From the NCBI GenBank assembly GCA_027485675.1, contig JAIXQP010000050.1:186001-250000 (forward strand): a DNA stretch of 64,000 nt, given 5' to 3'. The notes beneath the pieces are model-generated. The model was not told where the DNA came from, did no database searches, and saw only the letters and a program-made list of their open reading frames with translations. Shown here in pieces: positions 1 through 64,000 of the stretch; within the stretch, counting starts at the first letter, position 1; the number at the start of each line of letters is the position of its first letter. The DNA comes from Terriglobales bacterium (GTDB lineage Bacteria; Acidobacteriota; Terriglobia; Bryobacterales; Bryobacteraceae). A program made the position numbers and the translations under genes.

Positions 1-507
1 CTCCGTATGGTCCAGCCAATCGAGCAGCAGGGCCGCAGAGAGAATCTCGGCCGCTAGTAGCTACCTTTTGCTTTCTCGAAAGCCGGATCTGTCGAAGCCT
101 AAACCGCTTCGGCGATCCGGCTTCCCATTTCCGTTGTCGTGAGCGCTCCGCCCATGTCCACGGTGCGCGCCGTCGGGTCGCCAAAAACCGTACTCACCGC
201 GCGGCGAATCATCTCCGCCCCGCGCCGGGTCTCCGGATGGTCCAGCCAGTCGAGCAGCAGGGCCGCAGAGAGAATCTCGGCCGCTAGTCTCTACCCGTTG
301 CTTTCTCGAAAGCCGGATCTGTCGAAGCCTATACCGCTTCGGCGATCCGGCTTCCCATTTCCGTCGTCGTGAGCGCTCCGCCCATGTCCACGGTTCGCGC
401 CGTCGGGTCGGCAAAAACCGTACTCACCGCGCGGCGAATCATCTCCGCCCCGCGCCGGGTCTCCGGATGGTCCAGCCAGTCAAGCATCAGGGCCACGGAC
501 AGAATCG
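1..507. repeat. 230-bp tandem repeat of the 3' end of the dehydrogenase gene
   Basis: Positions 1-60 and 231-290 are nearly identical and line up with 461-507 inside the intact gene, giving a period of exactly 230 bp. Positions 61-120 and 291-350 also match. Each unit holds about 190 bp of the gene's 3' end plus about 40 bp of downstream sequence. The two outer copies agree with each other better than with the intact gene (for example both read LAAEILSAALLLDWL where the gene has NPVATILSVALMLDWL), so they arose from one another or from a paralogue. The array runs off the left edge, so the copy number is unknown. Confidence 0.9.
99..287 (-). pseudogene. Detached C-terminal fragment of the dehydrogenase
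   Basis: Read on the minus strand this encodes about 62 residues matching the last residues of the intact enzyme, ending in the same AEAV and a TAG at 99-101. An in-frame stop lies just upstream of the homologous part, and nothing suggests it is expressed. A second, partial fragment lies at 1-57 and is cut by the window edge. Both are repeat copies, not working genes. Confidence 0.8.
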
Positions 508-1375
508 TGGCCACGGGGTTCGCGATTCCCTTTCCGGCGATGTCCGGCGCCGAGCCATGGGACGGCTGGAACACCGCATGCGTATCGCCAATGTCGGCCG
601 ACGGCGCCATGCCCATGCCGCCCACTAAAGCCGCCGCCAGATCCGAGAGAATATCGCCGAACATATTCTCGGTCACCAGAACGTCGAAGCTCTCCGGCCG
701 CTGCACCAGATAGAGCGCGCAGGCATCCACGTAGACGCGCTCAGTGGCAATATCGGGAAACTCGGCGGCGATCTGGTCGAAAATGCTCCGGAAATAGGCC
801 ATCGACGGCAAGACGTTGGCCTTATCCACCAGCGTGACCTTCTTCCGCCGCCCCGCGGCAAGGTGAAACGCCGACCGGATCACCCGCTCCGCGCCGCTGC
901 GGGTAATCCGCAACTCATCGGTCACCTGGTCCGCCTGCAGCGAGTACGGAACCAGACGCGATACGAACAGTCCCTCGGTGGATTCCCGGACCAGCGCAAA
1001 GTCGATCGCCGTCTTGCCCTTCAACGGAGTATCGTTCGGATGGTAGAGCACAATCGGCCGCAGGCCGCAGTACAGGCCGAGTTTTTCGCGGATATCGATC
1101 TGCGGCGCCATCTCCCGCCCATCCGCCCAGCGGATGTTCGGCAGGCCCATCGCGCCCAGGAGAATCGTCGAATACTTGGCGATCTCCGTAAACGTGGCCT
1201 CCGGCAAAGGGTCCCCGCTGCGCAGATACTCGCCGGCCCCCACGAGAAACTCGGCGGTCGAAAACGTCACCCCTTCCAGCTTCGCTTCCGCGGCCCGGAG
1301 GACCTTCAAACCCTCGGCTACGACATCCGGACCAATCCCATCACCCGGCAGCACCGCGATTGCAAAATTCGGCAT
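329..1375 (-). CDS. Isocitrate/isopropylmalate dehydrogenase family protein
   Basis: A 348-residue NAD(P)-dependent beta-decarboxylating dehydrogenase, the usual length for LeuB-type enzymes. Visible family signs are the N-terminal LPGDGIGPDV, the substrate-loop region VRESTEGLF, the lysine/asparagine segment VDKANVL, the metal-binding stretch ENMFGDILSDL and the cofactor region PSHGSAPDIAGKG. The substrate loop is not the classic LeuB form (VRELTGGIYFG), so 3-isopropylmalate, tartrate or another 2-hydroxyacid with a 3-carboxylate are all possible. Start ATG is at 1375. The gene stands alone and its 3' end is repeated in tandem downstream. Family is secure, substrate is not. Confidence 0.88.
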   Translation of the reverse strand: MPNFAIAVLPGDGIGPDVVAEGLKVLRAAEAKLEGVTFSTAEFLVGAGEYLRSGDPLPEATFTEIAKYSTILLGAMGLPNIRWADGREMAPQIDIREKLGLYCGLRPIVLYHPNDTPLKGKTAIDFALVRESTEGLFVSRLVPYSLQADQVTDELRITRSGAERVIRSAFHLAAGRRKKVTLVDKANVLPSMAYFRSIFDQIAAEFPDIATERVYVDACALYLVQRPESFDVLVTENMFGDILSDLAAALVGGMGMAPSADIGDTHAVFQPSHGSAPDIAGKGIANPVATILSVALMLDWLDHPETRRGAEMIRRAVSTVFADPTARTVDMGGALTTTEMGSRIAEAV

Positions 1376-1421
1376 AAGTTCCGTTCATGATAGCAACCTC
1401 GCCCGAACCCGCAGTCGCCAC

Positions 1422-1464
1422 AAAAAAAGAGACCGGTCCAGCCAGCAACATACCTGTTGCTGGC
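1422..1464 (-). terminator. Hairpin and T-tract after the response regulator
   Basis: On the minus strand a 10-bp perfect stem (GCCAGCAACA with TGTTGCTGGC, 4-base loop, 1441-1464) is followed after about 12 bases by seven T residues (A7 at 1422-1428 on the plus strand). It lies downstream of the response regulator stop at 1518. The gap between stem and T-tract is longer than ideal. Confidence 0.5.
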
Positions 1465-1517
1465 CAGTCCGGCCAAGAAGACCCGTTTGGGCGTCAGAAG
1501 AAACTGGGGGAATCCCG

Positions 1518-2183
1518 CTAGACGAGATTCGGAATCTTGATGATCTTTTTCTGGATGGCGTACTGGACCAGTTGTGCTTTGTTGTGAATGTCCAGTTTCC
1601 GCATCAGGTTGAACTTGTGCGCTTCCACCGTCTTGACGCTAAGGTTCAGGTCGCAGGCGATTTCCTTCACCGATTGACCCTCCGCCAGCATCTTCAGCAC
1701 CTCGCGTTCCCGCGTCGTCAAGGTCGCAAACCGCGGAAGCCGGTTGGCGGACTTGATGCGCGACCGGAAGTCGTCCACTAATTGGGAGAGCATCCGGGGG
1801 CTCAGGTAGCTGCCACCACGAATCACATCGCGGATCGCCGCCACTAACTGCTGCGCCGGACTATCTTTCAGCACGTAGCCGCCCGCGCCCACTTCCATGC
1901 CTTCGACGAGGTAGTCCTCGTCGTCGTACATCGTGAGAAACAGAATCTTCGTCTCAGGGCGATTCTTCTTGATCTGCCGCGTTGCCTCGAAGCTGCTGAG
2001 ACCGGGCATGCCGATATCCATCAGCACGACATCGGGCCGGAGTTCGTTGGCGCGTTCCACTGCGTCCCCGCCGTTTGCCGCTTCACCGATGACTTCCATA
2101 TCGGACTCCGCCGCAATCAGGGTGCGAATACCTTGGCGGAACAGCGTGTGATCGTCCGCTAACATGATGCGAATCTTGGCCAT
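1518..2183 (-). CDS. NarL/FixJ-family response regulator
   Basis: A 221-residue two-component regulator. Residues 1-120 form a receiver domain with the acidic pocket at DD10-11 and the phosphoacceptor Asp56 in VVLMDIGMP; a lysine follows in VLKDSP. Residues about 150-215 are a LuxR-type helix-turn-helix (TTREREVLKMLAEG, then VKTVEAHKFNLMRKL). The histidine kinase lies 112 bp upstream on the same strand and is the likely partner. Target genes cannot be read from the sequence. A terminator-like hairpin follows. Confidence 0.93.
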   Translation of the reverse strand: MAKIRIMLADDHTLFRQGIRTLIAAESDMEVIGEAANGGDAVERANELRPDVVLMDIGMPGLSSFEATRQIKKNRPETKILFLTMYDDEDYLVEGMEVGAGGYVLKDSPAQQLVAAIRDVIRGGSYLSPRMLSQLVDDFRSRIKSANRLPRFATLTTREREVLKMLAEGQSVKEIACDLNLSVKTVEAHKFNLMRKLDIHNKAQLVQYAIQKKIIKIPNLV

Positions 2184-2295
2184 AGTGCTTACCGTTGTTG
2201 TTCTAAATTTTTCCCAAACGAACAGATTTTCCCGCTGTCAATGGCGCCTTACAGCCCATCAACATTTCGCAACGACGGTCGGTTCCTGCTCCCGG

Positions 2296-3957
2296 CTAGC
2301 GGGTGCCAAAGAGCACCGCAGACCCATTTTGCGCTGGTGTCCGGTAACCCTTTGCCCCTACTCCTGTAGCCTCTCTAGGAATCGGCAATTCGACCACTAT
2401 CCTCGTGCCCTGAGTCCTCCGCGAAGTTACTCGCTTTTCCTCAGGCCGCTTACTCTCAATTTGAAAAGTCCCGCCGAGCAAGGTTACTCGCTCGCGGATT
2501 CCCGATAGCCCGAAGGAATCCTGCTTGCGAAACGCCGCCTCGACGTCAAAGCCGATGCCGTTATCCACAACCACCAGCTTTAAATATCCATCGGCGGTTC
2601 CGACGGAAATATTTACAGTGTCGGCGAAAGAATGCTTCGCAATGTTGTGAAAACACTCTTGCACCAGACGATAAACAATGCTTTCGGTTCGTTTCGGAAG
2701 GTTCTCCAGCCGATGCGCCACCAGCTTTACCTTAGTCGGGTAAATCTGCCGGAAACGCTGAATCAACTGCCGGATCGCCGCCCCTAAACCCAACTGCTCC
2801 AGCACCGCCGGGCTCAACGCGCTAATCAGACGCCGCGTCTCGATGATCGTGTGCTCCACCGCCTGCCGGGTCTCCCGCAGCGTCGCGCGCTCCGCCGCCA
2901 GCGAATCCGGCAGCCGGCCCTCCAGCATCTCCATCTGCAACCGCACACACAGCAGGCTCTGCCCCGCTTCATCGTGCAATTCGCGGCTGATCCGCCGCCT
3001 CTCGGCCTCTTCGACGTGGAGCATATGCTCGGCCAACTGCCGGATCTGCTCCTCCCGCGCCGCCAAACCTTCCACGAGCTTCGCCTTCTCAATCCCCATC
3101 CAGCAGCGCTCCGCCGCCGCCGTCAACAACTCCTGCTCCCGCGGCAGCCATTCATACTCCCGCGCAAACGCAAACTGGATCACCCCGGAAGCCAGCTTCC
3201 CGCCCAGCGGCACCGACCACACAGATCCTCCCGGGCGCTCCCAATCCGCACTCAATTCACTCTTCAGCGACGCCCGCGACAGCTTCCGCCGCAACGCCGG
3301 CGTATTCGGAATCCGCAGATGCCGGTGCTTCGCCACCCCGGTCGCCCGCGCCTCCGCGCGCAGCTGCCAGGCCCCGTCCTTGCCTTCTCCGGCCAACCCC
3401 TGCTCCAGCAGAAAAAGCCGCGCCTTGGCCGCCCCGCAGAACTCCGCCAGGCTCACCAGAATCCGCGACAGCAACTCGTCCACCGAACGCGACTCCAACT
3501 CAATCCGAAACAGATCGTAAAAGGCCTTCGTCTCGGCCTCTCGCACCTGGTAAAACGCATTGTTCAGCGTCAGAATCACGCAGAAGTTCAACTGCTGCAC
3601 CACCCAGTGCAGGTTCGACTCCGGCCCCAAAAGCCGGGCGTACTCGTCGAGCGCCGTCACAATCGTCGCCGGAGGAACATTCAACTTCGCCAACCGCCGC
3701 CCGTTGTATTCCACCTGCTCAAAGAACGCCGAAATCGTCGCCCCCTGCTGCAGCAGCCGGAACGCCGCTCCCGCCGTCGTCGCCAATAGCGACACGCCGA
3801 TCCGCGCGTCGCCTTTCCGCCCCTTCAAAAATCGCCGGTCCGCCTCCGCAATCCGCGGACCCAACTCCCGCGCCGACTCCGCCAACTGGGCATACAACTG
3901 CTCGCTCAACACATCGGCAGCATCAGCCAATAGCGCAGGTTGTCGTAGTCTCGGCAC
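2296..3957 (-). CDS. NarX/DegS-type sensor histidine kinase
   Basis: A 553-residue kinase with no obvious membrane segment, so probably cytoplasmic. The N-terminal 150 residues are helical and unassigned; about 150-300 looks like a GAF-type sensor region. A HisKA_3 dimerisation helix carries the phosphoacceptor His328 in RRRISRELHDEAGQ, followed by an HATPase domain (ECFHNIAKH, DNGIGFD, GLSGIRERV). The C-terminus has an additional basic, low-complexity tail of about 25 residues after VVELPIP. It is transcribed with the response regulator and should phosphorylate it. The signal is unknown. Confidence 0.88.
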   Translation of the reverse strand: MPRLRQPALLADAADVLSEQLYAQLAESARELGPRIAEADRRFLKGRKGDARIGVSLLATTAGAAFRLLQQGATISAFFEQVEYNGRRLAKLNVPPATIVTALDEYARLLGPESNLHWVVQQLNFCVILTLNNAFYQVREAETKAFYDLFRIELESRSVDELLSRILVSLAEFCGAAKARLFLLEQGLAGEGKDGAWQLRAEARATGVAKHRHLRIPNTPALRRKLSRASLKSELSADWERPGGSVWSVPLGGKLASGVIQFAFAREYEWLPREQELLTAAAERCWMGIEKAKLVEGLAAREEQIRQLAEHMLHVEEAERRRISRELHDEAGQSLLCVRLQMEMLEGRLPDSLAAERATLRETRQAVEHTIIETRRLISALSPAVLEQLGLGAAIRQLIQRFRQIYPTKVKLVAHRLENLPKRTESIVYRLVQECFHNIAKHSFADTVNISVGTADGYLKLVVVDNGIGFDVEAAFRKQDSFGLSGIRERVTLLGGTFQIESKRPEEKRVTSRRTQGTRIVVELPIPREATGVGAKGYRTPAQNGSAVLFGTR

Positions 3958-4023
3958 TAGAATACTTATCGAACCCTAAGCGAATTTCCTTTAGGGTGAT
4001 CTGTACCAAAACTAGGGTTGCTC

Positions 4024-5841
4024 CTAATCGTCGTCGGAACTTTGGTTCACTTTCAGCACCGCCAGGAACGCTTCCTGCGGAATCTCCACCCGGCCCACGC
4101 GCTTCATTCGCCGCTTGCCCTCTTTCTGCTTTTCGAGCAACTTCCGCTTCCGGCTGATGTCGCCCCCATAACACTTGGCCAGTACGTTCTTCCGAATCGC
4201 CGCAATCGTCTCCCGGGCAATAATCTTGCTCCCGATCGCCGCCTGCAGCGCCACCTCGAACATCTGTCGGGGAATCAGCTTCCGTAGCCGCTCAATCAGC
4301 GCCTTACCCCTCTCGTAGGCCACATCCCGGTGCACGATGATCGACAGCGCGTCCACCGCCTCCCCCGCCACCAGCACGTCCAGCTTCACCATCGGCGAAG
4401 CCCGGAAGCCCGCCAAATGATAATCGAGCGAAGCGTAGCCCCGCGATGCCGATTTCAGCCGGTCGTAGAAGTCGAGCACGATCTCGTTCAGCGGCAGCTC
4501 ATAGCCCAACAACACCCGCGAACCGCCAATGTAGTCGAACTTCTTCTGCTTGCCCCGCTTCTCTTCAAGCAGCGCCAGAATATCGCCGATATACTCCTCC
4601 CGCGTGATCACCGTCGCATCGATAATCGGCTCGTTGATCACCTCAATCGCGGCCGGATCCGGCCACCGCGAAGGATTATCCACCTCGATCACGTCCCCGC
4701 CCCGCAGCGTAATCTCATACCGCACGCCCGGCGCCGTCGTAATCAGGTCAATGTTGAACTCGCGTTCCAGCCGCTCCTGGACAATCTCCAGATGCAGCAG
4801 TCCCAGAAACCCGCACCGGAAGCCAAACCCCAGCGCCACCGAGTTCTCCGGCTCAAAATTAAACGCCGAATCGTTCAGCCGCAGCTTCTCGAGCGCATCC
4901 CGCAGCAGTCCGTGCTCGGAACTCTCCACCGAATACAGCCCCGCGAACACCATCGGCTTAATCGGCTCAAACCCCGGCAGCGCCTCCGCCGCCGGCGTCA
5001 CCGCGTCGGTAATCGTATCGCCGATCAACGCATCGCTGATCGTCTTGATATTCGCGTAAAGGAACCCTACCTCGCCCGCGCTCAACTCCGTCGTCGGAAT
5101 CGGCTTCGGCGACTGGTAGCCGACCCCCTCCACCTCGAAAATCTTCCCGTTCGACCACAGCTTGATCTTCTGCCCCAACTTCATGCGCCCGTCCACGATG
5201 CGCATCAGAATGATCACGCCCTTGTACGGGTCGAACCACGAATCGAAGATCAACGCCCGCAGCGGCGCCTCCGGGTTCCCCGCCGGCGGCGGCACCCGCG
5301 CCACAACCTGCTCGAGAATCTCCGGAATGCCAATCCCCTGCTTGGCCGAACACAGCACGGCCTCCGAAGCGTCCAACCCCACCAGCGTCTCAATCTGTTC
5401 CCGAATCCGCTCCGGATCCGCCGCCGGCAGGTCAATCTTGTTGATCACCGGGATGATTTCGAGGTTCTGCCCCAGCGCCAGATAGGTATTGGCCAGCGTC
5501 TGCGCCTCCACCCCCTGCGAAGCGTCCACCACCAGCAGCGCCCCCTCGCACGCCTGCAAGGACCGCGAAACCTCGTAGGTGAAGTCCACGTGCCCCGGCG
5601 TATCGATCAGGTTCAACTGATAAATCTGCCCATCCTTGCTCGACTTATGGAGCAAACGCACCGCGTGGGCCTTAATCGTAATGCCCCGCTCCCGCTCCAG
5701 GTCCATCGAGTCCAGGACCTGCTCCATCATCTCGCGTTGCGACAGAGCCCCCGTGTGCTCCAGCAATCGGTCCGCTAAGGTCGACTTGCCGTGGTCAATA
5801 TGGGCGATGATGGAGAAGTTTCGAATGTGTGATGGATCCAT
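4024..5841 (-). CDS. lepA: Elongation factor 4 (LepA), ribosomal back-translocase GTPase
   Basis: A 605-residue translational GTPase, the normal LepA length. G-domain motifs are all present: [13 protein letters not shown] (G1), DTPGHVDF (G3) and NKIDLP (G4). The protein continues through the EF-G-like domains and the LepA-specific C-terminal part ([13 protein letters not shown], then [20 protein letters not shown]), which contacts tRNA. LepA acts on stalled or mistranslocated ribosomes. Start ATG at 5841. It lies head to head with the enoyl-CoA hydratase gene, only 45 bp away, so both promoters must sit in that short gap. Confidence 0.98.
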
Positions 5842-5886
5842 GCGTTACACTTGCTAAGGGCCGGAGCTACTCTCCGATTATCCCAT

Positions 5887-6672
5887 ATGTCCCTGGAATT
5901 CCTTCTGTTTGACATTGATGATCACGGCATTGCCACGATCACATTTAACCGCCCTGCCAAACTCAACGCCTTGAATGCAGGGACGTTAGCGGAATTCGAC
6001 CAGCTCCTCGGCGAAGTCAGAAATAACTCCGCCATCCGCGCCCTCCTCCTCACCGGCTCCGGTGACCGCGCCTTTGTCGCCGGCGCCGACATCAGCGAGT
6101 TCTCCGGCTTCACCCCCATCGCCGCCCAGCGCCAGTCGGAAAAGGGCCAATCCCTCTTCCGCCAGCTCGAAACCCTCGGCAAGCCCGTCCTCGCCGCCCT
6201 CAACGGCTTCACCCTCGGCGGCGGCCTCGAAATGGCCATGGCCTGCACGGTCCGCGTCGCCTCGGAAAACGCCAAACTCGGCCAACCCGAAGTCAAACTC
6301 GGCATCATCGCCGGCTACGGCGGCTCCCAGCGGCTCCCCCGCCTGGTCGGCAAGGGCATCGCCCTTGAAATGCTCCTCACCGGCGAACCCATCTCCGCCC
6401 AACGCGCCTACGAGATCGGTCTCGTCAACTACGTCGTCCCCGCTCCGGAACTCCTCTCGTTCTCGAAGAATCTCCTTCTCAAAATGCTCGCCAACGCCCC
6501 CCTCGCGCTGGCCCTTACCATTCAGGCTGTCGACGTCGGGCTCAATGGCAGCCTGCACGACGGGCTCCAGTTTGAAGCCGCCGCCTTCGGCCTCTCCGCC
6601 GCCACCGCGGACATGAAGGAGGGCGTCGCCGCCTTCCTCGCCAAGCGGCCGGCTCATTTCCAAGGAAAGTAA
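5887..6672 (+). CDS. Enoyl-CoA hydratase/isomerase family protein
   Basis: A 261-residue crotonase-fold protein. Signature segments are FNRPAKLNAL near the N-terminus, the oxyanion-hole loop AFVAGADISEF, and GGGLEMAMAC with the downstream QPEVKLGIIAGYGGSQRL, which keeps a glutamate at the first catalytic position. This supports hydratase activity in fatty-acid or amino-acid CoA degradation; the exact acyl-CoA is unknown. I chose the ATG at 5887 because it gives the family N-terminus; the frame is open 36 bases further upstream. It starts a plus-strand run that continues into ribH 9 bp later. Confidence 0.9.
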   Translation: MSLEFLLFDIDDHGIATITFNRPAKLNALNAGTLAEFDQLLGEVRNNSAIRALLLTGSGDRAFVAGADISEFSGFTPIAAQRQSEKGQSLFRQLETLGKPVLAALNGFTLGGGLEMAMACTVRVASENAKLGQPEVKLGIIAGYGGSQRLPRLVGKGIALEMLLTGEPISAQRAYEIGLVNYVVPAPELLSFSKNLLLKMLANAPLALALTIQAVDVGLNGSLHDGLQFEAAAFGLSAATADMKEGVAAFLAKRPAHFQGK

Positions 6673-6681
6673 TCACAATTT

Positions 6682-7155
6682 ATGCCGCACTCCGAAATTG
6701 AAGGTGCCCTCACGGGCCAAGGACTCCGCATCGGCATTGTCATGGCCCGGTTCAACTCGTTGGTCACCGAAAGCCTCCTCGCCGGCGCTCTCGCCGGTCT
6801 CCGCCGCCACGGCGTCGCCGAAACCGACATCACCGTCGCCAAAGTTCCCGGCTCCTGGGAGCTGCCGCTCACCCTGGCCACCATGGCCGCCACCAAGAAG
6901 TACGACGGACTCATCGCCCTCGGCGCCGTCATCCGCGGCGACACCCCGCACTTTGACTACGTCGCCGGCGAAGCCGCCAAAGGCATCGGCAACGCCATGA
7001 TGAAGGCGGAAATCCCCATCGTCTTCGGCGTGCTCACTACGAACACCCTCGAACAGGCCATGGACCGGGCCGGCGCCAAGTCCGGCAATAAGGGCTACGA
7101 CGCCGCCGCGACCGTCATTGAGATGGCGAATCTCCTCCGGGAGTTGCGCTCGTAG
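6682..7155 (+). CDS. ribH: 6,7-dimethyl-8-ribityllumazine synthase
   Basis: A 157-residue lumazine synthase, typical family size. It catalyses condensation of 5-amino-6-ribitylaminouracil with dihydroxybutanone phosphate, the penultimate step of riboflavin synthesis. Recognisable blocks are [37 protein letters not shown] with the catalytic histidine, and [12 protein letters not shown]. The stop overlaps the GTG start of nusB by one base; the ribH-nusB order is common in bacteria. No FMN riboswitch was seen upstream, where the space is only 9 bp. Confidence 0.97.
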
Positions 7156-7595
7156 TGCCTGCCCGTCACCAGTCCCGCCGCCGCGCCCTGCAGATTCTCT
7201 ATCAATGGGATATGCGCCAGCCCCTGCTGTCGCTCGAAGACGCCACGCGCGCCTACTACGCTTCGCTCTACTCGGACGACCATGACGAACGTCCCCCCTG
7301 GGACGAGTTCATGGACCTACTCACCCGCGGCTCGGTCGAGCATCTCGAGGAGCTCGACGCCCTGCTCGACCGCCACTCCCAAAACTGGCGCGTCGCCCGC
7401 ATGTCCTATGTCGATCGCAACATCCTCCGCCTCGCGGCCTTTGAGATGATCCACACCGACACCCCCGCCCCGGTGGTCATCGACGAAGCCCTCGAACTCG
7501 CCCGCCGCTTCTCCTCGGATGAGAGCGTGTCGTTCGTCAACGGCGTCCTCGACGCCCTCCGCCGCCAACTCCCCGCGAAATCGCCCCAGCCCTAA
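7155..7595 (+). CDS. nusB: Transcription antitermination factor NusB
   Basis: A 146-residue all-helical RNA-binding protein that joins the Nus antitermination complex on rRNA boxA. It begins at a GTG at 7155 overlapping the ribH stop, giving an N-terminus with the classic SRRRALQILYQWD. The second half carries VDRNILRLAAFEMIH and PAPVVIDEALELARRFSSDESVSFVNGVLDA-type family sequence. The overlap implies translational coupling to ribH. Confidence 0.96.
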   Translation: MPARHQSRRRALQILYQWDMRQPLLSLEDATRAYYASLYSDDHDERPPWDEFMDLLTRGSVEHLEELDALLDRHSQNWRVARMSYVDRNILRLAAFEMIHTDTPAPVVIDEALELARRFSSDESVSFVNGVLDALRRQLPAKSPQP

Positions 7596-7684
7596 TCTTC
7601 GCTGGCCAGATTCGCGGCACCGCCGGACCGGCGGAAGCTCCCTCTCGGCAACCCCACCCCTATCTAGCGCATCATAGTAGGTAG

Positions 7685-8956
7685 ATGCCCCCCTCCCACG
7701 TCGAAACCACCATCCTCCCCAACGGCGTGAAAATCGTCACCGAGCGCATGGCCCACCTCCGCTCCGTCGCCCTCGGCCTCTGGGTCCGCTCCGGCTCCCG
7801 CCGCGAAAGCGAAGCCGACAACGGCATCTCCCACTTCATGGAGCACATGGTCTTCAAAGGCACCAAACGCCGCTCCGCTGAACAAATCGCCCGCGCCTTC
7901 GACTCCATCGGCGGCCACATGGACGCCTTCACCAGCCGTGAGATGGTCTCCTACAACGCCAAAGTCCTCGACGACCACCTCCCCCTCGCCTTCGATATCC
8001 TCGCCGACCTCGTCATGAACCCCGTCCTCCGCCCCGAGGACATCGAGAAGGAAAAAGGCGTCGTCCTCGAAGAGATCAAGATGGACGCCGACAACGTCGA
8101 GTACCAAACCCACGAACTCTTCTGCCGAAACTTCTGGAAAGGCGACGCCATCGGCCGCTCCATCCTCGGAACCGCCAAAACCGTCAAATCCATCACCCCG
8201 GACTCCCTCAAAGCTCACTTCAAGTCCACCTACATCGCCCCCAACCTCCTCGTCACCGCCGCCGGCCGCATGGAGCACGCCGATATCGTCCGCCTCACCG
8301 AAGCCACCCTCGGCAAGCTCCCCAAGCGCAAGCCCCTCCCCGTCCTCCCCGTCGCCCAGACCTCCCCCCAAATCTCTCTCAAGGAGAAGAAGGCCGTCGA
8401 ACAGGCCCACCTCTGCCTCGGCGCCCCCTCCTTCCCCATGCCCCACCCCAAGCGCTTCGTCGCCTATACGCTCAACAACATCCTCGGCGGCGGCATGAGC
8501 TCCCGCCTCTTCCAAAACATCCGCGAGCAGCAGGGCCTCTGCTACTCCATCATCAGCGAACTCACCTCCTACCGCGATACCGGCTGCCTCGCCGTCTACG
8601 CCGGCACCAGCCCCGAAACCCTCCGCCGCGTCGTCGATTCCATCCGCCACGAACTCACCCGCATGAAGACCGAGCGCGTCACCGACGAAGAGCTCCGCCG
8701 CTCCAAAGACAATCTCAAAGGCTCCATCGTCCTCGGCCTCGAATCCACCTCCAGCCGCATGTCCAATCTCGCCCGCCAGGAGATGTTCTTCGGCCGCCAC
8801 GCCGAAGTCGACGAGATCCTCGAACGCATCGAATCCGTTACCGCCGCCGACGTCCAGGAAGTCGCCAACGAATTCCTCAACCCCGCCAAAATGGGCCTCA
8901 CCATCATGGGCCGCCTCAACGGCCAGCGCTTCACGCGAAAGGACCTGAACTGCTGA
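7685..8956 (+). CDS. M16-family zinc peptidase (insulinase/processing-peptidase type)
   Basis: A 423-residue single-chain M16B peptidase. The inverted zinc motif HxxEH is present as H50-F-M-E53-H54, with the distal glutamate in KGVVLEEIKM near residue 130. The C-terminal half has the conserved RLFQNIREQQGLCYSI segment. The length fits bacterial homologues of mitochondrial processing peptidase. No signal peptide is visible, so it probably acts in the cytoplasm. A GTAGGTAG-like stretch lies just before the ATG. It is followed after 7 bp by the TPM-domain gene. Confidence 0.94.
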   Translation: MPPSHVETTILPNGVKIVTERMAHLRSVALGLWVRSGSRRESEADNGISHFMEHMVFKGTKRRSAEQIARAFDSIGGHMDAFTSREMVSYNAKVLDDHLPLAFDILADLVMNPVLRPEDIEKEKGVVLEEIKMDADNVEYQTHELFCRNFWKGDAIGRSILGTAKTVKSITPDSLKAHFKSTYIAPNLLVTAAGRMEHADIVRLTEATLGKLPKRKPLPVLPVAQTSPQISLKEKKAVEQAHLCLGAPSFPMPHPKRFVAYTLNNILGGGMSSRLFQNIREQQGLCYSIISELTSYRDTGCLAVYAGTSPETLRRVVDSIRHELTRMKTERVTDEELRRSKDNLKGSIVLGLESTSSRMSNLARQEMFFGRHAEVDEILERIESVTAADVQEVANEFLNPAKMGLTIMGRLNGQRFTRKDLNC

Positions 8957-8963
8957 GGAGTCA

Positions 8964-9725
8964 ATGAACCTCCTCCGGCTCGCCACCCTCCTCCTCTCCC
9001 TCTCCGCCGCCTGGGCACTCGACCTAGGCAAGCTAGTCCCCCAGGGCTACGTCAACGACTACGCCAACGTCATCCCCGGCCCCCAGCGCCTCGCCCTCGA
9101 ACGCTACGCCGCCACCGTCGAAAAGCAAACCGGCGCCCAACTCGCCATCGTCACCCTCCCCACCCTCGAAGGCGAGCCCATCGAAGACGTCGCCAACACC
9201 CTCTACCGCCGCTGGGGCATCGGCAAAAAAGGCAAGGACGAAGGCCTCCTCCTCCTCCTCGCCGTCAACGACCGCCGCTCCCGCCTCGAAATCGGCTACG
9301 GCCTCGAACCCATCCTCCCCGACGGCGCCTCCGGCGACGTCCTCCGCCAAATGCGCCCCGCCCTCCGCGAAGGCGCCTACGGCGACGCCCTCTCCACCGC
9401 CGCCCACTACCTCGGCAATCGCATCGCCCAATCGAAAGGCGTCGCCCTCGCCGAAGAGTCCACCCCCCGCCCCAGCCGCCCCCGCCCCGCCGAACAACCC
9501 ATCCCCCTCTGGCTCATCCTCGCCGGCGGCGCCCTCTTTCTCTATCTCCTCGCCACCGGCAACGTCAGCGCCGCCTGGTTCCTCGCCTCCCTGCTTTCGA
9601 ACGGCCGATCCCACCACCACCGCGGCGGCAGCAGCGGCGGCTTCGGCGGCTACGATAGCGGCGGCGGTTTCGGCGGCTTCGGCGGCGGCGACTCCGGCGG
9701 CGGTGGAGCCTCCTCCGACTGGTAA
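8964..9725 (+). CDS. TPM-domain (YgcG-type) membrane protein
   Basis: A 253-residue exported protein. It has an N-terminal signal peptide (residues 1-18, ending SAAWA), a TPM domain at about 25-165 (VNDYANVI, LAIVTLPTLEG, RWGIGKKGKDEGLLLLLAVNDR, LEIGYGLEP), one hydrophobic helix near 175-200, and a glycine/serine-rich tail ending in GGASSDW. TPM proteins are linked with photosystem repair in plants and with LemA proteins in bacteria; here lemA lies two genes downstream. A GAGG ribosome-binding site precedes the ATG by about 5 bases. Confidence 0.85.
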   Translation: MNLLRLATLLLSLSAAWALDLGKLVPQGYVNDYANVIPGPQRLALERYAATVEKQTGAQLAIVTLPTLEGEPIEDVANTLYRRWGIGKKGKDEGLLLLLAVNDRRSRLEIGYGLEPILPDGASGDVLRQMRPALREGAYGDALSTAAHYLGNRIAQSKGVALAEESTPRPSRPRPAEQPIPLWLILAGGALFLYLLATGNVSAAWFLASLLSNGRSHHHRGGSSGGFGGYDSGGGFGGFGGGDSGGGGASSDW

Positions 9726-9731
9726 CCCCCT

Positions 9732-10451
9732 ATGCGAAAAGAACTCGAAACGCGCTGCACCGAACTCACCGAACGAGCCACCAAAACCTTCGGCGACCGC
9801 CTCGTCTCCCTCATCCTCTACGGCTCCGGCGCCCGCGCCGACCACGATCAGTTCTCCGATCTCAACATCCTCTGCGTCCTCCGCCAGCTCTCCCCCCGCG
9901 AACTCGAACTCGCCGAACCCCTCTTCCGCTGGTGGCGCTCCCTCGATAATCCCGCCCCCCTCCTCCTCACCCTCGACGAGGTAAACTCCTCCACCGACTG
10001 CTTCCCCATCGAGTTCCACGACATCCAAGAAGTACACCGCATCCTCGCCGGAACCGACATCGTCGCCAACCTAGCCATCGATGATGTCTTCTATCGCGGC
10101 CGCGTCGAGTTCGAAGTCCGCAGCAAACAGCTCCGCCTCCGCCAAAAAGCCGCCGGCGTCCTCCCGGACCCCGAACTGCTCACGAAGCTCATGTCCGAAA
10201 GCGTCTCCACGTTCCTCACTCTCGGCCGCCATGTCCTCCGCCTCGCCGGCCAACCCGCCCCCCACGGCAAACGGGATATCGCCGCCGCCCTCGAGAAAGC
10301 TTTCGAAATCAACCCCACGGCGTTCTATACTTTGTTGGACCTCCGCGAAGGCAAAATCAAAGCCAGGAACGTCGACGCCAACGCCACTTTCAGCCTCTAT
10401 CTGCAACAAATTGAATCCCTGGTCGCCTCCGTCGACCGCCTGGAGAAATAA
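9732..10451 (+). CDS. Nucleotidyltransferase-fold protein
   Basis: A 239-residue protein. Its N-terminal region has the polymerase-beta-like pattern ILYGSGARADHDQFSD followed by LNILCVL. In active enzymes this reads GS...SDxDL, so here the second aspartate is replaced by asparagine and activity is uncertain. The C-terminal part (residues about 120-239) is helical, with LDLREGKIKARNVD near the end. It is sandwiched between the TPM and lemA genes with gaps of 6 and 3 bp, so it is probably co-transcribed with them. Function in this context is unknown. Confidence 0.7.
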   Translation: MRKELETRCTELTERATKTFGDRLVSLILYGSGARADHDQFSDLNILCVLRQLSPRELELAEPLFRWWRSLDNPAPLLLTLDEVNSSTDCFPIEFHDIQEVHRILAGTDIVANLAIDDVFYRGRVEFEVRSKQLRLRQKAAGVLPDPELLTKLMSESVSTFLTLGRHVLRLAGQPAPHGKRDIAAALEKAFEINPTAFYTLLDLREGKIKARNVDANATFSLYLQQIESLVASVDRLEK

Positions 10452-10454
10452 ACC

Positions 10455-11030
10455 ATGAAAATCGCTTTGATCATCGTCGGTATCCTCGTCGCCATCGGCC
10501 TCTTCTTCGGCATGTCCGTCATCGGCACCCGCAACGAGCTCGTCACCCAGAAAAACGCGGTCGAAGGCGCCTTCGCCCAGGTCGACGTCGCCCTCCAGCG
10601 CCGCGCCGACCTCATTCCCAACCTCGTCGAAACCGTCAAAGGCTTCGCCTCCCAGGAAAAGGACGTCATCGCCTCCGTCTCCAATGCCCGCGCCGCCCTC
10701 GGTGGCGCCCGCACCCCCGCCGAAAAGATCTCCGCCAACGGCCAGCTCGATGGCGCCCTCTCCCGCCTCCTCGTCGTCGTCGAAAACTACCCCCAGCTCA
10801 AGTCCGACGCCAATTTCATGCGCCTCCAGGACGAACTCGCCGGCACCGAGAACCGCATCGCCGTCGAACGGCGGAAGTATAATGAAACGGTCCAGAAGTA
10901 CAACACGACCATCGAACTCTTCCCTAACAACATCGCTGCGTCCCTGTTCGGCTTCCAGCGTAACGACGCCTATTTCAAAACCGAACCCGGCGCGCGCACC
11001 GCCCCCAAAGTGAACTTCGGAAACAAGTAA
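10455..11030 (+). CDS. lemA: LemA family protein
   Basis: A 191-residue membrane-anchored LemA protein. An N-terminal transmembrane helix (residues about 4-22) precedes the canonical NELVTQKNAVEGAFAQVDV and RRADLIPNLVETVKGFA blocks, and the C-terminus has FPNNIAASLFGF followed by PKVNFG. The length is typical. LemA proteins often occur with TPM proteins, and the tight plus-strand spacing here suggests one transcript. The biochemical role of the family is not established. Confidence 0.95.
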   Translation: MKIALIIVGILVAIGLFFGMSVIGTRNELVTQKNAVEGAFAQVDVALQRRADLIPNLVETVKGFASQEKDVIASVSNARAALGGARTPAEKISANGQLDGALSRLLVVVENYPQLKSDANFMRLQDELAGTENRIAVERRKYNETVQKYNTTIELFPNNIAASLFGFQRNDAYFKTEPGARTAPKVNFGNK

Positions 11031-11039
11031 ATCAAGTCC

Positions 11040-12482
11040 ATGCCAGAAACATACCGCAACTACATCAACGGCGAGTGGGTCGACGGACCAACGTTCGAAA
11101 ACCGCAACCCCGCCAACACCGACGAAGTCGTCGGTCTCTTCGTCAAGGGCACCGCCGCCGATGTCGACCGCGCCGCCGACGCCGCCCAGGCCGCCTTTGC
11201 CAAGTGGAGCGCCATGCCCGGCCCCGCCCGCGGCGCCCTGCTCTTCAAAGTCGCCGATATCCTCGAGAAGAAGTTCGATCAGCTCGGCGAAGAGATGTGC
11301 CGTGAAGAGGGCAAAACCCTGCCGGAAGCCAAGGGCGAAGTCCGCCGCGCTATCAATATCTTCCGCTACTTCGGCAGCGAAGGCTCCCGCCTCCCCGGCC
11401 ACCTCGTCCCCTCCGAACGCGACCGCGTCCACATGTTTGCCATCCGCAAACCCATTGGCGTCGTCGGCCTCATCACCCCCTGGAACTTCCCCATCGCCAT
11501 CCCGGCCTGGAAGCTCGCCCCCGCCCTCGTCTGCGGCAACACGGTCATCATCAAACCCGCCAGCGTCGCCCCCCTCAGCGCCTGGCGCATCGTCGAAGCC
11601 TGTCATGAAGCCGGCATTCCCCCGGGCGTTGTGAACTTCATCGCCGGCAGCGGCGGCACCATCGGCGGCGCCCTCGTCAACGCCAAGCCCGTCAAGGCCA
11701 TCTCCTTCACCGGCTCGGTCGAAATCGGCAACTGGGTCCACACCGAAGGCTCAAAGCGCCACCTCCGCCTCCAACTCGAAATGGGCGGCAAGAATCCCAC
11801 CATCGTCCTCGCCGACTGCGACTTCAACTCCGCCGTCGAAAACGTCGTCAACGCGGCCTTCTTCTCCACCGGCCAGAAGTGCACGGCCACCAGCCGCGCC
11901 ATCGTCGAAGCCCCCATCTACGACAAGTTCGTCGCCGCCCTCGTCGAACGCACCAAGAAGCTGAAGGTCGGCAACGGCATGGAAGCCGGCATCGACATCG
12001 GCCCCGCCGTCGACGAAGGCCAGCTCGAAACCGACCTCAAGTACATCGCCATCGGCCGCAAGGAAAACGGTGAACCCCTCTGCGGCGGCAACCGCCTCAC
12101 CGGCGGCGCCTATGACAAGGGTTACTTCGTCGAACCCACCGTCTTCGCCGACGTGAAGGAAGGCGACACCCTCGCCAAGGAAGAGGTCTTCGGCCCCGTC
12201 CTCGCCATCATGAAGGCCAACGACCCGGCCGATGCCTTGCGCATGGCTAACAACACCGAATTCGGCCTGTCGGCGTCGATTCAAACCACCAACATCTCAC
12301 GCGTGTTCGAGTTCGTCTACGGCTGCGAAGCGGGTTTGTTAACGGTCAACCTGCCCAGCGCCGGCGTCGAGTATCAGCTCCCCTTCGGCGGCACCAAGGA
12401 TTCCAGCTTCGGCCCCAAGGAACAGGGACCCGCCGCCATGGACTTCTACTCCGACTACAAGACCATCTACTTGAAGTACTAA
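11040..12482 (+). CDS. Aldehyde dehydrogenase, probably 2-oxoglutarate semialdehyde type
   Basis: A 480-residue NAD(P)+-dependent aldehyde dehydrogenase. The Rossmann-side segment PWNFPIAIPAWKLAPAL, the glycine motif FTGSVEIG, general base Glu247 (LQLEMGGK) and nucleophile Cys281 (FFSTGQKCTATSR) are all intact. It is followed 17 bp later by an FAH-family enzyme of the type that dehydrates 2-keto-3-deoxy sugar acids. From that pairing I infer 2-oxoglutarate semialdehyde as substrate in an oxidative pentose/hexarate pathway. Part of residues 323-367 is duplicated as a remnant at 20567-20701. Confidence 0.88.
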   Translation: MPETYRNYINGEWVDGPTFENRNPANTDEVVGLFVKGTAADVDRAADAAQAAFAKWSAMPGPARGALLFKVADILEKKFDQLGEEMCREEGKTLPEAKGEVRRAINIFRYFGSEGSRLPGHLVPSERDRVHMFAIRKPIGVVGLITPWNFPIAIPAWKLAPALVCGNTVIIKPASVAPLSAWRIVEACHEAGIPPGVVNFIAGSGGTIGGALVNAKPVKAISFTGSVEIGNWVHTEGSKRHLRLQLEMGGKNPTIVLADCDFNSAVENVVNAAFFSTGQKCTATSRAIVEAPIYDKFVAALVERTKKLKVGNGMEAGIDIGPAVDEGQLETDLKYIAIGRKENGEPLCGGNRLTGGAYDKGYFVEPTVFADVKEGDTLAKEEVFGPVLAIMKANDPADALRMANNTEFGLSASIQTTNISRVFEFVYGCEAGLLTVNLPSAGVEYQLPFGGTKDSSFGPKEQGPAAMDFYSDYKTIYLKY

Positions 12483-12499
12483 GTCAGTTACTCTCTCCC

Positions 12500-13345
12500 A
12501 TGAAACTCGGACAAATCAAATGGAATAACGAAGTGACCGCGGCGGTCTTTGATGGCGACAAGGCCCGTCCCATCCCCGGTCACACCCTATACGACCTCAT
12601 CCGCCGTTCCGAGGTCGAGAAGACGCCGCTCACGGAGCTCGCCGCCACCATGGCGGCGACGCACAAGGAAACGGCCACGCCCATCATCCCGCTCTCGCCC
12701 AAGGAAGTGTGGGCGTGTGGCTGCACGTATGAGATGAGCGCCAGTTTCCGCGACGCGGAGCACAACACGCGCGAGGGTTTTTACCGCTACGTGTTCGACC
12801 CCGCCAACCGCCCCGAGGTCTTCTTCAAGGGCACGAGCCGCGTCTGTGTCGGCCCGAACGCCGGCATCGGCCTCCGCGCCGATTCGAAGTTCACGGCCCC
12901 GGAGCCGGAACTGGCCGTCGTCCTCGGTTCGAACGGCCGCATCGTCGGTTATACGATCTCGAACGATGTCTCGGCTTGGGACATTGAGAAGGAGAACCCG
13001 CTGTATCTGCCGCAGTCGAAGCAATACGCGGCCTGCTGCTCGCTGGGCCCCGTGATGGTGACGGCGGACGAACTGACGGACCCGTACAAGATCGACATGA
13101 CCTGCACGATCAAGCGGGGCGAGACGCAGACGTTTTATGGAGAGACCTCGACGGGCAAGCTCGGCCGCAAGATCGAGACGTTGATTGAGTATCTCCTCCG
13201 TTCGAACCCGGTCCCCTGCGGCAGCGTGCTGCTGACGGGAACTGGAATCATCGTGACCCAGGAGTCTGCTCTTGCCGCCGGCGACGTGGTAACCATCACC
13301 GCCTCCGGCATCGGCGAACTGTCGAACCCCTGCGTCATCGTTTAG
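12500..13345 (+). CDS. Fumarylacetoacetate hydrolase-family enzyme (AraD1-like dehydratase)
   Basis: A 281-residue member of the FAH fold. Metal-binding acids are visible in FTAPEPELAVVLGS, and the conserved IVGYTISNDVSAWDIE and GSVLLTGTGII segments match AraD1-type proteins, some of which dehydrate 2-keto-3-deoxy-arabinonate or related acids. Its position right after an aldehyde dehydrogenase fits conversion of a 2-keto-3-deoxy acid to 2-oxoglutarate. Precise substrate is inference. A strong terminator follows. A decayed copy of its centre lies at 14925-15112. Confidence 0.82.
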   Translation: MKLGQIKWNNEVTAAVFDGDKARPIPGHTLYDLIRRSEVEKTPLTELAATMAATHKETATPIIPLSPKEVWACGCTYEMSASFRDAEHNTREGFYRYVFDPANRPEVFFKGTSRVCVGPNAGIGLRADSKFTAPEPELAVVLGSNGRIVGYTISNDVSAWDIEKENPLYLPQSKQYAACCSLGPVMVTADELTDPYKIDMTCTIKRGETQTFYGETSTGKLGRKIETLIEYLLRSNPVPCGSVLLTGTGIIVTQESALAAGDVVTITASGIGELSNPCVIV

Positions 13346-13368
13346 CGAACACCACAGCCGAAAACAAC

Positions 13369-13402
13369 AAAGGCCGTCCCACCAGCCAGTGGGGCGGCCT
13401 TT
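13369..13402. terminator. Bidirectional hairpin terminator
   Basis: A 14-bp stem (AAAGGCCGTCCCAC with GTGGGGCGGCCTTT, one G-T pair) with a 6-base loop lies between two convergent genes. T-rich sequence follows on both strands: TTTCTGTCATTT on the plus, TTTGTTGTTTT on the minus. It should stop transcription of the FAH gene and of the opposing secreted-protein gene. Confidence 0.88.
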
Positions 13403-13405
13403 CTG

Positions 13406-13954
13406 TCATTTGATAGTGAACAGTATCTCGTTCGATGTAACGTCGAGAACGGTAGCAGGATTCATCGGGTTACGCAGCGTACGCGAAAAGACAACACGAT
13501 AGTGGCCTTTGGCACTCAGGAAATAGTGTCTGGCAAGGTCGATCGAAACAGGACGGTGCGTCCCGCCAGGAGGAATCTTCACGTCGGCCATCTTGCCAAA
13601 GAGTGAACTTATCCGGCCAGCCATTATCCCCTCATTCGTAATCTCAACTTTCCGGTTTCTTCGCAAACCAGCCGGGTCAATCACCCAAACGGCAATGGTG
13701 TAGAACAGCCGGTCGCTGAAATAGTCCCGATAGATAATCTCGAAACCCGAAGTGTTAATCAACTTCGCGGAAACGGGAATCGGCTCTCCCAGTTCAAACG
13801 CAAGCTTTCCTCCCTCCACGGTCAAGGAGATAGCAAATGGGCCGCCCGTGCTAGCCGCAGTTGTCGTCTCCTGCGGATAGGCACTTCGCGCCACTAGAAA
13901 ACCAAGGCACATCAAAGGAGCCAGTCCTCTCAGAATTGATCGTAAAGGTGTCAT
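13406..13954 (-). CDS. Hypothetical secreted protein
   Basis: A 182-residue protein if begun at the ATG at 13954, which gives a good signal peptide (TPLRSILRGLAPLMCLGFLVA, ending near AYPQ). The frame is open further upstream, but the upstream residues are polar and would bury the signal. The mature part is beta-rich, with a segment ISLTVEGGKLAFELGEPI and a C-terminus about filial response to stress not recognisable; it resembles an immunoglobulin-like extracellular domain (GEPIPVSAKLINTSG). No known family was recognised. It ends next to the shared terminator and is the first gene of the accessory region. Confidence 0.6.
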   Translation of the reverse strand: MTPLRSILRGLAPLMCLGFLVARSAYPQETTTAASTGGPFAISLTVEGGKLAFELGEPIPVSAKLINTSGFEIIYRDYFSDRLFYTIAVWVIDPAGLRRNRKVEITNEGIMAGRISSLFGKMADVKIPPGGTHRPVSIDLARHYFLSAKGHYRVVFSRTLRNPMNPATVLDVTSNEILFTIK

Positions 13955-14153
13955 GGATCTACTTAAGGATGTTTGACTGCGACGTCGGAAGTTGTGCGGA
14001 ATCTCCTGAATGCTAAATCCGTTCGGCATGCCGGAGTAGTCGCCCTTCATTCAGGCACCTCCCTGCCGCAGTGTCGGTTCCGCTCCAATGGACCTCCTGA
14101 ACTCCCTGGCCGCAACACAAAACGATAGCACGCACATGCGCGATAATAGCAGT

Positions 14154-14441
14154 ATGACCCTGCGCATCACCGAAGCCGAACTCGTTCGCGACGTTCGTTC
14201 TGTGTTGGAAAGGATAGAGCGCGGCGACGAAGTCATTATTGAGCGGGAAGATCATTGGCCAGTTGCCGTCATGAAGCAGGCACAGCCCGTGGGACGCGAC
14301 ATCAGCGAATGTATCGCGCTGGCCGAAGCCTACGAAGAAAAGCTCGGCTATGCTCCCATTCCGGACGAGGACTTTGCCAGAGACGTGCAGCAGGGTATTG
14401 AGGCCAGCCGAGATCCAATCCGCAACGTCTGGGACGATTAG
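14154..14441 (+). CDS. Phd/YefM-like antitoxin
   Basis: A 95-residue protein. Its start MTLRITEAELVRDVRSVLERIERGDEVIIERE has the strand-helix layout of Phd/YefM antitoxins, with VAVMKQA closing the DNA-binding part. The C-terminal half is acidic and would bind toxin. I chose the ATG at 14154; an in-frame ATG also exists at 14088 but adds a non-family extension. It lies 3 bp before a PIN-domain gene, the usual antitoxin-then-toxin order, and probably represses its own promoter. Confidence 0.82.
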   Translation: MTLRITEAELVRDVRSVLERIERGDEVIIEREDHWPVAVMKQAQPVGRDISECIALAEAYEEKLGYAPIPDEDFARDVQQGIEASRDPIRNVWDD

Positions 14442-14444
14442 CAA

Positions 14445-14858
14445 ATGGGCCTGGTTCTGGACTCCTGCGTTATCGTCCTCGCCGAACGTCAGGAGCTGCC
14501 GGTGAGTTTGCTGCTCCGCCAGCTTCAGCAGCAACACGGCATTACGGATCTGGTTCTCTCAGCGATTAGCGTGGTCGAACTGGAGCACGGCATCTATCGC
14601 GCCCAGTCGCCGCAACAAGCCGCCAAGCGCCGCCGCTACTTGGAGACTGTCTTCGCCGCGATACCGGCAGTACCCTTCACCCGTGATATGGGCCAGATCG
14701 TTGCGCGAGTTGATGCTGAGGGTCGCAAGCGGGGAGTAGTCATTCCGTTCGCCGACCTTCTCATTGGAGGAACCGCGCTGCATTTCGGCTACGGACTCCT
14801 GACTCGCAACGAGCGCCATTTTCGGATGATCCCGAATTTATTGGTGCATTCGTTTTAG
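14445..14858 (+). CDS. VapC-type PIN-domain ribonuclease toxin
   Basis: A 137-residue PIN nuclease. The acidic pocket is complete: Asp6 (LVLDSCV), Glu45/47 (ISVVELEHG), Asp104 (IPFADLLIG) and the asparagine in LLTRNERHF. VapC toxins cleave tRNA or rRNA, and the adjacent antitoxin gene would neutralise it. Start ATG is 3 bp after the antitoxin stop. The pair looks intact. Confidence 0.88.
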   Translation: MGLVLDSCVIVLAERQELPVSLLLRQLQQQHGITDLVLSAISVVELEHGIYRAQSPQQAAKRRRYLETVFAAIPAVPFTRDMGQIVARVDAEGRKRGVVIPFADLLIGGTALHFGYGLLTRNERHFRMIPNLLVHSF

Positions 14859-14924
14859 CGAACCGTCTGTGGGCTAGTGCCGTCTCGCAGCTCTACGTCC
14901 GTAGGTTCAGCAAAAGTAACCCCT

Positions 14925-15112
14925 CCGACCCCGCCAAACGGCCGAGATCTTTTTCGGGGCACGAGCTGCATCTGTGTCGGCCCCAAGGCCGGCATCGGCC
15001 TCCGCGCCGATTCGAACTTCACGGCCCCGGAGCCGGAGCTTGCCGCCGCGTTAGGCTCGAGGAGCATCGTCGGCTACACGATCACGAACGCTAAGCCGGC
15101 TTGGGACATGGA
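14925..15112 (+). pseudogene. Central fragment of the FAH-family gene
   Basis: This stretch matches the FAH gene at 12500-13345 over roughly residues 98-163. Matching peptide pieces include VGPKAGIGLRADSNFTAPEP, IVGYTIT and AWDME. It has small deletions (SNGR shortened to SR) and several substitutions, lacks both ends of the gene, and runs into unrelated sequence on each side. It abuts the 1.2-kb direct repeat. Confidence 0.85.
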
Positions 15113-15127
15113 GTGGGTGCCCCCCTA

Positions 15128-16335
15128 TGCGGATAGTCGGTATCCACTTTCAGGATAGGCGCTTCAAGGACGTCACCGTCCGGGCCTTGTTGTCCGCGAA
15201 AAGCGACAGGACCATCTGCGGTTGACGATGGTAGGTCACCGGCGATCTCGCTGGCGCATGAGTGGTTGGAAATGCCCAACATCTGACAAGACAGAAAGAG
15301 TCAATGAAAGCTCAGTTGCCCACGACGCATTCGTACGCCGTGCTCCTGACGAGCATCAACGAGCGGATTGAAACGGCCCAAGTGCGAGCGGCCGTTGCCG
15401 TCAACCAGGAGTTGGTTCTCCTCTACTGGGGGATCGGAAAGGAGATTCTCAACCGGCAAGTAGAGGAAGGATGGGGCGCGAAGGTCATCTCCCATCTGGC
15501 TGCCGATCTCGGTCGAAGTTTTCCCGAAATGAAGGGGCTCTCTTCCCGGAACCTCAAATACATGAGGGCTTTCGCCGATGCTTGGCCAGAGGAGGCAATT
15601 GTGCAGCAGGCTGCTGCACAATTGCCCTGGTTCCATAACTGCATCATTCTAGACAAGATAAAGGACAGGTCCGAGCGGCTCTGGTCCATCCAGGCCGCCG
15701 TCGAGCACGGCTGGAGCCGGAACGTTCTGGTCATCCAGATCGAGGCGCGACTGTACCAGCGGCAGGGCAAGGCCATCACCAATTTCACCAAAACCCTACC
15801 CGCCCCGCAGTCTGACCTCGCCCAGCAACTCTTAAAGGATCCCTATAACTTCGATTTCCTCACGCTGTCCAAGGACGCCAGTGAGCGCGAACTCGAAACC
15901 GGCCTCGTCGCACACATCCAGAAATTCCTCCTCGAACTCGGAACCGGCTTCGCCTTCGTCGGCCGTCAGGTTCCCCTCGAAGTCGCCGGCGAAGACTACC
16001 GGCTCGACCTTCTCTTCTACCATCTGAAGCTCCGCTGCTTCGTGGTCATCGACCTGAAGGCTGGACCCTTCAAGCCGGAATACGCCGGCAAGATGAACTT
16101 CTACCTCGCCGCCGTCGACGACACGCTCAAGCATCCCAGTGACAACCCGGCCATCGGGCTCATCCTCTGCAAAAGCAAAAAAGAACTGGTCGTGGAATAC
16201 GCCCTTCGCCACACTGCCACGCCGATGGGCATCGCGAAGTTCCGCCACCTGGAGAAGCTCCCTGCCCAATTCCAGGGAAGCCTGCCGAGCATCGAAGAGC
16301 TCGAGGCCGAACTCGGAACTGCCAACGCATCCGAG
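15128..16335 (+). repeat. Direct repeat copy 1, about 1.2 kb, carrying a DUF1016 gene
   Basis: This block aligns with 23360-24568 over its whole length at the same orientation with a constant offset near 8232 bp. It includes about 175 bp of upstream sequence (shared TGCGGATAGTCG, GACGTCACCGTCCGGGCC and GAAGCGACAGGACCATCTG pieces with small changes) and most of the nuclease gene. By eye about nine in ten bases agree, with most differences in the upstream part and the first third of the gene. Confidence 0.9.
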
Positions 16336-16341
16336 ATCTGA
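15304..16341 (+). CDS. DUF1016 / YhcG-family PD-(D/E)xK nuclease, copy 1
   Basis: A 345-residue protein. Residues about 10-160 are the helical DUF1016 N-terminal domain (VLLYWGIGKEI, LSSRNLKYMRAFADAW, GWSRNVLVIQIEA). Residues about 175-330 form a PD-(D/E)xK nuclease domain with Asp in YRLDLLFYH and the IDLK signature in CFVVIDLKAG. Such proteins occur with restriction-modification and mobile DNA; YhcG of E. coli is a probable Holliday-junction or DNA-processing nuclease, though roles vary. I chose the ATG at 15304 because copy 2 starts at the equivalent site with a clear AGGAG. The gene contains a perfect 33-bp palindrome. Confidence 0.88.
   Translation: MKAQLPTTHSYAVLLTSINERIETAQVRAAVAVNQELVLLYWGIGKEILNRQVEEGWGAKVISHLAADLGRSFPEMKGLSSRNLKYMRAFADAWPEEAIVQQAAAQLPWFHNCIILDKIKDRSERLWSIQAAVEHGWSRNVLVIQIEARLYQRQGKAITNFTKTLPAPQSDLAQQLLKDPYNFDFLTLSKDASERELETGLVAHIQKFLLELGTGFAFVGRQVPLEVAGEDYRLDLLFYHLKLRCFVVIDLKAGPFKPEYAGKMNFYLAAVDDTLKHPSDNPAIGLILCKSKKELVVEYALRHTATPMGIAKFRHLEKLPAQFQGSLPSIEELEAELGTANASEI
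15594..15626. repeat. 33-bp perfect palindrome inside DUF1016 copy 1
   Basis: Left arm GGCAATTGTGCAGCAG (15594-15609), a single central G, and a right arm that is its exact reverse complement (15611-15626). It lies in the coding frame, encoding IVQQAAAQL. Related palindromes sit at the matching place in the other three copies. Confidence 0.95.
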
Positions 16342-16530
16342 CCAGACCCGTCGGAGACCCTCCCCCTTGTTGCCGGATAGCAATGCAGTCACTGCAAGAC
16401 AAGGCGATCAGCCATTGAGCCTGCCCGTTGGGAGTCACTCGGGCTCGTCCGCCGTGGTGAGCCCGAAATCGGCGAGGACTACGTCCATCGATACCGTCAG
16501 GAAAGGCCTTTCTCCTTGAAACCTGAAGCT
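16342..16530. other. Spacer with degraded sequence, no gene
   Basis: No coding frame with family similarity. The piece around 16436-16515 resembles 24668-24760, downstream of DUF1016 copy 2 (shared GGGCTCG and TCGGCGAGGA blocks), so the duplicated unit may once have reached further than the clear 1.2-kb repeat. Confidence 0.45.
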
Positions 16531-16749
16531 GAATTTTTGCAACAGGCTGTTGCACAATTGCCATGGGGCCACAATGTTCCCCTCCTGGATCACGTCAAGG
16601 ACCGCAAGGAGCGTCCCTGGTACGCCAGGGCAGCTATCGAACAGAGTTGGAGCCGGAATGCTTTGGTGATCCCAATGGATGCGAGACTCCGCCAGCGGCA
16701 AAGCAAGGCGATCACCAACTTCGCCAAAACACTTCCCGCCCCGCACTCC
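16531..16749 (+). pseudogene. Central fragment of a DUF1016 gene
   Basis: The encoded peptide matches roughly residues 98-175 of the full nuclease: LQQAVAQLPWGHN, then WYARAAIEQSWSRNAL, then KAITNFAKTLPAP. The N-terminal domain start and the whole nuclease domain are missing. It has its own version of the internal palindrome (left arm near 16531-16545, right arm 16547-16562), now imperfect. An ATG at 16516 keeps it open as a short frame, but a functional product is unlikely. Confidence 0.85.
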
Positions 16750-16788
16750 GGCTGTGTCTATCCTACCCGGATTCGGGATGGGTGCAGC

Positions 16789-17187
16789 TCAAATGTCTGA
16801 GCCTCGCGCCTCCGCGCCGGTCCCGTTGCCGACGAGACCAGAGCAGCGAGCTATCGCCGGCGACGGTGAATGAGGAAATCGATCTTGATCATAGGGAGCC
16901 AAATACACCCTGTTGTCATGGTGGACCGAACCAATTCGAACTCGATCGAGCCAGCCAGTTCTTCCCAGCACGTTCTTGTCCATCATTGAATCCGCGAAGA
17001 AGTAGACGACGGGGGTCGTAGCGATGCCGAGCACACTCAGTTCTACTTCTTGGCCGAACGTATCGAATCCGCTGTTAGCGGTCCGGAACCGCCTGCGGAC
17101 TCCGTCTTCAAGGTTCAGGCCAAGCGCTTCCGCGATCTCCCCACTGAACAAACAAAATGAAGCCCCCGTATCGACACTCGCTGCCAA
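16789..17187 (-). CDS. Retropepsin-like aspartic protease domain protein
   Basis: A short protein (132 residues from a TTG at 17187). It opens with the aspartic protease signature VDTGASFCLF and ends with VLGRTGWLDRVRIG, which matches the second half of single-domain clan AA (retropepsin-like) proteins; such proteins act as dimers. The usual 15-25 residues before the DTGA motif are nearly absent: the frame is open upstream (ALGTSHGHLAASVDTGA) to a TAG but offers no ATG. The last 25 residues look like read-through. It may be 5'-truncated and inactive, but the domain call is firm. Confidence 0.6.
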   Translation of the reverse strand: MAASVDTGASFCLFSGEIAEALGLNLEDGVRRRFRTANSGFDTFGQEVELSVLGIATTPVVYFFADSMMDKNVLGRTGWLDRVRIGSVHHDNRVYLAPYDQDRFPHSPSPAIARCSGLVGNGTGAEARGSDI

Positions 17188-17216
17188 GTGCCCGTGACTC
17201 GTCCCCAGCGCTTGTG

Positions 17217-17480
17217 TTTGGGTCGTTTGGGAATCATCAGGTGGTGGTGGAACGGGTGGCGGAGTTGGCCGTCCCTAAGCGCGCCAGCCTTCCGTAGGGG
17301 CATCTGCCTGCCCACGTGGTCGTCTACAACGCCATTGCTATGGCGCTCTAAATGCGATCCTCTACGCGCGAGGTCCTTCGGTGCTTGCTTGAGGGCCTGC
17401 AATGGTTGCTCGACCCTTCGGCTCACATCAAAGTGGCCGGCCAGTCGGGACGTTGCGAAGAGGGTCCTGGGACTCTCGAG
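17217..17480 (+). pseudogene. IS4-family transposase N-terminal remnant
   Basis: One reading frame gives VVERVAELAVPKRASLP, a TAG, then GHLPAHVVVYNAIAMAL, a TAA, then REVLRCLLEGLQWLLDP and IKVAGQSG. This is the N-terminal pattern of IS4-type transposases (LPA..VVVY..LALAL...EVLR.L..GL). After GQSG the frame is lost. The DDE catalytic domain is absent, so the element is dead. No terminal inverted repeats were identified. Confidence 0.65.
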
Positions 17481-17733
17481 CGGAGTTCTTTTGGGTCTCG
17501 TGCCTTTTCTGGGGGGGAACCGGCGGAACGGTTTGACAGTGGCGGGTTCCACTGTGCCGGGGATTACCGTTCAGCGGGGCGGCACGGCGGGGGACGGGTG
17601 AACGAAGGGGGGGACTTGGCCGGCGGAGCGGTGGAAAAAAAGAGTGGAGGAGTGAGGGTGCGACGGGCTCGCTGTCGCATTCAGAGCAGGCGGATTAGGA
17701 AACGAACGCGGTCGCCGGTGAAGGAGAAGAGCC
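17481..17733. other. No gene seen
   Basis: GC-rich sequence with G-runs (for example near 17606-17614 and 17515) between the IS4 remnant and the PI-PLC-like gene. No frame with recognisable protein similarity or clear ribosome-binding site, apart from a GAAGGAGAAGAG purine stretch at about 17718-17730 that probably serves the next gene. Confidence 0.5.
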
Positions 17734-18777
17734 ATGAACCCCTTACGGCAGGGGCTGGGACTAAGCGTCCTGGCCACTACCAACCCAGCGCCGGGTTTCG
17801 CCCAATGGACCGATGCCGGCGGAAACCGGAACCAGCGTGCCTGTACCCACGGAGACGGAACGCCCGTCAAAATGGCCGCCGGAGTCAACCGGGCCGGTGA
17901 ACACGATTTGACGAATCAGGACGGAACCTGCCTGAACAAGAGCCGGAATGGCGATGCGACCAGGAGCACTTTCTGGACCGGATGGGCGCTGGAGAATCAG
18001 TCCCTGGGAATGGGGAAGGACAGGCCGATCCACTGCATTCCGTGGCCAACGGCGGGCCATGCGCACTCGAATAGCACCCAGGGCTCCGGTCCTTACCTGG
18101 ATACGAACCCTGTGATGTCGATGACCGACCCGTTGAACGCGGAAGCGCGGACGCTGGAGTTGGACCCAAAACAGTACGCCATGTTCCCACTGCCGCCATG
18201 CCTTCCCATCTCTGACGGCGCGATTCGGTTGCGCCCGGCATCGAGCACGGCGCTCCGCGCGCTGCCGGGCTACCGCAACCGGTTGTGTGGGTTCGCGCTC
18301 AACGAGATCGCCGACTGGGTCGACGCGAATCCAGGGCACGTGGGGTACCTGAAGCTGGATAACGACCGAGGGATCGGGAATGAGATCCAGGAGATGGATG
18401 ACGAGTGGGCGCGGTATCGGCATCACCGGGAGTCTCGTGTCTCCTCCGGGGGGCAGCGGCGGTGGCCGATGCTCGGGGAGATTCCCACCGCGCGCCGGTT
18501 GATTATCGTGGAGCCGCTTCACCAGCCGAGCCCCGTGAGTTCGCGATGGGTGTGGACAGCGGTGGGGTTGGGGCAGGAGGATGACCATCCGAAAGACCAG
18601 AACTTCGACACCCGCACGACCAATGGCGGGCTGAACCCGGTGCAGCGCGGACTGACCAAGCCGACGTTGTGGTGGAACGGGGCGGAGGGCCAGGCGAAGA
18701 AAGATATGGGCGTGTTCTGGAAAGACAACGTGGAGAAGGCGACTCCGTGCGGGGTCGCTTCGATTGGCTTGGACTGA
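17734..18777 (+). CDS. Degenerate PI-PLC-like phosphodiesterase
   Basis: A 347-residue protein with a short N-terminal signal-like stretch (LGLSVLATTNPAPGFA). The central part follows the layout of bacterial phosphatidylinositol-specific phospholipase C proteins: HAHSNSTQGSGPYLDTNP, then MTDPLNAEARTLELDP, then FALNEIADWVDANPG and YLKLDND, and a C-terminal PCGVASIGLD. One catalytic-type histidine (HSN) remains, but the second (usually RLCHG) has no clear counterpart, so activity is doubtful. A purine-rich ribosome-binding site lies just upstream. It is placed between two transposon remnants, which suggests recent movement. Confidence 0.5.
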   Translation: MNPLRQGLGLSVLATTNPAPGFAQWTDAGGNRNQRACTHGDGTPVKMAAGVNRAGEHDLTNQDGTCLNKSRNGDATRSTFWTGWALENQSLGMGKDRPIHCIPWPTAGHAHSNSTQGSGPYLDTNPVMSMTDPLNAEARTLELDPKQYAMFPLPPCLPISDGAIRLRPASSTALRALPGYRNRLCGFALNEIADWVDANPGHVGYLKLDNDRGIGNEIQEMDDEWARYRHHRESRVSSGGQRRWPMLGEIPTARRLIIVEPLHQPSPVSSRWVWTAVGLGQEDDHPKDQNFDTRTTNGGLNPVQRGLTKPTLWWNGAEGQAKKDMGVFWKDNVEKATPCGVASIGLD

Positions 18778-19300
18778 GGGTGTTCACGGATTTGTGTAAA
18801 CGGCTTCTCTAGACTTAGAGGAGCGAGATGGCACTTATCGGACCGGCTGATGGCCGGCTACGAGAAGCCCGAGGACCTGCTGGGCGAGAACGGACTGCTC
18901 AAGGAGATCCAGAGGCGCCTGCTGGAGCGGGCGCTGCATGCGGAGTTGAAGCACCACCTAGGCTACGCCAAGCATGCCACCGAAGGCCGCAACAGCGGAA
19001 ACAGCCGCAACGGCAACAGCCGGAAGCGACTCCAAACCGACCAAGGACCCCTCGAATTGGAGGTCCCGCGGGACCGCAACGGCACCTTCGAGCCCAAGAT
19101 CGTGCCCAAGCACCAGACCCGGGTGCCCGGACTCGATGACAAGATCCTCGCGCTGTACATGCGCGGCATGAGCGTACGGGATGTCCAACGCCACATGGAA
19201 GATCTCTACCAGGTCGAGGTCAGCCCAGCGCTGATCTCCGAGGTGACCGACTCGGTGTGGGACGAGGTGCAGCAGTGGCAGAACCGGCCGCTCGAGAAGC
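18778..19300 (+). mobile_element. 5' part of an IS256-family insertion sequence
   Basis: The transposase fragment starts at 18850, and the 70 bp before it begin with GGGTGTTCACGGATTTGTG, which resembles an IS256-type terminal inverted repeat. No matching right end was found; the element stops near 19292-19310 where it joins a broken nucleotidyltransferase gene. The left boundary is therefore likely and the right part deleted. Confidence 0.6.
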
Positions 19301-19368
19301 TGGGCCGCGTCGGCTTCAAACTCGACCAGCATATCCACATCGCTCTCGGTACGAAATCGGGGGGGTAA
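18850..19368 (+). pseudogene. Truncated IS256-family (mutator) transposase
   Basis: 172 residues remain of a protein normally near 400. Recognisable pieces are EKPEDLLGENGLLK, LERALHAELKHHLGY, SRNGNSRKRL, LEVPRDRNGTFEPKIVPKHQ, LYMRGMSVRDV and ISEVTDSVWDEVQQWQNRPLE. The DDE catalytic region that should follow is gone; after about residue 150 the frame reads antisense sequence of another gene. It cannot be active. Confidence 0.88.
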
Positions 19369-19459
19369 CTGAACCGAAGAAGGAAAGTTTACGGATCTCA
19401 TTCCGGCGGCAGAACGCTGCAATCTCTTCGCTAGGAACGGCGATGGGTAGAGCAGGCAT
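19300..19459 (-). pseudogene. Broken MNT-type nucleotidyltransferase antitoxin fragment
   Basis: On the minus strand an ATG at 19459 begins PALPIAVPSEEIAAFCRRNE and IRKLSFFGSV, the start of MNT/MntA-like minimal nucleotidyltransferases. A run of seven C residues (minus strand, about 19361-19367) shifts the frame, and the next frame continues FRTESDVDMLVEFEAD, which carries the metal-binding DxD. Downstream the gene is cut by the IS256 remnant. Such proteins pair with HEPN toxins; no HEPN partner is present here. Confidence 0.75.
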
Positions 19460-19940
19460 CGAACAGGCTCCGAAGCCCAGTCTGGCACGCGCTAGTTGTC
19501 GGGCGTGGCGCCGTTTTCCGTGCAACGGCCTTGCGGCCAAACGTCTCGATATGAGCCGGAGGCGGACCTCGATTGGCACCCTGTCGGCAGGCGACTTTCC
19601 GATTGCGAACACGGACGACCTCAATCACATCGATAGCCAGTTGGTGGCACAAAGTGCCACGAACCGATACGAATGCGTCAGAGAGGCGGGACACACACCA
19701 CGAAGAGATTAGTTGAGGCGCCTCGAGAACACACATGCAGAGGATCGATGTAAACGGCTCGATAGCCGGGATACACATGGTTCCAGCACCAGATGAAAGC
19801 AAGCCGGCGGAGCCCCATGCTGTACCAGCGGTCATGTCCTTTTGGAAAGCCGCCAAGGGCTACCCGCAACCGCCTCTTACCACTGTAGAGCGCCCAACCT
19901 TCATGGGAGCGATTCAGTCTGTCCTACCTGCGGCAACAAT
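19460..19940. other. No supported gene
   Basis: About 480 bp between the broken nucleotidyltransferase and the RelE toxin. Open frames exist on both strands but none shows a recognisable family or sensible codon use. A minus-strand peptide with GLRRLAFIWCWNHVYPGY near 19790-19840 looks like a protein remnant that I could not identify. Confidence 0.4.
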
Positions 19941-20189
19941 CTAGCGATAAGCCTCTTTACGGTCCGAGACACGATGAATTGAGATAAGGTCTGCGGTCTC
20001 CTCAAAGAAGATTCGGTAATTGCCAACCCGGAGGCGCAGATATCCTGCGAACTCGCCAGATAAAGGCTTGACGTGGCCCGCTCCAGTTTCGGCGTAGCGA
20101 TGAATGGCTTCGAGAATCGCCATCGCTAAGTGCTGCGGAATGGCGCGAACTTGCGCTGGGACCTGCGGTTCGAAGTAAATCTTCTTCAA
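19941..20189 (-). CDS. RelE/ParE-family toxin
   Basis: An 82-residue protein with the RelE core: IYFEPQVPAQVRAIPQHLA at the start, ETGAGHVKPLSGE in the middle and LRLRVGNYRIFFEE at the end. RelE toxins are ribosome-dependent mRNA endonucleases, ParE toxins poison gyrase; the sequence does not separate them clearly, though RVGNYRI favours RelE. The antitoxin gene ends 5 bp upstream on the same strand, so antitoxin is translated first. Both genes appear intact. Confidence 0.85.
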   Translation of the reverse strand: MKKIYFEPQVPAQVRAIPQHLAMAILEAIHRYAETGAGHVKPLSGEFAGYLRLRVGNYRIFFEETADLISIHRVSDRKEAYR

Positions 20190-20194
20190 AACCG

Positions 20195-20473
20195 CTAGTC
20201 GCCTTTAGATCCGGCGCGAATCTGCTCCATAGTGAATCCAAGATCGGCGACGACATCCTCGAACGGGATACCCTGGCCCCCGTTGCGGAAATATTCATCA
20301 GAGGCACGCAAAGCCTGACGGTCAGCTTCGGTGAGTTCTTCATCATCCTCATCGTCGTCGAGCATGTCTTCGAGGAGAGAGCGAACCGTACCTAGCTTGG
20401 CTGGGGGCAGTTGATCGAGCAAAGCGTGAACTTGTTTCAATTCAGTGTCGATATCGAGGGCCATGCGGGTCAC
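20195..20473 (-). CDS. Antitoxin partner of the RelE-like toxin
   Basis: A 92-residue acidic protein, N-terminally helical (LDIDTELKQVHALLDQLPP), with a very acidic centre (DMLDDDEDDEEL) and ending IPFEDVVADLGFTMEQIRAG. The short size, charge and position 5 bp before a relE-like gene define it as the antitoxin. A second possible start ATG lies 9 bases inside. It shows no classic ribbon-helix-helix that I can point to. Confidence 0.75.
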   Translation of the reverse strand: MTRMALDIDTELKQVHALLDQLPPAKLGTVRSLLEDMLDDDEDDEELTEADRQALRASDEYFRNGGQGIPFEDVVADLGFTMEQIRAGSKGD

Positions 20474-20566
20474 ATCCTTGCTGACAGCAGCAGACTAATT
20501 TTACCAGCAGCTGGCGAGCCGCTTCCAGGCTCGGTTCAAGCTCAGTAAGGAAGCTGCCAATGAGTG

Positions 20567-20701
20567 GCCGTCGACGAAGGTCAGTTCGAAACCGATCCCA
20601 AGTACATCGCCATCGGCCGCAAGGAAAACGGCGAACCCCTCTGCGGCGGCAACCGGCTCACCGGCGGCGCCTACGACAAGGGCTACTTCGTCGAACCCAC
20701 C
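20567..20701 (+). pseudogene. Internal fragment of the aldehyde dehydrogenase gene
   Basis: About 135 bp match the aldehyde dehydrogenase gene at 12005-12141 (residues 323-367) with only a few base changes; peptide pieces include YIAIGRKENGEPLCGGNRLT and GAYDKGYFVEPT. The match stops abruptly on both sides. It is fused directly to the 5'-truncated antitoxin gene that follows. Confidence 0.92.
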
Positions 20702-20702
20702 T

Positions 20703-20918
20703 TCACGCGTTGAACAGAGCTATCGAGAGGAAGCTCTGGCCCGGGGTATCAGAATCGATGAACTGGTGAGCGAATTCCTGATCTCTCACCAACCACCGGT
20801 CTCTGCAGCCGAGGAGTCCGGCCTGGGTCTGTTCGGTAGTCCGGAAGATGCGGAATTGATGGACGAAGTTGTCGCCATGGCGAGGGAGCTTCGCCACCAC
20901 CCATCCCGGCGTCTCTAA
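20703..20918 (+). pseudogene. VapB-type antitoxin lacking its 5' end
   Basis: In one frame the sequence reads RVEQSYREEALARGIRIDEL, then VSEFLISHQP, and ends LMDEVVAMARELRHHPSRRL with TAA at 20916-20918. That is the C-terminal half of an antitoxin, and it sits 20 bp before a PIN toxin gene. The N-terminal DNA-binding part and its start codon have been replaced by the aldehyde dehydrogenase fragment, so the protein could be made only from an internal start such as the GTG near 20764. Confidence 0.7.
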
Positions 20919-20938
20919 TCGCTGCGAGGCGGAAGGTC

Positions 20939-21493
20939 GTGCTCGATACAGACATCCTCTCCGAGTACTTGAAAGGCCACGACAAATCTATTGCCCGGCA
21001 AAGCGAAGCCTACCTGAGCGTTCATCGAGTATTCACGTTCACATCCATTACGGCATACGAAATTACGTGCGGACTTCGGGTGAAAAATGCCGACCGCCAG
21101 CTGCAGCGGGTGATCCCATGGCTGGACCGCAATCAGGAGTTGGCGCCAATCGGAGACGATTTCCGCTGGGCGGCGCGGATAAAGGCCTCCGCGCGGAGGT
21201 CAGGTTTTGTTGTCGAGCTTCCGGGATGCCTGATCGCCGCGGTGGCTGTCCGCCTGAACCCGCCGCTCGTCACAGGAAACACAGCGGACTACGAGTCCAT
21301 ACGCAACGCCGGAGCCGCACTGGAACTTCAAAACTGGCGGGTAGGACTCTCGATCAAGTGCCTTGAGCAGTCGGAGCGCCGAGTTGCGGCCAATGGCGCG
21401 AGCATCAGCATGGGTTTCCAAGGTCCAGAGGAGGCGCTTGGCCATTCAGCTTGGCTACCCGTTCCCAGTGGGCACACCGTTCTTCTCCAGTAA
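20939..21493 (+). CDS. VapC-type PIN-domain toxin with run-on C-terminus
   Basis: Starts at GTG 20939 with LDTDILSEYLKGH, the first PIN motif, followed by TSITAYEITCGL (conserved glutamate), and LIAAVAVRLNPPLVTGNTADY, where the usual acidic residue before IAA is replaced (GCLIAA). Family members end near residue 115-135 (here ALELQNWR); this frame runs to 184, reading through sequence antisense to a RelE-like remnant. Loss of the native stop, loss of one catalytic acid and damage to its antitoxin gene suggest an inactivated system. Confidence 0.65.
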   Translation: MLDTDILSEYLKGHDKSIARQSEAYLSVHRVFTFTSITAYEITCGLRVKNADRQLQRVIPWLDRNQELAPIGDDFRWAARIKASARRSGFVVELPGCLIAAVAVRLNPPLVTGNTADYESIRNAGAALELQNWRVGLSIKCLEQSERRVAANGASISMGFQGPEEALGHSAWLPVPSGHTVLLQ

Positions 21494-21600
21494 ATCGGCT
21501 CGCCAACATGCAGACCGAACGATTCCCCCGAATGGCTTTACATCGCCCTTGCCGGTTGCGACGATACGTCTGAGGTCTACTCGACGCAGAACGCGAGGGC
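21350..21600 (-). pseudogene. Scrambled RelE-like toxin remnants
   Basis: On the minus strand KRLLWTLETHADARAIGR and ALRLLKALDRE (about 21345-21445) look like the N-terminus of a RelE-family toxin, while RRIVATGKGDVKPFGG (about 21525-21575) looks like the middle of one. They lie in the wrong order and in different frames. This is a weak call from short peptide pieces. Confidence 0.35.
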
Positions 21601-21671
21601 CCTCGCCGGTGCCACGTTGTTTCCCAGTGCCGCGCCCCCAACCGAACGATGGAACCGAAGAACGTGAAGAA

Positions 21672-22301
21672 ATGGGCCAATCGCTTGACCAACTCATTCG
21701 AACTCTGCACCCAAACGTGGACGTTGTAATTTCGAACACATGGATGTGCCCGCCTGAATCAACAGGGGATGAGGGATGGCAACGCTTTCTGCAGATTCAC
21801 AATGGGCTATCAGCATTCCATGGTGGGCTGCGCATTTTCGGGACCACAGCGGATCCCCTTCCAGCCTTAGACGCCTGGAATTCCGCTGAGGCATGGAGAA
21901 TGGCGTACCGGGGCCTCGATGAAGGACTTTACTTCTTTGCGGAAGATATCTTCGGCAACCAGTTTGGCTTTGATGGCGTGGGAATGGTGTTCCGGTTTTT
22001 GGCAGAAACCGGGGACCGAGAACTCTGCGGCACGGGATTTGAAGACTGGCTCGCGCTGATGCTGAGCGATCCGACCGAGGAACTCAGCCTTTGGCTGCTT
22101 GACGATTGGCTTAAAGAGAACTCCAAGCTAAGCTTGTCAGATCATCTGTGCCCCAAGATTCCTTTCGTGGCCCGGGGAGCTACAGAGGCTGGCAACCTGT
22201 ACGCCTGCGATCGGTTGGAAAGCATGCGCTTCAAAGGTAGCTTTGCGCACCAGATTCGCAACATGACGAGTGGAGAAAAGGTTCGGCTCCATGTGCGGTA
22301 A
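21672..22301 (+). CDS. SMI1/KNR4 (SUKH)-like protein
   Basis: A 209-residue protein. The segment WQRFLQIHNGLSAFHGGLRIFG fits the SUKH core (a helix, then NG and a strand), followed by LYFFAEDIFGNQFGFDG, the usual middle block. SUKH proteins often serve as immunity proteins against secreted nuclease toxins or in contact-dependent systems, but no toxin gene is next to it. Start ATG at 21672 follows a GAAGAA purine stretch. It has a C-terminal part (CPKIPFVARGATEAGNLYAC) with two cysteines. Function is inferred from family only. Confidence 0.65.
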   Translation: MGQSLDQLIRTLHPNVDVVISNTWMCPPESTGDEGWQRFLQIHNGLSAFHGGLRIFGTTADPLPALDAWNSAEAWRMAYRGLDEGLYFFAEDIFGNQFGFDGVGMVFRFLAETGDRELCGTGFEDWLALMLSDPTEELSLWLLDDWLKENSKLSLSDHLCPKIPFVARGATEAGNLYACDRLESMRFKGSFAHQIRNMTSGEKVRLHVR

Positions 22302-22436
22302 GCCCGCGAATCCGCCCGAGCCCGCAGTGCGGCCGATAGGGGTCGACAAACCCGCGGCGAGCGCAGGTCCGCCCGAAGTCGCATTCTTGCACTCGTTGGG
22401 TACGCCGACTCCGGCAACGGGCTTGCTCAAAGACAG

Positions 22437-22530
22437 AAGCGCTTTCGCCGATGCCAGCCCTGAGGAATCAATTTTGCAGCAGCCTGTTGCAAAGTTGCGT
22501 GGTTCGAAAACTTCACCCTCTGGGACAGAG
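22437..22530 (+). pseudogene. Small DUF1016 fragment with the palindrome
   Basis: About 90 bp match the DUF1016 genes around the palindrome: peptide SAFADASPEESILQQPVAKL, then a one-base deletion. Arms at 22469-22482 and 22484-22497 pair with two G-T changes. This is the fourth copy of that region in the window and the shortest one. Confidence 0.75.
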
Positions 22531-22653
22531 CCGGTCTCGGTTTCGCGGCGAATAGAACGGAGAGCTCGGCGTAGCTGGCGATTCGGACTGCGCTCGCCCT
22601 CCGGGCGGTTGTGGCGAATTGGTCGACACCCAGAATGGAGGTTGAGGGTTGTG

Positions 22654-23073
22654 TTATTCCCCCTTCTTACATCGCCGCACCAGGTCGGCAGGCGAGAGGA
22701 TCGATGTGGTTCGGCGCCGCTTCAGGCCGAGCAGATGCTGATCGCCCGTGACCAGATAATGAGCTTGTCCGGTTTCCGCAATCGCCAGCAAGTAATTGTC
22801 GTCAGGGTCGGGCGAACGATCCACAACGGGCAGCGGCCCTACCACGAAAGCGACATCGCGAAGGCGGTTGACCAATCGCCCAGCGAGCGCCGGGGAAAGA
22901 AGCGCCCGAATCTTCGGGTAGCGCGTCACTCGCGTGATCTCGTCCAGTTGTTCCGCTGCGGTCAGAATCACAATCTTCCGGTTGAGCCAGAGCGCATAGA
23001 TCTCCGCGGAGGGCGACACCGGAGAAATGAGGGCGCTCAGCAACACGTTGGTATCAAGAACTAGCCGCTTCAT
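22654..23073 (-). CDS. PIN-domain toxin (PIN_3 type)
   Basis: A 139-residue PIN protein of the putative toxin type with an early KRLVLDTNVLLSALI and a mid-protein VVDRSPDPDDNYLLAIAETG, the acid-rich centre typical of PF13470, followed by HYLVTGDQHLLGL. All acidic positions expected for the nuclease pocket appear present. Its ATG overlaps the antitoxin gene's stop by 4 bases (ATGA-type), showing translational coupling. Likely a functional RNase toxin. Confidence 0.85.
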   Translation of the reverse strand: MKRLVLDTNVLLSALISPVSPSAEIYALWLNRKIVILTAAEQLDEITRVTRYPKIRALLSPALAGRLVNRLRDVAFVVGPLPVVDRSPDPDDNYLLAIAETGQAHYLVTGDQHLLGLKRRRTTSILSPADLVRRCKKGE

Positions 23074-23348
23074 TTTCGCAAACGAACTTTGCGCTCGCGC
23101 CGCTTTTCGCCCCGAACGCTGTGTACGGCTTCGTTGAGCAGGTTGTCGAGTTCCTCAACGGGAATCACTGCGAACGCTTCGCGCACTTCGCCAACGGTTT
23201 GGTGGAACAGCCGCCACTTCACGGCGTCCTCGATGAACGCCGAAATTGCGCCCTTCTTCAATCCCTGTGAACCAAGATGCGAGCGCAGGGCGAGATCGGT
23301 GTCCTTGGACCAACTGATGGTGAGGCGGGTACCGGAGGTTGTAGGCAT
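23070..23348 (-). CDS. Antitoxin partner of the PIN_3 toxin
   Basis: A 92-residue basic protein from the ATG at 23348, beginning PTTSGTRLTISWSKDTDLAL, a ribbon-helix-helix-like start, followed by KKGAISAFIEDAVKWRLF. The C-terminus is strongly basic (RGEKRRERKVRLRK). It overlaps the toxin gene by 4 bases. The open frame extends upstream into the 1.2-kb repeat, but that part is not similar to any protein. The divergent region 23349-23537 lies between it and the DUF1016 gene. Confidence 0.75.
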   Translation of the reverse strand: MPTTSGTRLTISWSKDTDLALRSHLGSQGLKKGAISAFIEDAVKWRLFHQTVGEVREAFAVIPVEELDNLLNEAVHSVRGEKRRERKVRLRK

Positions 23349-23359
23349 GGGTGAACCTG

Positions 23360-24568
23360 TGCGGATAGTCGTATATCCACTCTTCAGTATAGGCGCTTTG
23401 AGGACGTCACCGTCCGGGCCCTGTTGTCCGCGAGAAGCGACAGGACCATCTGTCGTTGACGATGGCTGGTCACCGGAGATCTCGCTGCCGCGTGACTGGT
23501 TGGAAACGCCGAACATCTGATAAGACAGAAGGAGTCCATGAAAGCTCAGTTGCCCACCAAGCAGTCGTACGCCGCACTCCTAACGAGCATCAAGGAGCGG
23601 ATCCAAACGGCCCAAGTGCGAGCGGCCGTTGTCGTCAACCAGGAGTTGGTGCTCCTCTACTGGGGGATCGGGAGGGAAATCCTTGCACGGCAGGAGCAGG
23701 AAGGCTGGGGCAAGAACGTCATCCCACGCCTCTCCAAGGATCTATCCACGGAGTTCCCGGAGATGAAGGGCCTTTCCCCCAGAAACCTCGGCTACATGAG
23801 GGCTTTCGCCGAGGCATGGCCGGATGAGGCAATTTTGCAAGAGCCTCTTGCAAAATTGACCTGGTTCCACAATCTCACCCTTCTGGAGAAGATCAAGACC
23901 CAGCAAGAGCGGCTCTGGTACGCCCGTGCAGCTATCGAACACGGCTGGAGCCGGAACGTTCTGGTGGTCCAGATCGAGGCGGGACTGTACCAGCGGCAGG
24001 GCAAGGCAATCACCAACTTCACCAAAACTCTACCCGCCCCGCAGTCTGACCTCGCCCAGCAGCTCTTAAAGGATCCTTACAACTTCGACTTCCTCACGCT
24101 GTCCAAGGACGCCAGTGAGCGCGAACTGGAAACCGGCCTCGTCGCGCACATCCAGAAATTCCTCCTGGAACTCGGAACCGGCTTCGCCTTCGTCGGCCGC
24201 CAGGTTCTCCTCGAAGTCGCCGGCGAGGACTACCGGCTCGACCTTCTCTTCTACCATCTGAAGCTCCGTTGCTTCGTGGTCATCGACCTGAAGGCTGGAC
24301 CCTTCAAACCGGAGTACGCCGGCAAGATGAACTTCTACCTCGCCGCCGTCGACGACACGATCAAGCATCCCAGTGACAACCCGGCCATCGGGCTCATCCT
24401 CTGCAAGAGCAAAAAGGAACTGGTCGTTGAGTACGCCCTTCGCCATACCGCCACGCCGATGGGCATCGCGGAGTTCCGCCACCTGGAGAAGTTGCCCGCT
24501 AGATTCCGGGGAAGCCTGCCGAGTATTGAGCAGCTCGAGGCCGAACTGGGAGCCGCCGAAACGTCCGA
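23360..24568 (+). repeat. Direct repeat copy 2, about 1.2 kb, carrying a DUF1016 gene
   Basis: The partner of 15128-16335. In this copy the left end abuts the toxin-antitoxin promoter region, and the gene has an additional C-terminal tail; the other copy abuts the FAH fragment. Same-direction repeats of this size and identity could recombine and delete or circularise the roughly 8.2 kb between them. Confidence 0.9.
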
Positions 24569-24644
24569 TTCCAAAGACACCTCGGCTGCTCGCCGGCGAG
24601 GTCGTCCTCGTACCGTGACCGCCCGCGCCCAAACGGAAAAGTAA
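23538..24644 (+). CDS. DUF1016 / YhcG-family PD-(D/E)xK nuclease, copy 2
   Basis: A 368-residue paralogue of the protein at 15304-16341. N-terminal DUF1016 domain with VLLYWGIGREI, LSPRNLGYMRAFAEAW and GWSRNVLVVQIEA; nuclease domain with DYRLDLLFYH and CFVVIDLKAG. The nuclease halves of the two copies are nearly identical, while the N-terminal thirds differ more, including EQEGWGKNVIPRLSKDL here against EEGWGAKVISHLAADL. A basic tail (ARRRGRPRTVTARAQTEK) extends the C-terminus and is missing in copy 1. An AGAAGGAG ribosome-binding site precedes the ATG. Confidence 0.9.
   Translation: MKAQLPTKQSYAALLTSIKERIQTAQVRAAVVVNQELVLLYWGIGREILARQEQEGWGKNVIPRLSKDLSTEFPEMKGLSPRNLGYMRAFAEAWPDEAILQEPLAKLTWFHNLTLLEKIKTQQERLWYARAAIEHGWSRNVLVVQIEAGLYQRQGKAITNFTKTLPAPQSDLAQQLLKDPYNFDFLTLSKDASERELETGLVAHIQKFLLELGTGFAFVGRQVLLEVAGEDYRLDLLFYHLKLRCFVVIDLKAGPFKPEYAGKMNFYLAAVDDTIKHPSDNPAIGLILCKSKKELVVEYALRHTATPMGIAEFRHLEKLPARFRGSLPSIEQLEAELGAAETSDSKDTSAARRRGRPRTVTARAQTEK
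23830..23858. repeat. 29-bp perfect palindrome inside DUF1016 copy 2
   Basis: Left arm CAATTTTGCAAGAG (23830-23843), central C, and exact complementary right arm ending at 23858. It encodes ILQEPLAKL. Compared with copy 1, the changed bases in one arm are matched by complementary changes in the other. Confidence 0.95.
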
Positions 24645-25112
24645 GGTGCCTGAGGGAGGAGCCTGTCTGCCTAAGGGGGACTCGGGCTCGCCAGCCGCGG
24701 ATTCAAACATCCGGATGGTGAAGCTAAAGTCGGCGAGGAGGACCTCCACCAATACGGAGCCAAAACTCGAGTTGGAAATCGACAGCCATACGAATCTACT
24801 CCCTGCTGCCCCGGAACCCATCCGGGCGGCGGCCCGGCGGGGCCTCGAACCCCGCCGGACCGCTCGAAAAACATCCCACTCCGCAAAAAGTCTACTCCGC
24901 CGCCCCGCCAGTTCAGAGCATTCCACTTTTTTTCACTTCCCCCAACTCCCTCAATCCAAACCACTTCCCCGTTTCGCCCCGCCGCCCGGCCCCCGGTTGC
25001 CTTGACACCATATGCTACCGTTTTGGCGAAGGTGCTCTTCTTCCTCTTCCGGAGGAAAAGGGCGCCTTTTTCCATTTCCCCCTTCGAAAACGAAAAAAGT
25101 GGAGTTAGGATC
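24645..25112. other. No gene seen; downstream end of the accessory island
   Basis: About 470 bp without a believable gene. Positions 24668-24760 resemble 16436-16515 after copy 1. The part around 24815-24960 is rich in C and poly-pyrimidine stretches. The final 110 bp contain a purine-rich stretch and a GGAGTTAGGA ribosome-binding site for the next gene. Confidence 0.5.
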
Positions 25113-25892
25113 ATGTCGAAAAAACCATTGACGGAAGAACAAAAGCAACGGCGCGCCGAAACCGCGCGCCGCAACGGAGCCAAAAGCCGGGGACCCATTA
25201 CCCCGGAAGGCAAATACCGCAGCTCCATGAACGCCATCGCGACCGGCGAACACGTCGAACTGCACAAAGAAAATCTGCCGCCGTTCTATTTCCTGCTGTC
25301 CACCGATGATCGGGCCGACTATCTTCGGTCCTTCCAAAGCATGTTGCGCCAATTCCAACCCAATTCGGAGTTCGAACTCAGCTTGATCCGGCGCATGGCC
25401 ATCGCCCTGTTCCAGCACGACCGGCTCACCACGTTGGGAACTGAAGTCATGCAACGCGAAATCGACAAAGTCTTCCGCAAGTTTCCGTCCTTGGGCCTGT
25501 CCGAGCATTTCTTCCACGGTCACAAACAGGCCGTCGTCGAAAAGGAGCTCCAGCAGTTCGTCGCCCGCGGCCAGAAGCAGCATCTGTCGGCCTTCAAAAG
25601 TTTCCACAAGACGCTGCTGCTCGTCCAGAAGCATTCGCCGATGCAGCCGCCGGAGCCGGTCGATATCACCGCCGATGTCCGCCAGATTCGGGAAGACGAT
25701 CCGGCTCCGGAGGTCGTCGAAGAGATCCTCGCCCTGGCCGACCGGGCCAAAATCGAACCCAGCTTTCCATTGCCCGAATATGTCCTTACCGTATTGGCAA
25801 ATAAGAACTTAATGGCTCGCATCGCTCCGGATTACGACCCCGGAGATTTGCTCAAACGTCGCGGCGTCACTCCATTTCCCAAGGCGGCCTAA
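25113..25892 (+). CDS. Hypothetical protein paired with a terminase-like gene
   Basis: A 259-residue protein starting at the ATG at 25113 behind GGAGTTAGGA. The first 40 residues are basic, with TARRNGAKSRGPITPEGKY, a motif shared by a group of uncharacterised acidobacterial proteins. The rest is helical. The terminase-like gene starts 3 bp after its stop, so the two are co-translated. By position it could play the small-terminase or DNA-recognition part, but no known small-terminase fold is visible. Confidence 0.65.
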   Translation: MSKKPLTEEQKQRRAETARRNGAKSRGPITPEGKYRSSMNAIATGEHVELHKENLPPFYFLLSTDDRADYLRSFQSMLRQFQPNSEFELSLIRRMAIALFQHDRLTTLGTEVMQREIDKVFRKFPSLGLSEHFFHGHKQAVVEKELQQFVARGQKQHLSAFKSFHKTLLLVQKHSPMQPPEPVDITADVRQIREDDPAPEVVEEILALADRAKIEPSFPLPEYVLTVLANKNLMARIAPDYDPGDLLKRRGVTPFPKAA

Positions 25893-25895
25893 CCC

Positions 25896-27329
25896 ATGCG
25901 TTTCACCAGATTCCCCTACGAAGCGTATCCGCGACTGCCGTTTACCGCGGAACTCGCCGAGAGCCTTCCTGGTTTCGTCGCGCCGCCCGACGATCCCGTG
26001 GCCTGGGTCCAAAGCGCCTTCAACTTCATGCCGGACGCAAAGCAGGCCAGTATTCTCCGGAGCAACGCGCTACGGCTCATTCTGCTCACCGCCCGGCAAG
26101 TCGGCAAAAGCACCATCGCGGCGCTGCGGGCTCTCTTTCTCGCCTTGCGCTATCGCAACAGCCTCATTCTGATGATCAGTCCGGTCGGCTCGCAAGCGGG
26201 CGAAATCCTCGCGAAAGCCGCTCAATTCGCTCTGGAACTCGGCATCCGCATCCGGGGCGATGGCATTAACGAGCAGTCCTTGCTCCTGCCCAATGGATCC
26301 CGTCTCGTAGCTCGGCCCGCGGTGCCGGTTTCGCTGCGCGGGTACTCGAAAGCCCGGCTCATCATCGTCGATGAAGCCGCCTACGTGAAACACGACTCGT
26401 ATCGAGCGCTCTCGCCGATTCTTGCCGTCAGCGGCGGGGCGCTTTGGGTGGTCTCGACGCCGGCCGGACCCGTCGGACACTTCGCCGATCTCTGGCACGA
26501 CCGCGACAACGGCTGGGAACGGCACTCCATCACCGCTGCCGAATGTCCGCGGCTCTCCGCGGAGTTCCTCGAACAGGAACGCCGAACCTTCGGCGATCTC
26601 TATGTCGCCCAGGAGTACAACTGCCAGTTCGTCGCCGCCGGCCTGCAACTGTTGACCCGCTCGCAAATCAAGGAAGCCACCGTCGAAACGCTGCCCGAGA
26701 TCCACTTTCGCCTGCGCGAAAAGACCCGGATCTATCTCGGCCTCGACATCGGCAAGCGGCAGGACCATACGGCCATCGTTGTTCTGGAAGTGCGCTGGGC
26801 CTACCAGCCGAAAAACAACATCACCCAGAATATTCCCGAGCATCCCACGCTGGTTCTGCGCTACGCCACCCGGCTGGCGCTCGATACCGAGACCACGCGA
26901 ATTCCCCAGTTGGTCCGCGAAACGCTCCAGCGGTTTGCCCCGCGGCATGGCGAACCATCCCGGATCGACAAACTGCTCATCGACGCCACCGGCATCGGTC
27001 ACACGGTCGTCGAACTGATCCGCCAGAGTCAGACCAGAGCCCACATTCAGCCCGTCACGCTCACCAGCGGCCACGTCGAACGGCACCTGAAGGACGGATA
27101 CCTCAGTCTGCCGCGGCCGGACATGCTCAACAGTTTGAAGATGGTCTTCGAGCTGGGCAACATCAAAATGGAACCCAGCACCTCGGGTTTTGTCGATATG
27201 GAAAGGGAGCTGATTCAGTTCCAGCCCAGCGGCGATCAGCAGGAGCACGACGACCTGGTGATGGCCCTGGCCATGGCCGTCTGGCAAGCGGCCAAGGACT
27301 ATCCGGAGCTGCTGCTTCCTAGTCAGTAA
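25896..27329 (+). CDS. Phage terminase large subunit-like protein
   Basis: A 477-residue ATPase-nuclease. Walker A is TARQVGKS (residues 65-72), Walker B LIIVDEAA (about 155-162), and a motif III VVSTPAG follows. The C-terminal half is an RNase H-like nuclease with acidic positions in LGLDIGKRQDHTA (Asp284), LLIDATGIG and HDDLVMALAMA. These are the parts of a DNA-packaging motor. No capsid, portal or tail genes surround it, so it is either a prophage relic or a domesticated terminase-like protein, which acidobacterial genomes seem to carry singly. Confidence 0.82.
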   Translation: MRFTRFPYEAYPRLPFTAELAESLPGFVAPPDDPVAWVQSAFNFMPDAKQASILRSNALRLILLTARQVGKSTIAALRALFLALRYRNSLILMISPVGSQAGEILAKAAQFALELGIRIRGDGINEQSLLLPNGSRLVARPAVPVSLRGYSKARLIIVDEAAYVKHDSYRALSPILAVSGGALWVVSTPAGPVGHFADLWHDRDNGWERHSITAAECPRLSAEFLEQERRTFGDLYVAQEYNCQFVAAGLQLLTRSQIKEATVETLPEIHFRLREKTRIYLGLDIGKRQDHTAIVVLEVRWAYQPKNNITQNIPEHPTLVLRYATRLALDTETTRIPQLVRETLQRFAPRHGEPSRIDKLLIDATGIGHTVVELIRQSQTRAHIQPVTLTSGHVERHLKDGYLSLPRPDMLNSLKMVFELGNIKMEPSTSGFVDMERELIQFQPSGDQQEHDDLVMALAMAVWQAAKDYPELLLPSQ

Positions 27330-27633
27330 GCCCGGCAAAGGCCGAACGCAGCGTCCCGAGCGTCGCCCGGACGGACTGCAGATCGTCGTCCGGCGTCTCC
27401 ATCCGGTGCAGGCAGTACTCATACAGCCGCAGCAGATTCGTCGCCACCTCGCCGGCATCCGGGTTCACCATCGTCACCAGGGCGCAGACCGCCTGCTGCG
27501 CTTCCTCCAACTGGTGCGGCGCCGCGCCGGGCCGCAGCCGCAGCAGCGCCGCGTCGCACAGCTCGACGGCAATCTCCGCGCTTGTCGCGGTCTCGAGCGG
27601 AGTCCGGTAAGCGTTCAGGTAAGAGGTAGCCAT
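27319..27633 (-). CDS. FliS-like flagellar chaperone
   Basis: A 104-residue helical protein beginning ATSYLNAYRTPLETATSAEI with VELCDAALLRLRPG and NLLRLYEYCLHRM, the four-helix layout of FliS, the export chaperone of flagellin. I chose the ATG at 27633 rather than the longer frame because it begins in the family pattern. Its stop overlaps the convergent terminase gene by 11 bases. It is followed upstream, 4 bp away, by another short gene on the same strand. No other flagellar genes are in the window. Confidence 0.6.
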   Translation of the reverse strand: MATSYLNAYRTPLETATSAEIAVELCDAALLRLRPGAAPHQLEEAQQAVCALVTMVNPDAGEVATNLLRLYEYCLHRMETPDDDLQSVRATLGTLRSAFAGLTD

Positions 27634-27637
27634 CGGT

Positions 27638-27976
27638 CTATCCTCGGAGCATCGATGCCACCAGAGCCGCCGTCTGGTTGCCATTGCTGATCACGCTGCT
27701 TTCGATCTTGGCCTGGGCCAGGCGCGCCGCCTCCGCGGCCACATTCGGGTCCCGAATCGGAGAAAGGGCGCGCAGCGAAAGCAAAGCCGCCTGGATCTGG
27801 CCCTGGTTGGAGGCCAAAGCCGCAGGGTCGCTTGCCGCGATACTCACCGAGTCCAGCGCCAGCCCCCGAACCTGCGCTACGAGCGGTTCAATCGGGGCCG
27901 GCGGGTTCGTGTTGTCGAACGCCTGGCTCGACCGGGCAATGGAGGATTGCAGGCCGGGTACAACAGAGAGTGACAT
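27638..27976 (-). CDS. Small hypothetical protein next to FliS-like gene
   Basis: A 112-residue protein starting at the ATG at 27976 with GAGGAAG upstream. It is alanine/serine-rich and lacks charged clusters: LSVVPGLQSSIARSSQAF at the start, ARLAQAKIESSVISNGNQTA at the end. The composition and partner gene suggest a motility-related protein, but I recognise no specific family. Probably co-transcribed with the FliS-like gene. Confidence 0.5.
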   Translation of the reverse strand: MSLSVVPGLQSSIARSSQAFDNTNPPAPIEPLVAQVRGLALDSVSIAASDPAALASNQGQIQAALLSLRALSPIRDPNVAAEAARLAQAKIESSVISNGNQTAALVASMLRG

Positions 27977-28050
27977 GGGACTTCCTCGCTTCGGAGATTT
28001 CCTGTGGTACTTATTGGCTACGGCCGCCGAATCTTTAGCGGAATTTTCTG

Positions 28051-29094
28051 ATGATCCTCCTTCTCTTTTTCCTAGCGCCAATCTTTACCGTCGACGTTCC
28101 CTCCCCAACGGCCGATAAACCGCAGTCGAAGGTCTGGTTTGCGCACGGCAGTTGGTGGACTTGGCTGCCGGTTAAGGAGGGTAGCAGCGTGTGGCGCCGC
28201 GAAGCTGCGGGCCAGTGGGCGCGCCAGACGGCCTTGGACGCCCCGCTGCGCGGCCTGCCGGGCCAGGCCGACGTCTGGGCCGATGAGCGGGAGGCCTGCG
28301 CGGTCCTCGTCGCCGAACGGCGGCTGGCGTTTGCCTGCTTGGCCTGGCGCGGCGCCGGCTACGAATTGGCCCGGGCGCCCGTCCCGATCGAGGTGGAGGG
28401 GAAACTCGAAACGGCCACCCTGGCCCGGGACGGCCGGGGCGAGTGGTGGATCGCCTACGGCCTCGAGCGGGAGATGTGGGTCCGACGATCGGGGGACGCT
28501 TGGAAACAGGCGCAGCGGATCAGCGCCGCCCCGGCGGCCGCCGACGATATCTGTGCCGTCGTCGCGGTCAGCGGAGGGATCGGAGTGCTCTGGTCCGACC
28601 AAGCTGCCGACACGGTCTGGTTCCGCTGGCGCCCGGATGGCGCCGAGGGTTGGGGAGCCATCGAGGCGATTGAGCGGGGCGGGAAGAACGCCGACGACCA
28701 TATCCGCATCTCGGTCTCGGCGGACGGGCGTCTCCTGGTAGCGATGAAGAACTCAGTCGACCGGCTCGGCGCCCCCCAACTGGTCTTGCGGGAGCGAGCA
28801 AGGGATGGCAAATGGACCAGCCGGCCCTACGCCCCGCGCACGGAGAGCGGAGAGCCCAGCCGCCCGGCCGTTCTCCTGGGAGGGGAGCCGGAGCGAATGT
28901 TCCTCCTCCATAGCCGGTACGCAAAAGGGGGAAGCGAGATCGTCCGTTGGGCGGATGGCCGCGAAGAAGTGCTCATCCCGGGCAATCGAGTGAATGACGT
29001 GACCGGACCGAAGGCCCGCTTCCCCAACGGCCAGCCGTGGATCGTCCTGGCGTCCGATCGCGAAGGCAACGTCTACGAAGCCCGCCTGAACTAG
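28051..29094 (+). CDS. Secreted protein with probable beta-propeller fold
   Basis: A 347-residue protein. The signal peptide is ILLLFFLAPIFTVDV. The rest shows repeated short strands ending in tryptophan-rich blades, such as GEWWIAYGLEREMWVRRSG, IGVLWSDQAADTVWFRW and PWIVLASDREGNVYEARL, typical of sialidase- or exo-alpha-type propellers. No catalytic motif of a named enzyme was seen. It stands divergent from the FliS-like pair with 74 bp between starts. Confidence 0.6.
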   Translation: MILLLFFLAPIFTVDVPSPTADKPQSKVWFAHGSWWTWLPVKEGSSVWRREAAGQWARQTALDAPLRGLPGQADVWADEREACAVLVAERRLAFACLAWRGAGYELARAPVPIEVEGKLETATLARDGRGEWWIAYGLEREMWVRRSGDAWKQAQRISAAPAAADDICAVVAVSGGIGVLWSDQAADTVWFRWRPDGAEGWGAIEAIERGGKNADDHIRISVSADGRLLVAMKNSVDRLGAPQLVLRERARDGKWTSRPYAPRTESGEPSRPAVLLGGEPERMFLLHSRYAKGGSEIVRWADGREEVLIPGNRVNDVTGPKARFPNGQPWIVLASDREGNVYEARLN

Positions 29095-29224
29095 CGGGGA
29101 ATCCGAGGCCCCATCGCCGCGAGCTCCAGGGTCTCCGCCTCTGGCGCCAGCTCGCCGGCCACACCAAAGGGCTCATCCCCGGTAAGCGGATCGACGACAG
29201 AACTGGCTCGAATACTCTTCGGAA
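29095..29224 (-). pseudogene. Remnant of a gene 3' end resembling the YkgJ-family C-terminus
   Basis: On the minus strand the frame reads DPLTGDEPFGVAGEL, then TLELAAMGPRIPR and TAG. The last residues repeat the tail of the next gene (ELDAMGPRIPLAERVR), and the DNA GAATCCGAGGCCCCATCG occurs at both places about 150 bp apart. It is a detached C-terminal piece with no start. Confidence 0.6.
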
Positions 29225-29698
29225 CTAGCGGACTCGCTCCGCCAGCGGAATCCGAGGCCCCATCGCGTCGAGCTCCTCGTCCACCACCACCTGATTGCCC
29301 CAAACCACCTGGTCCAACTCGCCCGCCGCCGCCCGCCGTTCGATCCGGGAGCAATAGAGCCCTTTGTCGCGCTCAACGTAAAAGCCATACGTGCGGCAGG
29401 CGACGGGTCGCGCCTCGTACACCAGGCAATGGTCCCGCTCCGGATCGAGCCACGGGCAGGTATACGGCCCCTGACTCCGCGCCAGTTGCTCGCGAATGCG
29501 CTGCCTCACCGTCCCCTGTTGGCTCACCGGCACAGCAGCCTCTAACCGTCCCCACTCGGCCGCTGTCAGCGCCGGCAGGTGCGCGAGAGACCGGCAACAA
29601 TCGGCGCATCCCGCCCGGCACGGCCAGTCCTGAACCGCCGCGACCGTCGCCTCGCACCGGCCCGCCACCTTGGCGTCAATTACGACCAATCCGGACAT
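29225..29698 (-). CDS. YkgJ-family cysteine cluster protein
   Basis: A 157-residue protein. It has the CxxxCxxCC cluster (WPCRAGCADCC) near the N-terminus, then YTCPWLDPERDHCLVYEARP and VACRTYGFY, the remaining conserved cysteines of the family, which is thought to bind a metal or Fe-S cluster. Function is unknown in the family. The stop of the upstream thioredoxin gene is 3 bp away, so it belongs to the same minus-strand series of small genes. Confidence 0.85.
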   Translation of the reverse strand: MSGLVVIDAKVAGRCEATVAAVQDWPCRAGCADCCRSLAHLPALTAAEWGRLEAAVPVSQQGTVRQRIREQLARSQGPYTCPWLDPERDHCLVYEARPVACRTYGFYVERDKGLYCSRIERRAAAGELDQVVWGNQVVVDEELDAMGPRIPLAERVR

Positions 29699-29700
29699 GC

Positions 29701-30171
29701 CTAGAGCAGCTTGGTCACCGCGGCTTCAATGTCGGCAATGGCTGTCTCGCCCTTCCACATTTTGACCTTCTTGCCCGTCTTGTCGTAGAGCACCAGCGCC
29801 GGAAGTTCGCCGCCCCACTTTGGATCAATCTGGCGGATAAAGGCGTCGTCGTCCTTGGCCGCCTTAATGTACGTTGTGCCCGTGATACCCGCGTCCTTCA
29901 GAAACGTGCGGGCCGCCGCCTCATTCTCCAGTTCATCCGAGGAGACCGTGATCACCTTGAATCCCTTCGCCTTTAGCTTGCCTTCGAGCTTGGCCACCAG
30001 CGGCATCTCCTTGCGGCAAGGGGTGCACCAGGTCGCCCAAAAGTCCACCAGGACCACCTTGCCCTTCTGCTCGGCAATGAGTTTCGGGTAGCCCGTCTCG
30101 TTGAGTTTGACGAGGGGCGCGTCAGCCGCGAAAAGGGAGGCGGCCAGTAGAGGGAGCAGCAACAGTCTCAT
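29701..30171 (-). CDS. TlpA-type periplasmic thioredoxin
   Basis: A 156-residue protein with signal peptide RLLLLPLLAASLFA and a thioredoxin fold with WATWCTPC (Cys49, Cys52). The TlpA insertion and cis-proline (ELPALVLYD) are present. It reduces or isomerises disulfides outside the cytoplasmic membrane; the partner is unknown. Its ATG overlaps the stop of the upstream redoxin gene by 4 bases. Confidence 0.9.
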   Translation of the reverse strand: MRLLLLPLLAASLFAADAPLVKLNETGYPKLIAEQKGKVVLVDFWATWCTPCRKEMPLVAKLEGKLKAKGFKVITVSSDELENEAAARTFLKDAGITGTTYIKAAKDDDAFIRQIDPKWGGELPALVLYDKTGKKVKMWKGETAIADIEAAVTKLL

Positions 30172-30656
30172 GATTTAGTCCTAATCCGTTTGATCGAACA
30201 GCCAAACGCCCGCAGCCCTTCCACCGGCACCGGCTGCTTGCTGAGAACCGCGTCGATCGCCTGGCGGAGGGCATCCACCTTCACGCGCGCGGGATTCCTG
30301 GCGTCGTCGATCGCGCCTTGATACCGCACGGTTCCCGCCGCATCGAGCAGAACCGCCTCGGGAGTCATGCGGGCGTTGTACCGGTCGGCCATCGCATTGT
30401 TCCCGTCCTTTCGCAGCGGAACGGGGAACTCCACATCCCGGGAATAGGCGCGGCACTCCTCCTCGCTTTCGTTCGCGTTCGGATTCAAAAGCACGAACCG
30501 GACCGGCTTCCCCGCATAGCGGGCGAACAGGGCTTGAATGCGGTCGCTATAGGCGTTCGAAATGGGGCAGATGGTGGAGAGGAACAAAACCACCGTCACC
30601 TCCCCGTCCGGCGCGGCGGCGCCCAGAAGGGCGCTGCAAAACGCCCGGCGGTTCAT
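30168..30656 (-). CDS. Redoxin/thioredoxin-like exported protein
   Basis: A 162-residue protein with a short N-terminal export signal (RRAFCSALLGAAA) and a redoxin fold. The active site reads STICPISNAYSDRI: a single cysteine, CPIS, instead of CxxC, as in a group of redoxin proteins found in Acidobacteriota and Planctomycetes. The tail ends RAFGCSIKR, a second conserved cysteine of this group. It overlaps the next and previous genes by 4 bases each, so the three redox genes are one unit. Confidence 0.75.
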   Translation of the reverse strand: MNRRAFCSALLGAAAPDGEVTVVLFLSTICPISNAYSDRIQALFARYAGKPVRFVLLNPNANESEEECRAYSRDVEFPVPLRKDGNNAMADRYNARMTPEAVLLDAAGTVRYQGAIDDARNPARVKVDALRQAIDAVLSKQPVPVEGLRAFGCSIKRIRTKS

Positions 30657-31078
30657 TTCTTCGGCTCAACCCGCAGATTGACGATCACGCGCTTGCGGTC
30701 GTCGAACGTGCTCACCGTGCGTACGGCGCTCTCCATACCCTTGAACGTCGCCTTCAGCTCGTAATCCACCCCGGTGCTGATTCCGGTGAAGGTGAAGATC
30801 CCGTCGGCCTTGGTAATGAAGCTGCGCACCTGCATCGTCTTGGTGTTTTTGATCTGCACCACGGCGCCCTCAGCCACATTCTCATCCGGCGTCTTCACCG
30901 AGCCTTGCACCGCGCGGGTGTTGGCGTCTTCCTTGTCCTGCTTCTTGTTGCCGCTGCCCGGCAGCCAGTTGCCGTACGTTCCGCCCGGCTGCTGCCCGCC
31001 TTGCTGCGCAACGGCGGCCGTGAACAAGCCCAGGGTCATGCCAATGGCCAACACGCGAAGCAGGGTAAGAGATTTCAT
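30653..31078 (-). CDS. Secreted carboxypeptidase-regulatory-like domain protein
   Basis: A 141-residue protein with a signal peptide (about 1-25) and a single beta-sandwich domain: VQGSVKTPDENVAEGAVV, then GIFTFTGISTGVDYELKA. This is the CarboxypepD_reg-like fold, also found at the N-terminus of the Oar receptors of this window. A glycine/glutamine linker precedes it. Probably a surface or periplasmic binding module. Its stop overlaps the redoxin start. Confidence 0.75.
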   Translation of the reverse strand: MKSLTLLRVLAIGMTLGLFTAAVAQQGGQQPGGTYGNWLPGSGNKKQDKEDANTRAVQGSVKTPDENVAEGAVVQIKNTKTMQVRSFITKADGIFTFTGISTGVDYELKATFKGMESAVRTVSTFDDRKRVIVNLRVEPKK

Positions 31079-31093
31079 AAGCCTAAGATGATT

Positions 31094-31459
31094 CTACTTG
31101 GTTTCCGGTTTCAGTTCGAAAAAGACATCCATCCGCACCCCCGGCGCCGCCGTTGTCTCTTTCTCTTGCGAGACGAATCCTTTCGCCACCGCCATCACTT
31201 TGAACTTCGTCTCCGTCGGCGGCAACCGAAACGCATACTCGCCGTGCCGGTCGGTCATCACCTTCTGTGGCTTCATGCGTTTGCCCTTCGCGGGAGCTTC
31301 GACGGCCTCGAGTGTCACCACGGCGCCGGGAAGGGCGAAGCCGGGCTCTCGAAAAACGGTGCCGGCGATGACGGAGTACGCCGCTTTGTCTTGTGCCGGG
31401 AGCGATTGGGTCCCGGCACACAGAAGCAGGAGGAGAAGGTTACCAATCCTTCTCGTCAT
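31094..31459 (-). CDS. Second secreted carboxypeptidase-regulatory-like domain protein
   Basis: A 121-residue protein from the ATG at 31459: signal peptide IGNLLLLLLCAGTQSLPAQ, then domain pieces AGTVFREPGFALPGAVVTLE, and GEYAFRLPPTETKFKVMAV. The start lies inside the 3' end of the acidic LysW-like gene, overlapping it by 20 bases; further upstream codons are possible but would be read from the acidic repeat. Its sequence is related to the preceding gene's product but not close. Confidence 0.7.
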   Translation of the reverse strand: MTRRIGNLLLLLLCAGTQSLPAQDKAAYSVIAGTVFREPGFALPGAVVTLEAVEAPAKGKRMKPQKVMTDRHGEYAFRLPPTETKFKVMAVAKGFVSQEKETTAAPGVRMDVFFELKPETK

Positions 31460-31706
31460 CATCATCGTCGTCTTCCTCGAGTTCGTCCTCTTCGAACTCG
31501 TCGTCATCCTCCTCATCTTCTTCCTCGTCGTCGTCGAAGTCCTCGTCATCCTCGTCTTCGTCGTCGGCATCGGCCTCCAACTCCAGAGGATCGGTGCTCA
31601 GCACACGCAACGCGGCGCCGCACTCCTCACATTCAATGACGTCGCCCGCATCGAGCTCATCTTCATCCACATCGATCACGGCGTCACACTGGGGACAGTT
31701 CACCAT
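31440..31706 (-). CDS. LysW-like zinc-ribbon protein with a long acidic tail
   Basis: An 88-residue protein. The first 45 residues are a LysW-type zinc ribbon: CPQC (Cys4, Cys7), ECEEC (Cys26, Cys29) and VLSTDPLELE, matching the sequence before the tail in LysW amino-group carriers. LysW normally ends EDWGE; here a tail of about 40 almost purely acidic residues is added and the protein ends EKDW. The tail codons are almost all GAA/GAC/GAG/GAT. No lysine/arginine biosynthesis genes (LysX, LysZ) are nearby, so the usual carrier role is not supported by context. Confidence 0.75.
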   Translation of the reverse strand: MVNCPQCDAVIDVDEDELDAGDVIECEECGAALRVLSTDPLELEADADDEDEDDEDFDDDEEEDEEDDDEFEEDELEEDDDDDDEKDW

Positions 31707-31733
31707 GGCTATTCACGCTCCACCGTTACAGGT

Positions 31734-32111
31734 TTATACGAAACTATGCGTTTCGGTCAATTCCGGTTTGAGTTGTTTAGCGTACTCAGACATCTGCTCC
31801 GCGGTCAAGGTGACGAGCGGCTTTTCAAGATCGTCGCCCGATTCGATCATGTACTTCAGATGCAGCGCGGCGATGCGGCTGCACCACGGATCCGTGACGG
31901 GATGGCCAGTCTCGGCCGATGCCTGCAGGACAAACGGATGGGGCAGAGCGATGACTTTCTCTTCGCGCTGCCCCTCGGAAACAATCTCAAACTTCACATC
32001 CACCGTATCGGCATGACGAATGGAAATCGCGTTTTGAATCCAGCGGAATTCCACCTGAACCGGAGCGCCAAACAGATCGGGCGCGGTGAAGTGACGAAAG
32101 GGAACTGACAT
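31734..32111 (-). CDS. Hypothetical small protein
   Basis: A 125-residue cytoplasmic-looking protein with alternating strand pattern (PVQVEFRWIQNAISIRHAD, then VDVKFEIVSEGQREEKVIAL) and a helical end (EQMSEYAKQLKPEL). I do not recognise the family. It lies between folE and the acidic LysW-like gene on the same strand with gaps of 15 and 27 bp, so it is likely co-expressed with both. Confidence 0.6.
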   Translation of the reverse strand: MSVPFRHFTAPDLFGAPVQVEFRWIQNAISIRHADTVDVKFEIVSEGQREEKVIALPHPFVLQASAETGHPVTDPWCSRIAALHLKYMIESGDDLEKPLVTLTAEQMSEYAKQLKPELTETHSFV

Positions 32112-32126
32112 GCTCCTTTCAGTCTA

Positions 32127-32741
32127 CTAATCTCGCAGGGAGGAGTGACGGACTAACGACAAAAATTCGCTGCGCGTTTCCTTGTTGCGGAAATCCCCGA
32201 GCATCGAACTCGTCGCCGTCGCCGAATGCTGCTTCTCGACGCCGCGCATCATCATGCAGAAGTGACGCGCTTCGACAATGACACCTACACCGCGCGGTTG
32301 CAGCGTCTCCATGAGCGTGTTGGCAATCTCCTGCGTCATGCGTTCCTGCACCTGCAAGCGCCGGGCAAACACGTCAATGATCCGCGGGATCTTGCTGAGG
32401 CCAACCACCTTGCCGTTCGGAATGTAGGCGACGTGCGCCTTGCCGTAGAACGGAAGCATGTGATGCTCGCACATCGAGAAGAATTCGATGTCCTTCACCA
32501 CCACCATCTCGTCGTAATCAACGTCGAACAACGCGCCGTTAATTAATTTTTCGACGTCGGCCTGATAGCCGGAAGTGAGAAAGCGCATGGCCTTCTCATA
32601 GCGCTCGGGAGTCTTTAGCAGACCGTCGCGGGCGGGGTCTTCGCCCAAACCGGTCAAAATTTCTTTGGTATGGGCGGCGATGTCCACCTGCTGCGACACC
32701 GGCATGATTTTAACCACAGCTTTACGTTGTTTCATCGTCAA
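32127..32741 (-). CDS. folE: GTP cyclohydrolase I
   Basis: A 204-residue protein that converts GTP to dihydroneopterin triphosphate, the entry into folate, pterin and queuosine synthesis. Zinc-binding Cys91 and His94 ([10 protein letters not shown]) and the third ligand in HFCMMMRGV are present, together with [19 protein letters not shown] and [12 protein letters not shown]. The next gene upstream (a PTPS family member) stops immediately before its start, so folE and the two PTPS genes are one operon. Start may also be the second methionine. Confidence 0.97.
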
Positions 32742-33173
32742 TTACTGGATGAGGGTGAGTGCCACCGAGTTGCGTTTTGTTTCCTGAACTTTTACGTCGA
32801 CGAGTTGAGGAGCCTGGGAGCCTAACGCCGCTTCCCAGTTCGCCTGCAGATGATCCCGGATCGCAAAGGCCATGTTCTCGGTGGTGGAGGGGATCTGAGC
32901 AAACTCAGGCACATCAAAGTTCAGGTAGCGATGATCGTAGCGGTCAATGACTTCGCGCTGCACCAGCGCGTCGAGGTGCGGGACGGAGACGGCCAAGCCG
33001 GTTCGTTCGTCGATCGGTCCTCGAACCGTGATGGAAACCACGTAGTTGTGGCCGTGGCCGTAGGGATTATTGCACTTGCCGAAGAGGTTCTGATTCTCCT
33101 CGGCGCTGAGATGATCGAGATGCAATCGATGCGAGGCGACGAAGCGGTAGTTGCGCGTGAGACGTACGTTCAC
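32742..33173 (-). CDS. queD: 6-pyruvoyl/6-carboxy-tetrahydropterin synthase family protein, Cys form
   Basis: A 143-residue PTPS/QueD-type enzyme. The zinc histidines are His15 (SHRLH), His40 and His42 (YGHGHNY), and the catalytic-type cysteine is Cys34 in GKCNNPYGHGHNY. The sequence resembles eukaryote-like PTPS proteins (FGKCNNP) more than E. coli QueD, so the product could be 6-pyruvoyl-tetrahydropterin or 6-carboxy-tetrahydropterin. It follows directly from a second PTPS paralogue, overlapping by one base. Confidence 0.88.
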   Translation of the reverse strand: MNVRLTRNYRFVASHRLHLDHLSAEENQNLFGKCNNPYGHGHNYVVSITVRGPIDERTGLAVSVPHLDALVQREVIDRYDHRYLNFDVPEFAQIPSTTENMAFAIRDHLQANWEAALGSQAPQLVDVKVQETKRNSVALTLIQ

Positions 33174-33583
33174 TATGCCCCCTGATACTCGATACAGGTG
33201 TCTTCGGTCTCAAAAAGGCGGACGGTGTGCAGCCGGGCCGGGCCGTTCTGGAAGCGCTTGTCGAGCCGGTTCCAGATCTCGACTGCGAGATTCTCCGTAG
33301 TCGGAATGATCTTGTCAAACGGAGGCACTTCGTAGTTCAGATGGCGGTGATCCATCGGATCTACCACCTCCTCCATCATGACGTCCTTCAGGTCCTTGAG
33401 GTCGTAGATCATGCCGGTAACGGGATCGACGTCCCCCGAGAGCGTGACTTCAAGAACGTAGTTGTGGCCATGGCCGTTGACATTGGCGGCGGGGCCGTAG
33501 AGGCGCACGTTCTCCTCGTCAGACAGCTGCGGATTGCGGCAGACGTGGGAGGAAGAGAACTCAACGCGGCGCGTGATAAGCAT
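33173..33583 (-). CDS. PTPS-family paralogue lacking the catalytic cysteine
   Basis: A 136-residue PTPS-fold protein from the ATG at 33583 (a GTG further upstream is possible). Zinc histidines are kept (SSHVC, NGHGHNY), but the position of the catalytic cysteine in GKCNN is alanine here (GPAANVNGHGHNY). The rest resembles its neighbour. A change at this position can alter reaction, as in PTPS-III, which uses glutamate, or may leave a non-catalytic protein. It opens the pterin operon. Confidence 0.8.
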   Translation of the reverse strand: MLITRRVEFSSSHVCRNPQLSDEENVRLYGPAANVNGHGHNYVLEVTLSGDVDPVTGMIYDLKDLKDVMMEEVVDPMDHRHLNYEVPPFDKIIPTTENLAVEIWNRLDKRFQNGPARLHTVRLFETEDTCIEYQGA

Positions 33584-33640
33584 TACATTAGCTTGGATGC
33601 GGGAAGCAGGCACGGGGATACACTAGTTATTTTACGCCCC

Positions 33641-34159
33641 ATGCAGATCTCCGATAAATCGTTGAAAATTTCAGCCGGCGTTTTGGCGCTGGCTTTGGTC
33701 GCTTTGATTGGCGACTCGATTCGCGAGCGGCTGGTGAATGTCGGCGACACGGCCCCGAACTTCGCGGTGGCGACGAGCAAAGGGACGCAGATCACGCGAA
33801 ATAGTTTCGGCGGCAAGCTGCTTGTCCTGAACTTCTGGGCCACCTGGTGCCCGCCGTGTATCGCCGAGCTGCCGAGCTTGAACGCGATGGCGCGGACGCT
33901 GGGGCCGAAGGGCGTCGTGGTGCTCGGGGTGTCCGTGGACCAGGACGAGAAGGCGTACAAAGACTTCCTGCAGCGGTTCAAGCTTTCCTTCGAAGTGGCG
34001 CATGACCCGAGCGCGGAGATCGCTTCCGAGTATGGCACCTTCAAGTACCCCGAGACGTACGTGATCACCCCGGACGGAAAGGTGGTGGAGAAGTTTATCG
34101 CCGATCGGGATTGGATGGAACCCGCCCTATTGAAGCGCCTGGAGAGCCACATCAAATGA
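33641..34159 (+). CDS. Membrane-anchored TlpA-type thioredoxin
   Basis: A 172-residue protein: an N-terminal membrane anchor (residues about 10-24), then VNVGDTAPNFAV and WATWCPPC (Cys70, Cys73). The TlpA fold with YPETYVITPDG (cis-proline region) completes it. It likely keeps periplasmic cysteines reduced. Start ATG at 33641 gives the correct anchor. The ATGA overlap with the next gene couples it to glcD translation. The start region lies divergent to the PTPS gene 57 bp away. Confidence 0.9.
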   Translation: MQISDKSLKISAGVLALALVALIGDSIRERLVNVGDTAPNFAVATSKGTQITRNSFGGKLLVLNFWATWCPPCIAELPSLNAMARTLGPKGVVVLGVSVDQDEKAYKDFLQRFKLSFEVAHDPSAEIASEYGTFKYPETYVITPDGKVVEKFIADRDWMEPALLKRLESHIK

Positions 34160-35586
34160 TTGCCGCAACGGTAGTGGTTCAACTTAAGAAGCTGCTGGGC
34201 GAGAAGGGCGTTCTCGATCAGCCGGCGGACCTGGCCCTGTACGAGTACGACGGAGGCGTGGACAAGCACCGGCCGGACGTCGTCGTGTTCCCGCGGGATA
34301 CGGCGCAGGTGGTGGCGATTGTGAACCTGGCGCGGGAGGCGGGGGTGCCGTTCGTGGGGCGCGGAGCGGGCACGGGGCTTTCGGGGGGCGTGATCGCACG
34401 GCGGGGCGGGATCATGATCTCGTTTGCGCGGATGAACAAGATTCTCGATATCGACCTAGAGAACGAACGGATCACGGTGCAGCCGGGGGTCGTGAGCCTG
34501 GACGTGACGCTGGCGGTGCAGGCGCAGAAGGATTTCTACGCCCCGGACCCTTCGAGCCAGCGGGCTTGCACGATTGGCGGAAACGTGGCGGAGAACGCCG
34601 GGGGGCCGCATACGCTGGCCTACGGCGTGACGACGAATCACGTGCTCGGGTTGGAGATGGTGCTGCCGGACGGGAGCGTCGTCACCACGGGCGGCGCGGA
34701 GCAGGACCTGCCGGGGTACGACCTGGTGGGTTTGATGACGGGCTCGGAGGGGACAATGGGCCTCGTAACGAATGTCGTTTTGCGATTGATGCGGCAGCCG
34801 GAGCTCGTGAAGACCACGCTCGCCATCTTCAATTCGCCGGCGGACGCGGGGAACGCGGTGGGGGAGATCACGGCCCGGGCGATTACGCCGGTGGCGGTGG
34901 AGATGCTCGACGGGGTGATGCTGCGGATGGTGGAGGAGGCGACGCACGCGGGCTACCCGCTCGATGCCGCGGCGGTGCTTCTGATTGAGCTCGAAGGTCT
35001 GAAGGAGGCCGTCGAGGAGCAGGTGGAGCAGGTGCGGGAGGCTTGTTTGGCCTGTGGTGCGCGGGAATTCCGCATTGCTAAGAGTGAGGAAGAACGGGCG
35101 CTATTGTGGAAAGGCCGGAAGAACGCGTTCGGGGCGGTGGGACGCTTGAGCCCGTTCTACTATGTCCAGGATGGCGTGGTGCCGCGGACGAAGATCGCGG
35201 CGACGTTGCAGGAGATTGGCCGGATAGGCGAGAAGTACGGCCTGACGATTTCCAACATCTTCCACGCGGGGGACGGGAACATGCACCCGATTATCCTGTT
35301 TGACGCGCGGAAGCCCGGAGAGCTCGAGAAGGCCCAGCATGCCGGGGAAGACATTCTGAAGTATTGCGTGTCGGTGGGGGGCTCGATTACGGGGGAGCAC
35401 GGGGTGGGGATGGAGAAGATGGAGCTGATGGCGGACTTGTTTACCCCGGACACGCTGGATATGATCGGGCGGTTCAAGTCGCTGTTTGATCCGACCTGTT
35501 TGCTCAATCCCGATAAGGTGCTGCCGACGGGCCGGGGTTGCATGGAGATCCGCCAAAAACCGGTAACCGCTGAAACGATGTTATGA
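34156..35586 (+). CDS. glcD: FAD-linked oxidase, glycolate oxidase GlcD type
   Basis: A 476-residue flavoprotein. The FAD-binding domain shows VPFVGRGAGTGLSGGVIA and ERITVQPGVVSLD, and the central part has DPSSQRACTIGGNVAENAGG and GYDLVGLMTGSEGTMG. The C-terminal domain has HAGDGNMHPIILFD and GGSITGEHGVGMEK, with the metal/substrate histidines. It oxidises glycolate or a similar 2-hydroxyacid (D-lactate is possible). Partner subunits GlcE and GlcF are not next to it. ATGA overlaps at both ends suggest one transcript. Confidence 0.92.
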   Translation: MIAATVVVQLKKLLGEKGVLDQPADLALYEYDGGVDKHRPDVVVFPRDTAQVVAIVNLAREAGVPFVGRGAGTGLSGGVIARRGGIMISFARMNKILDIDLENERITVQPGVVSLDVTLAVQAQKDFYAPDPSSQRACTIGGNVAENAGGPHTLAYGVTTNHVLGLEMVLPDGSVVTTGGAEQDLPGYDLVGLMTGSEGTMGLVTNVVLRLMRQPELVKTTLAIFNSPADAGNAVGEITARAITPVAVEMLDGVMLRMVEEATHAGYPLDAAAVLLIELEGLKEAVEEQVEQVREACLACGAREFRIAKSEEERALLWKGRKNAFGAVGRLSPFYYVQDGVVPRTKIAATLQEIGRIGEKYGLTISNIFHAGDGNMHPIILFDARKPGELEKAQHAGEDILKYCVSVGGSITGEHGVGMEKMELMADLFTPDTLDMIGRFKSLFDPTCLLNPDKVLPTGRGCMEIRQKPVTAETML

Positions 35587-36587
35587 CCCTACTGCTGCTT
35601 GCTGTCTCGTTCCTCCGCTTGGATCCGTCTGTCGTCACGGACTGCCGGGATGTATTGGGGAGGGCCGTGCTGCGATGGAGCACGACGGATACGGCAACGG
35701 TGGTGTTGTACGCGGGCGAGAGTGCGGTTTCCGGCCCGGAGAGCGCGGCGGGGACGACGGCGACGGACTACTGGGTAAGTGACGGACAGGGGTTCACGCT
35801 GCGGACGCTGGCGGGGACGGTGCTCGCGCGGGTGACGGCGCGGGTGAGCTGTGTGAATCAGCCGGTGTGGCCGTTAGCGGTGGGCAACTCGTGGACTTAC
35901 CGGGTCAACACGCGGCAGGCGACGGGGCTTTACCAGACGTGGCGGGTGGTGCGGGAAGAACAGGTTCTGAACGAGACCTGGGCGGTGCTCTCGAACGGGA
36001 CGATGCAGCAGCGCTGGCGGGTGGACGCGCTGGGGAATTTGCACCGGTTGGCGAACAATCTGGACGAGACGTTGCCGTTGCAGCCGGCGGGCCGGGTGGA
36101 CGCGCCGGCCGGCACCTTCGTGAATACACTGACCTATGCGATTAATGCGTTTGAGCGGGAGGTGGGGACGCTCGAACGGGGGGTGGGTCTTGTCAAGGTC
36201 GACAAGATCTTGTCAGGGGGGTCTTCGGGTGGTTTCTCGGAGGGATGGACGCTAGTGGAGGCGCGGGTGGGGGATCGGCTGCTGCGGCGGGAGTTGTACG
36301 GGGTTTCGTTGCAGATTGACCCGGAGGTGTATAACTGCGCGGTGCCTTGCTACTTCGCCGCGTGCGGCATGGCCGGGGCGGATCTGCCGGGCACGGTGAA
36401 GGCTTGCCGGGAGGCCCGGGTGGAGGGGGCGGAGTTGGTGCGGGTGGTGAATGCGGCGGGGGAGGTGTTGTGGGAGCGGAGGGTGAGTAGTCCCGAGTTT
36501 TTGCGGCTGCCGCAATGGGAGTGGGCCCCTACGGGAGTGACCGTCGAGGCCCATGGTCCTGGTGGCGTGGCGAAGAGTGCGCTTTAG
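35583..36587 (+). CDS. Hypothetical secreted protein
   Basis: A 334-residue protein with a short signal peptide (TLLLLAVSFLRLD). Its beta-rich body includes VWPLAVGNSWTYRVNT, a segment common in uncharacterised secreted proteins from this group, and two cysteine-bearing pieces (YNCAVPCYFAAC). It starts at the ATG overlapping the glcD stop by 4 bases. Its 3' end, encoding FLRLPQWEWAP, is part of the tandem repeats that follow. Confidence 0.65.
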   Translation: MTLLLLAVSFLRLDPSVVTDCRDVLGRAVLRWSTTDTATVVLYAGESAVSGPESAAGTTATDYWVSDGQGFTLRTLAGTVLARVTARVSCVNQPVWPLAVGNSWTYRVNTRQATGLYQTWRVVREEQVLNETWAVLSNGTMQQRWRVDALGNLHRLANNLDETLPLQPAGRVDAPAGTFVNTLTYAINAFEREVGTLERGVGLVKVDKILSGGSSGGFSEGWTLVEARVGDRLLRRELYGVSLQIDPEVYNCAVPCYFAACGMAGADLPGTVKACREARVEGAELVRVVNAAGEVLWERRVSSPEFLRLPQWEWAPTGVTVEAHGPGGVAKSAL

Positions 36588-37320
36588 GGGCCCTGGCGGG
36601 TGCGGTTGCCGCGGGTTTCGAGTTGGACGGCCTGCTGGCCGCGCTTGGCGGCGAGGGTGAGGGAGTCTTCGGCGGCCCGGTGGGCTTCCACGGCCAGCCG
36701 CTTCTCGCGGTCGATCGGTCCCTGGATCATGGCCGGCCACTTGTGGGTCATCGCGTAGTTTTTCTTGCGCGCGGTGAGCAGCCCGGCCTTTTTGCGGCTG
36801 CCCCAATGGGAATGGGCCGCAGGGAGTGGCGAAGAGTACGCTTTAGAGGCCCTGGCGGGTGCGGTTGCCGCGGGTTTCGAGTTGGACGGCCTGCTGGCCG
36901 CGCTTGGCGGCGAGGGTGAGAGACTCTTCGGCGGCCCGGCGGGCTTCGACGGCCAGCCGCTTCTCGCGGTCGATCGGTCCCTGGATCATGGCCCGCCACT
37001 TGTGGTCATCGCGTAGTTGTTCTTGCGCGCGGTGAGCAGCCCGGCCTTTTTGCGGCTGCCCCAATGGGAATGGGCCCCGGCGGCAGTTACCGTCGAGGCC
37101 CATGGTCCTGGTGGCGTGGCGAAGGGTACGCTTTAGAGGCCCTGGCGGGCACCGGTGCCGCGGGCTTCGAGTTGGAGGGCCTGCTGGCCGTGCTTGGCGG
37201 CGAGGGTGAGGGACTCTTCGGCGGCCCGGCGGGCTTCGATGGCGAGCTGCTTCTCACGGTCGATGGGCCCCTGGATCATGGCGGGCCACTTGTGGGTCAT
37301 CGCGTAGTTGTTCTTGCGCG
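36497..37320. repeat. Threefold tandem duplication of a convergent gene junction
   Basis: The sequence TTGCGGCTGCC starts at 36501, 36792 and 37050, spacing 291 and 258 bp. Each unit holds the last codons of the plus-strand secreted-protein gene (LRLPQWEWA), a stop near CGCTTTAG, and then, on the minus strand, about 60 C-terminal codons of the gene at 37133-37531 (ARRAAEESLTLAAK, GQQA), ending near TTCTTGCGCGCGG. Only the first unit belongs to the intact plus gene and only the last to the intact minus gene. The middle unit has lost about 33 bp. Confidence 0.92.
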
Positions 37321-37531
37321 CGGCGAGTTCGGCGGCGTTCGCTTCGTGCTTCTTGGCCTTGGCTTCGAACTGCTCGGCGCGGAGGGTGTACTGCTTGGAC
37401 ACTGCGGCGTGCTGCCCGGAAGTGGTCGCGGCCTTCGCCATCTGCTGCAGGTCTTTCTCGTTCCCAGTTTGGGCTCCCAGCACCAGCGTGCTCGCGCCCA
37501 TCAGAATCATTGCCCGGATCATGTTGGTCAT
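37133..37531 (-). CDS. Small secreted helical protein
   Basis: A 132-residue protein with signal peptide IRAMILMGASTLVLG, then a helical, alanine-, lysine- and glutamine-rich body (AVSKQYTLRAEQFEAKAKKH, ELAARKNNYAM, REKQLAIEARRAAEESLTL) that could form a coiled coil. No known family. Its C-terminal half is repeated twice further downstream in damaged form. Confidence 0.65.
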   Translation of the reverse strand: MTNMIRAMILMGASTLVLGAQTGNEKDLQQMAKAATTSGQHAAVSKQYTLRAEQFEAKAKKHEANAAELAARKNNYAMTHKWPAMIQGPIDREKQLAIEARRAAEESLTLAAKHGQQALQLEARGTGARQGL

Positions 37532-37593
37532 TGCTGTTCAGCTCCTATGACCCCATTTAACCCGGTGAGGGCTAGGTGGCAATATCCGCAAAA

Positions 37594-38439
37594 TTACGGA
37601 GTGGTAAGTTCCTTCGTCAGGACGGGAAGAAACGCCTCCGGATCGAGGGGCCCCTGGTACTTCTTGCCGTTGATGAAGACCGAGGGCGTGCCCTGGACGC
37701 CGATGCGGTCGCCTTCGGCGATGTCGCGGTCCACCTGGGCCTTGATGGGCGCCGAGTCGAGGGCGGCGACGAACTTGGGCATATCGAGGCCGAGTTCCTT
37801 CGCCCAATTGAGGATGTTCATCCGGTTGATCTGGCGGGCCTGTTGGTAGAGCCGGTCGTGCATGGGCCAGAACTTGCCCTGCTGATGGGCGGCGAGGCTG
37901 GCCTGCGCGGCGAGGCGCGCCTGGCCGTGGGTATCGAGCGGGAACTGCTTATAGACTAGGCGGACATCCTTCGGGAACGTTTTGAGGGCCTGCTCCAGAT
38001 GGCTGATGGCTTTGATGCAGTAGGGGCACTGGAAATCGGAGAACTCGACGAGGGTGATGCGGGCGTTCTGGGAGCCGCGGACGGGGGCGCCGTCGACGTT
38101 GATGGCGACGGGATCGAGCAGGAGGCGGTTGCGGTTGGCCGCGGCCTTCATTTGAGGCGAGGCTTCGAGGGCCTTGCGGATGTCCTGGCCGGCCTTGGCG
38201 GCGGCAACGGCTTCGCTGGCGAGTCCGCGGCTGGTGCCGCAGGCGGGATCTTCCACGCGACACTGCGCGAGCTGCATGGGGCAGCCGCAGGGGCAGCCGA
38301 GTTCCCGCAGCACCTTAAGAACCTCAGTCTTCTTCGCCGGGGTGAGCCCCGTGAAATCGACGCCGGGGAGATCCGTGGCGGTTTTCCAGTCCTGGGCGAG
38401 CAGGAGGGAGGCGATAAATAGGAAGCCGAGGCGGCGCAT
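37594..38439 (-). CDS. DsbA-like thioredoxin with an N-terminal CcmH-like cysteine cluster
   Basis: A 281-residue exported protein from the ATG at 38439 (signal RRLGFLFIASLLLAQ). Residues about 40-75 have ELGCPCGCPMQLAQC (cysteines 49, 51, 53 and 60) and CGTSRG, like the heme-handling loop of CcmH-type proteins. The second half is a DsbA/DsbG-type thioredoxin with FSDFQCPYC (Cys138, Cys141), RLVYKQFPLD and GTPSVFINGK. Combining both parts points to a protein in periplasmic thiol or cytochrome maturation. Divergent from the first Oar receptor. Confidence 0.8.
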   Translation of the reverse strand: MRRLGFLFIASLLLAQDWKTATDLPGVDFTGLTPAKKTEVLKVLRELGCPCGCPMQLAQCRVEDPACGTSRGLASEAVAAAKAGQDIRKALEASPQMKAAANRNRLLLDPVAINVDGAPVRGSQNARITLVEFSDFQCPYCIKAISHLEQALKTFPKDVRLVYKQFPLDTHGQARLAAQASLAAHQQGKFWPMHDRLYQQARQINRMNILNWAKELGLDMPKFVAALDSAPIKAQVDRDIAEGDRIGVQGTPSVFINGKKYQGPLDPEAFLPVLTKELTTP

Positions 38440-38502
38440 CCCTCTATTGTGCACTGTTAAATTTACGGCGCAGCGATGGGGTTCCGGTAAACTTAAATTA
38501 AT

Positions 38503-41500
38503 ATGCTTCGGATTTCAATCTTGTTACTAGGGATGGCCGGTTGGGCGGCGGGCCAGACGACGCTGGGTTCGTTTACGGGCCGGGTGCAGGACCCTTCGGG
38601 CGCTGCGGTGCCGGCGGCGAATGTCACGGCGACGAATACCTCGACGGGATTCGCGTTTAAAACGGTGACGAACAACGCGGGTTCGTTTTCGCTGCAGCAG
38701 TTGACGCTGGGCGCTTATGAGATTGCGGTGGAGGCGAAGGGCTTCCGGCGGTCGGTGCGGCGGGGACTCGAATTGAACGTCGCGCAGACGCGGCAGGTGG
38801 ACTTTGCCCTTGAAGTGGGCCAGGTGGAGCAGACGGTGGAGGTTTCGAGCGCCGCGACGGAGTTACAGACGGCGACTTCGGACCTGGGCACGACGATTCA
38901 GCGGAAAAAGCTGATTGATTTGCCGCTGTTTGTGGGCGGCAACGTGCGGAATCTGGAACAGTTTATCTTCCTGTCGCCGGGCGTGACGGGGGACGTGACG
39001 AATACGCAGATTTCGGGTTCGCCTTCGCGCGGCAAAGAGGTGCTGATTGATGGTATTGGGGCGACGGGAATTGAATCAGGTGGCGTGATTCCGGGTAACG
39101 CGCGGCCGTCCGTCGAGACGATTGGCGAGTTCCGGCTGCTGCGGGCGAACTTCAACGCCGAGTATGGCCGGACGGGCGGCGGCATTCAGATCTTCACGAC
39201 GCGCTCGGGAACCAACGATTTCCACGGGGCGTTGTTTAACTATTTGCGGAACGACCAGTTGGACGCGCGCGGCTTCTTCCAGCGGGTGCGGCCGATTAAC
39301 CGGCAGAACGAGTTTGGCGCGACGCTGGGCGGACCGATTGTGATTCCGAAGCTCTATAACGGCAAGAACAAGAGCTTCTTCCACTTTGTCTATTCGGGTT
39401 TCCGCTTCCGGCAGGGGGCGCCGAATACGCTGCAGAGTCTGATTCCGATGGACTTCCGGCAGGGCGACTTCAGCCGGCTGGCTTCGCCGATTTATGACCG
39501 GTCGACCGGGGCGCCGTTCCCGGGCAACCGGATTCCGACGTCGCGGTTTTCGAGCGTGGCGCGGAACATTCTGCCGCTGATTCCGCAGCCGATCAACACG
39601 GGCTTGTTCAACAACTATCTGTCCGTTGGGCGCGGGGCTTCCGACTCCAACCAGTACAACCTGAAGCTGGACCATGCGTTCTCTGATCGGAACCGGATTA
39701 GCGGGTTCTTCAACCGGGATTACCTGTTGCAGGCCGATCCGGAGACGATTGCGGGGCCGACGACGCCGGGGCGGACCGTGGGCAGCCAGAATACGATGGC
39801 GCGCGTGTCGCACGATCTGATTCTGTCGCCGACCGTGTTGAACCACTTGAACATCGGGTTCACGCGGTTTCGGGTGACGATTGACAGCTTCTCGCTGAAC
39901 CAGGGTTGGCCGACGCAGATTGGCCTGCGCGGGATCAACGATGGGGCGAACAACGGCTTCCCGTGCGTCGAGTTCGTCGCTTCGGGTTATTCGCGGCTCG
40001 GCGATCCGAACTGCAATGCGCGCGTGCTGCAGGCGAACAATGCGTTTCAGGTGAACGAGAGCCTATCGGTGGTGCGGGGTTCGCACAATTTGAAATTTGG
40101 CTTTGATTATCGCTTCATGGAGACGAACGGCATTGACAACTTCCAGGCGCCGGGCCTGTTCCAGTTCAACGCGCTCGAGACGGGGTTGCCGAACGTGGCG
40201 AACTCGGGGAACGCGATTGCGAGCTTCTTGCTGGGCGATGTGAACCGGGGGACGACGCGCGTGTTCGGCTACTTCCCGCGGAACCGCTACCAGTATTGGG
40301 GCTTCTACGCGCAGGACGACTGGAAGGTGACGCGCAAGCTGACGCTGAACTACGGGCTGCGGTACGACATCTTTGTGCCGCGCTACGAGAAGCTGAACAA
40401 CCTTTCGAGCTTTGACCCGACGCTGCCGAATCCGGCGGCGGGGAACCGGCCGGGGGCGCTGGCGTTTTTGGGCGACGGGCCGAACCGGAACGGGCGGCGG
40501 TCGTTTGCCGATACCGATTTCAAGGCGTTCGGGCCGCGGCTGGGGATGGCGTACGCGCTGACGCCGAAGACGGTGCTGCGTTCGGGCTACGGCATTTACT
40601 ACGCGGCGGGGAACGCGGCTTCCGGGCAGCGGGATTCGCTGAACATGTCGAACGGCTTCATTTCGACGCCGGTGTTCCAATCGTTGAATCAGGGGCTGAC
40701 GCCGGCGTTCAACTGGGACAACGGTTTCCCGCAGAACTTCCCGCGGCCTCCGTTTATTGACCCGACGGCGGGCAACGGGACGGCGATGCGGTTTATTGGG
40801 CCGGGGGACGGGCGGATGCCGATGTTCCAGAACTGGTCGGCGACGGTGGAGCGGGAGCTGGTGCCGCGGGTGAACCTGGAAGTGACCTATCTCGGGACGC
40901 GGGGCACACGGATTGGGAACGGGTTGGTGCGCGTGAATGAAGTGGACCCGCAGTTCCTTTCGCTGGGTGGGCTGTTGAGCCAGCCGTTTGATTCGGCGGC
41001 GGCGGTGGCGGCGGGGATTCGGAGTCCGTTCCCGGGGTTCCGCGGATCGGTGGCGCAGGCGCTGCGGCCGTTCCCGCAGTACCTGGATTTGGACAACCGG
41101 TCGAACCCGGCGGGGAGCAGCAGCTACCATGCGTTCCAGACGCAGCTTTCGGCGCGGACGAATAGCGGGTTGGATGTGCAGATGGCTTACACGTTTGCCA
41201 AGACGATCTCGGACGCCGATATTCTGGCGGGCGGCGGCGTGGGCGGGCAGACGACCTACAACCGGGGCTTGGAGCAGACGATTGCCGTGAACGATGTGCC
41301 GCATGTGTTCGCGCTGAGCTATAGCTATGAGCTGCCGTTCTGGAAGAAGAAGGCTTGGGGCGGCTGGGTGCTGACGGGCATTCACCAATACTCGAGCGGC
41401 GTGCCGATTACGCTGACGGCGAACAATACGCTGCCGCTGTTTAACGGCGTGCTGCGGCCGGATGTGGTGAACGGGGTGAACCGGGCGACGAATGTGGATG

Positions 41501-41817
41501 GGTTCGACCCGGCGGTGCATACGTGGATCAACCGGGATGCGTTCCGGGTGCCGGGGGCGTTCCGGTTTGGCACGGCGGCGCGGGGCTATACGGACCTGCG
41601 GGCGCCGAGCTTCCTGAACGAGAACTTCGGGTTGTTGAAGAAGTTTATGGTGAAGGAGCGGTTCACAGTGACGGTGCGCGGGGAGCTGTTCAACGCGTTT
41701 AACCGGACGGTGTTTGGCGCGCCGCAGGGGAACGTGAGCAACGCGTTGTTTGGCCGGATTACGGGCCAGGCGAACGCGCCGCGGAACGGGCAGGTGGCGT
41801 TGCGGCTGGACTTTTAA
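38503..41817 (+). CDS. Oar-type TonB-dependent outer-membrane receptor 1
   Basis: A 1104-residue protein. A signal peptide (residues 1-17) is followed by a carboxypeptidase-regulatory-like domain (about 22-105: GSFTGRVQDPSGAAVPAAN, YEIAVEAKGFRR), a plug-like region (PSVETIGEFRLLRANFNAEY, then FTTRSGTNDFHG) and a long beta-barrel with repeated aromatic-ended strands, ending in the terminal phenylalanine QVALRLDF. It lacks an obvious SusD partner and probably imports or binds large substrates on the surface. Such receptors are numerous in Solibacter-type genomes. It is transcribed alone, and a strong hairpin follows. Confidence 0.93.
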   Translation: MLRISILLLGMAGWAAGQTTLGSFTGRVQDPSGAAVPAANVTATNTSTGFAFKTVTNNAGSFSLQQLTLGAYEIAVEAKGFRRSVRRGLELNVAQTRQVDFALEVGQVEQTVEVSSAATELQTATSDLGTTIQRKKLIDLPLFVGGNVRNLEQFIFLSPGVTGDVTNTQISGSPSRGKEVLIDGIGATGIESGGVIPGNARPSVETIGEFRLLRANFNAEYGRTGGGIQIFTTRSGTNDFHGALFNYLRNDQLDARGFFQRVRPINRQNEFGATLGGPIVIPKLYNGKNKSFFHFVYSGFRFRQGAPNTLQSLIPMDFRQGDFSRLASPIYDRSTGAPFPGNRIPTSRFSSVARNILPLIPQPINTGLFNNYLSVGRGASDSNQYNLKLDHAFSDRNRISGFFNRDYLLQADPETIAGPTTPGRTVGSQNTMARVSHDLILSPTVLNHLNIGFTRFRVTIDSFSLNQGWPTQIGLRGINDGANNGFPCVEFVASGYSRLGDPNCNARVLQANNAFQVNESLSVVRGSHNLKFGFDYRFMETNGIDNFQAPGLFQFNALETGLPNVANSGNAIASFLLGDVNRGTTRVFGYFPRNRYQYWGFYAQDDWKVTRKLTLNYGLRYDIFVPRYEKLNNLSSFDPTLPNPAAGNRPGALAFLGDGPNRNGRRSFADTDFKAFGPRLGMAYALTPKTVLRSGYGIYYAAGNAASGQRDSLNMSNGFISTPVFQSLNQGLTPAFNWDNGFPQNFPRPPFIDPTAGNGTAMRFIGPGDGRMPMFQNWSATVERELVPRVNLEVTYLGTRGTRIGNGLVRVNEVDPQFLSLGGLLSQPFDSAAAVAAGIRSPFPGFRGSVAQALRPFPQYLDLDNRSNPAGSSSYHAFQTQLSARTNSGLDVQMAYTFAKTISDADILAGGGVGGQTTYNRGLEQTIAVNDVPHVFALSYSYELPFWKKKAWGGWVLTGIHQYSSGVPITLTANNTLPLFNGVLRPDVVNGVNRATNVDGFDPAVHTWINRDAFRVPGAFRFGTAARGYTDLRAPSFLNENFGLLKKFMVKERFTVTVRGELFNAFNRTVFGAPQGNVSNALFGRITGQANAPRNGQVALRLDF

Positions 41818-41836
41818 GTCTGGCCGGGCGGGGGAA

Positions 41837-41870
41837 GCTGAGATCCACCAGGGGGATGGTGGATCTCAGC
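41837..41870 (+). terminator. Strong hairpin after Oar receptor 1
   Basis: A 14-bp perfect stem (GCTGAGATCCACCA with TGGTGGATCTCAGC) and a six-base loop GGGGGA lie 20 bp after the stop. No T-tract follows directly; a TTTTTGTTTT stretch appears about 22 bases later. It could terminate transcription or stabilise the 3' end. Confidence 0.65.
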
Positions 41871-41956
41871 CAGAGGGTGTTTGTAACAAGTTTTTGTTTT
41901 CAAGGGTTTGCGGATTGGTCACCGGACTGCATATTGAGGGGGCAGGAAGGTGAAAC

Positions 41957-42370
41957 ATGCGAAAAGCATTGCTGATCGGAATGGCTTTGTTGGTGATGAC
42001 GCCGACGCTGGAGGCGCAGTGGCGGCGGGGCGGATTCGGATATGGCCCGCGGATGGCGTACCGGGGGTGGTACGGCGGGATGGGGTTTTATCCCTGGTTC
42101 CCGATGGGTTGGGGCGCGCCCGTGATTGGCGTGGGTACGGGCTTTGGCTCGGACGAGGGGAAATTGAAGGTGGAGACGCCGATTAAGGACGCCGAAGTGT
42201 TGATTGACGGGGCGTTTGCGGGGACGGTGGGCGAGTTGAAGACGCTGCGGCTGAAGCCGGGGGCTTACAACGTCGAGGTGCGGGCGGTGGGACGGACGCG
42301 GTATGAAGAGCGCGTTTATGTGGTGGCCGGGAGGACGTTGAAGCTGCGGCCGGAGCTGCGGGTGAATTAG
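41957..42370 (+). CDS. PEGA-like domain exported protein
   Basis: A 137-residue protein with signal peptide KALLIGMALLVMTPTLEA and a low-complexity glycine/tryptophan/methionine stretch (FGYGPRMAYRGWYGGMGF). The last 70 residues form a PEGA-type beta domain: LKVETPIKDAEVLIDGAFAG, then LKPGAYNVEVRAVGRTRYEE. PEGA domains decorate surface proteins. A GGAAGGTG ribosome-binding site precedes the start. The stop overlaps the convergent MFS gene by 4 bases. Confidence 0.75.
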   Translation: MRKALLIGMALLVMTPTLEAQWRRGGFGYGPRMAYRGWYGGMGFYPWFPMGWGAPVIGVGTGFGSDEGKLKVETPIKDAEVLIDGAFAGTVGELKTLRLKPGAYNVEVRAVGRTRYEERVYVVAGRTLKLRPELRVN

Positions 42371-43581
42371 GCGGCCGCGTCGCGGGGGACGAGGCGGAGG
42401 GCGGCGTAGGCGATGAGGGCGGCCATGAGGAGATAGCAGGCTCCGGTGGCCGCCATTAGTTGGTCGATGCCGATGGCGCCGCGGGCGAGGCCGCCGAGAT
42501 AGGGCGCGAAGCCGGAGACGAGGCAGCCGACGAGGTTCAGAATGCCGGCGGCGGTGGCGCGGTAGGTGGCGGGGACGACGTCAAAGGCGGACGGGGCCTG
42601 GTTCGCAATGATCATGCCCGAGCAGAAGCCGAAGGCCGCGGCGGCGAGGCGCATGCCGACGAGACTGGAGGCGGCGCCGAGGAGATAGAGGCAGGGACCG
42701 GCGGCGCAGAAGGCGATGAGCACGAGCCAGAAGCGGGCGGCGGGGTTCGTTTTGCGCCAGGCATCGGAGGCGATGCCCCCGAGGAAGAGCCCCGCGAGGG
42801 TGCCGGCTTGGGGGTAGAGCGCGGCCTCGCGGCCGGAGAGTTCGAGGCCGAGGTGGAACTTGTCATAGAGGAACGTGGGCAGCCACGTGTAGACGAGATA
42901 GAGGCCGAAGGTGGCGACGGCGACGAAGGCGGAGACGACCTGCAGGGACGGGATACGGAGAAGGCGGAAGAAATCGGCCATGCGCGCGGGCGGCGTGCCG
43001 GCGGCGGGGAGGCGGATCTCCGCCGGGAGGCGGCGGAGGAAGAGATAGAGGGGCGCGGCGTAGAGCAGGCCCAGGGCGCCGAGGATCCAGAACGAGGCCC
43101 GCCAACTGAAGCGTTCCGCGATGAAGCCGCCCAAGGAGCCGCCGAAGGCGACGCCGACCATCTGGCTGGTGGCGAACAGGGCGATGGCTTTCGAGCGCGT
43201 TTCCGGGCCGTGGGCGTTGGCCATGAGCGCAAAGGCCGCCGGCATGAAGAGCGATTCGGAGATGCCGAGGAGAGCGCGACAGATAAGCAGGCTATAGCCT
43301 TCGGGCGCGAGGCCGGAGAGGACCGTGAAGAAGCTCCAGAGGGCGAGGCTGCCGGCGATGACCGTGGGCTTGGGCCAGCGGTCGCCGAGGACGCCGGCGA
43401 AGGGGGAGGCGAGGCCGTAGATCCAGAGGAAGAGGGCGCCCATCAGGCCGAGCATGGTGTTTGAAAGGCCGAACTCCGTTTGGAGCGCGGGGAAGAGGGT
43501 GTAGAGGACTTGGCGGCCAGCGTGATTGAGGACGTACGCAGCCCAGAGCAGGCCGATGAGGACCCACTTGGGCTGGCTCAT
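42367..43581 (-). CDS. Major facilitator superfamily transporter
   Basis: A 404-residue protein with about 12 hydrophobic segments. The first part has the MFS pattern SNTMLGLMGALFLWIYGL and loop motif GVLGDRWPKP, and the C-terminal half a repeat-type GIASDAW. The subfamily resembles hexuronate/anion-cation transporters, but the substrate is not readable. It overlaps the upstream DUF1501 gene by 4 bases and ends the operon with DUF1549 and PPC genes, so it may import small products released by the surface enzymes. Confidence 0.9.
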   Translation of the reverse strand: MSQPKWVLIGLLWAAYVLNHAGRQVLYTLFPALQTEFGLSNTMLGLMGALFLWIYGLASPFAGVLGDRWPKPTVIAGSLALWSFFTVLSGLAPEGYSLLICRALLGISESLFMPAAFALMANAHGPETRSKAIALFATSQMVGVAFGGSLGGFIAERFSWRASFWILGALGLLYAAPLYLFLRRLPAEIRLPAAGTPPARMADFFRLLRIPSLQVVSAFVAVATFGLYLVYTWLPTFLYDKFHLGLELSGREAALYPQAGTLAGLFLGGIASDAWRKTNPAARFWLVLIAFCAAGPCLYLLGAASSLVGMRLAAAAFGFCSGMIIANQAPSAFDVVPATYRATAAGILNLVGCLVSGFAPYLGGLARGAIGIDQLMAATGACYLLMAALIAYAALRLVPRDAAA

Positions 43582-44849
43582 AGGAGCTCGTTGAGCGGCT
43601 GGCCGGTTTGGTCCTCAAGCGAATTAGCGATCTTGATGGGGCGGCCGATGGGGGTGTCGTACTCCTTGGTCCAATCGATGCCGAAAGCTTTATAGATAGT
43701 GGCGAAGAGGTCGCCCATGCTGGTGGCGCGGCTGACGACCTGGGCGCCGTCGGCATCGGAGGCGCCGACGACGCGGCCGCCGGCGATGCCGCCGCCGCCG
43801 ATGGCGAGGGACCAGCAGTTGGGCCAATGGTCGCGGCCGCGGTCGTTATTGACGAAGGGGGTGCGGCCGAATTCGCCCATGGCGAGGACGATGGTGGAAT
43901 CGTAGAGGCCGCGGTCTTTGAGGTCGTCGAGGAGCGTGGAGAGGGTGCGGTCGAGGGGCGGGCAGAGGCGGTCGCGGTGGCCTTCGTCGTTTTTGGCGTG
44001 GGTGTCCCAGGAGTTGGAGTGGAAGCCGGCGGCGGTGACGAAGCGGGTGCCGGCTTCGACGAGGCGGCGGGCCATGAGGGCGCTTTGGCCGACGGCGTCG
44101 CGGCCGTAGCGGTCGCGGAGCTTGTCGGACTCTTTCGAAAGATCGAAGGCTTCGCGAACGGCGGGGTTGAGCAGCATCTTGGTGGCCTGGGTTTGGAAAC
44201 CGTCCATTTGGGCGTGCTCAGCGCCTTCGACCATGGTGCGGTAGCGGCGGTCGATCATCTGCAGGAAGCTTTTGCGGTTCTCGACGGCGGCGGCGGAGAC
44301 GGACTTGGGGAGCGAGAGATCGTTGATCTGGAAGCCGGGCTTGGAGGGATCCGGGATGCACATCGGATCATATTCGGGGCCGAGGAAGCCGGAGCGGAAG
44401 TAGTCCTCGTATTGGCGCGCCTTTTCCCAGTGGGGGGTGAGGACGTGGGGCGGCATGCTGTTGCGGGCGCCGGTCTCCTTGGCGAGGATGGAGCCGATGC
44501 TGGGGAACTGCATGGCGGGGTTCACTTCATGGCCGGTGATGGCGTAGTGGGTGCCTTGGGGATGGTCGCTGCCGCGGGTGTGCATGGAGCGGACGAGGGA
44601 GAGGCGGTCCATGCGGCGGGCGAGTTGGGGCAGGAGTTCGGAGATCTGGATGCCGGGGACGTTGGTGGAGATGGGTTGGAAGGAGGAGGTGGGCTTGGGG
44701 TCCCAAGTGTCCATTTGGCTGGGGCCGCCTTCGAGCCAGAGGAGGATGCAGGACTGGGCTTTGCCGTTGGGTTTGGCGCGGAGGAGGTCCGCGAGGTTGA
44801 GGCCGAGGAAGCCGAGGGCGCCGGCGGATAGGAAGCTTCTGCGCTGCAT
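43578..44849 (-). CDS. DUF1501 protein with Tat signal, set 1
   Basis: A 423-residue exported protein, sulfatase-like fold by family. The N-terminus has the twin-arginine motif QRRSFLSAGALGF. Family blocks include LWLEGGPSQMDTWDPKP, RGSDHPQGTHYAITGHEV, FVTAAGFHSNSWDTHAKN and MGEFGRTPFVNNDRGRDHWP. DUF1501 proteins are almost always encoded with DUF1549/DUF1553 cytochrome-like proteins, as here one bp upstream. The role is not established, but the setting suggests extracellular polysaccharide or sulfate-ester processing. Confidence 0.92.
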   Translation of the reverse strand: MQRRSFLSAGALGFLGLNLADLLRAKPNGKAQSCILLWLEGGPSQMDTWDPKPTSSFQPISTNVPGIQISELLPQLARRMDRLSLVRSMHTRGSDHPQGTHYAITGHEVNPAMQFPSIGSILAKETGARNSMPPHVLTPHWEKARQYEDYFRSGFLGPEYDPMCIPDPSKPGFQINDLSLPKSVSAAAVENRKSFLQMIDRRYRTMVEGAEHAQMDGFQTQATKMLLNPAVREAFDLSKESDKLRDRYGRDAVGQSALMARRLVEAGTRFVTAAGFHSNSWDTHAKNDEGHRDRLCPPLDRTLSTLLDDLKDRGLYDSTIVLAMGEFGRTPFVNNDRGRDHWPNCWSLAIGGGGIAGGRVVGASDADGAQVVSRATSMGDLFATIYKAFGIDWTKEYDTPIGRPIKIANSLEDQTGQPLNELL

Positions 44850-44850
44850 G

Positions 44851-47340
44851 TTAGTGGTTCTCCGCGAATTCTCGGGAACAGAGGACGGCCCAGAAAAGAT
44901 CCTTCCAGGCGTCGCTGCGGTTCGGTTGGGTGGATAGGGCGGTGAGGATCTGTTGGCGCTCGGCGGGGTCGGGCGGGCGGCCGAGGGCGGTGAGATAGAG
45001 GTCTTGGAGGATCGCTTCGTCGGTGGCTTGGCTGGCGAGGAGCTTTTGGAGACGGCTTTCGGGGTGGGCGAGTTTTTCGTTGTAGATGGGCCCGGCGAGC
45101 ATGTTAAGGGCCTGGCCGAGGTTGGCCTTGCCGGAGCGTTCGGGGAGGGCGAGGCGGTTGGGGCGGCCGTAGAGATCGAGGAAGCGGGAGTGGAAGAGGT
45201 CGGGTTCGCGGAGGTGGATGGCGCGGGTGCCGGAGGGGGTTTGCTGGGTGACTTTGCCGCTGGCGGTGACGGTGGTGGTGAAGCGTTCGGCGACCCCGGT
45301 GACCTGGCCGATGGCGTCGAGGAGGACTTCGGCGAGGAGGGGGCGCGGGAGGGCGTGGCTGTAGTTGACGCGGTCGGCGCGGTTGGTGGGGTTGGTTTCG
45401 GCGGAGAGCTGATAGGTGCGGGAGGTGACGATCAGGCGCATCAGCGCGCGGAGGTCGTGGCCGTTGCGGCGGAACTCGGCGGCGAGCCGGGCGAGGAGTT
45501 CGGGGTGGGTGGCGGGGTTGGTGGAGCGGAAGTCATCGACGGGGTCGACGAGGCCGCGGCCGAAGAACTCGGCCCAGATGCGGTTGACGGCGGCTTCGGC
45601 GAAGTAGGGGTGCTGGACCATCCAATCGGCGAGAGGCTTGCGGGGGTTGGCTTGATCAGAGGGCGGGACGGCGCGGCCGTCGAGGAGGGTGGGGGTGAGC
45701 TTGGCCTTAGTGCGCGGGTGGAGGGTTTCGATCTTGCCGTTGACCTCGGCGTTGCCCATGCCTTCGTTGAGCGGGTGATCGAAGACGACGTATTCGTTGC
45801 CGGTGTCGCCCATTTTGAACAGGCGGCCGAAGAAGGCGGCGAGGCCCCAGAATTGGTCCTGGCTCCAGGTTTCATAGGGGTGGTTGTGGCACTGGGCGCA
45901 TTCCAGGCGGCGGCCAAAGAAGACGCGGACCTCTTCGGCCATCGTCTCTTCGGGAGAGCCGATGACGTCGTAGGGCAGGAAGTGGCGCGTGGGGCCGTCG
46001 TAGCCCTGGGCGGTGAGGCGCTCCCAGGCCATGCGGTCGTAGGGCTTGTTCTTGGCGATGGATTCGCGGATCCATTCGCCGTACATCTGGCTCCACTTGG
46101 CGTTGATGCCGTTGGCGAAGAGGGCGACGCGGAAGAGGTCCTGGAAGCGGAAGGTCCAATAGTCGGTGAACTCGGGGGTGGCGATGAGGGCGTCGATGAC
46201 GCGTTCGCGCTTCTTGGGGTCGGTGCTGCGGACGAATTCGGTGACGCGGGCGGGGGGCGGGAGGGTGCCGGTGAGGTCGAGGCAGACGCGGCGGAGGAAC
46301 TCGGCGTCGGAGGAGAGGGCGGAGGGGAGGATGCGGAGGCGGCGGAGCTTGTCGAAGACGTGTTCGTCGATGAAGTTGGATTTGGGAAGGGTGGGGTAGT
46401 TGGCGATGGGGTCGCCGATGACGCCGACGATGACGGCGGCGGCCTGGCCGGCGGCGCGGACGAGGATGGAGGTTTCGCCGAGGGCGGCGGGGGAGACGAG
46501 GCCGGATTCGGCGACGGTGGCGATCTGCTTGTCGTTAGCGACGTAGAGGGCCTGGGCGGTGACGTCTTCGCGGCGGCCGTTGGCCATGACGGCGGTGACG
46601 AGTAGGCGGTGCTTCTGGTTCTTTTCGAGGGTGAGGATTTTGGGATAGACCTCGAGGGCGGCGACGCGGCTGGTATCGTCTTCGGGCGGGCCGAAGGGGG
46701 CGCCTTGGCGGATCCAATTGGTGATGGTTTGGTATTCGGGCGAGTCGACGGCGAAGCGCTTGCCGCCGCCGTGGGGCATGGCACCGGTGGCTTTGCGGAG
46801 GAGGAGGCTTTCGGCGGGGTTCTGGAGGTTGATGCGGGGGACGCGCGGGGTTTTCGATTCGGCGGAGAGGACCTGGTATTCGCCGCCTTTGACGATCCAT
46901 TCGTAGTCGTCCTGCGGGAAGAGGGAGGCGGCGGAGAGCTTGAGGCCGCCGCGGCCTTTGACGCCGCCGTGGCAGGCGGGGGAGTTGCAGCCGCGCTTGG
47001 TGAGAATGGAGCCGATGGCGGCGCGGAAGCGGAATTCGGCGGGGCCGGCGGCGGTTTCGATGCGGCCGGAGGCCGTGGCGCGGAGCTTGCCGTGGGTGGC
47101 GGTGACCTGGACGGGACCGGGGTTGGCCTTGGCGGTGACAAGGCCGGCGGGAGCGTTGGGGGACCACTGGGCGGCGTCGGTGAGGTCTTGCGTGGAGCCG
47201 TCGGGATATTCGGCGATGAGGAGGAGCTGTTGGGCGGCGCCTTCGCGATGGAGTTCGAACGTGGCGGGAACGAGACGGACGGCGACGGGGTCGGCGGCGT
47301 AGGCGATGGCGGCGAGGAGGAAGGGGAGGAGTGTTTTCAT
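44851..47340 (-). CDS. DUF1549/DUF1553 protein with a Cx4CH cluster, set 1
   Basis: An 829-residue exported protein. Signal peptide KTLLPFLLAAIAYA; a BIG2-like domain; a cytochrome-type motif RGCNSPACHGG (a Cx4CH arrangement instead of CxxCH); a second BIG2-like part (VTAVMANGRREDVTAQAL); DUF1549 (ILPSALSSDAEFLRRVCLDL, LTGTLPPP); a CxxCH motif in RRLECAQCHNHPYE; and DUF1553 (PRKPLADWMVQHPYFAEAA). The Cx4CH form is common in Planctomycetes-like homologues. It starts 4 bp inside the end of the PPC-like gene and leads into DUF1501 after 1 bp. Confidence 0.92.
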   Translation of the reverse strand: MKTLLPFLLAAIAYAADPVAVRLVPATFELHREGAAQQLLLIAEYPDGSTQDLTDAAQWSPNAPAGLVTAKANPGPVQVTATHGKLRATASGRIETAAGPAEFRFRAAIGSILTKRGCNSPACHGGVKGRGGLKLSAASLFPQDDYEWIVKGGEYQVLSAESKTPRVPRINLQNPAESLLLRKATGAMPHGGGKRFAVDSPEYQTITNWIRQGAPFGPPEDDTSRVAALEVYPKILTLEKNQKHRLLVTAVMANGRREDVTAQALYVANDKQIATVAESGLVSPAALGETSILVRAAGQAAAVIVGVIGDPIANYPTLPKSNFIDEHVFDKLRRLRILPSALSSDAEFLRRVCLDLTGTLPPPARVTEFVRSTDPKKRERVIDALIATPEFTDYWTFRFQDLFRVALFANGINAKWSQMYGEWIRESIAKNKPYDRMAWERLTAQGYDGPTRHFLPYDVIGSPEETMAEEVRVFFGRRLECAQCHNHPYETWSQDQFWGLAAFFGRLFKMGDTGNEYVVFDHPLNEGMGNAEVNGKIETLHPRTKAKLTPTLLDGRAVPPSDQANPRKPLADWMVQHPYFAEAAVNRIWAEFFGRGLVDPVDDFRSTNPATHPELLARLAAEFRRNGHDLRALMRLIVTSRTYQLSAETNPTNRADRVNYSHALPRPLLAEVLLDAIGQVTGVAERFTTTVTASGKVTQQTPSGTRAIHLREPDLFHSRFLDLYGRPNRLALPERSGKANLGQALNMLAGPIYNEKLAHPESRLQKLLASQATDEAILQDLYLTALGRPPDPAERQQILTALSTQPNRSDAWKDLFWAVLCSREFAENH

Positions 47341-48947
47341 GGGGCCGCCGGGATGATCATGAGGGGGATGGATTTTTCGAGGATGGGGGGCGCGAGTTGG
47401 CCCTTGCGGACGGGGCGGATGAGGAGCTTCGGATAGACGGGCGCGGCGGAGAGCGGCGTGCCGTCGGCGACGTGGAGGAGGAGTGAGAAGGTTTGGGGTT
47501 TGGGGGTGTAGCGTTCGATGCGGCCGGCGTTGGGGAGAGGGGGCCGTTCGACGGGGTTGTCGGCGCCGGGGAGGACCGTGACGCCGGGGGGGAGGCCGGT
47601 GAAGGTGGCGACGACGGGATCGCGGAAGTCCTCTTCGCGGTCGAGTTGGAAGGTGAGGACGCGGGCGGCGCCGGGGACGAGGTTGAGGCGGTCGTCGGGG
47701 AAGGTGACGCGGCCGGCGTGGGGGACCTGGGCGCGGAGGAGGACGCGGTAGGCGAAATCGGGGCGGCCGTGGTCTGTCGTGATGTTGCGGACCTGGAGGG
47801 TGTAGTCGCCAGGGGTGAGGAGGAAGGTGGTCCGGGCGTGGATCATCTTCATCATGTAGAGGCCGTTGTTATTGCGTTTGGTGTGGACGTTGGTGGCGAC
47901 TTCGCGGCCGGTGGAATCGAAGACAGTGACGATGGGATTGAACTCGGGGAGAGTGGCTTCCGGGGTTTCGATTTCGATGGTGACGGGGAGGGTTTGTTCG
48001 AGATGGAGGGCGGCTTTGTGGGTTTGGGCGGGTTGGGCGATGCGGCCTTCGAAGATGCCGGGGATGGGGAGGAGCGGGGTTTGATCGGGGGATGCGGCGA
48101 CGCGGGCGGGCGGCGGGGGCTGGGTCTTTTCGTCGCCGCCGCGGCGGTGGAGTTGGGCGAGCCAGTCGGGGCCGAGTTGGCGGACGAAGCTGCGCGGATT
48201 CCAGTCGGCGGCGGGGAGGGGATGGCGTAGGGGAGGCGGGGCGGCGCCGTTGCGGACGCGGAGGTAGTAACTGGCGGCGGGTCCGCCGTGGCCGGAGAAG
48301 CCGGAGATCTGGAGGCGGTATTGTCCAGCCTGCTGGACGACGTGGGTGAGGCGGGCGTGGGTGGAGAGTCCGGGGAAGAAGAGGTCTTCGTCGTGGAAGG
48401 CGAGGCGCTTCCAGCTTTTAGGGGAGAACCAGCTTTCGGGGGCGGGTTCGAGGAGGGTGAGGACGGGATCGAAGGCGGGGGTGGCGGAGACGGCTTCGAA
48501 GGTGAAGGCTTGGCCGGCCAGGGCGTTCAGGGTGAAGGTATCGACTTCGCCGGGTTCGGCGAGGACGCCGTTGACGACGCGGGAGGATTGGAGGGCGAGA
48601 TCGGGCGATTCGAGAGTGGTGGGTTCCGGGACGACGTGCCAGGAGACGGCGTTGGTGAGGCCTTGGGGGCCGATGGCGCGGAGTTTCTTTTCGCCCGATG
48701 TTACCGATGTATCGAGAGTGATTTCGATGCGGAGTTGGTCCGCAGTGGCGGAGAGGAGGCGGGCGCGGACGCCGGGTTCATCGAGGGAGAGGGCGCGGAG
48801 GTTGGCGAGGTTCGAGCCGGTGATGGTGGCCTGGTAGGTGGCGCCGGGCTGGCCGGCCAGGGGATGGACGGCTTGGAGATTGGGGTCGGCGGCGTGGAGG
48901 GTGAGCGCCCCCAGAACGCTCGCGACTCGTCCAGCCAACCAATTCAT
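47337..48947 (-). CDS. Exported protein with PPC-like domains
   Basis: A 536-residue protein from the ATG at 48947, with signal NWLAGRVASVLGALTLHA. An IPT/TIG-like part follows (LQAVHPLAGQPGATYQATIT), then pre-peptidase C-type domains, for example PGEVDTFTLNALAGQAFTFE, SGFSGHGGPAASYYLRVR and MIHARTTFLLTPGDYTLQVR. It is the first gene of the overlapping operon with DUF1549, DUF1501 and MFS genes. It has no catalytic motif, so it is probably a binding or scaffold protein for that set. Confidence 0.8.
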   Translation of the reverse strand: MNWLAGRVASVLGALTLHAADPNLQAVHPLAGQPGATYQATITGSNLANLRALSLDEPGVRARLLSATADQLRIEITLDTSVTSGEKKLRAIGPQGLTNAVSWHVVPEPTTLESPDLALQSSRVVNGVLAEPGEVDTFTLNALAGQAFTFEAVSATPAFDPVLTLLEPAPESWFSPKSWKRLAFHDEDLFFPGLSTHARLTHVVQQAGQYRLQISGFSGHGGPAASYYLRVRNGAAPPPLRHPLPAADWNPRSFVRQLGPDWLAQLHRRGGDEKTQPPPPARVAASPDQTPLLPIPGIFEGRIAQPAQTHKAALHLEQTLPVTIEIETPEATLPEFNPIVTVFDSTGREVATNVHTKRNNNGLYMMKMIHARTTFLLTPGDYTLQVRNITTDHGRPDFAYRVLLRAQVPHAGRVTFPDDRLNLVPGAARVLTFQLDREEDFRDPVVATFTGLPPGVTVLPGADNPVERPPLPNAGRIERYTPKPQTFSLLLHVADGTPLSAAPVYPKLLIRPVRKGQLAPPILEKSIPLMIIPAAP

Positions 48948-49223
48948 ACCCACAGTGTAGGGGCATCTTGTCAAAATCGATCCTCTTTGTCCAGAAGCCG
49001 GGACGTTTCATGAACTTACGGTTAGAAAGCGCGGGCGCAGGGAGAGCGGCTGTTCGAGATCCTGGACGGAATCTTGCTCCTTCGAAGGATTCGGATTGAC
49101 TCTCAAGGCGTTCGGACTGATGCTCGATTCAAAGCCTGTGGGCGTCGTGTACCCCAATGGCTCTCCCGTCCTGAGCTCACGACCGCAGCGGCTTTCAATC
49201 TCGTTTCGCAAGGGAGTAAGTTT
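48948..49223. other. Divergent promoter region
   Basis: About 275 bp between the PPC-like gene (minus) and Oar receptor 2 (plus). The plus frame of the receptor stays open back to 49074, but a signal peptide is formed only from 49224, where AGGGAG precedes the ATG. No obvious operator repeats or consensus promoter boxes were identified. Confidence 0.4.
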
Positions 49224-52200
49224 ATGAATTGGCAAATCCGCATTGCCTGTCTGTATTCGTTTCTCATGGCGTCCATGCTGTGGGCTCAGCCAACCGCCAC
49301 GATTGTGGGCCGGGTGTCGGACCAGACCGGCGCCGTGGTGAGAGGCGCCACGGTGAAGGCGAAGAACGTCTCGACCGGAATCGAACGCACCACGACGACG
49401 AGTGAGAACGGGGATTATGAACTCCCCCTGCTGTCGATTACGGGCAGCTATACCTTGACGGTTTCCCGGGACGGTTTTCAAGTGCAGGAGATCAAGGGGC
49501 TGACGCTGCAGATTGATCAGCGGGCTCGTATTGATGTGACGATGACGGTGGGCAGCGTGACCGAGCGGATCTCGGTGACGGAGGCGGCGCCGATTGTGAA
49601 CACGGAGAGCGGCTCGATTGGACAGGTGATTGGCAATCAGAAGATTGTCGATTTGCCGCTGAACGGCCGGAATTTTGTGCAGTTGGCGGCGCTGCTGCCG
49701 AATGCGGTGATTGGCACGTCGGGGACGACGGGGGCTTCGGTGGTGGCGGTGAGCGGCGGGCGGCAGAGCAAGACGGAGTTTTTGCTCGACGGCATCAGCA
49801 TCAACGAGCAGTTGTTCGACGGGGTGGCGCTGCGGCCTTCGGTGGACGCGATGCTCGAGTTCAAGGTGCAGGCGAACTCGTTTTCGGCTGAGTACGGGCG
49901 CGGTAACGCGGTGCTGAGCGCGACGATTAAGTCCGGCACGAACCGGTACAACGGAACCCTATTCGAGTTTTTGCGGAACGATAAGTTGGATGCGCGGAAC
50001 TTCTTCATTCCGCGGAAGGCGGCTTACCGGCAGAACCAGTTTGGCTTTGCGTTTGGCGGGCCGGTGGTGATTCCGAAGCTGTTCAACGGGAAGGACAAGA
50101 GCTTCTTCTTCCTGAACTACGAAGGGACGCGGGTGCGGCAGGGCCGGACGTCGAATGCGATTGTGGCGTCGGATGCGCTGCGGCGCGGCGACTTCTCGTC
50201 GATTGCGACGCCGATTCGCGATCCGCTGACGGGTACGCCGTTTCCGGGCAACATCATTCCGACGAACCGGTTGAACCCGGCGACGACCTACTTCCTGCAG
50301 TTTGTGCCGCAGGCGAACACGGCGCAGGGAACGTTTGTTTATGGCGCTCCCTTTCAGAGTGATCCGAACCAGGGCAACGCGCGGTACGACCACGTGTTCA
50401 GCCCGAGTGACGCCTTGGCGGTGCGCTACAGCATCAACCACGTGCAGAACTTTACGCCCGGTGCGTTTCCGGCGATGGGCGGATTCAACCAGCGGCAGCG
50501 GGTACAGAATCTGGTGTTGACGGAGACGCACATCTTCAGCCCGACGACGTTGAACGAGTTGCGGCTGGGGTATACGCGGATGCACAACGCGAACCTGAAT
50601 CAGGGGTTGGGCACGAACCATACGGCGCTGTCGGGTATTCGCGGTTTTGAGGAGACCAGCCAGAACTTCCCCGGTTTCCCGAACCTGGGTATCACAGGCT
50701 TTCAGGGCATTCCGGGCAACGCGTTTCAGCCGCTCGTGAATCCGACGAACTCGTACCAGATTGTGAATACGGTGTCGTTTATTCGCGGGGCACACACCGT
50801 GAAAGCCGGCATCGACTTCCGGGACTACCGACTGACTTCGACCAACTCGGCGAACTCGCGCGGCGCGTTCAGCTTCAACGGCGGTTATACGGGCAACGGG
50901 TTTGCGGACTTCCTGACGGGCTATCCGGTGAACGGATCGCGGAGCTTCCCGCGGAACCTGTTCGGACAGTACGAGACGCGGTGGCACTTCTTCGTGCAGG
51001 ACGATTGGAAGATTTCGCGCAACGTGACGTTGAACCTGGGTCTGCGGTACGAACTGAATCTGGCGCCGACGCCGATGCACTCGCAGGCGGCGAACTTCAA
51101 CTTCGAGACCGGCCGCTGGGCGGTGGCGACGATCAACGGCCAGGTGAACACGGTGTCGCAGCAGGTGGCGCGGTTTGCCTTTCCACGCTTCCAGAACCTG
51201 ATCGACAAAGCTTCCGACGTCGGCTTGCCGGAGAAGATGGTGTTCAACCGGTTTAACGATTTCGCGCCGCGCGTTGGTTTAGCGTGGCGGCCGTTCGGGA
51301 ACAACAAGACGGTGATCCGGACGGGCGCAGGCGTTTTCTACATGATGACGAGCGGGAACAACGCGGTGAGCGTGCCGATTATCAACGTTCCATTCATCGT
51401 CGACGAATCGAAGCAGCAGCCGACCGTGGGTGGGTTCCCGACTTTGGACGTGCGGAACTTCTTTGAACCGTTCAGCACCAATGCGAACTTCACGACCCCG
51501 CTGACGTTTGGTTTGAACCCGAACATGAAGACGCCGACGATGTATCAGTGGAACTTCGCGATTCAGCGGGAGCTGGCGCAGAACCTTTCGCTTGAAGTGG
51601 CGTATGTCGGCAATAAGTCCTCCTATCTCGAACGTTATCTGCCGACGAACCTGCCGCGGATCAGCTCGACGGACACGCGGCCGTTCCAGCAGCGGCGGCC
51701 GTTTCCGCAGTACGGCACGGGCACCTACTATGACACGCGGGACAATGCGAACTACAACGCGCTCGAGGCGAAACTCGAGAAGCGGTTTTCGAAGGGTCTG
51801 AGCTTCATGGCGGCGTATGCGTGGAGCAAGTCGATTGACGGCTCGACGAACGACCAGGGCGGCGGCGACGGGGCGGATAACCCGTTTGACCTGCGGTCGA
51901 TGCGCGGACGGTCGAACCTGGACGTGGGCCAGCGGTTTGTGTTCAGCTACGGCTGGGACCTGCCGTTTGGCAAGGGCCGGCAGTTCCTGACGGACATGCC
52001 GAAGGCAGCGGAGCTGATTCTGGGCGGCTGGCAGTTGGGCGGCATCTACACGGCGCAGGGTGGCTTCCCGTTCACGCCGGTGATTGCGAGCGACCCGCAT
52101 AACATCGGGTTTGCCTATGCGCGGCGGCCGGACGTGATTGGGACCGGGAAGGTGGACGAGTGCCGGGCGGAGCGGTGTTTCAACATCGCGGACTTCCGGG

Positions 52201-52463
52201 TGCCGCAGCCGTTCGTGCCGGGCAACGCGGGGCGGAACATCCTGCGGGGACCGGGGATCAACAACTGGGACTTCTCGATCATGAAGAACTTCTACTTCCG
52301 GGAAGGGGTGTTTCTTCAGTTCCGGACGGAGTTCTTTAACGTGCTGAACAACACGCAGTTCCTGAATCCGAACGCGAATATCGAGCTGCCGACGCAAGGT
52401 GGCCGGGTGTTCGGGGCGCGGGATCCGCGGATTGGGCAGTTTGGGTTGAAGCTGTACTTCTGA
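49224..52463 (+). CDS. Oar-type TonB-dependent outer-membrane receptor 2
   Basis: A 1079-residue protein from the ATG at 49224. Signal peptide (RIACLYSFLMASMLWA), carboxypeptidase-regulatory-like domain (ATIVGRVSDQTGAVVRGATV, YTLTVSRDGFQVQEI), plug region (NQKIVDLPLNGRNFVQLAAL, TEFLLDGISINEQLF) and barrel with repeated motifs such as SKSIDGSTNDQGG. The end is FGLKLYF, a typical outer-membrane C-terminus. It has the LPLNGRNF motif of the classical Oar family, whereas receptor 1 has LPLFVGGNVRN at that place. No partner lipoprotein is adjacent. A strong terminator follows. Confidence 0.94.
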   Translation: MNWQIRIACLYSFLMASMLWAQPTATIVGRVSDQTGAVVRGATVKAKNVSTGIERTTTTSENGDYELPLLSITGSYTLTVSRDGFQVQEIKGLTLQIDQRARIDVTMTVGSVTERISVTEAAPIVNTESGSIGQVIGNQKIVDLPLNGRNFVQLAALLPNAVIGTSGTTGASVVAVSGGRQSKTEFLLDGISINEQLFDGVALRPSVDAMLEFKVQANSFSAEYGRGNAVLSATIKSGTNRYNGTLFEFLRNDKLDARNFFIPRKAAYRQNQFGFAFGGPVVIPKLFNGKDKSFFFLNYEGTRVRQGRTSNAIVASDALRRGDFSSIATPIRDPLTGTPFPGNIIPTNRLNPATTYFLQFVPQANTAQGTFVYGAPFQSDPNQGNARYDHVFSPSDALAVRYSINHVQNFTPGAFPAMGGFNQRQRVQNLVLTETHIFSPTTLNELRLGYTRMHNANLNQGLGTNHTALSGIRGFEETSQNFPGFPNLGITGFQGIPGNAFQPLVNPTNSYQIVNTVSFIRGAHTVKAGIDFRDYRLTSTNSANSRGAFSFNGGYTGNGFADFLTGYPVNGSRSFPRNLFGQYETRWHFFVQDDWKISRNVTLNLGLRYELNLAPTPMHSQAANFNFETGRWAVATINGQVNTVSQQVARFAFPRFQNLIDKASDVGLPEKMVFNRFNDFAPRVGLAWRPFGNNKTVIRTGAGVFYMMTSGNNAVSVPIINVPFIVDESKQQPTVGGFPTLDVRNFFEPFSTNANFTTPLTFGLNPNMKTPTMYQWNFAIQRELAQNLSLEVAYVGNKSSYLERYLPTNLPRISSTDTRPFQQRRPFPQYGTGTYYDTRDNANYNALEAKLEKRFSKGLSFMAAYAWSKSIDGSTNDQGGGDGADNPFDLRSMRGRSNLDVGQRFVFSYGWDLPFGKGRQFLTDMPKAAELILGGWQLGGIYTAQGGFPFTPVIASDPHNIGFAYARRPDVIGTGKVDECRAERCFNIADFRVPQPFVPGNAGRNILRGPGINNWDFSIMKNFYFREGVFLQFRTEFFNVLNNTQFLNPNANIELPTQGGRVFGARDPRIGQFGLKLYF

Positions 52464-52484
52464 GGCTGATTGATCGCCGATCGA

Positions 52485-52528
52485 ATGGGGCCTGCGCGTG
52501 CGGTGAGTGGCACGCGCAGGCCCCATTT
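52485..52528. terminator. Long bidirectional hairpin
   Basis: An 18-bp perfect stem (AATGGGGCCTGCGCGTGC with its complement) and an 8-base loop lie between the convergent Oar receptor 2 and SBBP genes. A TTTG follows on the plus strand. It should end transcripts from both directions. Confidence 0.85.
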
Positions 52529-52531
52529 GTA

Positions 52532-55500
52532 CTAACGGATGGTTAGGGTGACCCCGGCAGGGATGCCGACGTCACCTACGGTAAGCTCGACGGGTTGCGT
52601 GTCTCCGGTGGGAGTGGCGGGGTCGAGCAGGATGTTGATTTGCTGAAGGCCGTTGGTTGCTCCTGGCGCCTGCCCCGCGAACAAGACTTGGGCGGGGACG
52701 CCGGCGACGACGACGCGGAGCGGTTGCAGCAGGCGGACCAGGCCGTCGGGACCGGGAGGGCCGTAGGAGCCGAAACCGGTGCCGAAGAGTTGGATGACGC
52801 CCCCAGGCCGACCGGGGGCAAAGCCGGGGGTGGACCCGTTGAACGAGCCGTCCGCGTTGATGGCAGCGGCGTTGCCTTTACCGGTTCCAGGGAAGGTGAA
52901 GAGGGCCGGGCCAGCCGCCGCGGTTTCGAAAAGCAACTGGGCGGATTCCGCGGTGGCGCAGCGGTATGAGATGCGGAGCGGGCCGGCCGGAAGGACGGCG
53001 GGCGTGGCGAAATTCAACTGTCCTGGCGTGGAGGCCAGAACCGCCGCGGGCACCCCGGAAAGAAAGATCGCGGCTCGGGAGCCGCCACATTGGAGCCCGC
53101 TGCCGAAAAGGCTGAGGATCTGGTTTGGCGCGACGGGGGAAGCGGCGAGGGAGGCCGCGTTGACGATTCCTTCGCGGGTGATCGTTGGCCCCGCGGAAGC
53201 GACGGTAAACCAGACCGGCAGTTCGACGGAGTTGAGAGCGGCGGGGCCCCCACGAATCGTGACGCGGCCTTCGTAGAAGCCGTCCGAGAGGCCGTCGGGG
53301 ACGGCGCGGATGGTGACGGAATCCGGCGTCTGAGCGCCTGCCGGAATGGAGACCTGCAGCCAGCCGGCGGAGGAGGTGGCAGAGAGGGGAGCAGGGGCTC
53401 CACTACTCGTGACCAGTATGCGGGTTTGCTGCGGGACCGGGAAGTCGCGGTTCCAGCGGAAGTGGGCTTCGACGGCGTTCGCGGTGAGGGTGACGGGTCC
53501 GGAGGCGATGTTGAGGGATACCGGGATGGTGACGGTGGTGGCGGATCCGGCACGGAGCCTGACAGCCCCGGTGTAAAGACCGGGGGCGAGATTGGCTGTA
53601 TCGGCGGTGATCGAGAGAGTACCGGGAGTGGTGACCTGAGCGGGTGTCACGCGAAGCCACGGGGCGTCGGCTGTGGCGGAGAGAGCGACGCTGGTGGCGC
53701 CGGAGGTGAGAGTGACCGTTTGGGGGGTGGGAGCCGAGCCAACCGCGGCGGAGAGCGTGACCGTGGAGGGGGCGGCCGTGACGGGTGCGGCGGTCTCGAG
53801 AGTGACCGGAACTCGGACGAGGCCACCTTCGCTGGTTGAGATCGCAATCAAACCGCGATGGGTGCCGGGAGGGAGGGTGCTGGCGGCGGATGGATTGACG
53901 CTGACGGTGAGCTGGGTGGAAGCCGCGGTGGTTCCGGAAGGCGGGATGACCCGCAGCCAGGGGGTGTTGGATTCGGTGGTGGTCGTCGCGTCGTATTCAA
54001 GTCCGGCGGTAGTTTCGAGCCGTAGTGGCTGAGTCGCCGTAGTGTTGCCCAGGATGATTTGGGTGGGGCTGGCGGTGATGGCCGTTGTGAGGCGCAGGAG
54101 GGCCAGGTTCGAGAGGCGGGGCACCGGAGTGAATTGGTCAGAGCCAGTGACGTCGCGAGAGTCGGTCGCCATGCCGATGACGACGTCCCCATTTGGAGCG
54201 GCTGCGATGTCGGGAAAAGAGTCCTGTTCGAGGCCACCAAGGAGGGTGGAATAGACGAGGCGGCCATCGTTGCTGAAGCGCGAGTAGAAGACGTCGAATT
54301 TCTGGATCGTGGACCGGATGGCGCCGCGGAGAGGGAAGTTGCGTGAATCCGTGGTGCCGGTGAGCAGGAGCGTGCCGGAGGCGTCGATGGCAGAACGGGG
54401 AGAGCCGTCGGAGCCTTCGCCGCCGAGATAGGTGGCGAACTCAAGACCGCCAACCGGGTTGAACTTGGCGACGAAAATGTCTTGGCCGCTCCCAGGGGCG
54501 GGTTGCGAAGCGTTCTTGATGGGGAAGTCCGCCGAGGTCGTATCGCCGGCGACAAAGGCGTTGCCGGCGGTGTCGACGCTGATGGTTCTGCCGGATTCCC
54601 CTCCGCGCCCACCGAGGTAGGTGCAGTAGAGGACGCGCTTGGCGGTTGGGTCGAGCTTCATGACGAACGCATCGCTGATGCCTGCCTGCCGAGGTTGGAA
54701 AGCGCTGGCTACGGGCAGCGACTCGTTCGAGACGAGCCCGGTGATAAAGATGTTGCCGGCCTGGTCCACGGCGACCGCATTGGCGACGCGGGCTATGAAC
54801 CCCGCAGCGACGGGCGTGTCGTAGGCGAGAGGCAGTGAACCACCGGTGAAGGTGGAGAACTGCAATTGGCCGGTGGGGCTGAACTTGGTAACGAAGAAGT
54901 CGATGAACTTGATAAACGGTGCGGAGTAGCCCTCAGTGGTGGGGAAGCTGCCGTTGGTCGTGTGTCCAGTTGCGTAGATGTCGCCGCTGCGATTCAAAGT
55001 CATCCCTTCGATGTAGTCGTTGCCTCCGGTTCCCCAGTAGGTACCGAAGATCAGGTCGCTGCCCTGGGCGTTGAGCTTCATCAGGAAGCCGTCATGGTTG
55101 CCGCGGGGCCGGTCCTGCGTCGCGGCTCTGACGGCGATGGTTCCGAATACGGAGCCAGCGATCACCAATTGGCCGGCCGTATCGACCGCGAGCTGCTTGA
55201 TCACACTGACGCCCTGGTCGGCTCGATCGCCGGAGCCGATGACGGTTCGATAGACCAGGTTGCCGTTCGGGTCGTATTTCGAGACGAAGAGTTCGGGCGA
55301 GCCGGAGGCGAGAGTCGCCGTGGCGTTCAGGCTGTCGGGAAGGCTCTCGGTACGGCCGCCGATGTAGCTGTTGCCCTGGGCGTCGGCGGCGACCGCGGGA
55401 AGCTCTTCGTTTCCGTCGCCGCCGAGATAACGAGTGAAGCGGACGATGGGATCAACGGTGAGGGGAAGGTTCCTGTTGTAGGCACCGAGGTGGAGCGAGA

Positions 55501-56074
55501 GGGTACTGCCTTGATGGTGAAAGCGGGCAGGGACGGGCGTCCGGCGGCCGTTGATGGTCTGGTAGGCGATGGGGGCGAGGATGCGGATCTCTCCGAGAGT
55601 GAGAGCGCCGTCCGGGGCGAGTGTCCAAGCCCCAGAACCGGTTAGGTTCATGCGGATGGTGGCGGGGTCGGCGTGGGGGGCGAGTTCGAAGTCGAACTCA
55701 AGGTCGGCGCCGTTCTGATAAACGAGGAGGTCAATGCCGGGAAAGAGTCCGGGAACGCGCACCTGATCGAAGGTTGGGACGGAGACTGGCTTGCCGGACG
55801 AGGAGAAGCGGGGCAGCAGGTGGGTGGTGAGGGTGGGGGCAGGGCGGATACCCCGGGCGACCGGACGCATCGCGCCAACAAACTCAAGCCGCAAACCGCT
55901 TTTGCGGCTGAGGATGTGGAGGGCGTGGTTTTCTACGAGGAGTGTCGAGTTCTCGCCACGAGCGGCGAAGCGGACGGGCGGTGGAAACTGGCCGCGGTTC
56001 TCTTCAAAGGAGGCGCTCCATAAGGGGGTCAGGCAGATGGCCCAGAGGCAACCAACAGGTAACTTGTTTCGCAT
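52532..56074 (-). CDS. SBBP-repeat protein with C-terminal TIGR03437 domain
   Basis: A 1180-residue exported protein. Signal RNKLPVGCLWAICLTPLWSA, then a domain with SFEENRGQFPPPVRFAARG, typical before SBBP repeats. About 200-640 contain SBBP beta-propeller repeats (YLGGDGNEELPAVAADAQG, NSYIGGRTES, YWGTGGNDYIEGMTLNRSGD). About 660-980 hold BACON-like domains (LETAAPVTAAPSTVTLSAA, APWLRVTPAQV). The end has GIVNAASLAASPVAPNQIL with FGSGL and RISYRCATAESAQ, the TIGR03437 domain common in Solibacter-type genomes. Role is likely surface binding. Confidence 0.88.
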   Translation of the reverse strand: MRNKLPVGCLWAICLTPLWSASFEENRGQFPPPVRFAARGENSTLLVENHALHILSRKSGLRLEFVGAMRPVARGIRPAPTLTTHLLPRFSSSGKPVSVPTFDQVRVPGLFPGIDLLVYQNGADLEFDFELAPHADPATIRMNLTGSGAWTLAPDGALTLGEIRILAPIAYQTINGRRTPVPARFHHQGSTLSLHLGAYNRNLPLTVDPIVRFTRYLGGDGNEELPAVAADAQGNSYIGGRTESLPDSLNATATLASGSPELFVSKYDPNGNLVYRTVIGSGDRADQGVSVIKQLAVDTAGQLVIAGSVFGTIAVRAATQDRPRGNHDGFLMKLNAQGSDLIFGTYWGTGGNDYIEGMTLNRSGDIYATGHTTNGSFPTTEGYSAPFIKFIDFFVTKFSPTGQLQFSTFTGGSLPLAYDTPVAAGFIARVANAVAVDQAGNIFITGLVSNESLPVASAFQPRQAGISDAFVMKLDPTAKRVLYCTYLGGRGGESGRTISVDTAGNAFVAGDTTSADFPIKNASQPAPGSGQDIFVAKFNPVGGLEFATYLGGEGSDGSPRSAIDASGTLLLTGTTDSRNFPLRGAIRSTIQKFDVFYSRFSNDGRLVYSTLLGGLEQDSFPDIAAAPNGDVVIGMATDSRDVTGSDQFTPVPRLSNLALLRLTTAITASPTQIILGNTTATQPLRLETTAGLEYDATTTTESNTPWLRVIPPSGTTAASTQLTVSVNPSAASTLPPGTHRGLIAISTSEGGLVRVPVTLETAAPVTAAPSTVTLSAAVGSAPTPQTVTLTSGATSVALSATADAPWLRVTPAQVTTPGTLSITADTANLAPGLYTGAVRLRAGSATTVTIPVSLNIASGPVTLTANAVEAHFRWNRDFPVPQQTRILVTSSGAPAPLSATSSAGWLQVSIPAGAQTPDSVTIRAVPDGLSDGFYEGRVTIRGGPAALNSVELPVWFTVASAGPTITREGIVNAASLAASPVAPNQILSLFGSGLQCGGSRAAIFLSGVPAAVLASTPGQLNFATPAVLPAGPLRISYRCATAESAQLLFETAAAGPALFTFPGTGKGNAAAINADGSFNGSTPGFAPGRPGGVIQLFGTGFGSYGPPGPDGLVRLLQPLRVVVAGVPAQVLFAGQAPGATNGLQQINILLDPATPTGDTQPVELTVGDVGIPAGVTLTIR

Positions 56075-56120
56075 TGGTGTACTTAGAGGGTACCAATACG
56101 AGTCTTGCTCCCGAATTAGG

Positions 56121-57908
56121 TTACTTTAGCCAGGTGGTCATCCAGCGGAGGTTGCGTTCCATCAGATCGCGCTGATGGGGTTTCTCCGTGAAGCCGTGGC
56201 CTTCGCGGGGATAAACGACATACTCGACCGGGATGTTGCGGTCTCGCAGGGACTGATAGATCGGGGCGGTGTACTGCCAGTCGAGGGCGCCGATCTGCAG
56301 CAGCGTGGGCGTCGTAATGTCCTTCAGCTTGTGGCCGTAGGAGTGGCGGATGTAGTTCTCGGGAACTTCGTGGGGCTTGCCGCCGAAGTAGGTCCAGAGC
56401 ACTTCGCGGGAACCGTTGAACTCGCCGTAGTAAGTCAACCAGTCGACGGCGGGGGCACCGACGGAAGCGGCTTTGAACCGCTTCGTCTGGGCGATGGTCG
56501 CTCCACTGAGATAGCCGCCGTAGCTCCAGCCCATGACGCCGAGTCGGTTGGGGTCGGCGATGCCGCGGCGGACGAGTTCATCGAGGCCGGTCATCACGTC
56601 ATCGAAATCGCCGACGCCCTGCGAAAGCGCGTTCTTGTGGCGGAACTCGGCGCCGTAGTTCGAACTGCCGCGGAAGTTGGGGGCGAAGACGGCGATGCCG
56701 TTCTGGAGGAAAGCGGCCGTGGGGTAGGTGCGGCCGCTAGGGAAGGCCGTCAGCGCGACGCCGGTGGGGCCGCCATGGAGCTCGGTGACGACGGGCACGG
56801 GATTACCGGGCTTGAAATCGAAGGGGAGCCAGAGGACGCCTTCGACCGCGAGTCCATCGCGGGCCTTCCATTGCACGACTTCACTCTTGATGGCGGGGAA
56901 CACCGCGAGATGGGCGAAAACCTCGGTGAGTTGGCGCTCCTGGCCACCCTCCCAGAGAACGATCTCGGCGGGGTGCGAGGGGTGGGTCTTTGAGAAGACG
57001 GCGCGGGTGAGGTCCTGACTGAAGCTGGCCGTGCCGGCGATGAACTCGGCGAGGCGGGCGGCCCTGCCGGTCTTGAGGTTCACCTCCCAGAGCTCGTCCT
57101 GGGTGCCGTGGCCAGCGGTGAAGCGGAGGCGCTGCCCATCGGGCGACCACGTGTAGGCGTTGCCGTTGCGAAAGACGTCGTAGGGGTGAAACTTGGTGAC
57201 GTAGTCGATGTCGCCGCCGCCGGAGGGGACGAGGCCGATGTGGCGCTCGTTGAAGTAGTTGAGCGAACCGCACTGCGAATGGAACGCGATGCGCTTGCCA
57301 TCGGGCGAGTAGCTGGGTTCGGCGTCGCGGCCGGGTTGAATGACGAGCGGGGTTTCGGCGCCGGTGGAGAGATCGATTTCGAAGAGGTCGACGTGGAAGA
57401 TGTCTCCCGGCTTCGGCGTCTGCTGAATGGCGACGGCGGCGCGCTTGCCATCGGGGGAGAGGGCGTAGGAGAGGACGTGGCGTTTGGGGCCCGTGATCCG
57501 CTTGGCCGGGGCGCCGGAGAGGGGTTGGAGCCAGAGGCCGGTGTAGCGGTTGGTTTCGCGGTTGACTTCGGGGTCGGCGGGGGGCGGATTGTCGGTGGCG
57601 AGGTAGGCGAAAGAGGCGCCGTCGGGGGACCAGGAGTAGGTGTTGACGGCGTTGCCGAAGGTTTTCTTGCCGAGGAGGATCTTGCCGTTGACGAGATAGG
57701 CGAGGAGCTTGCCGTCGGGGGACCAGCGGGGGCGGTTGCCTTTGCCGACGGGGGTAGGCTTGCCGCTGGGGAGGTCGGCACGGTGGACTTCGCCGTTGAG
57801 GACGTAGGCGTAGGCGCCACCGTCCGGCCGCATTTGGGGGTCGCCGAGGCCGGGCAGGGCCATCAGAGCTTCGATGGTCCAGACCGCCGCGGCGACGAAG
57901 CTAAACAA
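56121..57908 (-). CDS. S9-family prolyl oligopeptidase-type peptidase
   Basis: A 595-residue protein. The first part is a WD40-like beta-propeller with repeated WSPDGxxxAY blades (RWSPDGKLLAYL, SWSPDGASFAYL). The C-terminal 230 residues are an alpha/beta hydrolase with the nucleophile elbow GWSYGGYLSG, an aspartate in QIGALDWQY and the histidine in PREGHGF. It begins at a TTG at 57908 that overlaps the DUF1501 gene; an internal ATG at 57863 is an alternative. It hydrolyses small peptides. The overlap with the DUF1501 set suggests co-expression. Confidence 0.9.
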   Translation of the reverse strand: MFSFVAAAVWTIEALMALPGLGDPQMRPDGGAYAYVLNGEVHRADLPSGKPTPVGKGNRPRWSPDGKLLAYLVNGKILLGKKTFGNAVNTYSWSPDGASFAYLATDNPPPADPEVNRETNRYTGLWLQPLSGAPAKRITGPKRHVLSYALSPDGKRAAVAIQQTPKPGDIFHVDLFEIDLSTGAETPLVIQPGRDAEPSYSPDGKRIAFHSQCGSLNYFNERHIGLVPSGGGDIDYVTKFHPYDVFRNGNAYTWSPDGQRLRFTAGHGTQDELWEVNLKTGRAARLAEFIAGTASFSQDLTRAVFSKTHPSHPAEIVLWEGGQERQLTEVFAHLAVFPAIKSEVVQWKARDGLAVEGVLWLPFDFKPGNPVPVVTELHGGPTGVALTAFPSGRTYPTAAFLQNGIAVFAPNFRGSSNYGAEFRHKNALSQGVGDFDDVMTGLDELVRRGIADPNRLGVMGWSYGGYLSGATIAQTKRFKAASVGAPAVDWLTYYGEFNGSREVLWTYFGGKPHEVPENYIRHSYGHKLKDITTPTLLQIGALDWQYTAPIYQSLRDRNIPVEYVVYPREGHGFTEKPHQRDLMERNLRWMTTWLK

Positions 57909-59340
57909 GAATCTCCTTGATGGGCTTGCCGTAGTCGATATCGATGCGCTTGCGGCCGGGGATATCGAGTTTGCGGGGGTCGAGGCCCATCTGGTGGAGA
58001 ACGGTCGCGTGGATGTCGGTGACGTAGTGCCGGTTTTCGACGGCGTGGAAACCGATCTCGTCGGTGGCGCCGTGGACGACGCCGGCTTTGACGCCGCCGC
58101 CGGCCATGAAGACGGAGAAGCCGAAGGGGTGATGGTCGCGGCCGTTCGAGGCTTCGGCGCCGGGGGTGCGGCCGAACTCGGTGCCCCAGACGACGAGGGT
58201 CTCGTCGAGGAGGCCGCGCTGCTTGAGGTCCTTGAGCAGGGCGGCGATGGGTTGGTCGACCTTCATGGCGAGGTCGGAGTGGTTCTTCTTGAGATCCTTG
58301 TGGGCGTCCCAGGCGTTGCCGGCGCCGCCGTGATAGACCTGCACGAAGCGGACGCCGCGTTCCGAGAGCCGGCGGGCGGCGAGACAGACCTCGCCGAACG
58401 GCTTGGTGATCTCCTGGTCGAGGCCGTACATCTTCTTCGTCGCTTCCGACTCCTCTTTGTACTGGATGGCTTCGGGGACGGCCATCTGCATGCGGAAGGC
58501 GAGTTCGTAGGACTTGATGCGGGCGACGAGCGCGGGGTCGTTCGGGTATTCAACGGCCGACATGCCGTTGAGCTTGCGGAGCAGGGCGAACTCGCGCTCC
58601 TGATCGGCCTTCGAAAGCTCCTTGCCGGGCGAGACGAAGGGGAGGGGATTATCGGGATTGACGTCGAGAGAAACGCCGGCGTGTTCCGGGCCGAGGTAGC
58701 CGGAGCCGTGGGTGCCGTTGCCGCCACAGCAGTCGCCGGGTGGTTCGCCGAGGACGACGTAGGCGGGCAGATTTTCGTTCATCGAACCGAGGCCGTAGTG
58801 GACCCAGGAGCCGAGCGTGGGCAGATAGCCGTCGAAGATGTGGCGGCCGGTGTGGAACTGGAGAATGGCGCCGTGGTCGTTGTCGGTGGTCCAGGCCGAG
58901 CGGATGAGGGAGACTTCGTGCATCTGATCGCCGATGTGAGGGAACCAGTCGGAGACGAGGACGCCGTTTTTGCCGCGGGGCTTATAGCCGGTCTGCATGG
59001 GATAGAGCGTGAGCTTGATCTGGTGCTGACCGGGGACGAAGGCTTTGAGGTTCTCCTTGACGAAGGGGTTCGTCAGGGTGTCGCGGTGGGGTGTTTCAGA
59101 AAGCTGCTTGCCGGCGTGTTTGTTGAGTTCGGGCTTGGGGTCGAACGATTCGACGTGGGAGACGCCGCCGAGCATGAATAGCCAGATGACGCGTTTGGCT
59201 TTGGGGGCGAAGTGGGGCTGGACGCCGGCGATCACCTTCTGGGGGAGCAGGGTGCCCAGGGCGAGACCGGCGAGACCCATGCCGGCGTCGGCGAGGAAGA
59301 TGCGGCGGCTGCGGGGATCGGAACAGATTTTGCGGGCCAT
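57901..59340 (-). CDS. DUF1501 protein, set 2
   Basis: A 479-residue exported DUF1501 protein from the ATG at 59340. A signal-like stretch MGLAGLALGTLLPQKVIAG is preceded by the Tat-like RSRRIFLADAG. Conserved pieces include FMLGGVSHVESFDPKPELN, TGYKPRGKNGVLVSDWFP and VWGTEFGRTPGAEASNGRDH. It is longer than the set 1 protein and its sequence is more like the Planctomycetes form. The S9 gene begins 8 bases inside its end, and a DUF1549/DUF1553 gene lies 13 bp upstream. Confidence 0.92.
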   Translation of the reverse strand: MARKICSDPRSRRIFLADAGMGLAGLALGTLLPQKVIAGVQPHFAPKAKRVIWLFMLGGVSHVESFDPKPELNKHAGKQLSETPHRDTLTNPFVKENLKAFVPGQHQIKLTLYPMQTGYKPRGKNGVLVSDWFPHIGDQMHEVSLIRSAWTTDNDHGAILQFHTGRHIFDGYLPTLGSWVHYGLGSMNENLPAYVVLGEPPGDCCGGNGTHGSGYLGPEHAGVSLDVNPDNPLPFVSPGKELSKADQEREFALLRKLNGMSAVEYPNDPALVARIKSYELAFRMQMAVPEAIQYKEESEATKKMYGLDQEITKPFGEVCLAARRLSERGVRFVQVYHGGAGNAWDAHKDLKKNHSDLAMKVDQPIAALLKDLKQRGLLDETLVVWGTEFGRTPGAEASNGRDHHPFGFSVFMAGGGVKAGVVHGATDEIGFHAVENRHYVTDIHATVLHQMGLDPRKLDIPGRKRIDIDYGKPIKEILV

Positions 59341-59353
59341 GGGGAGTCTCCTC

Positions 59354-61816
59354 TTATCGGATGGTAACGAAATCGTTGTGGTTGAGCAGGACGTGCACGA
59401 GGCTTTCGCGGCGCTGCTGGGTGCCGTCGAGATAGGCGGCGGATTCGCGGAGTTCGTCCGGCTTGGCTTGGCGGCCGAGGAGCTTTTCAAAGGCCGCTTG
59501 GACGAAAGCCTGGGGATCGGTATGGGAGGCGAAATCGGCGGCAATCGCGCGGGCCACGGTGAAGCTGAGTTTGCCGTTGGCGAGGGCGAGCGCCTGCTGG
59601 GGGACGATGCTTTCGCTGCGCTGGAAGCACTCGATGGGGCTGGCGGCGTCGAAGACTTTCAGCATGTCCATCTGCAGGTCCGGCGCGGTGCGGAAGTAGA
59701 GGCTGCGGCGGAAGACGTCGTGGCCTTTGGTCTCGTCGATGTCGGGGCCGCCCGGGGTGAGGTCGAGTTTCCCGGCGATGTGGAGAGCGCTATCGCGAAC
59801 CACCTCGGCTTCCATGCGGCGGACGTTGGCGCGCCAGAGGGTGACATTGTCGGGGTCGGCCTGGAGTTGGGCCGGGGCGACGGTGGAGGCAAGACGATAG
59901 GCCTTCGAGGTGACCATGAGGCGGTGCATGGCCTTCATATCCCAGTTGCGATCCATGAACTCGACGGCGAGCCAATCGAGGAGCGCGGGGTTCGCCGGCT
60001 CCTGGCCGCTCTTGCCGAAGTTGAAGACGGTGGAGACGAGCGGGGCGCCGAAGTGGCGGGCCCACATGTGGTTCATGGCGACGCGGGCGGTGAGCGGGTT
60101 GTCCTTGCCGGTGATCCATTGGGCGAGGGCGAGACGGCGGCCGGAGCTGGAGGCCGGGTACTTGGGGCCGATGGGGGTGTAGCCTTCGGCGGGCTCTTTG
60201 AGGAGCTTGGTGGCGGCTTCGAGGCGAGCGGCGGCCGCGCCGTGTTTGTTCAGCGCGAACTCGTGGCGGGCGCGGATCATTTCGGCGTCGGCCTTGATGG
60301 CGTTAGCCTTGAGCTCGAGCTTGCGGGCCTCTTCGGCCATCTGCTCCATGTTCTCGGGGACCGGGGTCTGGAGGGTGGCGAGGTCGGCGCGGATGCGGGC
60401 TTCGAGCGCGGGGAGATCGGCGTGGCGGAACTCGAGTTCCTTCGTGAGCGCGGCGATGATGGCTTCGGGCTCGGGCTTCTCCTTCGCCTTCTTCAAGTCG
60501 GCTTCGGCCTTCTCGATGGCGGCCTTGGCGGCGGCGGCGAGGTCCTGGACGACGAAGGGCCGGGCGTCGGGGAAGGTGTCGTTGAGCGGGAGGCGAACGC
60601 GTTCGAACTTGAGATCGGGCTTGCCGAAGAACTTCGGGATGCCGGGCTGCATGACGGCGGAGGTGTCCGGGGTGGCTTCGTTGCCGCGGATGAAGCGGTA
60701 GGTGACGGCTTCGGCGTTGGCGTCGTAGACGCGGGGGAGACCGTCTTTCAGCGTGTCGGCCTGGCCGGGGACGCGGTCCGTGCGGATGTCGTGGGATTCG
60801 AAGAAGGCCCGGAAGCGGTAGTAGTCGGTGTGGGGGATGGGATCGTACTTGTGCGTGTGGCAGCGGGCGCACTTCATGGTGACGCCGAGGAAGGAGGCGG
60901 CGGTGTATTCGGCGGCTTCCTGGATCCACACGTTGCGATTGAACATGTACCAGTTGCGGACGAGGAAGCCTGTGGCGCGGGCAGTATCGGGATCGCCGGG
61001 GGCGAGTTCGTCGCCGGCGAGCATCTCCTGGATCATGCGGTCGTAGGGCTTGTTTTTGGCGAGGGACTCGATAGTCCAATCGCGCCAGCGCCAGATGTGG
61101 CGGGCGCTGTAGCGGACCTGGCCGGTTTTGCGGTAGCCGTACCAGTCGGAGTAGCGCCAGATATCGAGCCAGTGGCGGCCCCAGCGTTCGGCGTGTTGGG
61201 GGCTCGCGAGGAGTTCGTCGACGATGCGTTCGTAGGCGTCGGGACGTTTGTCGGCGACGAAGGCCTGGACCTGGGCGGGGGTGGGGGGCAGGCCGATGAG
61301 ATCGAGGTAGACGCGGCGGAGGAGGGTGGGGCGGTCGGCTTCGGCGACGGGGGTGACGCCTTTCTTTGCGCGGGGGGCGGCGAGGAGTTCGTCGATGCTT
61401 TTAGCGGCGGGGCGTACGGGAGGCTTGTAGGCCCAATGGCTGGCGGCGGCGGAGATCCATTCGGCGTCGGGGTTGGCGGCGGCGCCTTCGTAGGGGACCC
61501 CGGCCTTCACCCACTCTTCGAAGATTTTGATTTCGGCGTCGGGGAGTTTCTTGGCCTTGAAGGGCATGCCGGGTTCGACGACATGGGCGACTACTTTGTA
61601 GAGCTGCGATTCGGCGGGATGGCCGACGGTGACGACGGGGCCGTGTTCGCTGCCGGCGAGGAGAGCTTCGCGGGTCGAGAGGTCGAGGCCGCCTTGCTTG
61701 ACCTTGGCGTTGTGGCAGCCGAGGCACTTGGCCTTGAGCAAGGTCATCGCCTGATCCGGCGCCGCTTGTAACAAGCCGACCGTCGCGGCACATCCGAGCA
61801 ACCACCGCATTCTCAT
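59354..61816 (-). CDS. DUF1549/DUF1553 protein with cytochrome c-type domain, set 2
   Basis: An 820-residue protein with signal peptide and an early CLGCH motif (KAKCLGCHNAKVKQGGLDL), a PSCyt1-like cytochrome domain (GPVVTVGHPAESQLYKVV). Then DUF1549 (VAEADRPTLLRRVYLDLIG, LPPTPAQVQAF), a second CxxCH (TMKCARCHTHKYDPI), a coiled-coil region rich in alanine/lysine (about 415-510), and DUF1553 (GRRLALAQWITGKDNPL, GAPLVSTVFNFG). The true CxxCH differs from the Cx4CH of the set 1 protein. It is the first gene of the second set. Confidence 0.92.
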   Translation of the reverse strand: MRMRWLLGCAATVGLLQAAPDQAMTLLKAKCLGCHNAKVKQGGLDLSTREALLAGSEHGPVVTVGHPAESQLYKVVAHVVEPGMPFKAKKLPDAEIKIFEEWVKAGVPYEGAAANPDAEWISAAASHWAYKPPVRPAAKSIDELLAAPRAKKGVTPVAEADRPTLLRRVYLDLIGLPPTPAQVQAFVADKRPDAYERIVDELLASPQHAERWGRHWLDIWRYSDWYGYRKTGQVRYSARHIWRWRDWTIESLAKNKPYDRMIQEMLAGDELAPGDPDTARATGFLVRNWYMFNRNVWIQEAAEYTAASFLGVTMKCARCHTHKYDPIPHTDYYRFRAFFESHDIRTDRVPGQADTLKDGLPRVYDANAEAVTYRFIRGNEATPDTSAVMQPGIPKFFGKPDLKFERVRLPLNDTFPDARPFVVQDLAAAAKAAIEKAEADLKKAKEKPEPEAIIAALTKELEFRHADLPALEARIRADLATLQTPVPENMEQMAEEARKLELKANAIKADAEMIRARHEFALNKHGAAAARLEAATKLLKEPAEGYTPIGPKYPASSSGRRLALAQWITGKDNPLTARVAMNHMWARHFGAPLVSTVFNFGKSGQEPANPALLDWLAVEFMDRNWDMKAMHRLMVTSKAYRLASTVAPAQLQADPDNVTLWRANVRRMEAEVVRDSALHIAGKLDLTPGGPDIDETKGHDVFRRSLYFRTAPDLQMDMLKVFDAASPIECFQRSESIVPQQALALANGKLSFTVARAIAADFASHTDPQAFVQAAFEKLLGRQAKPDELRESAAYLDGTQQRRESLVHVLLNHNDFVTIR

Positions 61817-61914
61817 ACCACCAGACTAAGGCAAAGTTCAAGAGAACGTAACGGAGTGTCCAGTCCTGCGGACGTATTCCGCCGGCCGTCCAGCCGATGG
61901 GCTATGCTGTGCCC

Positions 61915-62766
61915 ATGGTGATCGACGTACACAGCCACTGGTGGGAGTTTCCCCGCCACTTTTCAGAAGACTTCAAGGCGCAGGCGCGGCGGGCGCGGGG
62001 TACGGGGGAGGATGTGGACCTGACGGTCCGTTACGAAGATTACCGGGCCGGGGCCACGGCCTGCGATAAGACGATCGTGTTTGGCGGCAAGGCGAAGTTA
62101 TCGGGCCTCTGGGTGTCGGATCATGAGGTGGCGGCCTATGTGGCGCAGCATTCCGACCGGTTGATTGGCTTCCTTTCGCTCGACCCGACGCAGCCGGGAT
62201 GGCGGGACGAGCTCGAAGAGGGCCATAAGAATCTGAAACTGAAAGGCATTAAGCTGATGCCGATGTACGCGGGGTTCTATCCGCAGGACCGGCAGTTTGA
62301 TGACCTCTGGGCTTACGCGCAGAAGCATGGGTTACCGGTGTTACTCCATACGGGCACGACGTTTGTGGCGCAGGCCTCGCTCGATTGCACGTTGCCGCGG
62401 CATCTGGACGAGGTAGCGACGCGGTTCCCGGAGGTTCGGATGATTCTGGCGCACCTGGGGCATCCGTACGAAGGCGAGTGCGTGGCGACCATTCGGAAGC
62501 ACCCGCATGTGTATGCCGATTGCTCGGCGCTGCACTACCGGCCTTTCCAGAACTATCACTCGTTGATGCTGCTGCAGGAGTACGGCGTTTGGCACAAGCT
62601 GCTACTGGGCAGCGACTATCCGTTTACGACGATTGACAAGACGCTGGCGGGGATGCGGTCGCTGAACGATATGCTCGAGGGGACACGGCTGCCGCGGTTG
62701 GATGTGGAGAAGATGGAAGAGATGCTCCACCGGGATTCGCTCAGTCTGCTTGGAATCGACGTCTAA
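61915..62766 (+). CDS. Amidohydrolase-family metal enzyme
   Basis: A 283-residue TIM-barrel protein of the amidohydrolase_2 type from the ATG at 61915. Metal-binding and active-site groups are visible: IDVHSHWWEF (His6, His8), LPVLLHTGTT, MILAHLGHPYEGE and LLGSDYPFTT with the conserved aspartate. Members include decarboxylases and hydrolases such as ACMSD. Substrate cannot be read. Start was chosen at MVIDVHSH; a few codons upstream are also open. It converges with the last, partial gene. Confidence 0.88.
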   Translation: MVIDVHSHWWEFPRHFSEDFKAQARRARGTGEDVDLTVRYEDYRAGATACDKTIVFGGKAKLSGLWVSDHEVAAYVAQHSDRLIGFLSLDPTQPGWRDELEEGHKNLKLKGIKLMPMYAGFYPQDRQFDDLWAYAQKHGLPVLLHTGTTFVAQASLDCTLPRHLDEVATRFPEVRMILAHLGHPYEGECVATIRKHPHVYADCSALHYRPFQNYHSLMLLQEYGVWHKLLLGSDYPFTTIDKTLAGMRSLNDMLEGTRLPRLDVEKMEEMLHRDSLSLLGIDV

Positions 62767-64000
62767 AACGGAGAGAAGGATTCGCACTGGCCTCGAATCA
62801 TCCCGATGGGCCAGAATTGGGAAGCGGTTCCGGCCGTGTCTTCGGCCTTGCCGAAAATGAACATGCGCGGGCCGTAATTGCCGTTCAGGCCGACGTCATA
62901 GCCGAGGGTTAGCCGGTTGTTGGCCAACGCCCGGGTCAGGCCCCGCTCCCGGAGCGTACATTGACTGTTCTGGACGGATCGTCCGGCGTTGGGCCGGGAG
63001 CCAGACCGGGCTGGATTCGCGTGGCGCCGTCGTCGGCGAGCAGGTAGAACAGGTCTGCGATGTTGTCATACTCGACCACGCAGGAGTTCCGCGTTTCGGG
63101 ACGAGGGTTGAAGATCATCGTGGCCTTGCGAATGGCTGGCCCATTGGGATTCTGATCAAAGTTGGCGAACCAAGCTGGATTGGAGCCGCAGAGGGAGATC
63201 AGGGTGGTTACGGGGCTGGGATAGACCGGGGGCGGAACCAAGGCGGCCCACAGGGCGGCGGGTTGCCATCCGGAGGATGCGCCGGACCGGTCCAGGATGT
63301 TGGCGTAGACGGTTTGTCCCGGCCCGACGGACTTTTTCTGTGTGACGGGGATGCGGAGTTTGAGGTCGTTGCCGGATCCGGAGATGACGGCGTTGCCCAC
63401 TTGCAGCCGGCAGAAGCTGTTTTCGAGGACAGCGCCGGGGGCGACGGATTGGGACTGGATTCGAAGGCCGTCGTCGGCGGCGAGGAAAAAGACGCCGTTG
63501 GGGGAGAACCAGAATTGGCAGTTGTTCCGGTCGCGGAGAGCACGGGTGATGACGACGCTGCCCATGCCGAGGAAATCGCGGCCGCCGGCCGAACGAAAAT
63601 TAAATTCGAAAACCGCGGAGCTGGAGTTGGTGCTGCCGGCAGCGTCGGTGATGAGAAGTTCAGGCGGCGCAATGCGCCGCGACTGCGTGATGGTGATGGG
63701 GCTGAAGGCGGCTTCGAAAGTGACGGTGCGGGAGTTGACGCCAGCGGGGAGTGCCGCAATTCTGGCCGTGATGGAAAGTGGGCCGAAACCGCTCCCGCCA
63801 CCGCCGACGCTGCCGGCGAAGAAGGCCTGGCTTGCGAGTTCGACCCAGGGTTCGGCGGGGGAGATCCGCCAGCGGCAACCGGAGGAGGTACTGACCACGA
63901 TGACCGCGGTCGCCGCGTCAGCCCCGACTTCGATATTGCGGGGACCGGCGGACTGATTGGAGCAATAGCCGGGGGACTGCTCATAGAAGACGACGAACGG
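62763..64000 (-). pseudogene. Frameshifted exported protein with BACON-like domain, 5' end beyond the window
   Basis: On the minus strand the coding frame is open from the right edge (PFVVFYEQSPGYCSNQSAGP, then AVIVVSTSSGCRWRISP, a BACON-type segment) and covers two similar domains: FFLAADDGLRIQSQSVAPGA, then VTTLISLCGSNPAWFANF and FYLLADDGATRIQPGLAPG. Near 62968-62985 the frame changes; the natural continuation NSQCTLRERGLTRALANNRL, then GPRMFIFGKAEDTAGTAS and GMIRGQCESFSPF lies in another frame and stops at 62763. Without the shift the protein ends after SRTVNVRSGSGA at 62936. Either a real frameshift or a sequencing error. Confidence 0.7.

Follow-up and report, generated by a model that had tools for sequence, protein, structure and literature searches.

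Palindromic sequences within genes

In the literature surveyed, the systems closest to the palindromes described here, which lie in genes of the DUF1016 (YhcG) nuclease family, are the Rickettsia palindromic elements (RPEs), the PARCELs, the REP elements with their RAYT transposases, quasipalindromes subject to template switching, and the coding palindromes of nematomorph mitochondria. RPEs are described as selfish sequences of about 100–150 nt that are inserted between genes as well as into RNA genes and coding sequences (PMC4316617). Like the DUF1016 unit, they are palindromic DNA lying in frame inside ORFs, in tolerant parts of the protein. The DUF1016 unit, however, has a core of only 19 nt (about 27 nt with its flanks) and a free arm sequence, and it occupies mostly one homologous place in a single family. 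Instead of many unrelated insertion places, one arm type was found at four places in its own genome, all four within intact or fragmentary DUF1016 genes (none in the control). PARCELs are 75-nt repeats with imperfect dyads and an association with membrane proteins (PMC2996958). They share with the DUF1016 units a variable number of coding repeats, dyad symmetry and presence in many taxa, whereas the DUF1016 units are near-perfectly paired, have a measured arm compensation and reside in a nuclease gene. The 25-residue repeats of DUF285 that mark PARCELs are absent from the two intact genes studied here, which show DUF1016 domains only.

REP elements are also short hairpins, and a dedicated enzyme has been proposed to mobilize some of them. 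They are described as high-copy and mostly intergenic, most of them being tagged with GTAG or CGTC (PMC3733652). The DUF1016 units, by contrast, are low-copy (1–4 places in each of the 15 genomes, of 22 searched, that had a match) and mostly intragenic, and the enzyme is of the PD-(D/E)XK type. An arm-type pattern searched in 201 genomes fell in DUF1016 loci at 34 of 44 places, and another, searched in 30 genomes, at 20 of 20, the loci being assigned by hand in both cases. No GTAG or CGTC end tag was seen, the flanks being mostly ATT, TTT or AAA on the left and AATT or AAAT on the right. Template switching at quasipalindromes, described for yeast coding genes (PMC8604942), resembles the present case in its homogenized arms and perhaps in its inverted loops, yet what that source describes is a mutation process, not a site that a single family retains in different phyla. 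The nematomorph palindromes are perfect inverted repeats retained in functional protein-coding genes, but they are long (up to 284 bp) and, as described in PMC6649704, confined to the mitochondrial genes of one animal phylum. No earlier description of the DUF1016 palindrome was found in a literature search that covered mostly titles, abstracts and passages, and few subscription papers.

DUF1016 copies in the window

The window, that is, the whole 64 kb stretch of DNA analysed, contains two intact DUF1016/YhcG genes on the plus strand. The first (15,304–16,341) has its ATG at 15,304 in a frame opened by a GTG at 15,262; the second lies at 23,538–24,644. Profile searches identified in both the N-terminal domain PF17761 (DUF1016_N; E = 7.9e-43 and 7e-45) and the C-terminal PD-(D/E)XK domain PF06250 (YhcG_C; E = 2.3e-63 and 2.9e-62), and the two genes are 86.9% identical over 1,187 nt (blastn). 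Each carries a perfect palindrome, exactly as the preliminary description had reported: 16 + 1 + 16 nt at 15,594–15,626 (core of 8 + 3 + 8 nt, 15,601–15,619) and 14 + 1 + 14 nt at 23,830–23,858 (core of 8 + 3 + 8 nt, 23,835–23,853), both on the plus strand. In an inverted-repeat scan of the 64 kb (centre of 0–1 nt, reporting score of 10), these two were the only palindromes to score at least 10. Folded as single-stranded DNA, both sites were far more stable than their dinucleotide shuffles (n = 200; z = −5.8 and −4.3). The matched arm changes claimed between copies were also borne out, as the two cores differ at three pairs and both sides are altered in each. The peptides encoded by the two palindrome regions differ (AIVQQAAAQL and AILQEPLAKL).

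The near palindromes reported in two broken copies are likewise present, each with seven of the eight core pairs. Fragment A (16,501–16,748, plus strand) matches the second intact gene in two blastn pieces, 16,501–16,524 and 16,535–16,748, and covers positions 81–137 of PF17761; its near palindrome lies at 16,531–16,562 on the same strand (core, 16,537–16,555), with the mismatch at ±9. Fragment B (22,426–22,523, plus strand) aligns with the first intact gene over 22,426–22,515 (78%) and with the second over 22,438–22,523 (77%); its near palindrome, at 22,469–22,497 on the plus strand (core, 22,474–22,492), has as its mismatch a G-T pair at ±4. As single-stranded DNA, these sites fold only slightly better than 200 dinucleotide shuffles (z = −1.3 and −1.8). 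It had also been proposed that the palindrome is a recombination site that accounts for the broken copies. A small deletion adjoins the left arm in fragment A, and in fragment B the homology ends 18–26 nt beyond the right arm; the breaks are therefore close to the palindrome but away from its centre, and blastn comparison of both fragments with the intact copies did not show breaks at the palindrome itself. With the breaks off-centre and two cases too few to decide, that proposal appears weak.

Pairing across the DUF1016 family

The palindrome is the rule in the DUF1016 family and is present in most of the genes examined, which bears out the expectation that relatives elsewhere would carry it. 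At the site, 311 of 354 unique DUF1016 genes scored 7 or more for the hairpin, as against 42 of 3,802 other windows of the same genes. The hosts are bacterial and archaeal YhcG/DUF1016 genes, including that of E. coli K-12, and the single unit sits at the same homologous codon position across very distant phyla. For a measure independent of the pairing score, sites were placed by protein alignment only in the 256 of the 354 genes that have one of two regular lengths (the 98 genes of other lengths being excluded), giving 244 unique sites. At least seven of the eight core pairs were formed in 220 of these and all eight in 150, although 98 different left arms occur among them. Poor stems, with six pairs or fewer, were seen at 24 of the 244 sites; genes of the VQE-x-LAQ type are among them and are found in several phyla. 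Strict pairing spans ±2 to ±9 and ends sharply, and the three central bases act as an unpaired loop, which reads R-N-Y at 234 of the 244 sites. The element is thus better described as 8 bp, 3 nt and 8 bp with A/T-rich flanks than as two arms around one base. In 385 loci, 235 strict units fell inside DUF1016 domains and 23 outside, after removal of repeats of one place, in either reading, within 80 nt; the 23 still include overlapping or near-identical locus pairs and terminator-like hairpins. Reversed sequences, not filtered in this way, gave a single strict unit, which rules out a chance origin.

Codon constraint on the LQQxxAQL-type peptide, which is common in the DUF1016 subfamily of the window, was the obvious alternative, namely that this peptide happens to back-translate to a palindrome. 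Synonymous shuffles of the 354 genes do not yield the palindrome (mean hairpin score 3.6, against 9.4 at the site), the Gln codon follows the base opposite it (CAA opposite T in 100 of 107 cases, CAG opposite C in 40 of 40), and unrelated peptides at the site encode palindromes as well; such constraint alone is ruled out, and we give it practically no credence. The suggestion that arm substitutions covary beyond codon expectation is upheld by this codon choice, by the 244 aligned sites and by 118 sister pairs, in which 152 arm changes were two-sided and 82 one-sided. The two-sided changes frequently alter amino acids. Since the arms stay matched while their letters change, even at a cost in amino acids, something appears to retain hairpin-forming DNA, and at this site nucleotide pairing clearly overrides the protein sequence. 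The covariation of the arms is observed directly; a function for them we infer.

Possible roles of the hairpin

DUF1016/YhcG proteins are widespread and little known, with no settled function in the literature surveyed. The catalytic domain of YhcG has been predicted to resemble Holliday-junction resolvases (PMC1189080), and deletion of yhcG has been reported as synthetic lethal with dnaB, dnaN and parE hypomorphs (PMC2672614). In a structure model the palindrome encodes residues 99–107, where a short helix end and a loop link helices 81–93 and 109–118, but the model is weak (mean pLDDT 62) and does not allow the N-terminal domain to be placed; the folds it matches best belong to nucleases of the Cas4/MGME1 type. 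A sequence search found no solved structure of a relative. In the W-x-H motif adjoining the palindrome, x varies with the inner base pairs and also goes with the amino acid that the right arm encodes (V-G, A-F, L-Y), which may reflect packing inside the protein.

We tentatively favour, with a probability of about 0.4, an intragenic DNA hairpin element that serves as a structural target or control site of YhcG and whose arms are renewed by template switching. The element in question combines an 8-bp stem, free in sequence, with R-N-Y as its 3-nt loop and with A/T-rich flanks; it would lie where a linker joins two helices predicted in the N-terminal domain of the PD-(D/E)XK nuclease. What is retained would be a DNA structure, hairpin or cruciform, rather than a sequence, and this structure may be a target or control site for the nuclease itself; template switching across the hairpin would copy one arm onto the other, and selection would retain the product. 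Somewhat more speculatively, YhcG/DUF1016 genes may carry their own enzyme's putative DNA substrate, a sequence-free, structure-defined hairpin that multiplies into in-frame arrays and has its amino acids dictated by DNA structure. If so, a nuclease and its target would share the same nucleotides in distant bacteria, in archaea and in E. coli K-12. A palindrome retained for its symmetry, not its letters, at one codon position in very distant prokaryotes gives a strong, unusual hint of what the enzyme recognizes.

Template switching had been suggested as the source of the matched changes, and this is plausible: the sister-pair changes make the arms alike, as at quasipalindrome hotspots. Loops were inverted in 16 of 83 cases, more than the 9.6% expected (P = 0.001), but the excess is confounded, many of these inversions being equally single C-G steps. 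The same process might act without any function, correcting the arms of a self-perpetuating palindrome towards perfection where the protein linker tolerates it. The co-change of arms despite amino-acid change would fit, as would the inversions, subject to the same confounding, and the precedent in yeast coding genes cited above. So would the similar frequency of full pairing in broken genes (11 of 22) and intact ones (191 of 321; P = 0.38), which either recent breakage or mutation acting alone would give and which would count against the reading we favour, as do the poor stems noted above and the units that lie outside any DUF1016 match. On the other hand, other windows of the same genes are rarely palindromic, and neither the R-N-Y loop, the A/T flanks nor the sharp 8-bp limit would be expected; moreover, some lineages keep their mismatches, so that arm correction is not inevitable. 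We regard such functionless drive as rather unlikely. An unlikely explanation too is a dyad-symmetric protein site, in which a dimer of the N-terminal domain would bind lineage-specific half-sites that both follow the protein, the pairing being only apparent. Strict symmetry without a significant G-T preference and the variation of x in W-x-H with the inner base pairs agree with it. Some loci (L059, L071 and L022) also have further copies, at the gene start or upstream of it, and the upstream ones would then be operators. However, several units with differing arms in one gene are hard to fit to one specificity, and the association of x with the right-arm residue may be internal packing.

The proposed regulatory mRNA hairpin, controlling translation or decay, fared worse. 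The coding strand does have a stable stem with a 3-nt loop (folded as DNA), but G-T pairs showed no significant advantage over A-C when mutation directions were matched (17/359 against 11/331, P = 0.44; 3/155 against 2/336, P = 0.18), and an Rfam search of 15,000–24,800 gave no match. This largely rejects the mRNA hairpin, which we consider improbable; there may still be a small RNA component, given a faint excess of G-T without matching (20/514, A-C 13/667). A small mobile palindromic element inserting into DUF1016 genes is very improbable. In-frame arrays and a unit number that varies within E. coli might suggest one, and some units fall outside any DUF1016 match: 10 of the 44 places noted above overlap no such match, two of them lying in or beside broken DUF1016 pieces, and one genome (G099) has a full 8-pair core, as judged by eye, and no detected DUF1016 gene. 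The few places per genome, mostly DUF1016 loci, and the fact that the single unit recurs at the same homologous codon position even between very distant phyla argue against it. The E. coli arm-type pattern had no match in the two plasmids and one phage record searched.

The hairpin element that we favour can be tested in E. coli, since yhcG of K-12, a standard laboratory strain, contains three units and the number ranges from one to three among the natural alleles of different strains. A 401-nt query from K-12 yhcG found a match in 4,383 of 5,426 genomes. Elsewhere, too, some DUF1016 genes contain in-frame arrays whose units have differing arms within one gene. In one difference between E. coli strains, a single unit is altered two-sidedly at ±8, together with the loop and the base at +2.

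A palindrome at one place in DUF1016 genes

The preliminary description placed perfect palindromes at the same position of the two intact DUF1016 (YhcG) genes, at 15594-15626 and 23830-23858, and near palindromes in the two broken copies, at 16531-16562 and 22469-22497. All four were confirmed, and they are the sole matches to this palindrome type, allowing up to three mismatches, in the 6.6-Mb genome that holds the window; a control pattern found 0 places there. Among the matches listed, the closest named relatives of the DUF1016 gene are Acidobacteria, several of them Bryobacterales.

Loci of the family were gathered from relatives' genomes (N-terminal domain PF17761 in 65 of 201), named genomes (at least 80 loci), viral contigs (three loci), palindrome pattern matches and phylum samples around three other loci (domain in 52 of 299, 122 of 296 and 61 of 246 genomes), to which 160 selected stretches were added, six of them picked to inspect extra palindrome matches. 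The final set comprised 385 loci, 383 domain matches and 354 unique DUF1016 genes, in which fragments are under-represented because selection favoured full-length matches. With the three central nt left free and the arms read from there outward, the hairpin score was at least 7 in 311 of the 354 genes (mean 9.42) vs 42 of 3,802 other windows of the same genes, so the palindrome is present in DUF1016 genes elsewhere. It also stands apart from synonymous shuffles (100 per gene, drawn with that gene's codon frequencies), whose mean was 3.62, with p ≤ 0.01 in 262 genes and p ≤ 0.05 in 319. Of the 80 named loci listed, 76 yielded 78 genes, 47 with full cores, 21 with seven pairs and 10 with fewer; by record titles, their hosts span Acidobacteria, Planctomycetes, Cyanobacteria, Chloroflexi, Proteobacteria, Elusimicrobia, Chlamydiae, Patescibacteria, archaea and others.

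So that pairing played no part in the selection, only the protein alignment was used to locate the site, in genes of the two regular lengths (256 genes, giving 244 unique 33-mers). Positions ±2 to ±9 from the centre form Watson-Crick pairs in 210 to 239 of these 244 sites (97 to 164 expected from column base composition), and pairing farther out is at or near expectation. Position ±1 is weakly paired (147 vs 110 expected), and the centre is therefore read as a 3-nt loop, which is purine-N-pyrimidine in 234 sites. A/T predominates in the flanks, where the left side is mostly ATT, TTT or AAA and the right side AATT or AAAT; the left arms come in 98 distinct sequences.

Compensated change in the arms, and differing loops

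The matched changes between arms that had been noted earlier were borne out in a comparison of 118 non-overlapping pairs of sister genes, matched as closest proteins outside the palindrome columns, with near-identical pairs collapsed. Both partner bases had changed and still paired at 152 stem positions, vs 82 positions with a change on one side only; at 27 more, both bases had changed but pairing was not present in both genes. One or more compensated positions occurred in 81 of the pairs. Random reassignment of right arms among genes lowered mean pairing from 7.38 to 3.95 of 8 (500 shuffles, largest 4.28). Reassignment within the same right-arm peptide (162 genes) lowered it from 7.62 to 7.45 (largest 7.52), a small drop, although the observed value exceeds every one of the 300 shuffles. 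Third codon positions are paired in 1,148 of 1,220 cells, and at one Gln codon CAA stands opposite T in 100 of 107 cases and CAG opposite C in 40 of 40.

A second sister pairing, without collapse, gave loops that differ in 83 of 118 pairs, 16 of the 83 being exact reverse complements, where loop shuffling predicts 9.6% (p 0.001). Inverted loops are described as one mark of template switching (PMC8604942). This excess is taken as a hint, because many of the inverted loops are also single C-G steps and, where the arms are identical, inversions account for 2 of 14 differing loops.

In the W-x-H motif that follows the palindrome, residue x tracks arm bases -4 and -3: A-C is matched with G in 68 of 82 cases, G-C with F in 32 of 37, A-G with Y in 20 of 26 and C-G with T in 23 of 23. 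Such coupling would be expected of a recognition residue; since x also tracks the residue coded by the right arm, it may reflect packing within the protein, and common ancestry contributes to it.

What may keep the arms paired

A selected mRNA stem would be expected to tolerate G-U, and a DNA structure, a DNA dyad or copying between arms would not. With mutation directions matched, G-T occurred in 17 of 359 cases vs A-C in 11 of 331 (p 0.44), and in 3 of 155 vs 2 of 336 (p 0.18), an excess that is not significant; for unmatched directions the counts were 20 of 514 and 13 of 667. As for one sequence-specific binding site, the strongest argument against it comes from genes with several units, since units within one gene often have differing arms, each paired with itself. 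At least one match scoring at least 6 in the correct register occurs in 318 of 354 genes; 46 genes carry two to five such matches, which are in frame and often spaced by 36 or 39 nt (one of the five in L255, a gathered locus, is pairing across adjacent units).

In the literature, the YhcG nuclease domain is predicted to be Holliday-junction-resolvase-like (PMC1189080), and deleting yhcG is reported to be synthetic lethal in combination with weak alleles of dnaB, dnaN and parE (PMC2672614). Our preferred reading is therefore a DNA hairpin or cruciform whose shape YhcG would recognise, with arms that template switching would renew and selection would keep. The element itself, its compensated changes and its close tie to the family are shown; that it serves as a target, in which sense selection acts and how the arms are copied are what we infer. 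The main rival to this shape-recognised structure is a neutral copying drive that keeps the arms alike, and it is compatible with the similar share of full pairing in broken (11 of 22) and intact (191 of 321) genes (p 0.38). In a predicted model from 46 sequences (mean pLDDT 62, the N-terminal half better), the palindrome peptide, residues 99-107, forms a short helix end and loop between two helices, a linker that could accommodate insertions.

The palindrome lacks defining features of Rickettsia palindromic elements, of PARCELs (DUF285 coding repeats) and of REPs (short, mainly extragenic hairpin repeats). A literature search, with subscription papers mostly outside its coverage, returned no earlier description, and within that coverage the palindrome appears to be new.

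Variation in E. coli, units elsewhere and neighbouring genes

Nineteen E. coli yhcG regions were fetched; one reading took 11 and another 15, including MB20, which was unplaced. The gene has three units in, for example, K-12 (spacing 39 nt; 7, 7 and 8 core pairs), D8 and Y5, two with other arms in WP5-S18-ESBL-08, 20AH011, LWY24, GPEC709 and FDAARGOS_1371, and one in 2013C-4538 and CEC13004, the latter missing 78 nt in frame. The second units of WP5-S18-ESBL-08 and 20AH011 differ by a two-sided change at ±8 as well as in the loop and at base +2, and the one unpaired position of the first K-12 unit is paired in other strains. Transposase genes adjoin incomplete yhcG in 5 of the 19 regions (L423-L425, L432, L434), which is not a frequency, as partial matches were deliberately picked.

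The element is strongly tied to the family. Strict units in 1.12 Mb of loci numbered 235 within DUF1016 domains and 23 outside (reversed-sequence control, 1), the latter mostly close to the gene; L188, L223, L247, L248 and L374 contain units beyond any DUF1016 match. A pattern with three outer pairs left free matched in 34 of the 201 genomes, of which 29 belong to the 65 that have DUF1016 and 5 to the 136 that lack it (control, 0); by hand count, 34 of the 44 places found coincide at least partly with a DUF1016 match. Of the five hits in genomes lacking the domain, inspection by eye shows all 8 core pairs in one, in genome G099, and imperfect sites in the rest. Another arm type occurred at 20 places in 7 of 30 selected genomes, all in or between DUF1016 matches; none of the 20 selected genomes without the domain had it, and neither did 3 of the 10 that have the domain. 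Checked by hand, the three free pairs are fully complementary at 16 of the 20 places. Phage WO (7 of 8 pairs) and two plasmids (8 of 8) also carry the palindrome.

In L247 (genome G066, contig C26), two units of differing arm types lie 276 nt apart in a stretch without a DUF1016 match. L306, L308 and L310, from one phylum sample, have an extra unit at a near-constant 78-79 nt upstream of the domain match, and L099 (Deinococcales) has a short DUF1016 frame with a second downstream in tandem, their palindromes differing in arm type. A further short DUF1016 copy in the window's own genome (L003; contig C3, 13167-13535) is without the palindrome, and its protein joins AWP directly to WLHN, as if by clean deletion of the hairpin. 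Toxin-antitoxin-like genes abound around the window's DUF1016 copies (14445-14858, 19941-20189, 20939-21493 and 22654-23516), including PIN domains (that at 20939 scoring under the Pfam cut-off), a ParE-like toxin and a ribbon-helix-helix gene beside a PIN_3 gene, and a truncated Mutator-family transposase (PF00872) lies between the copies at 18850-19368.
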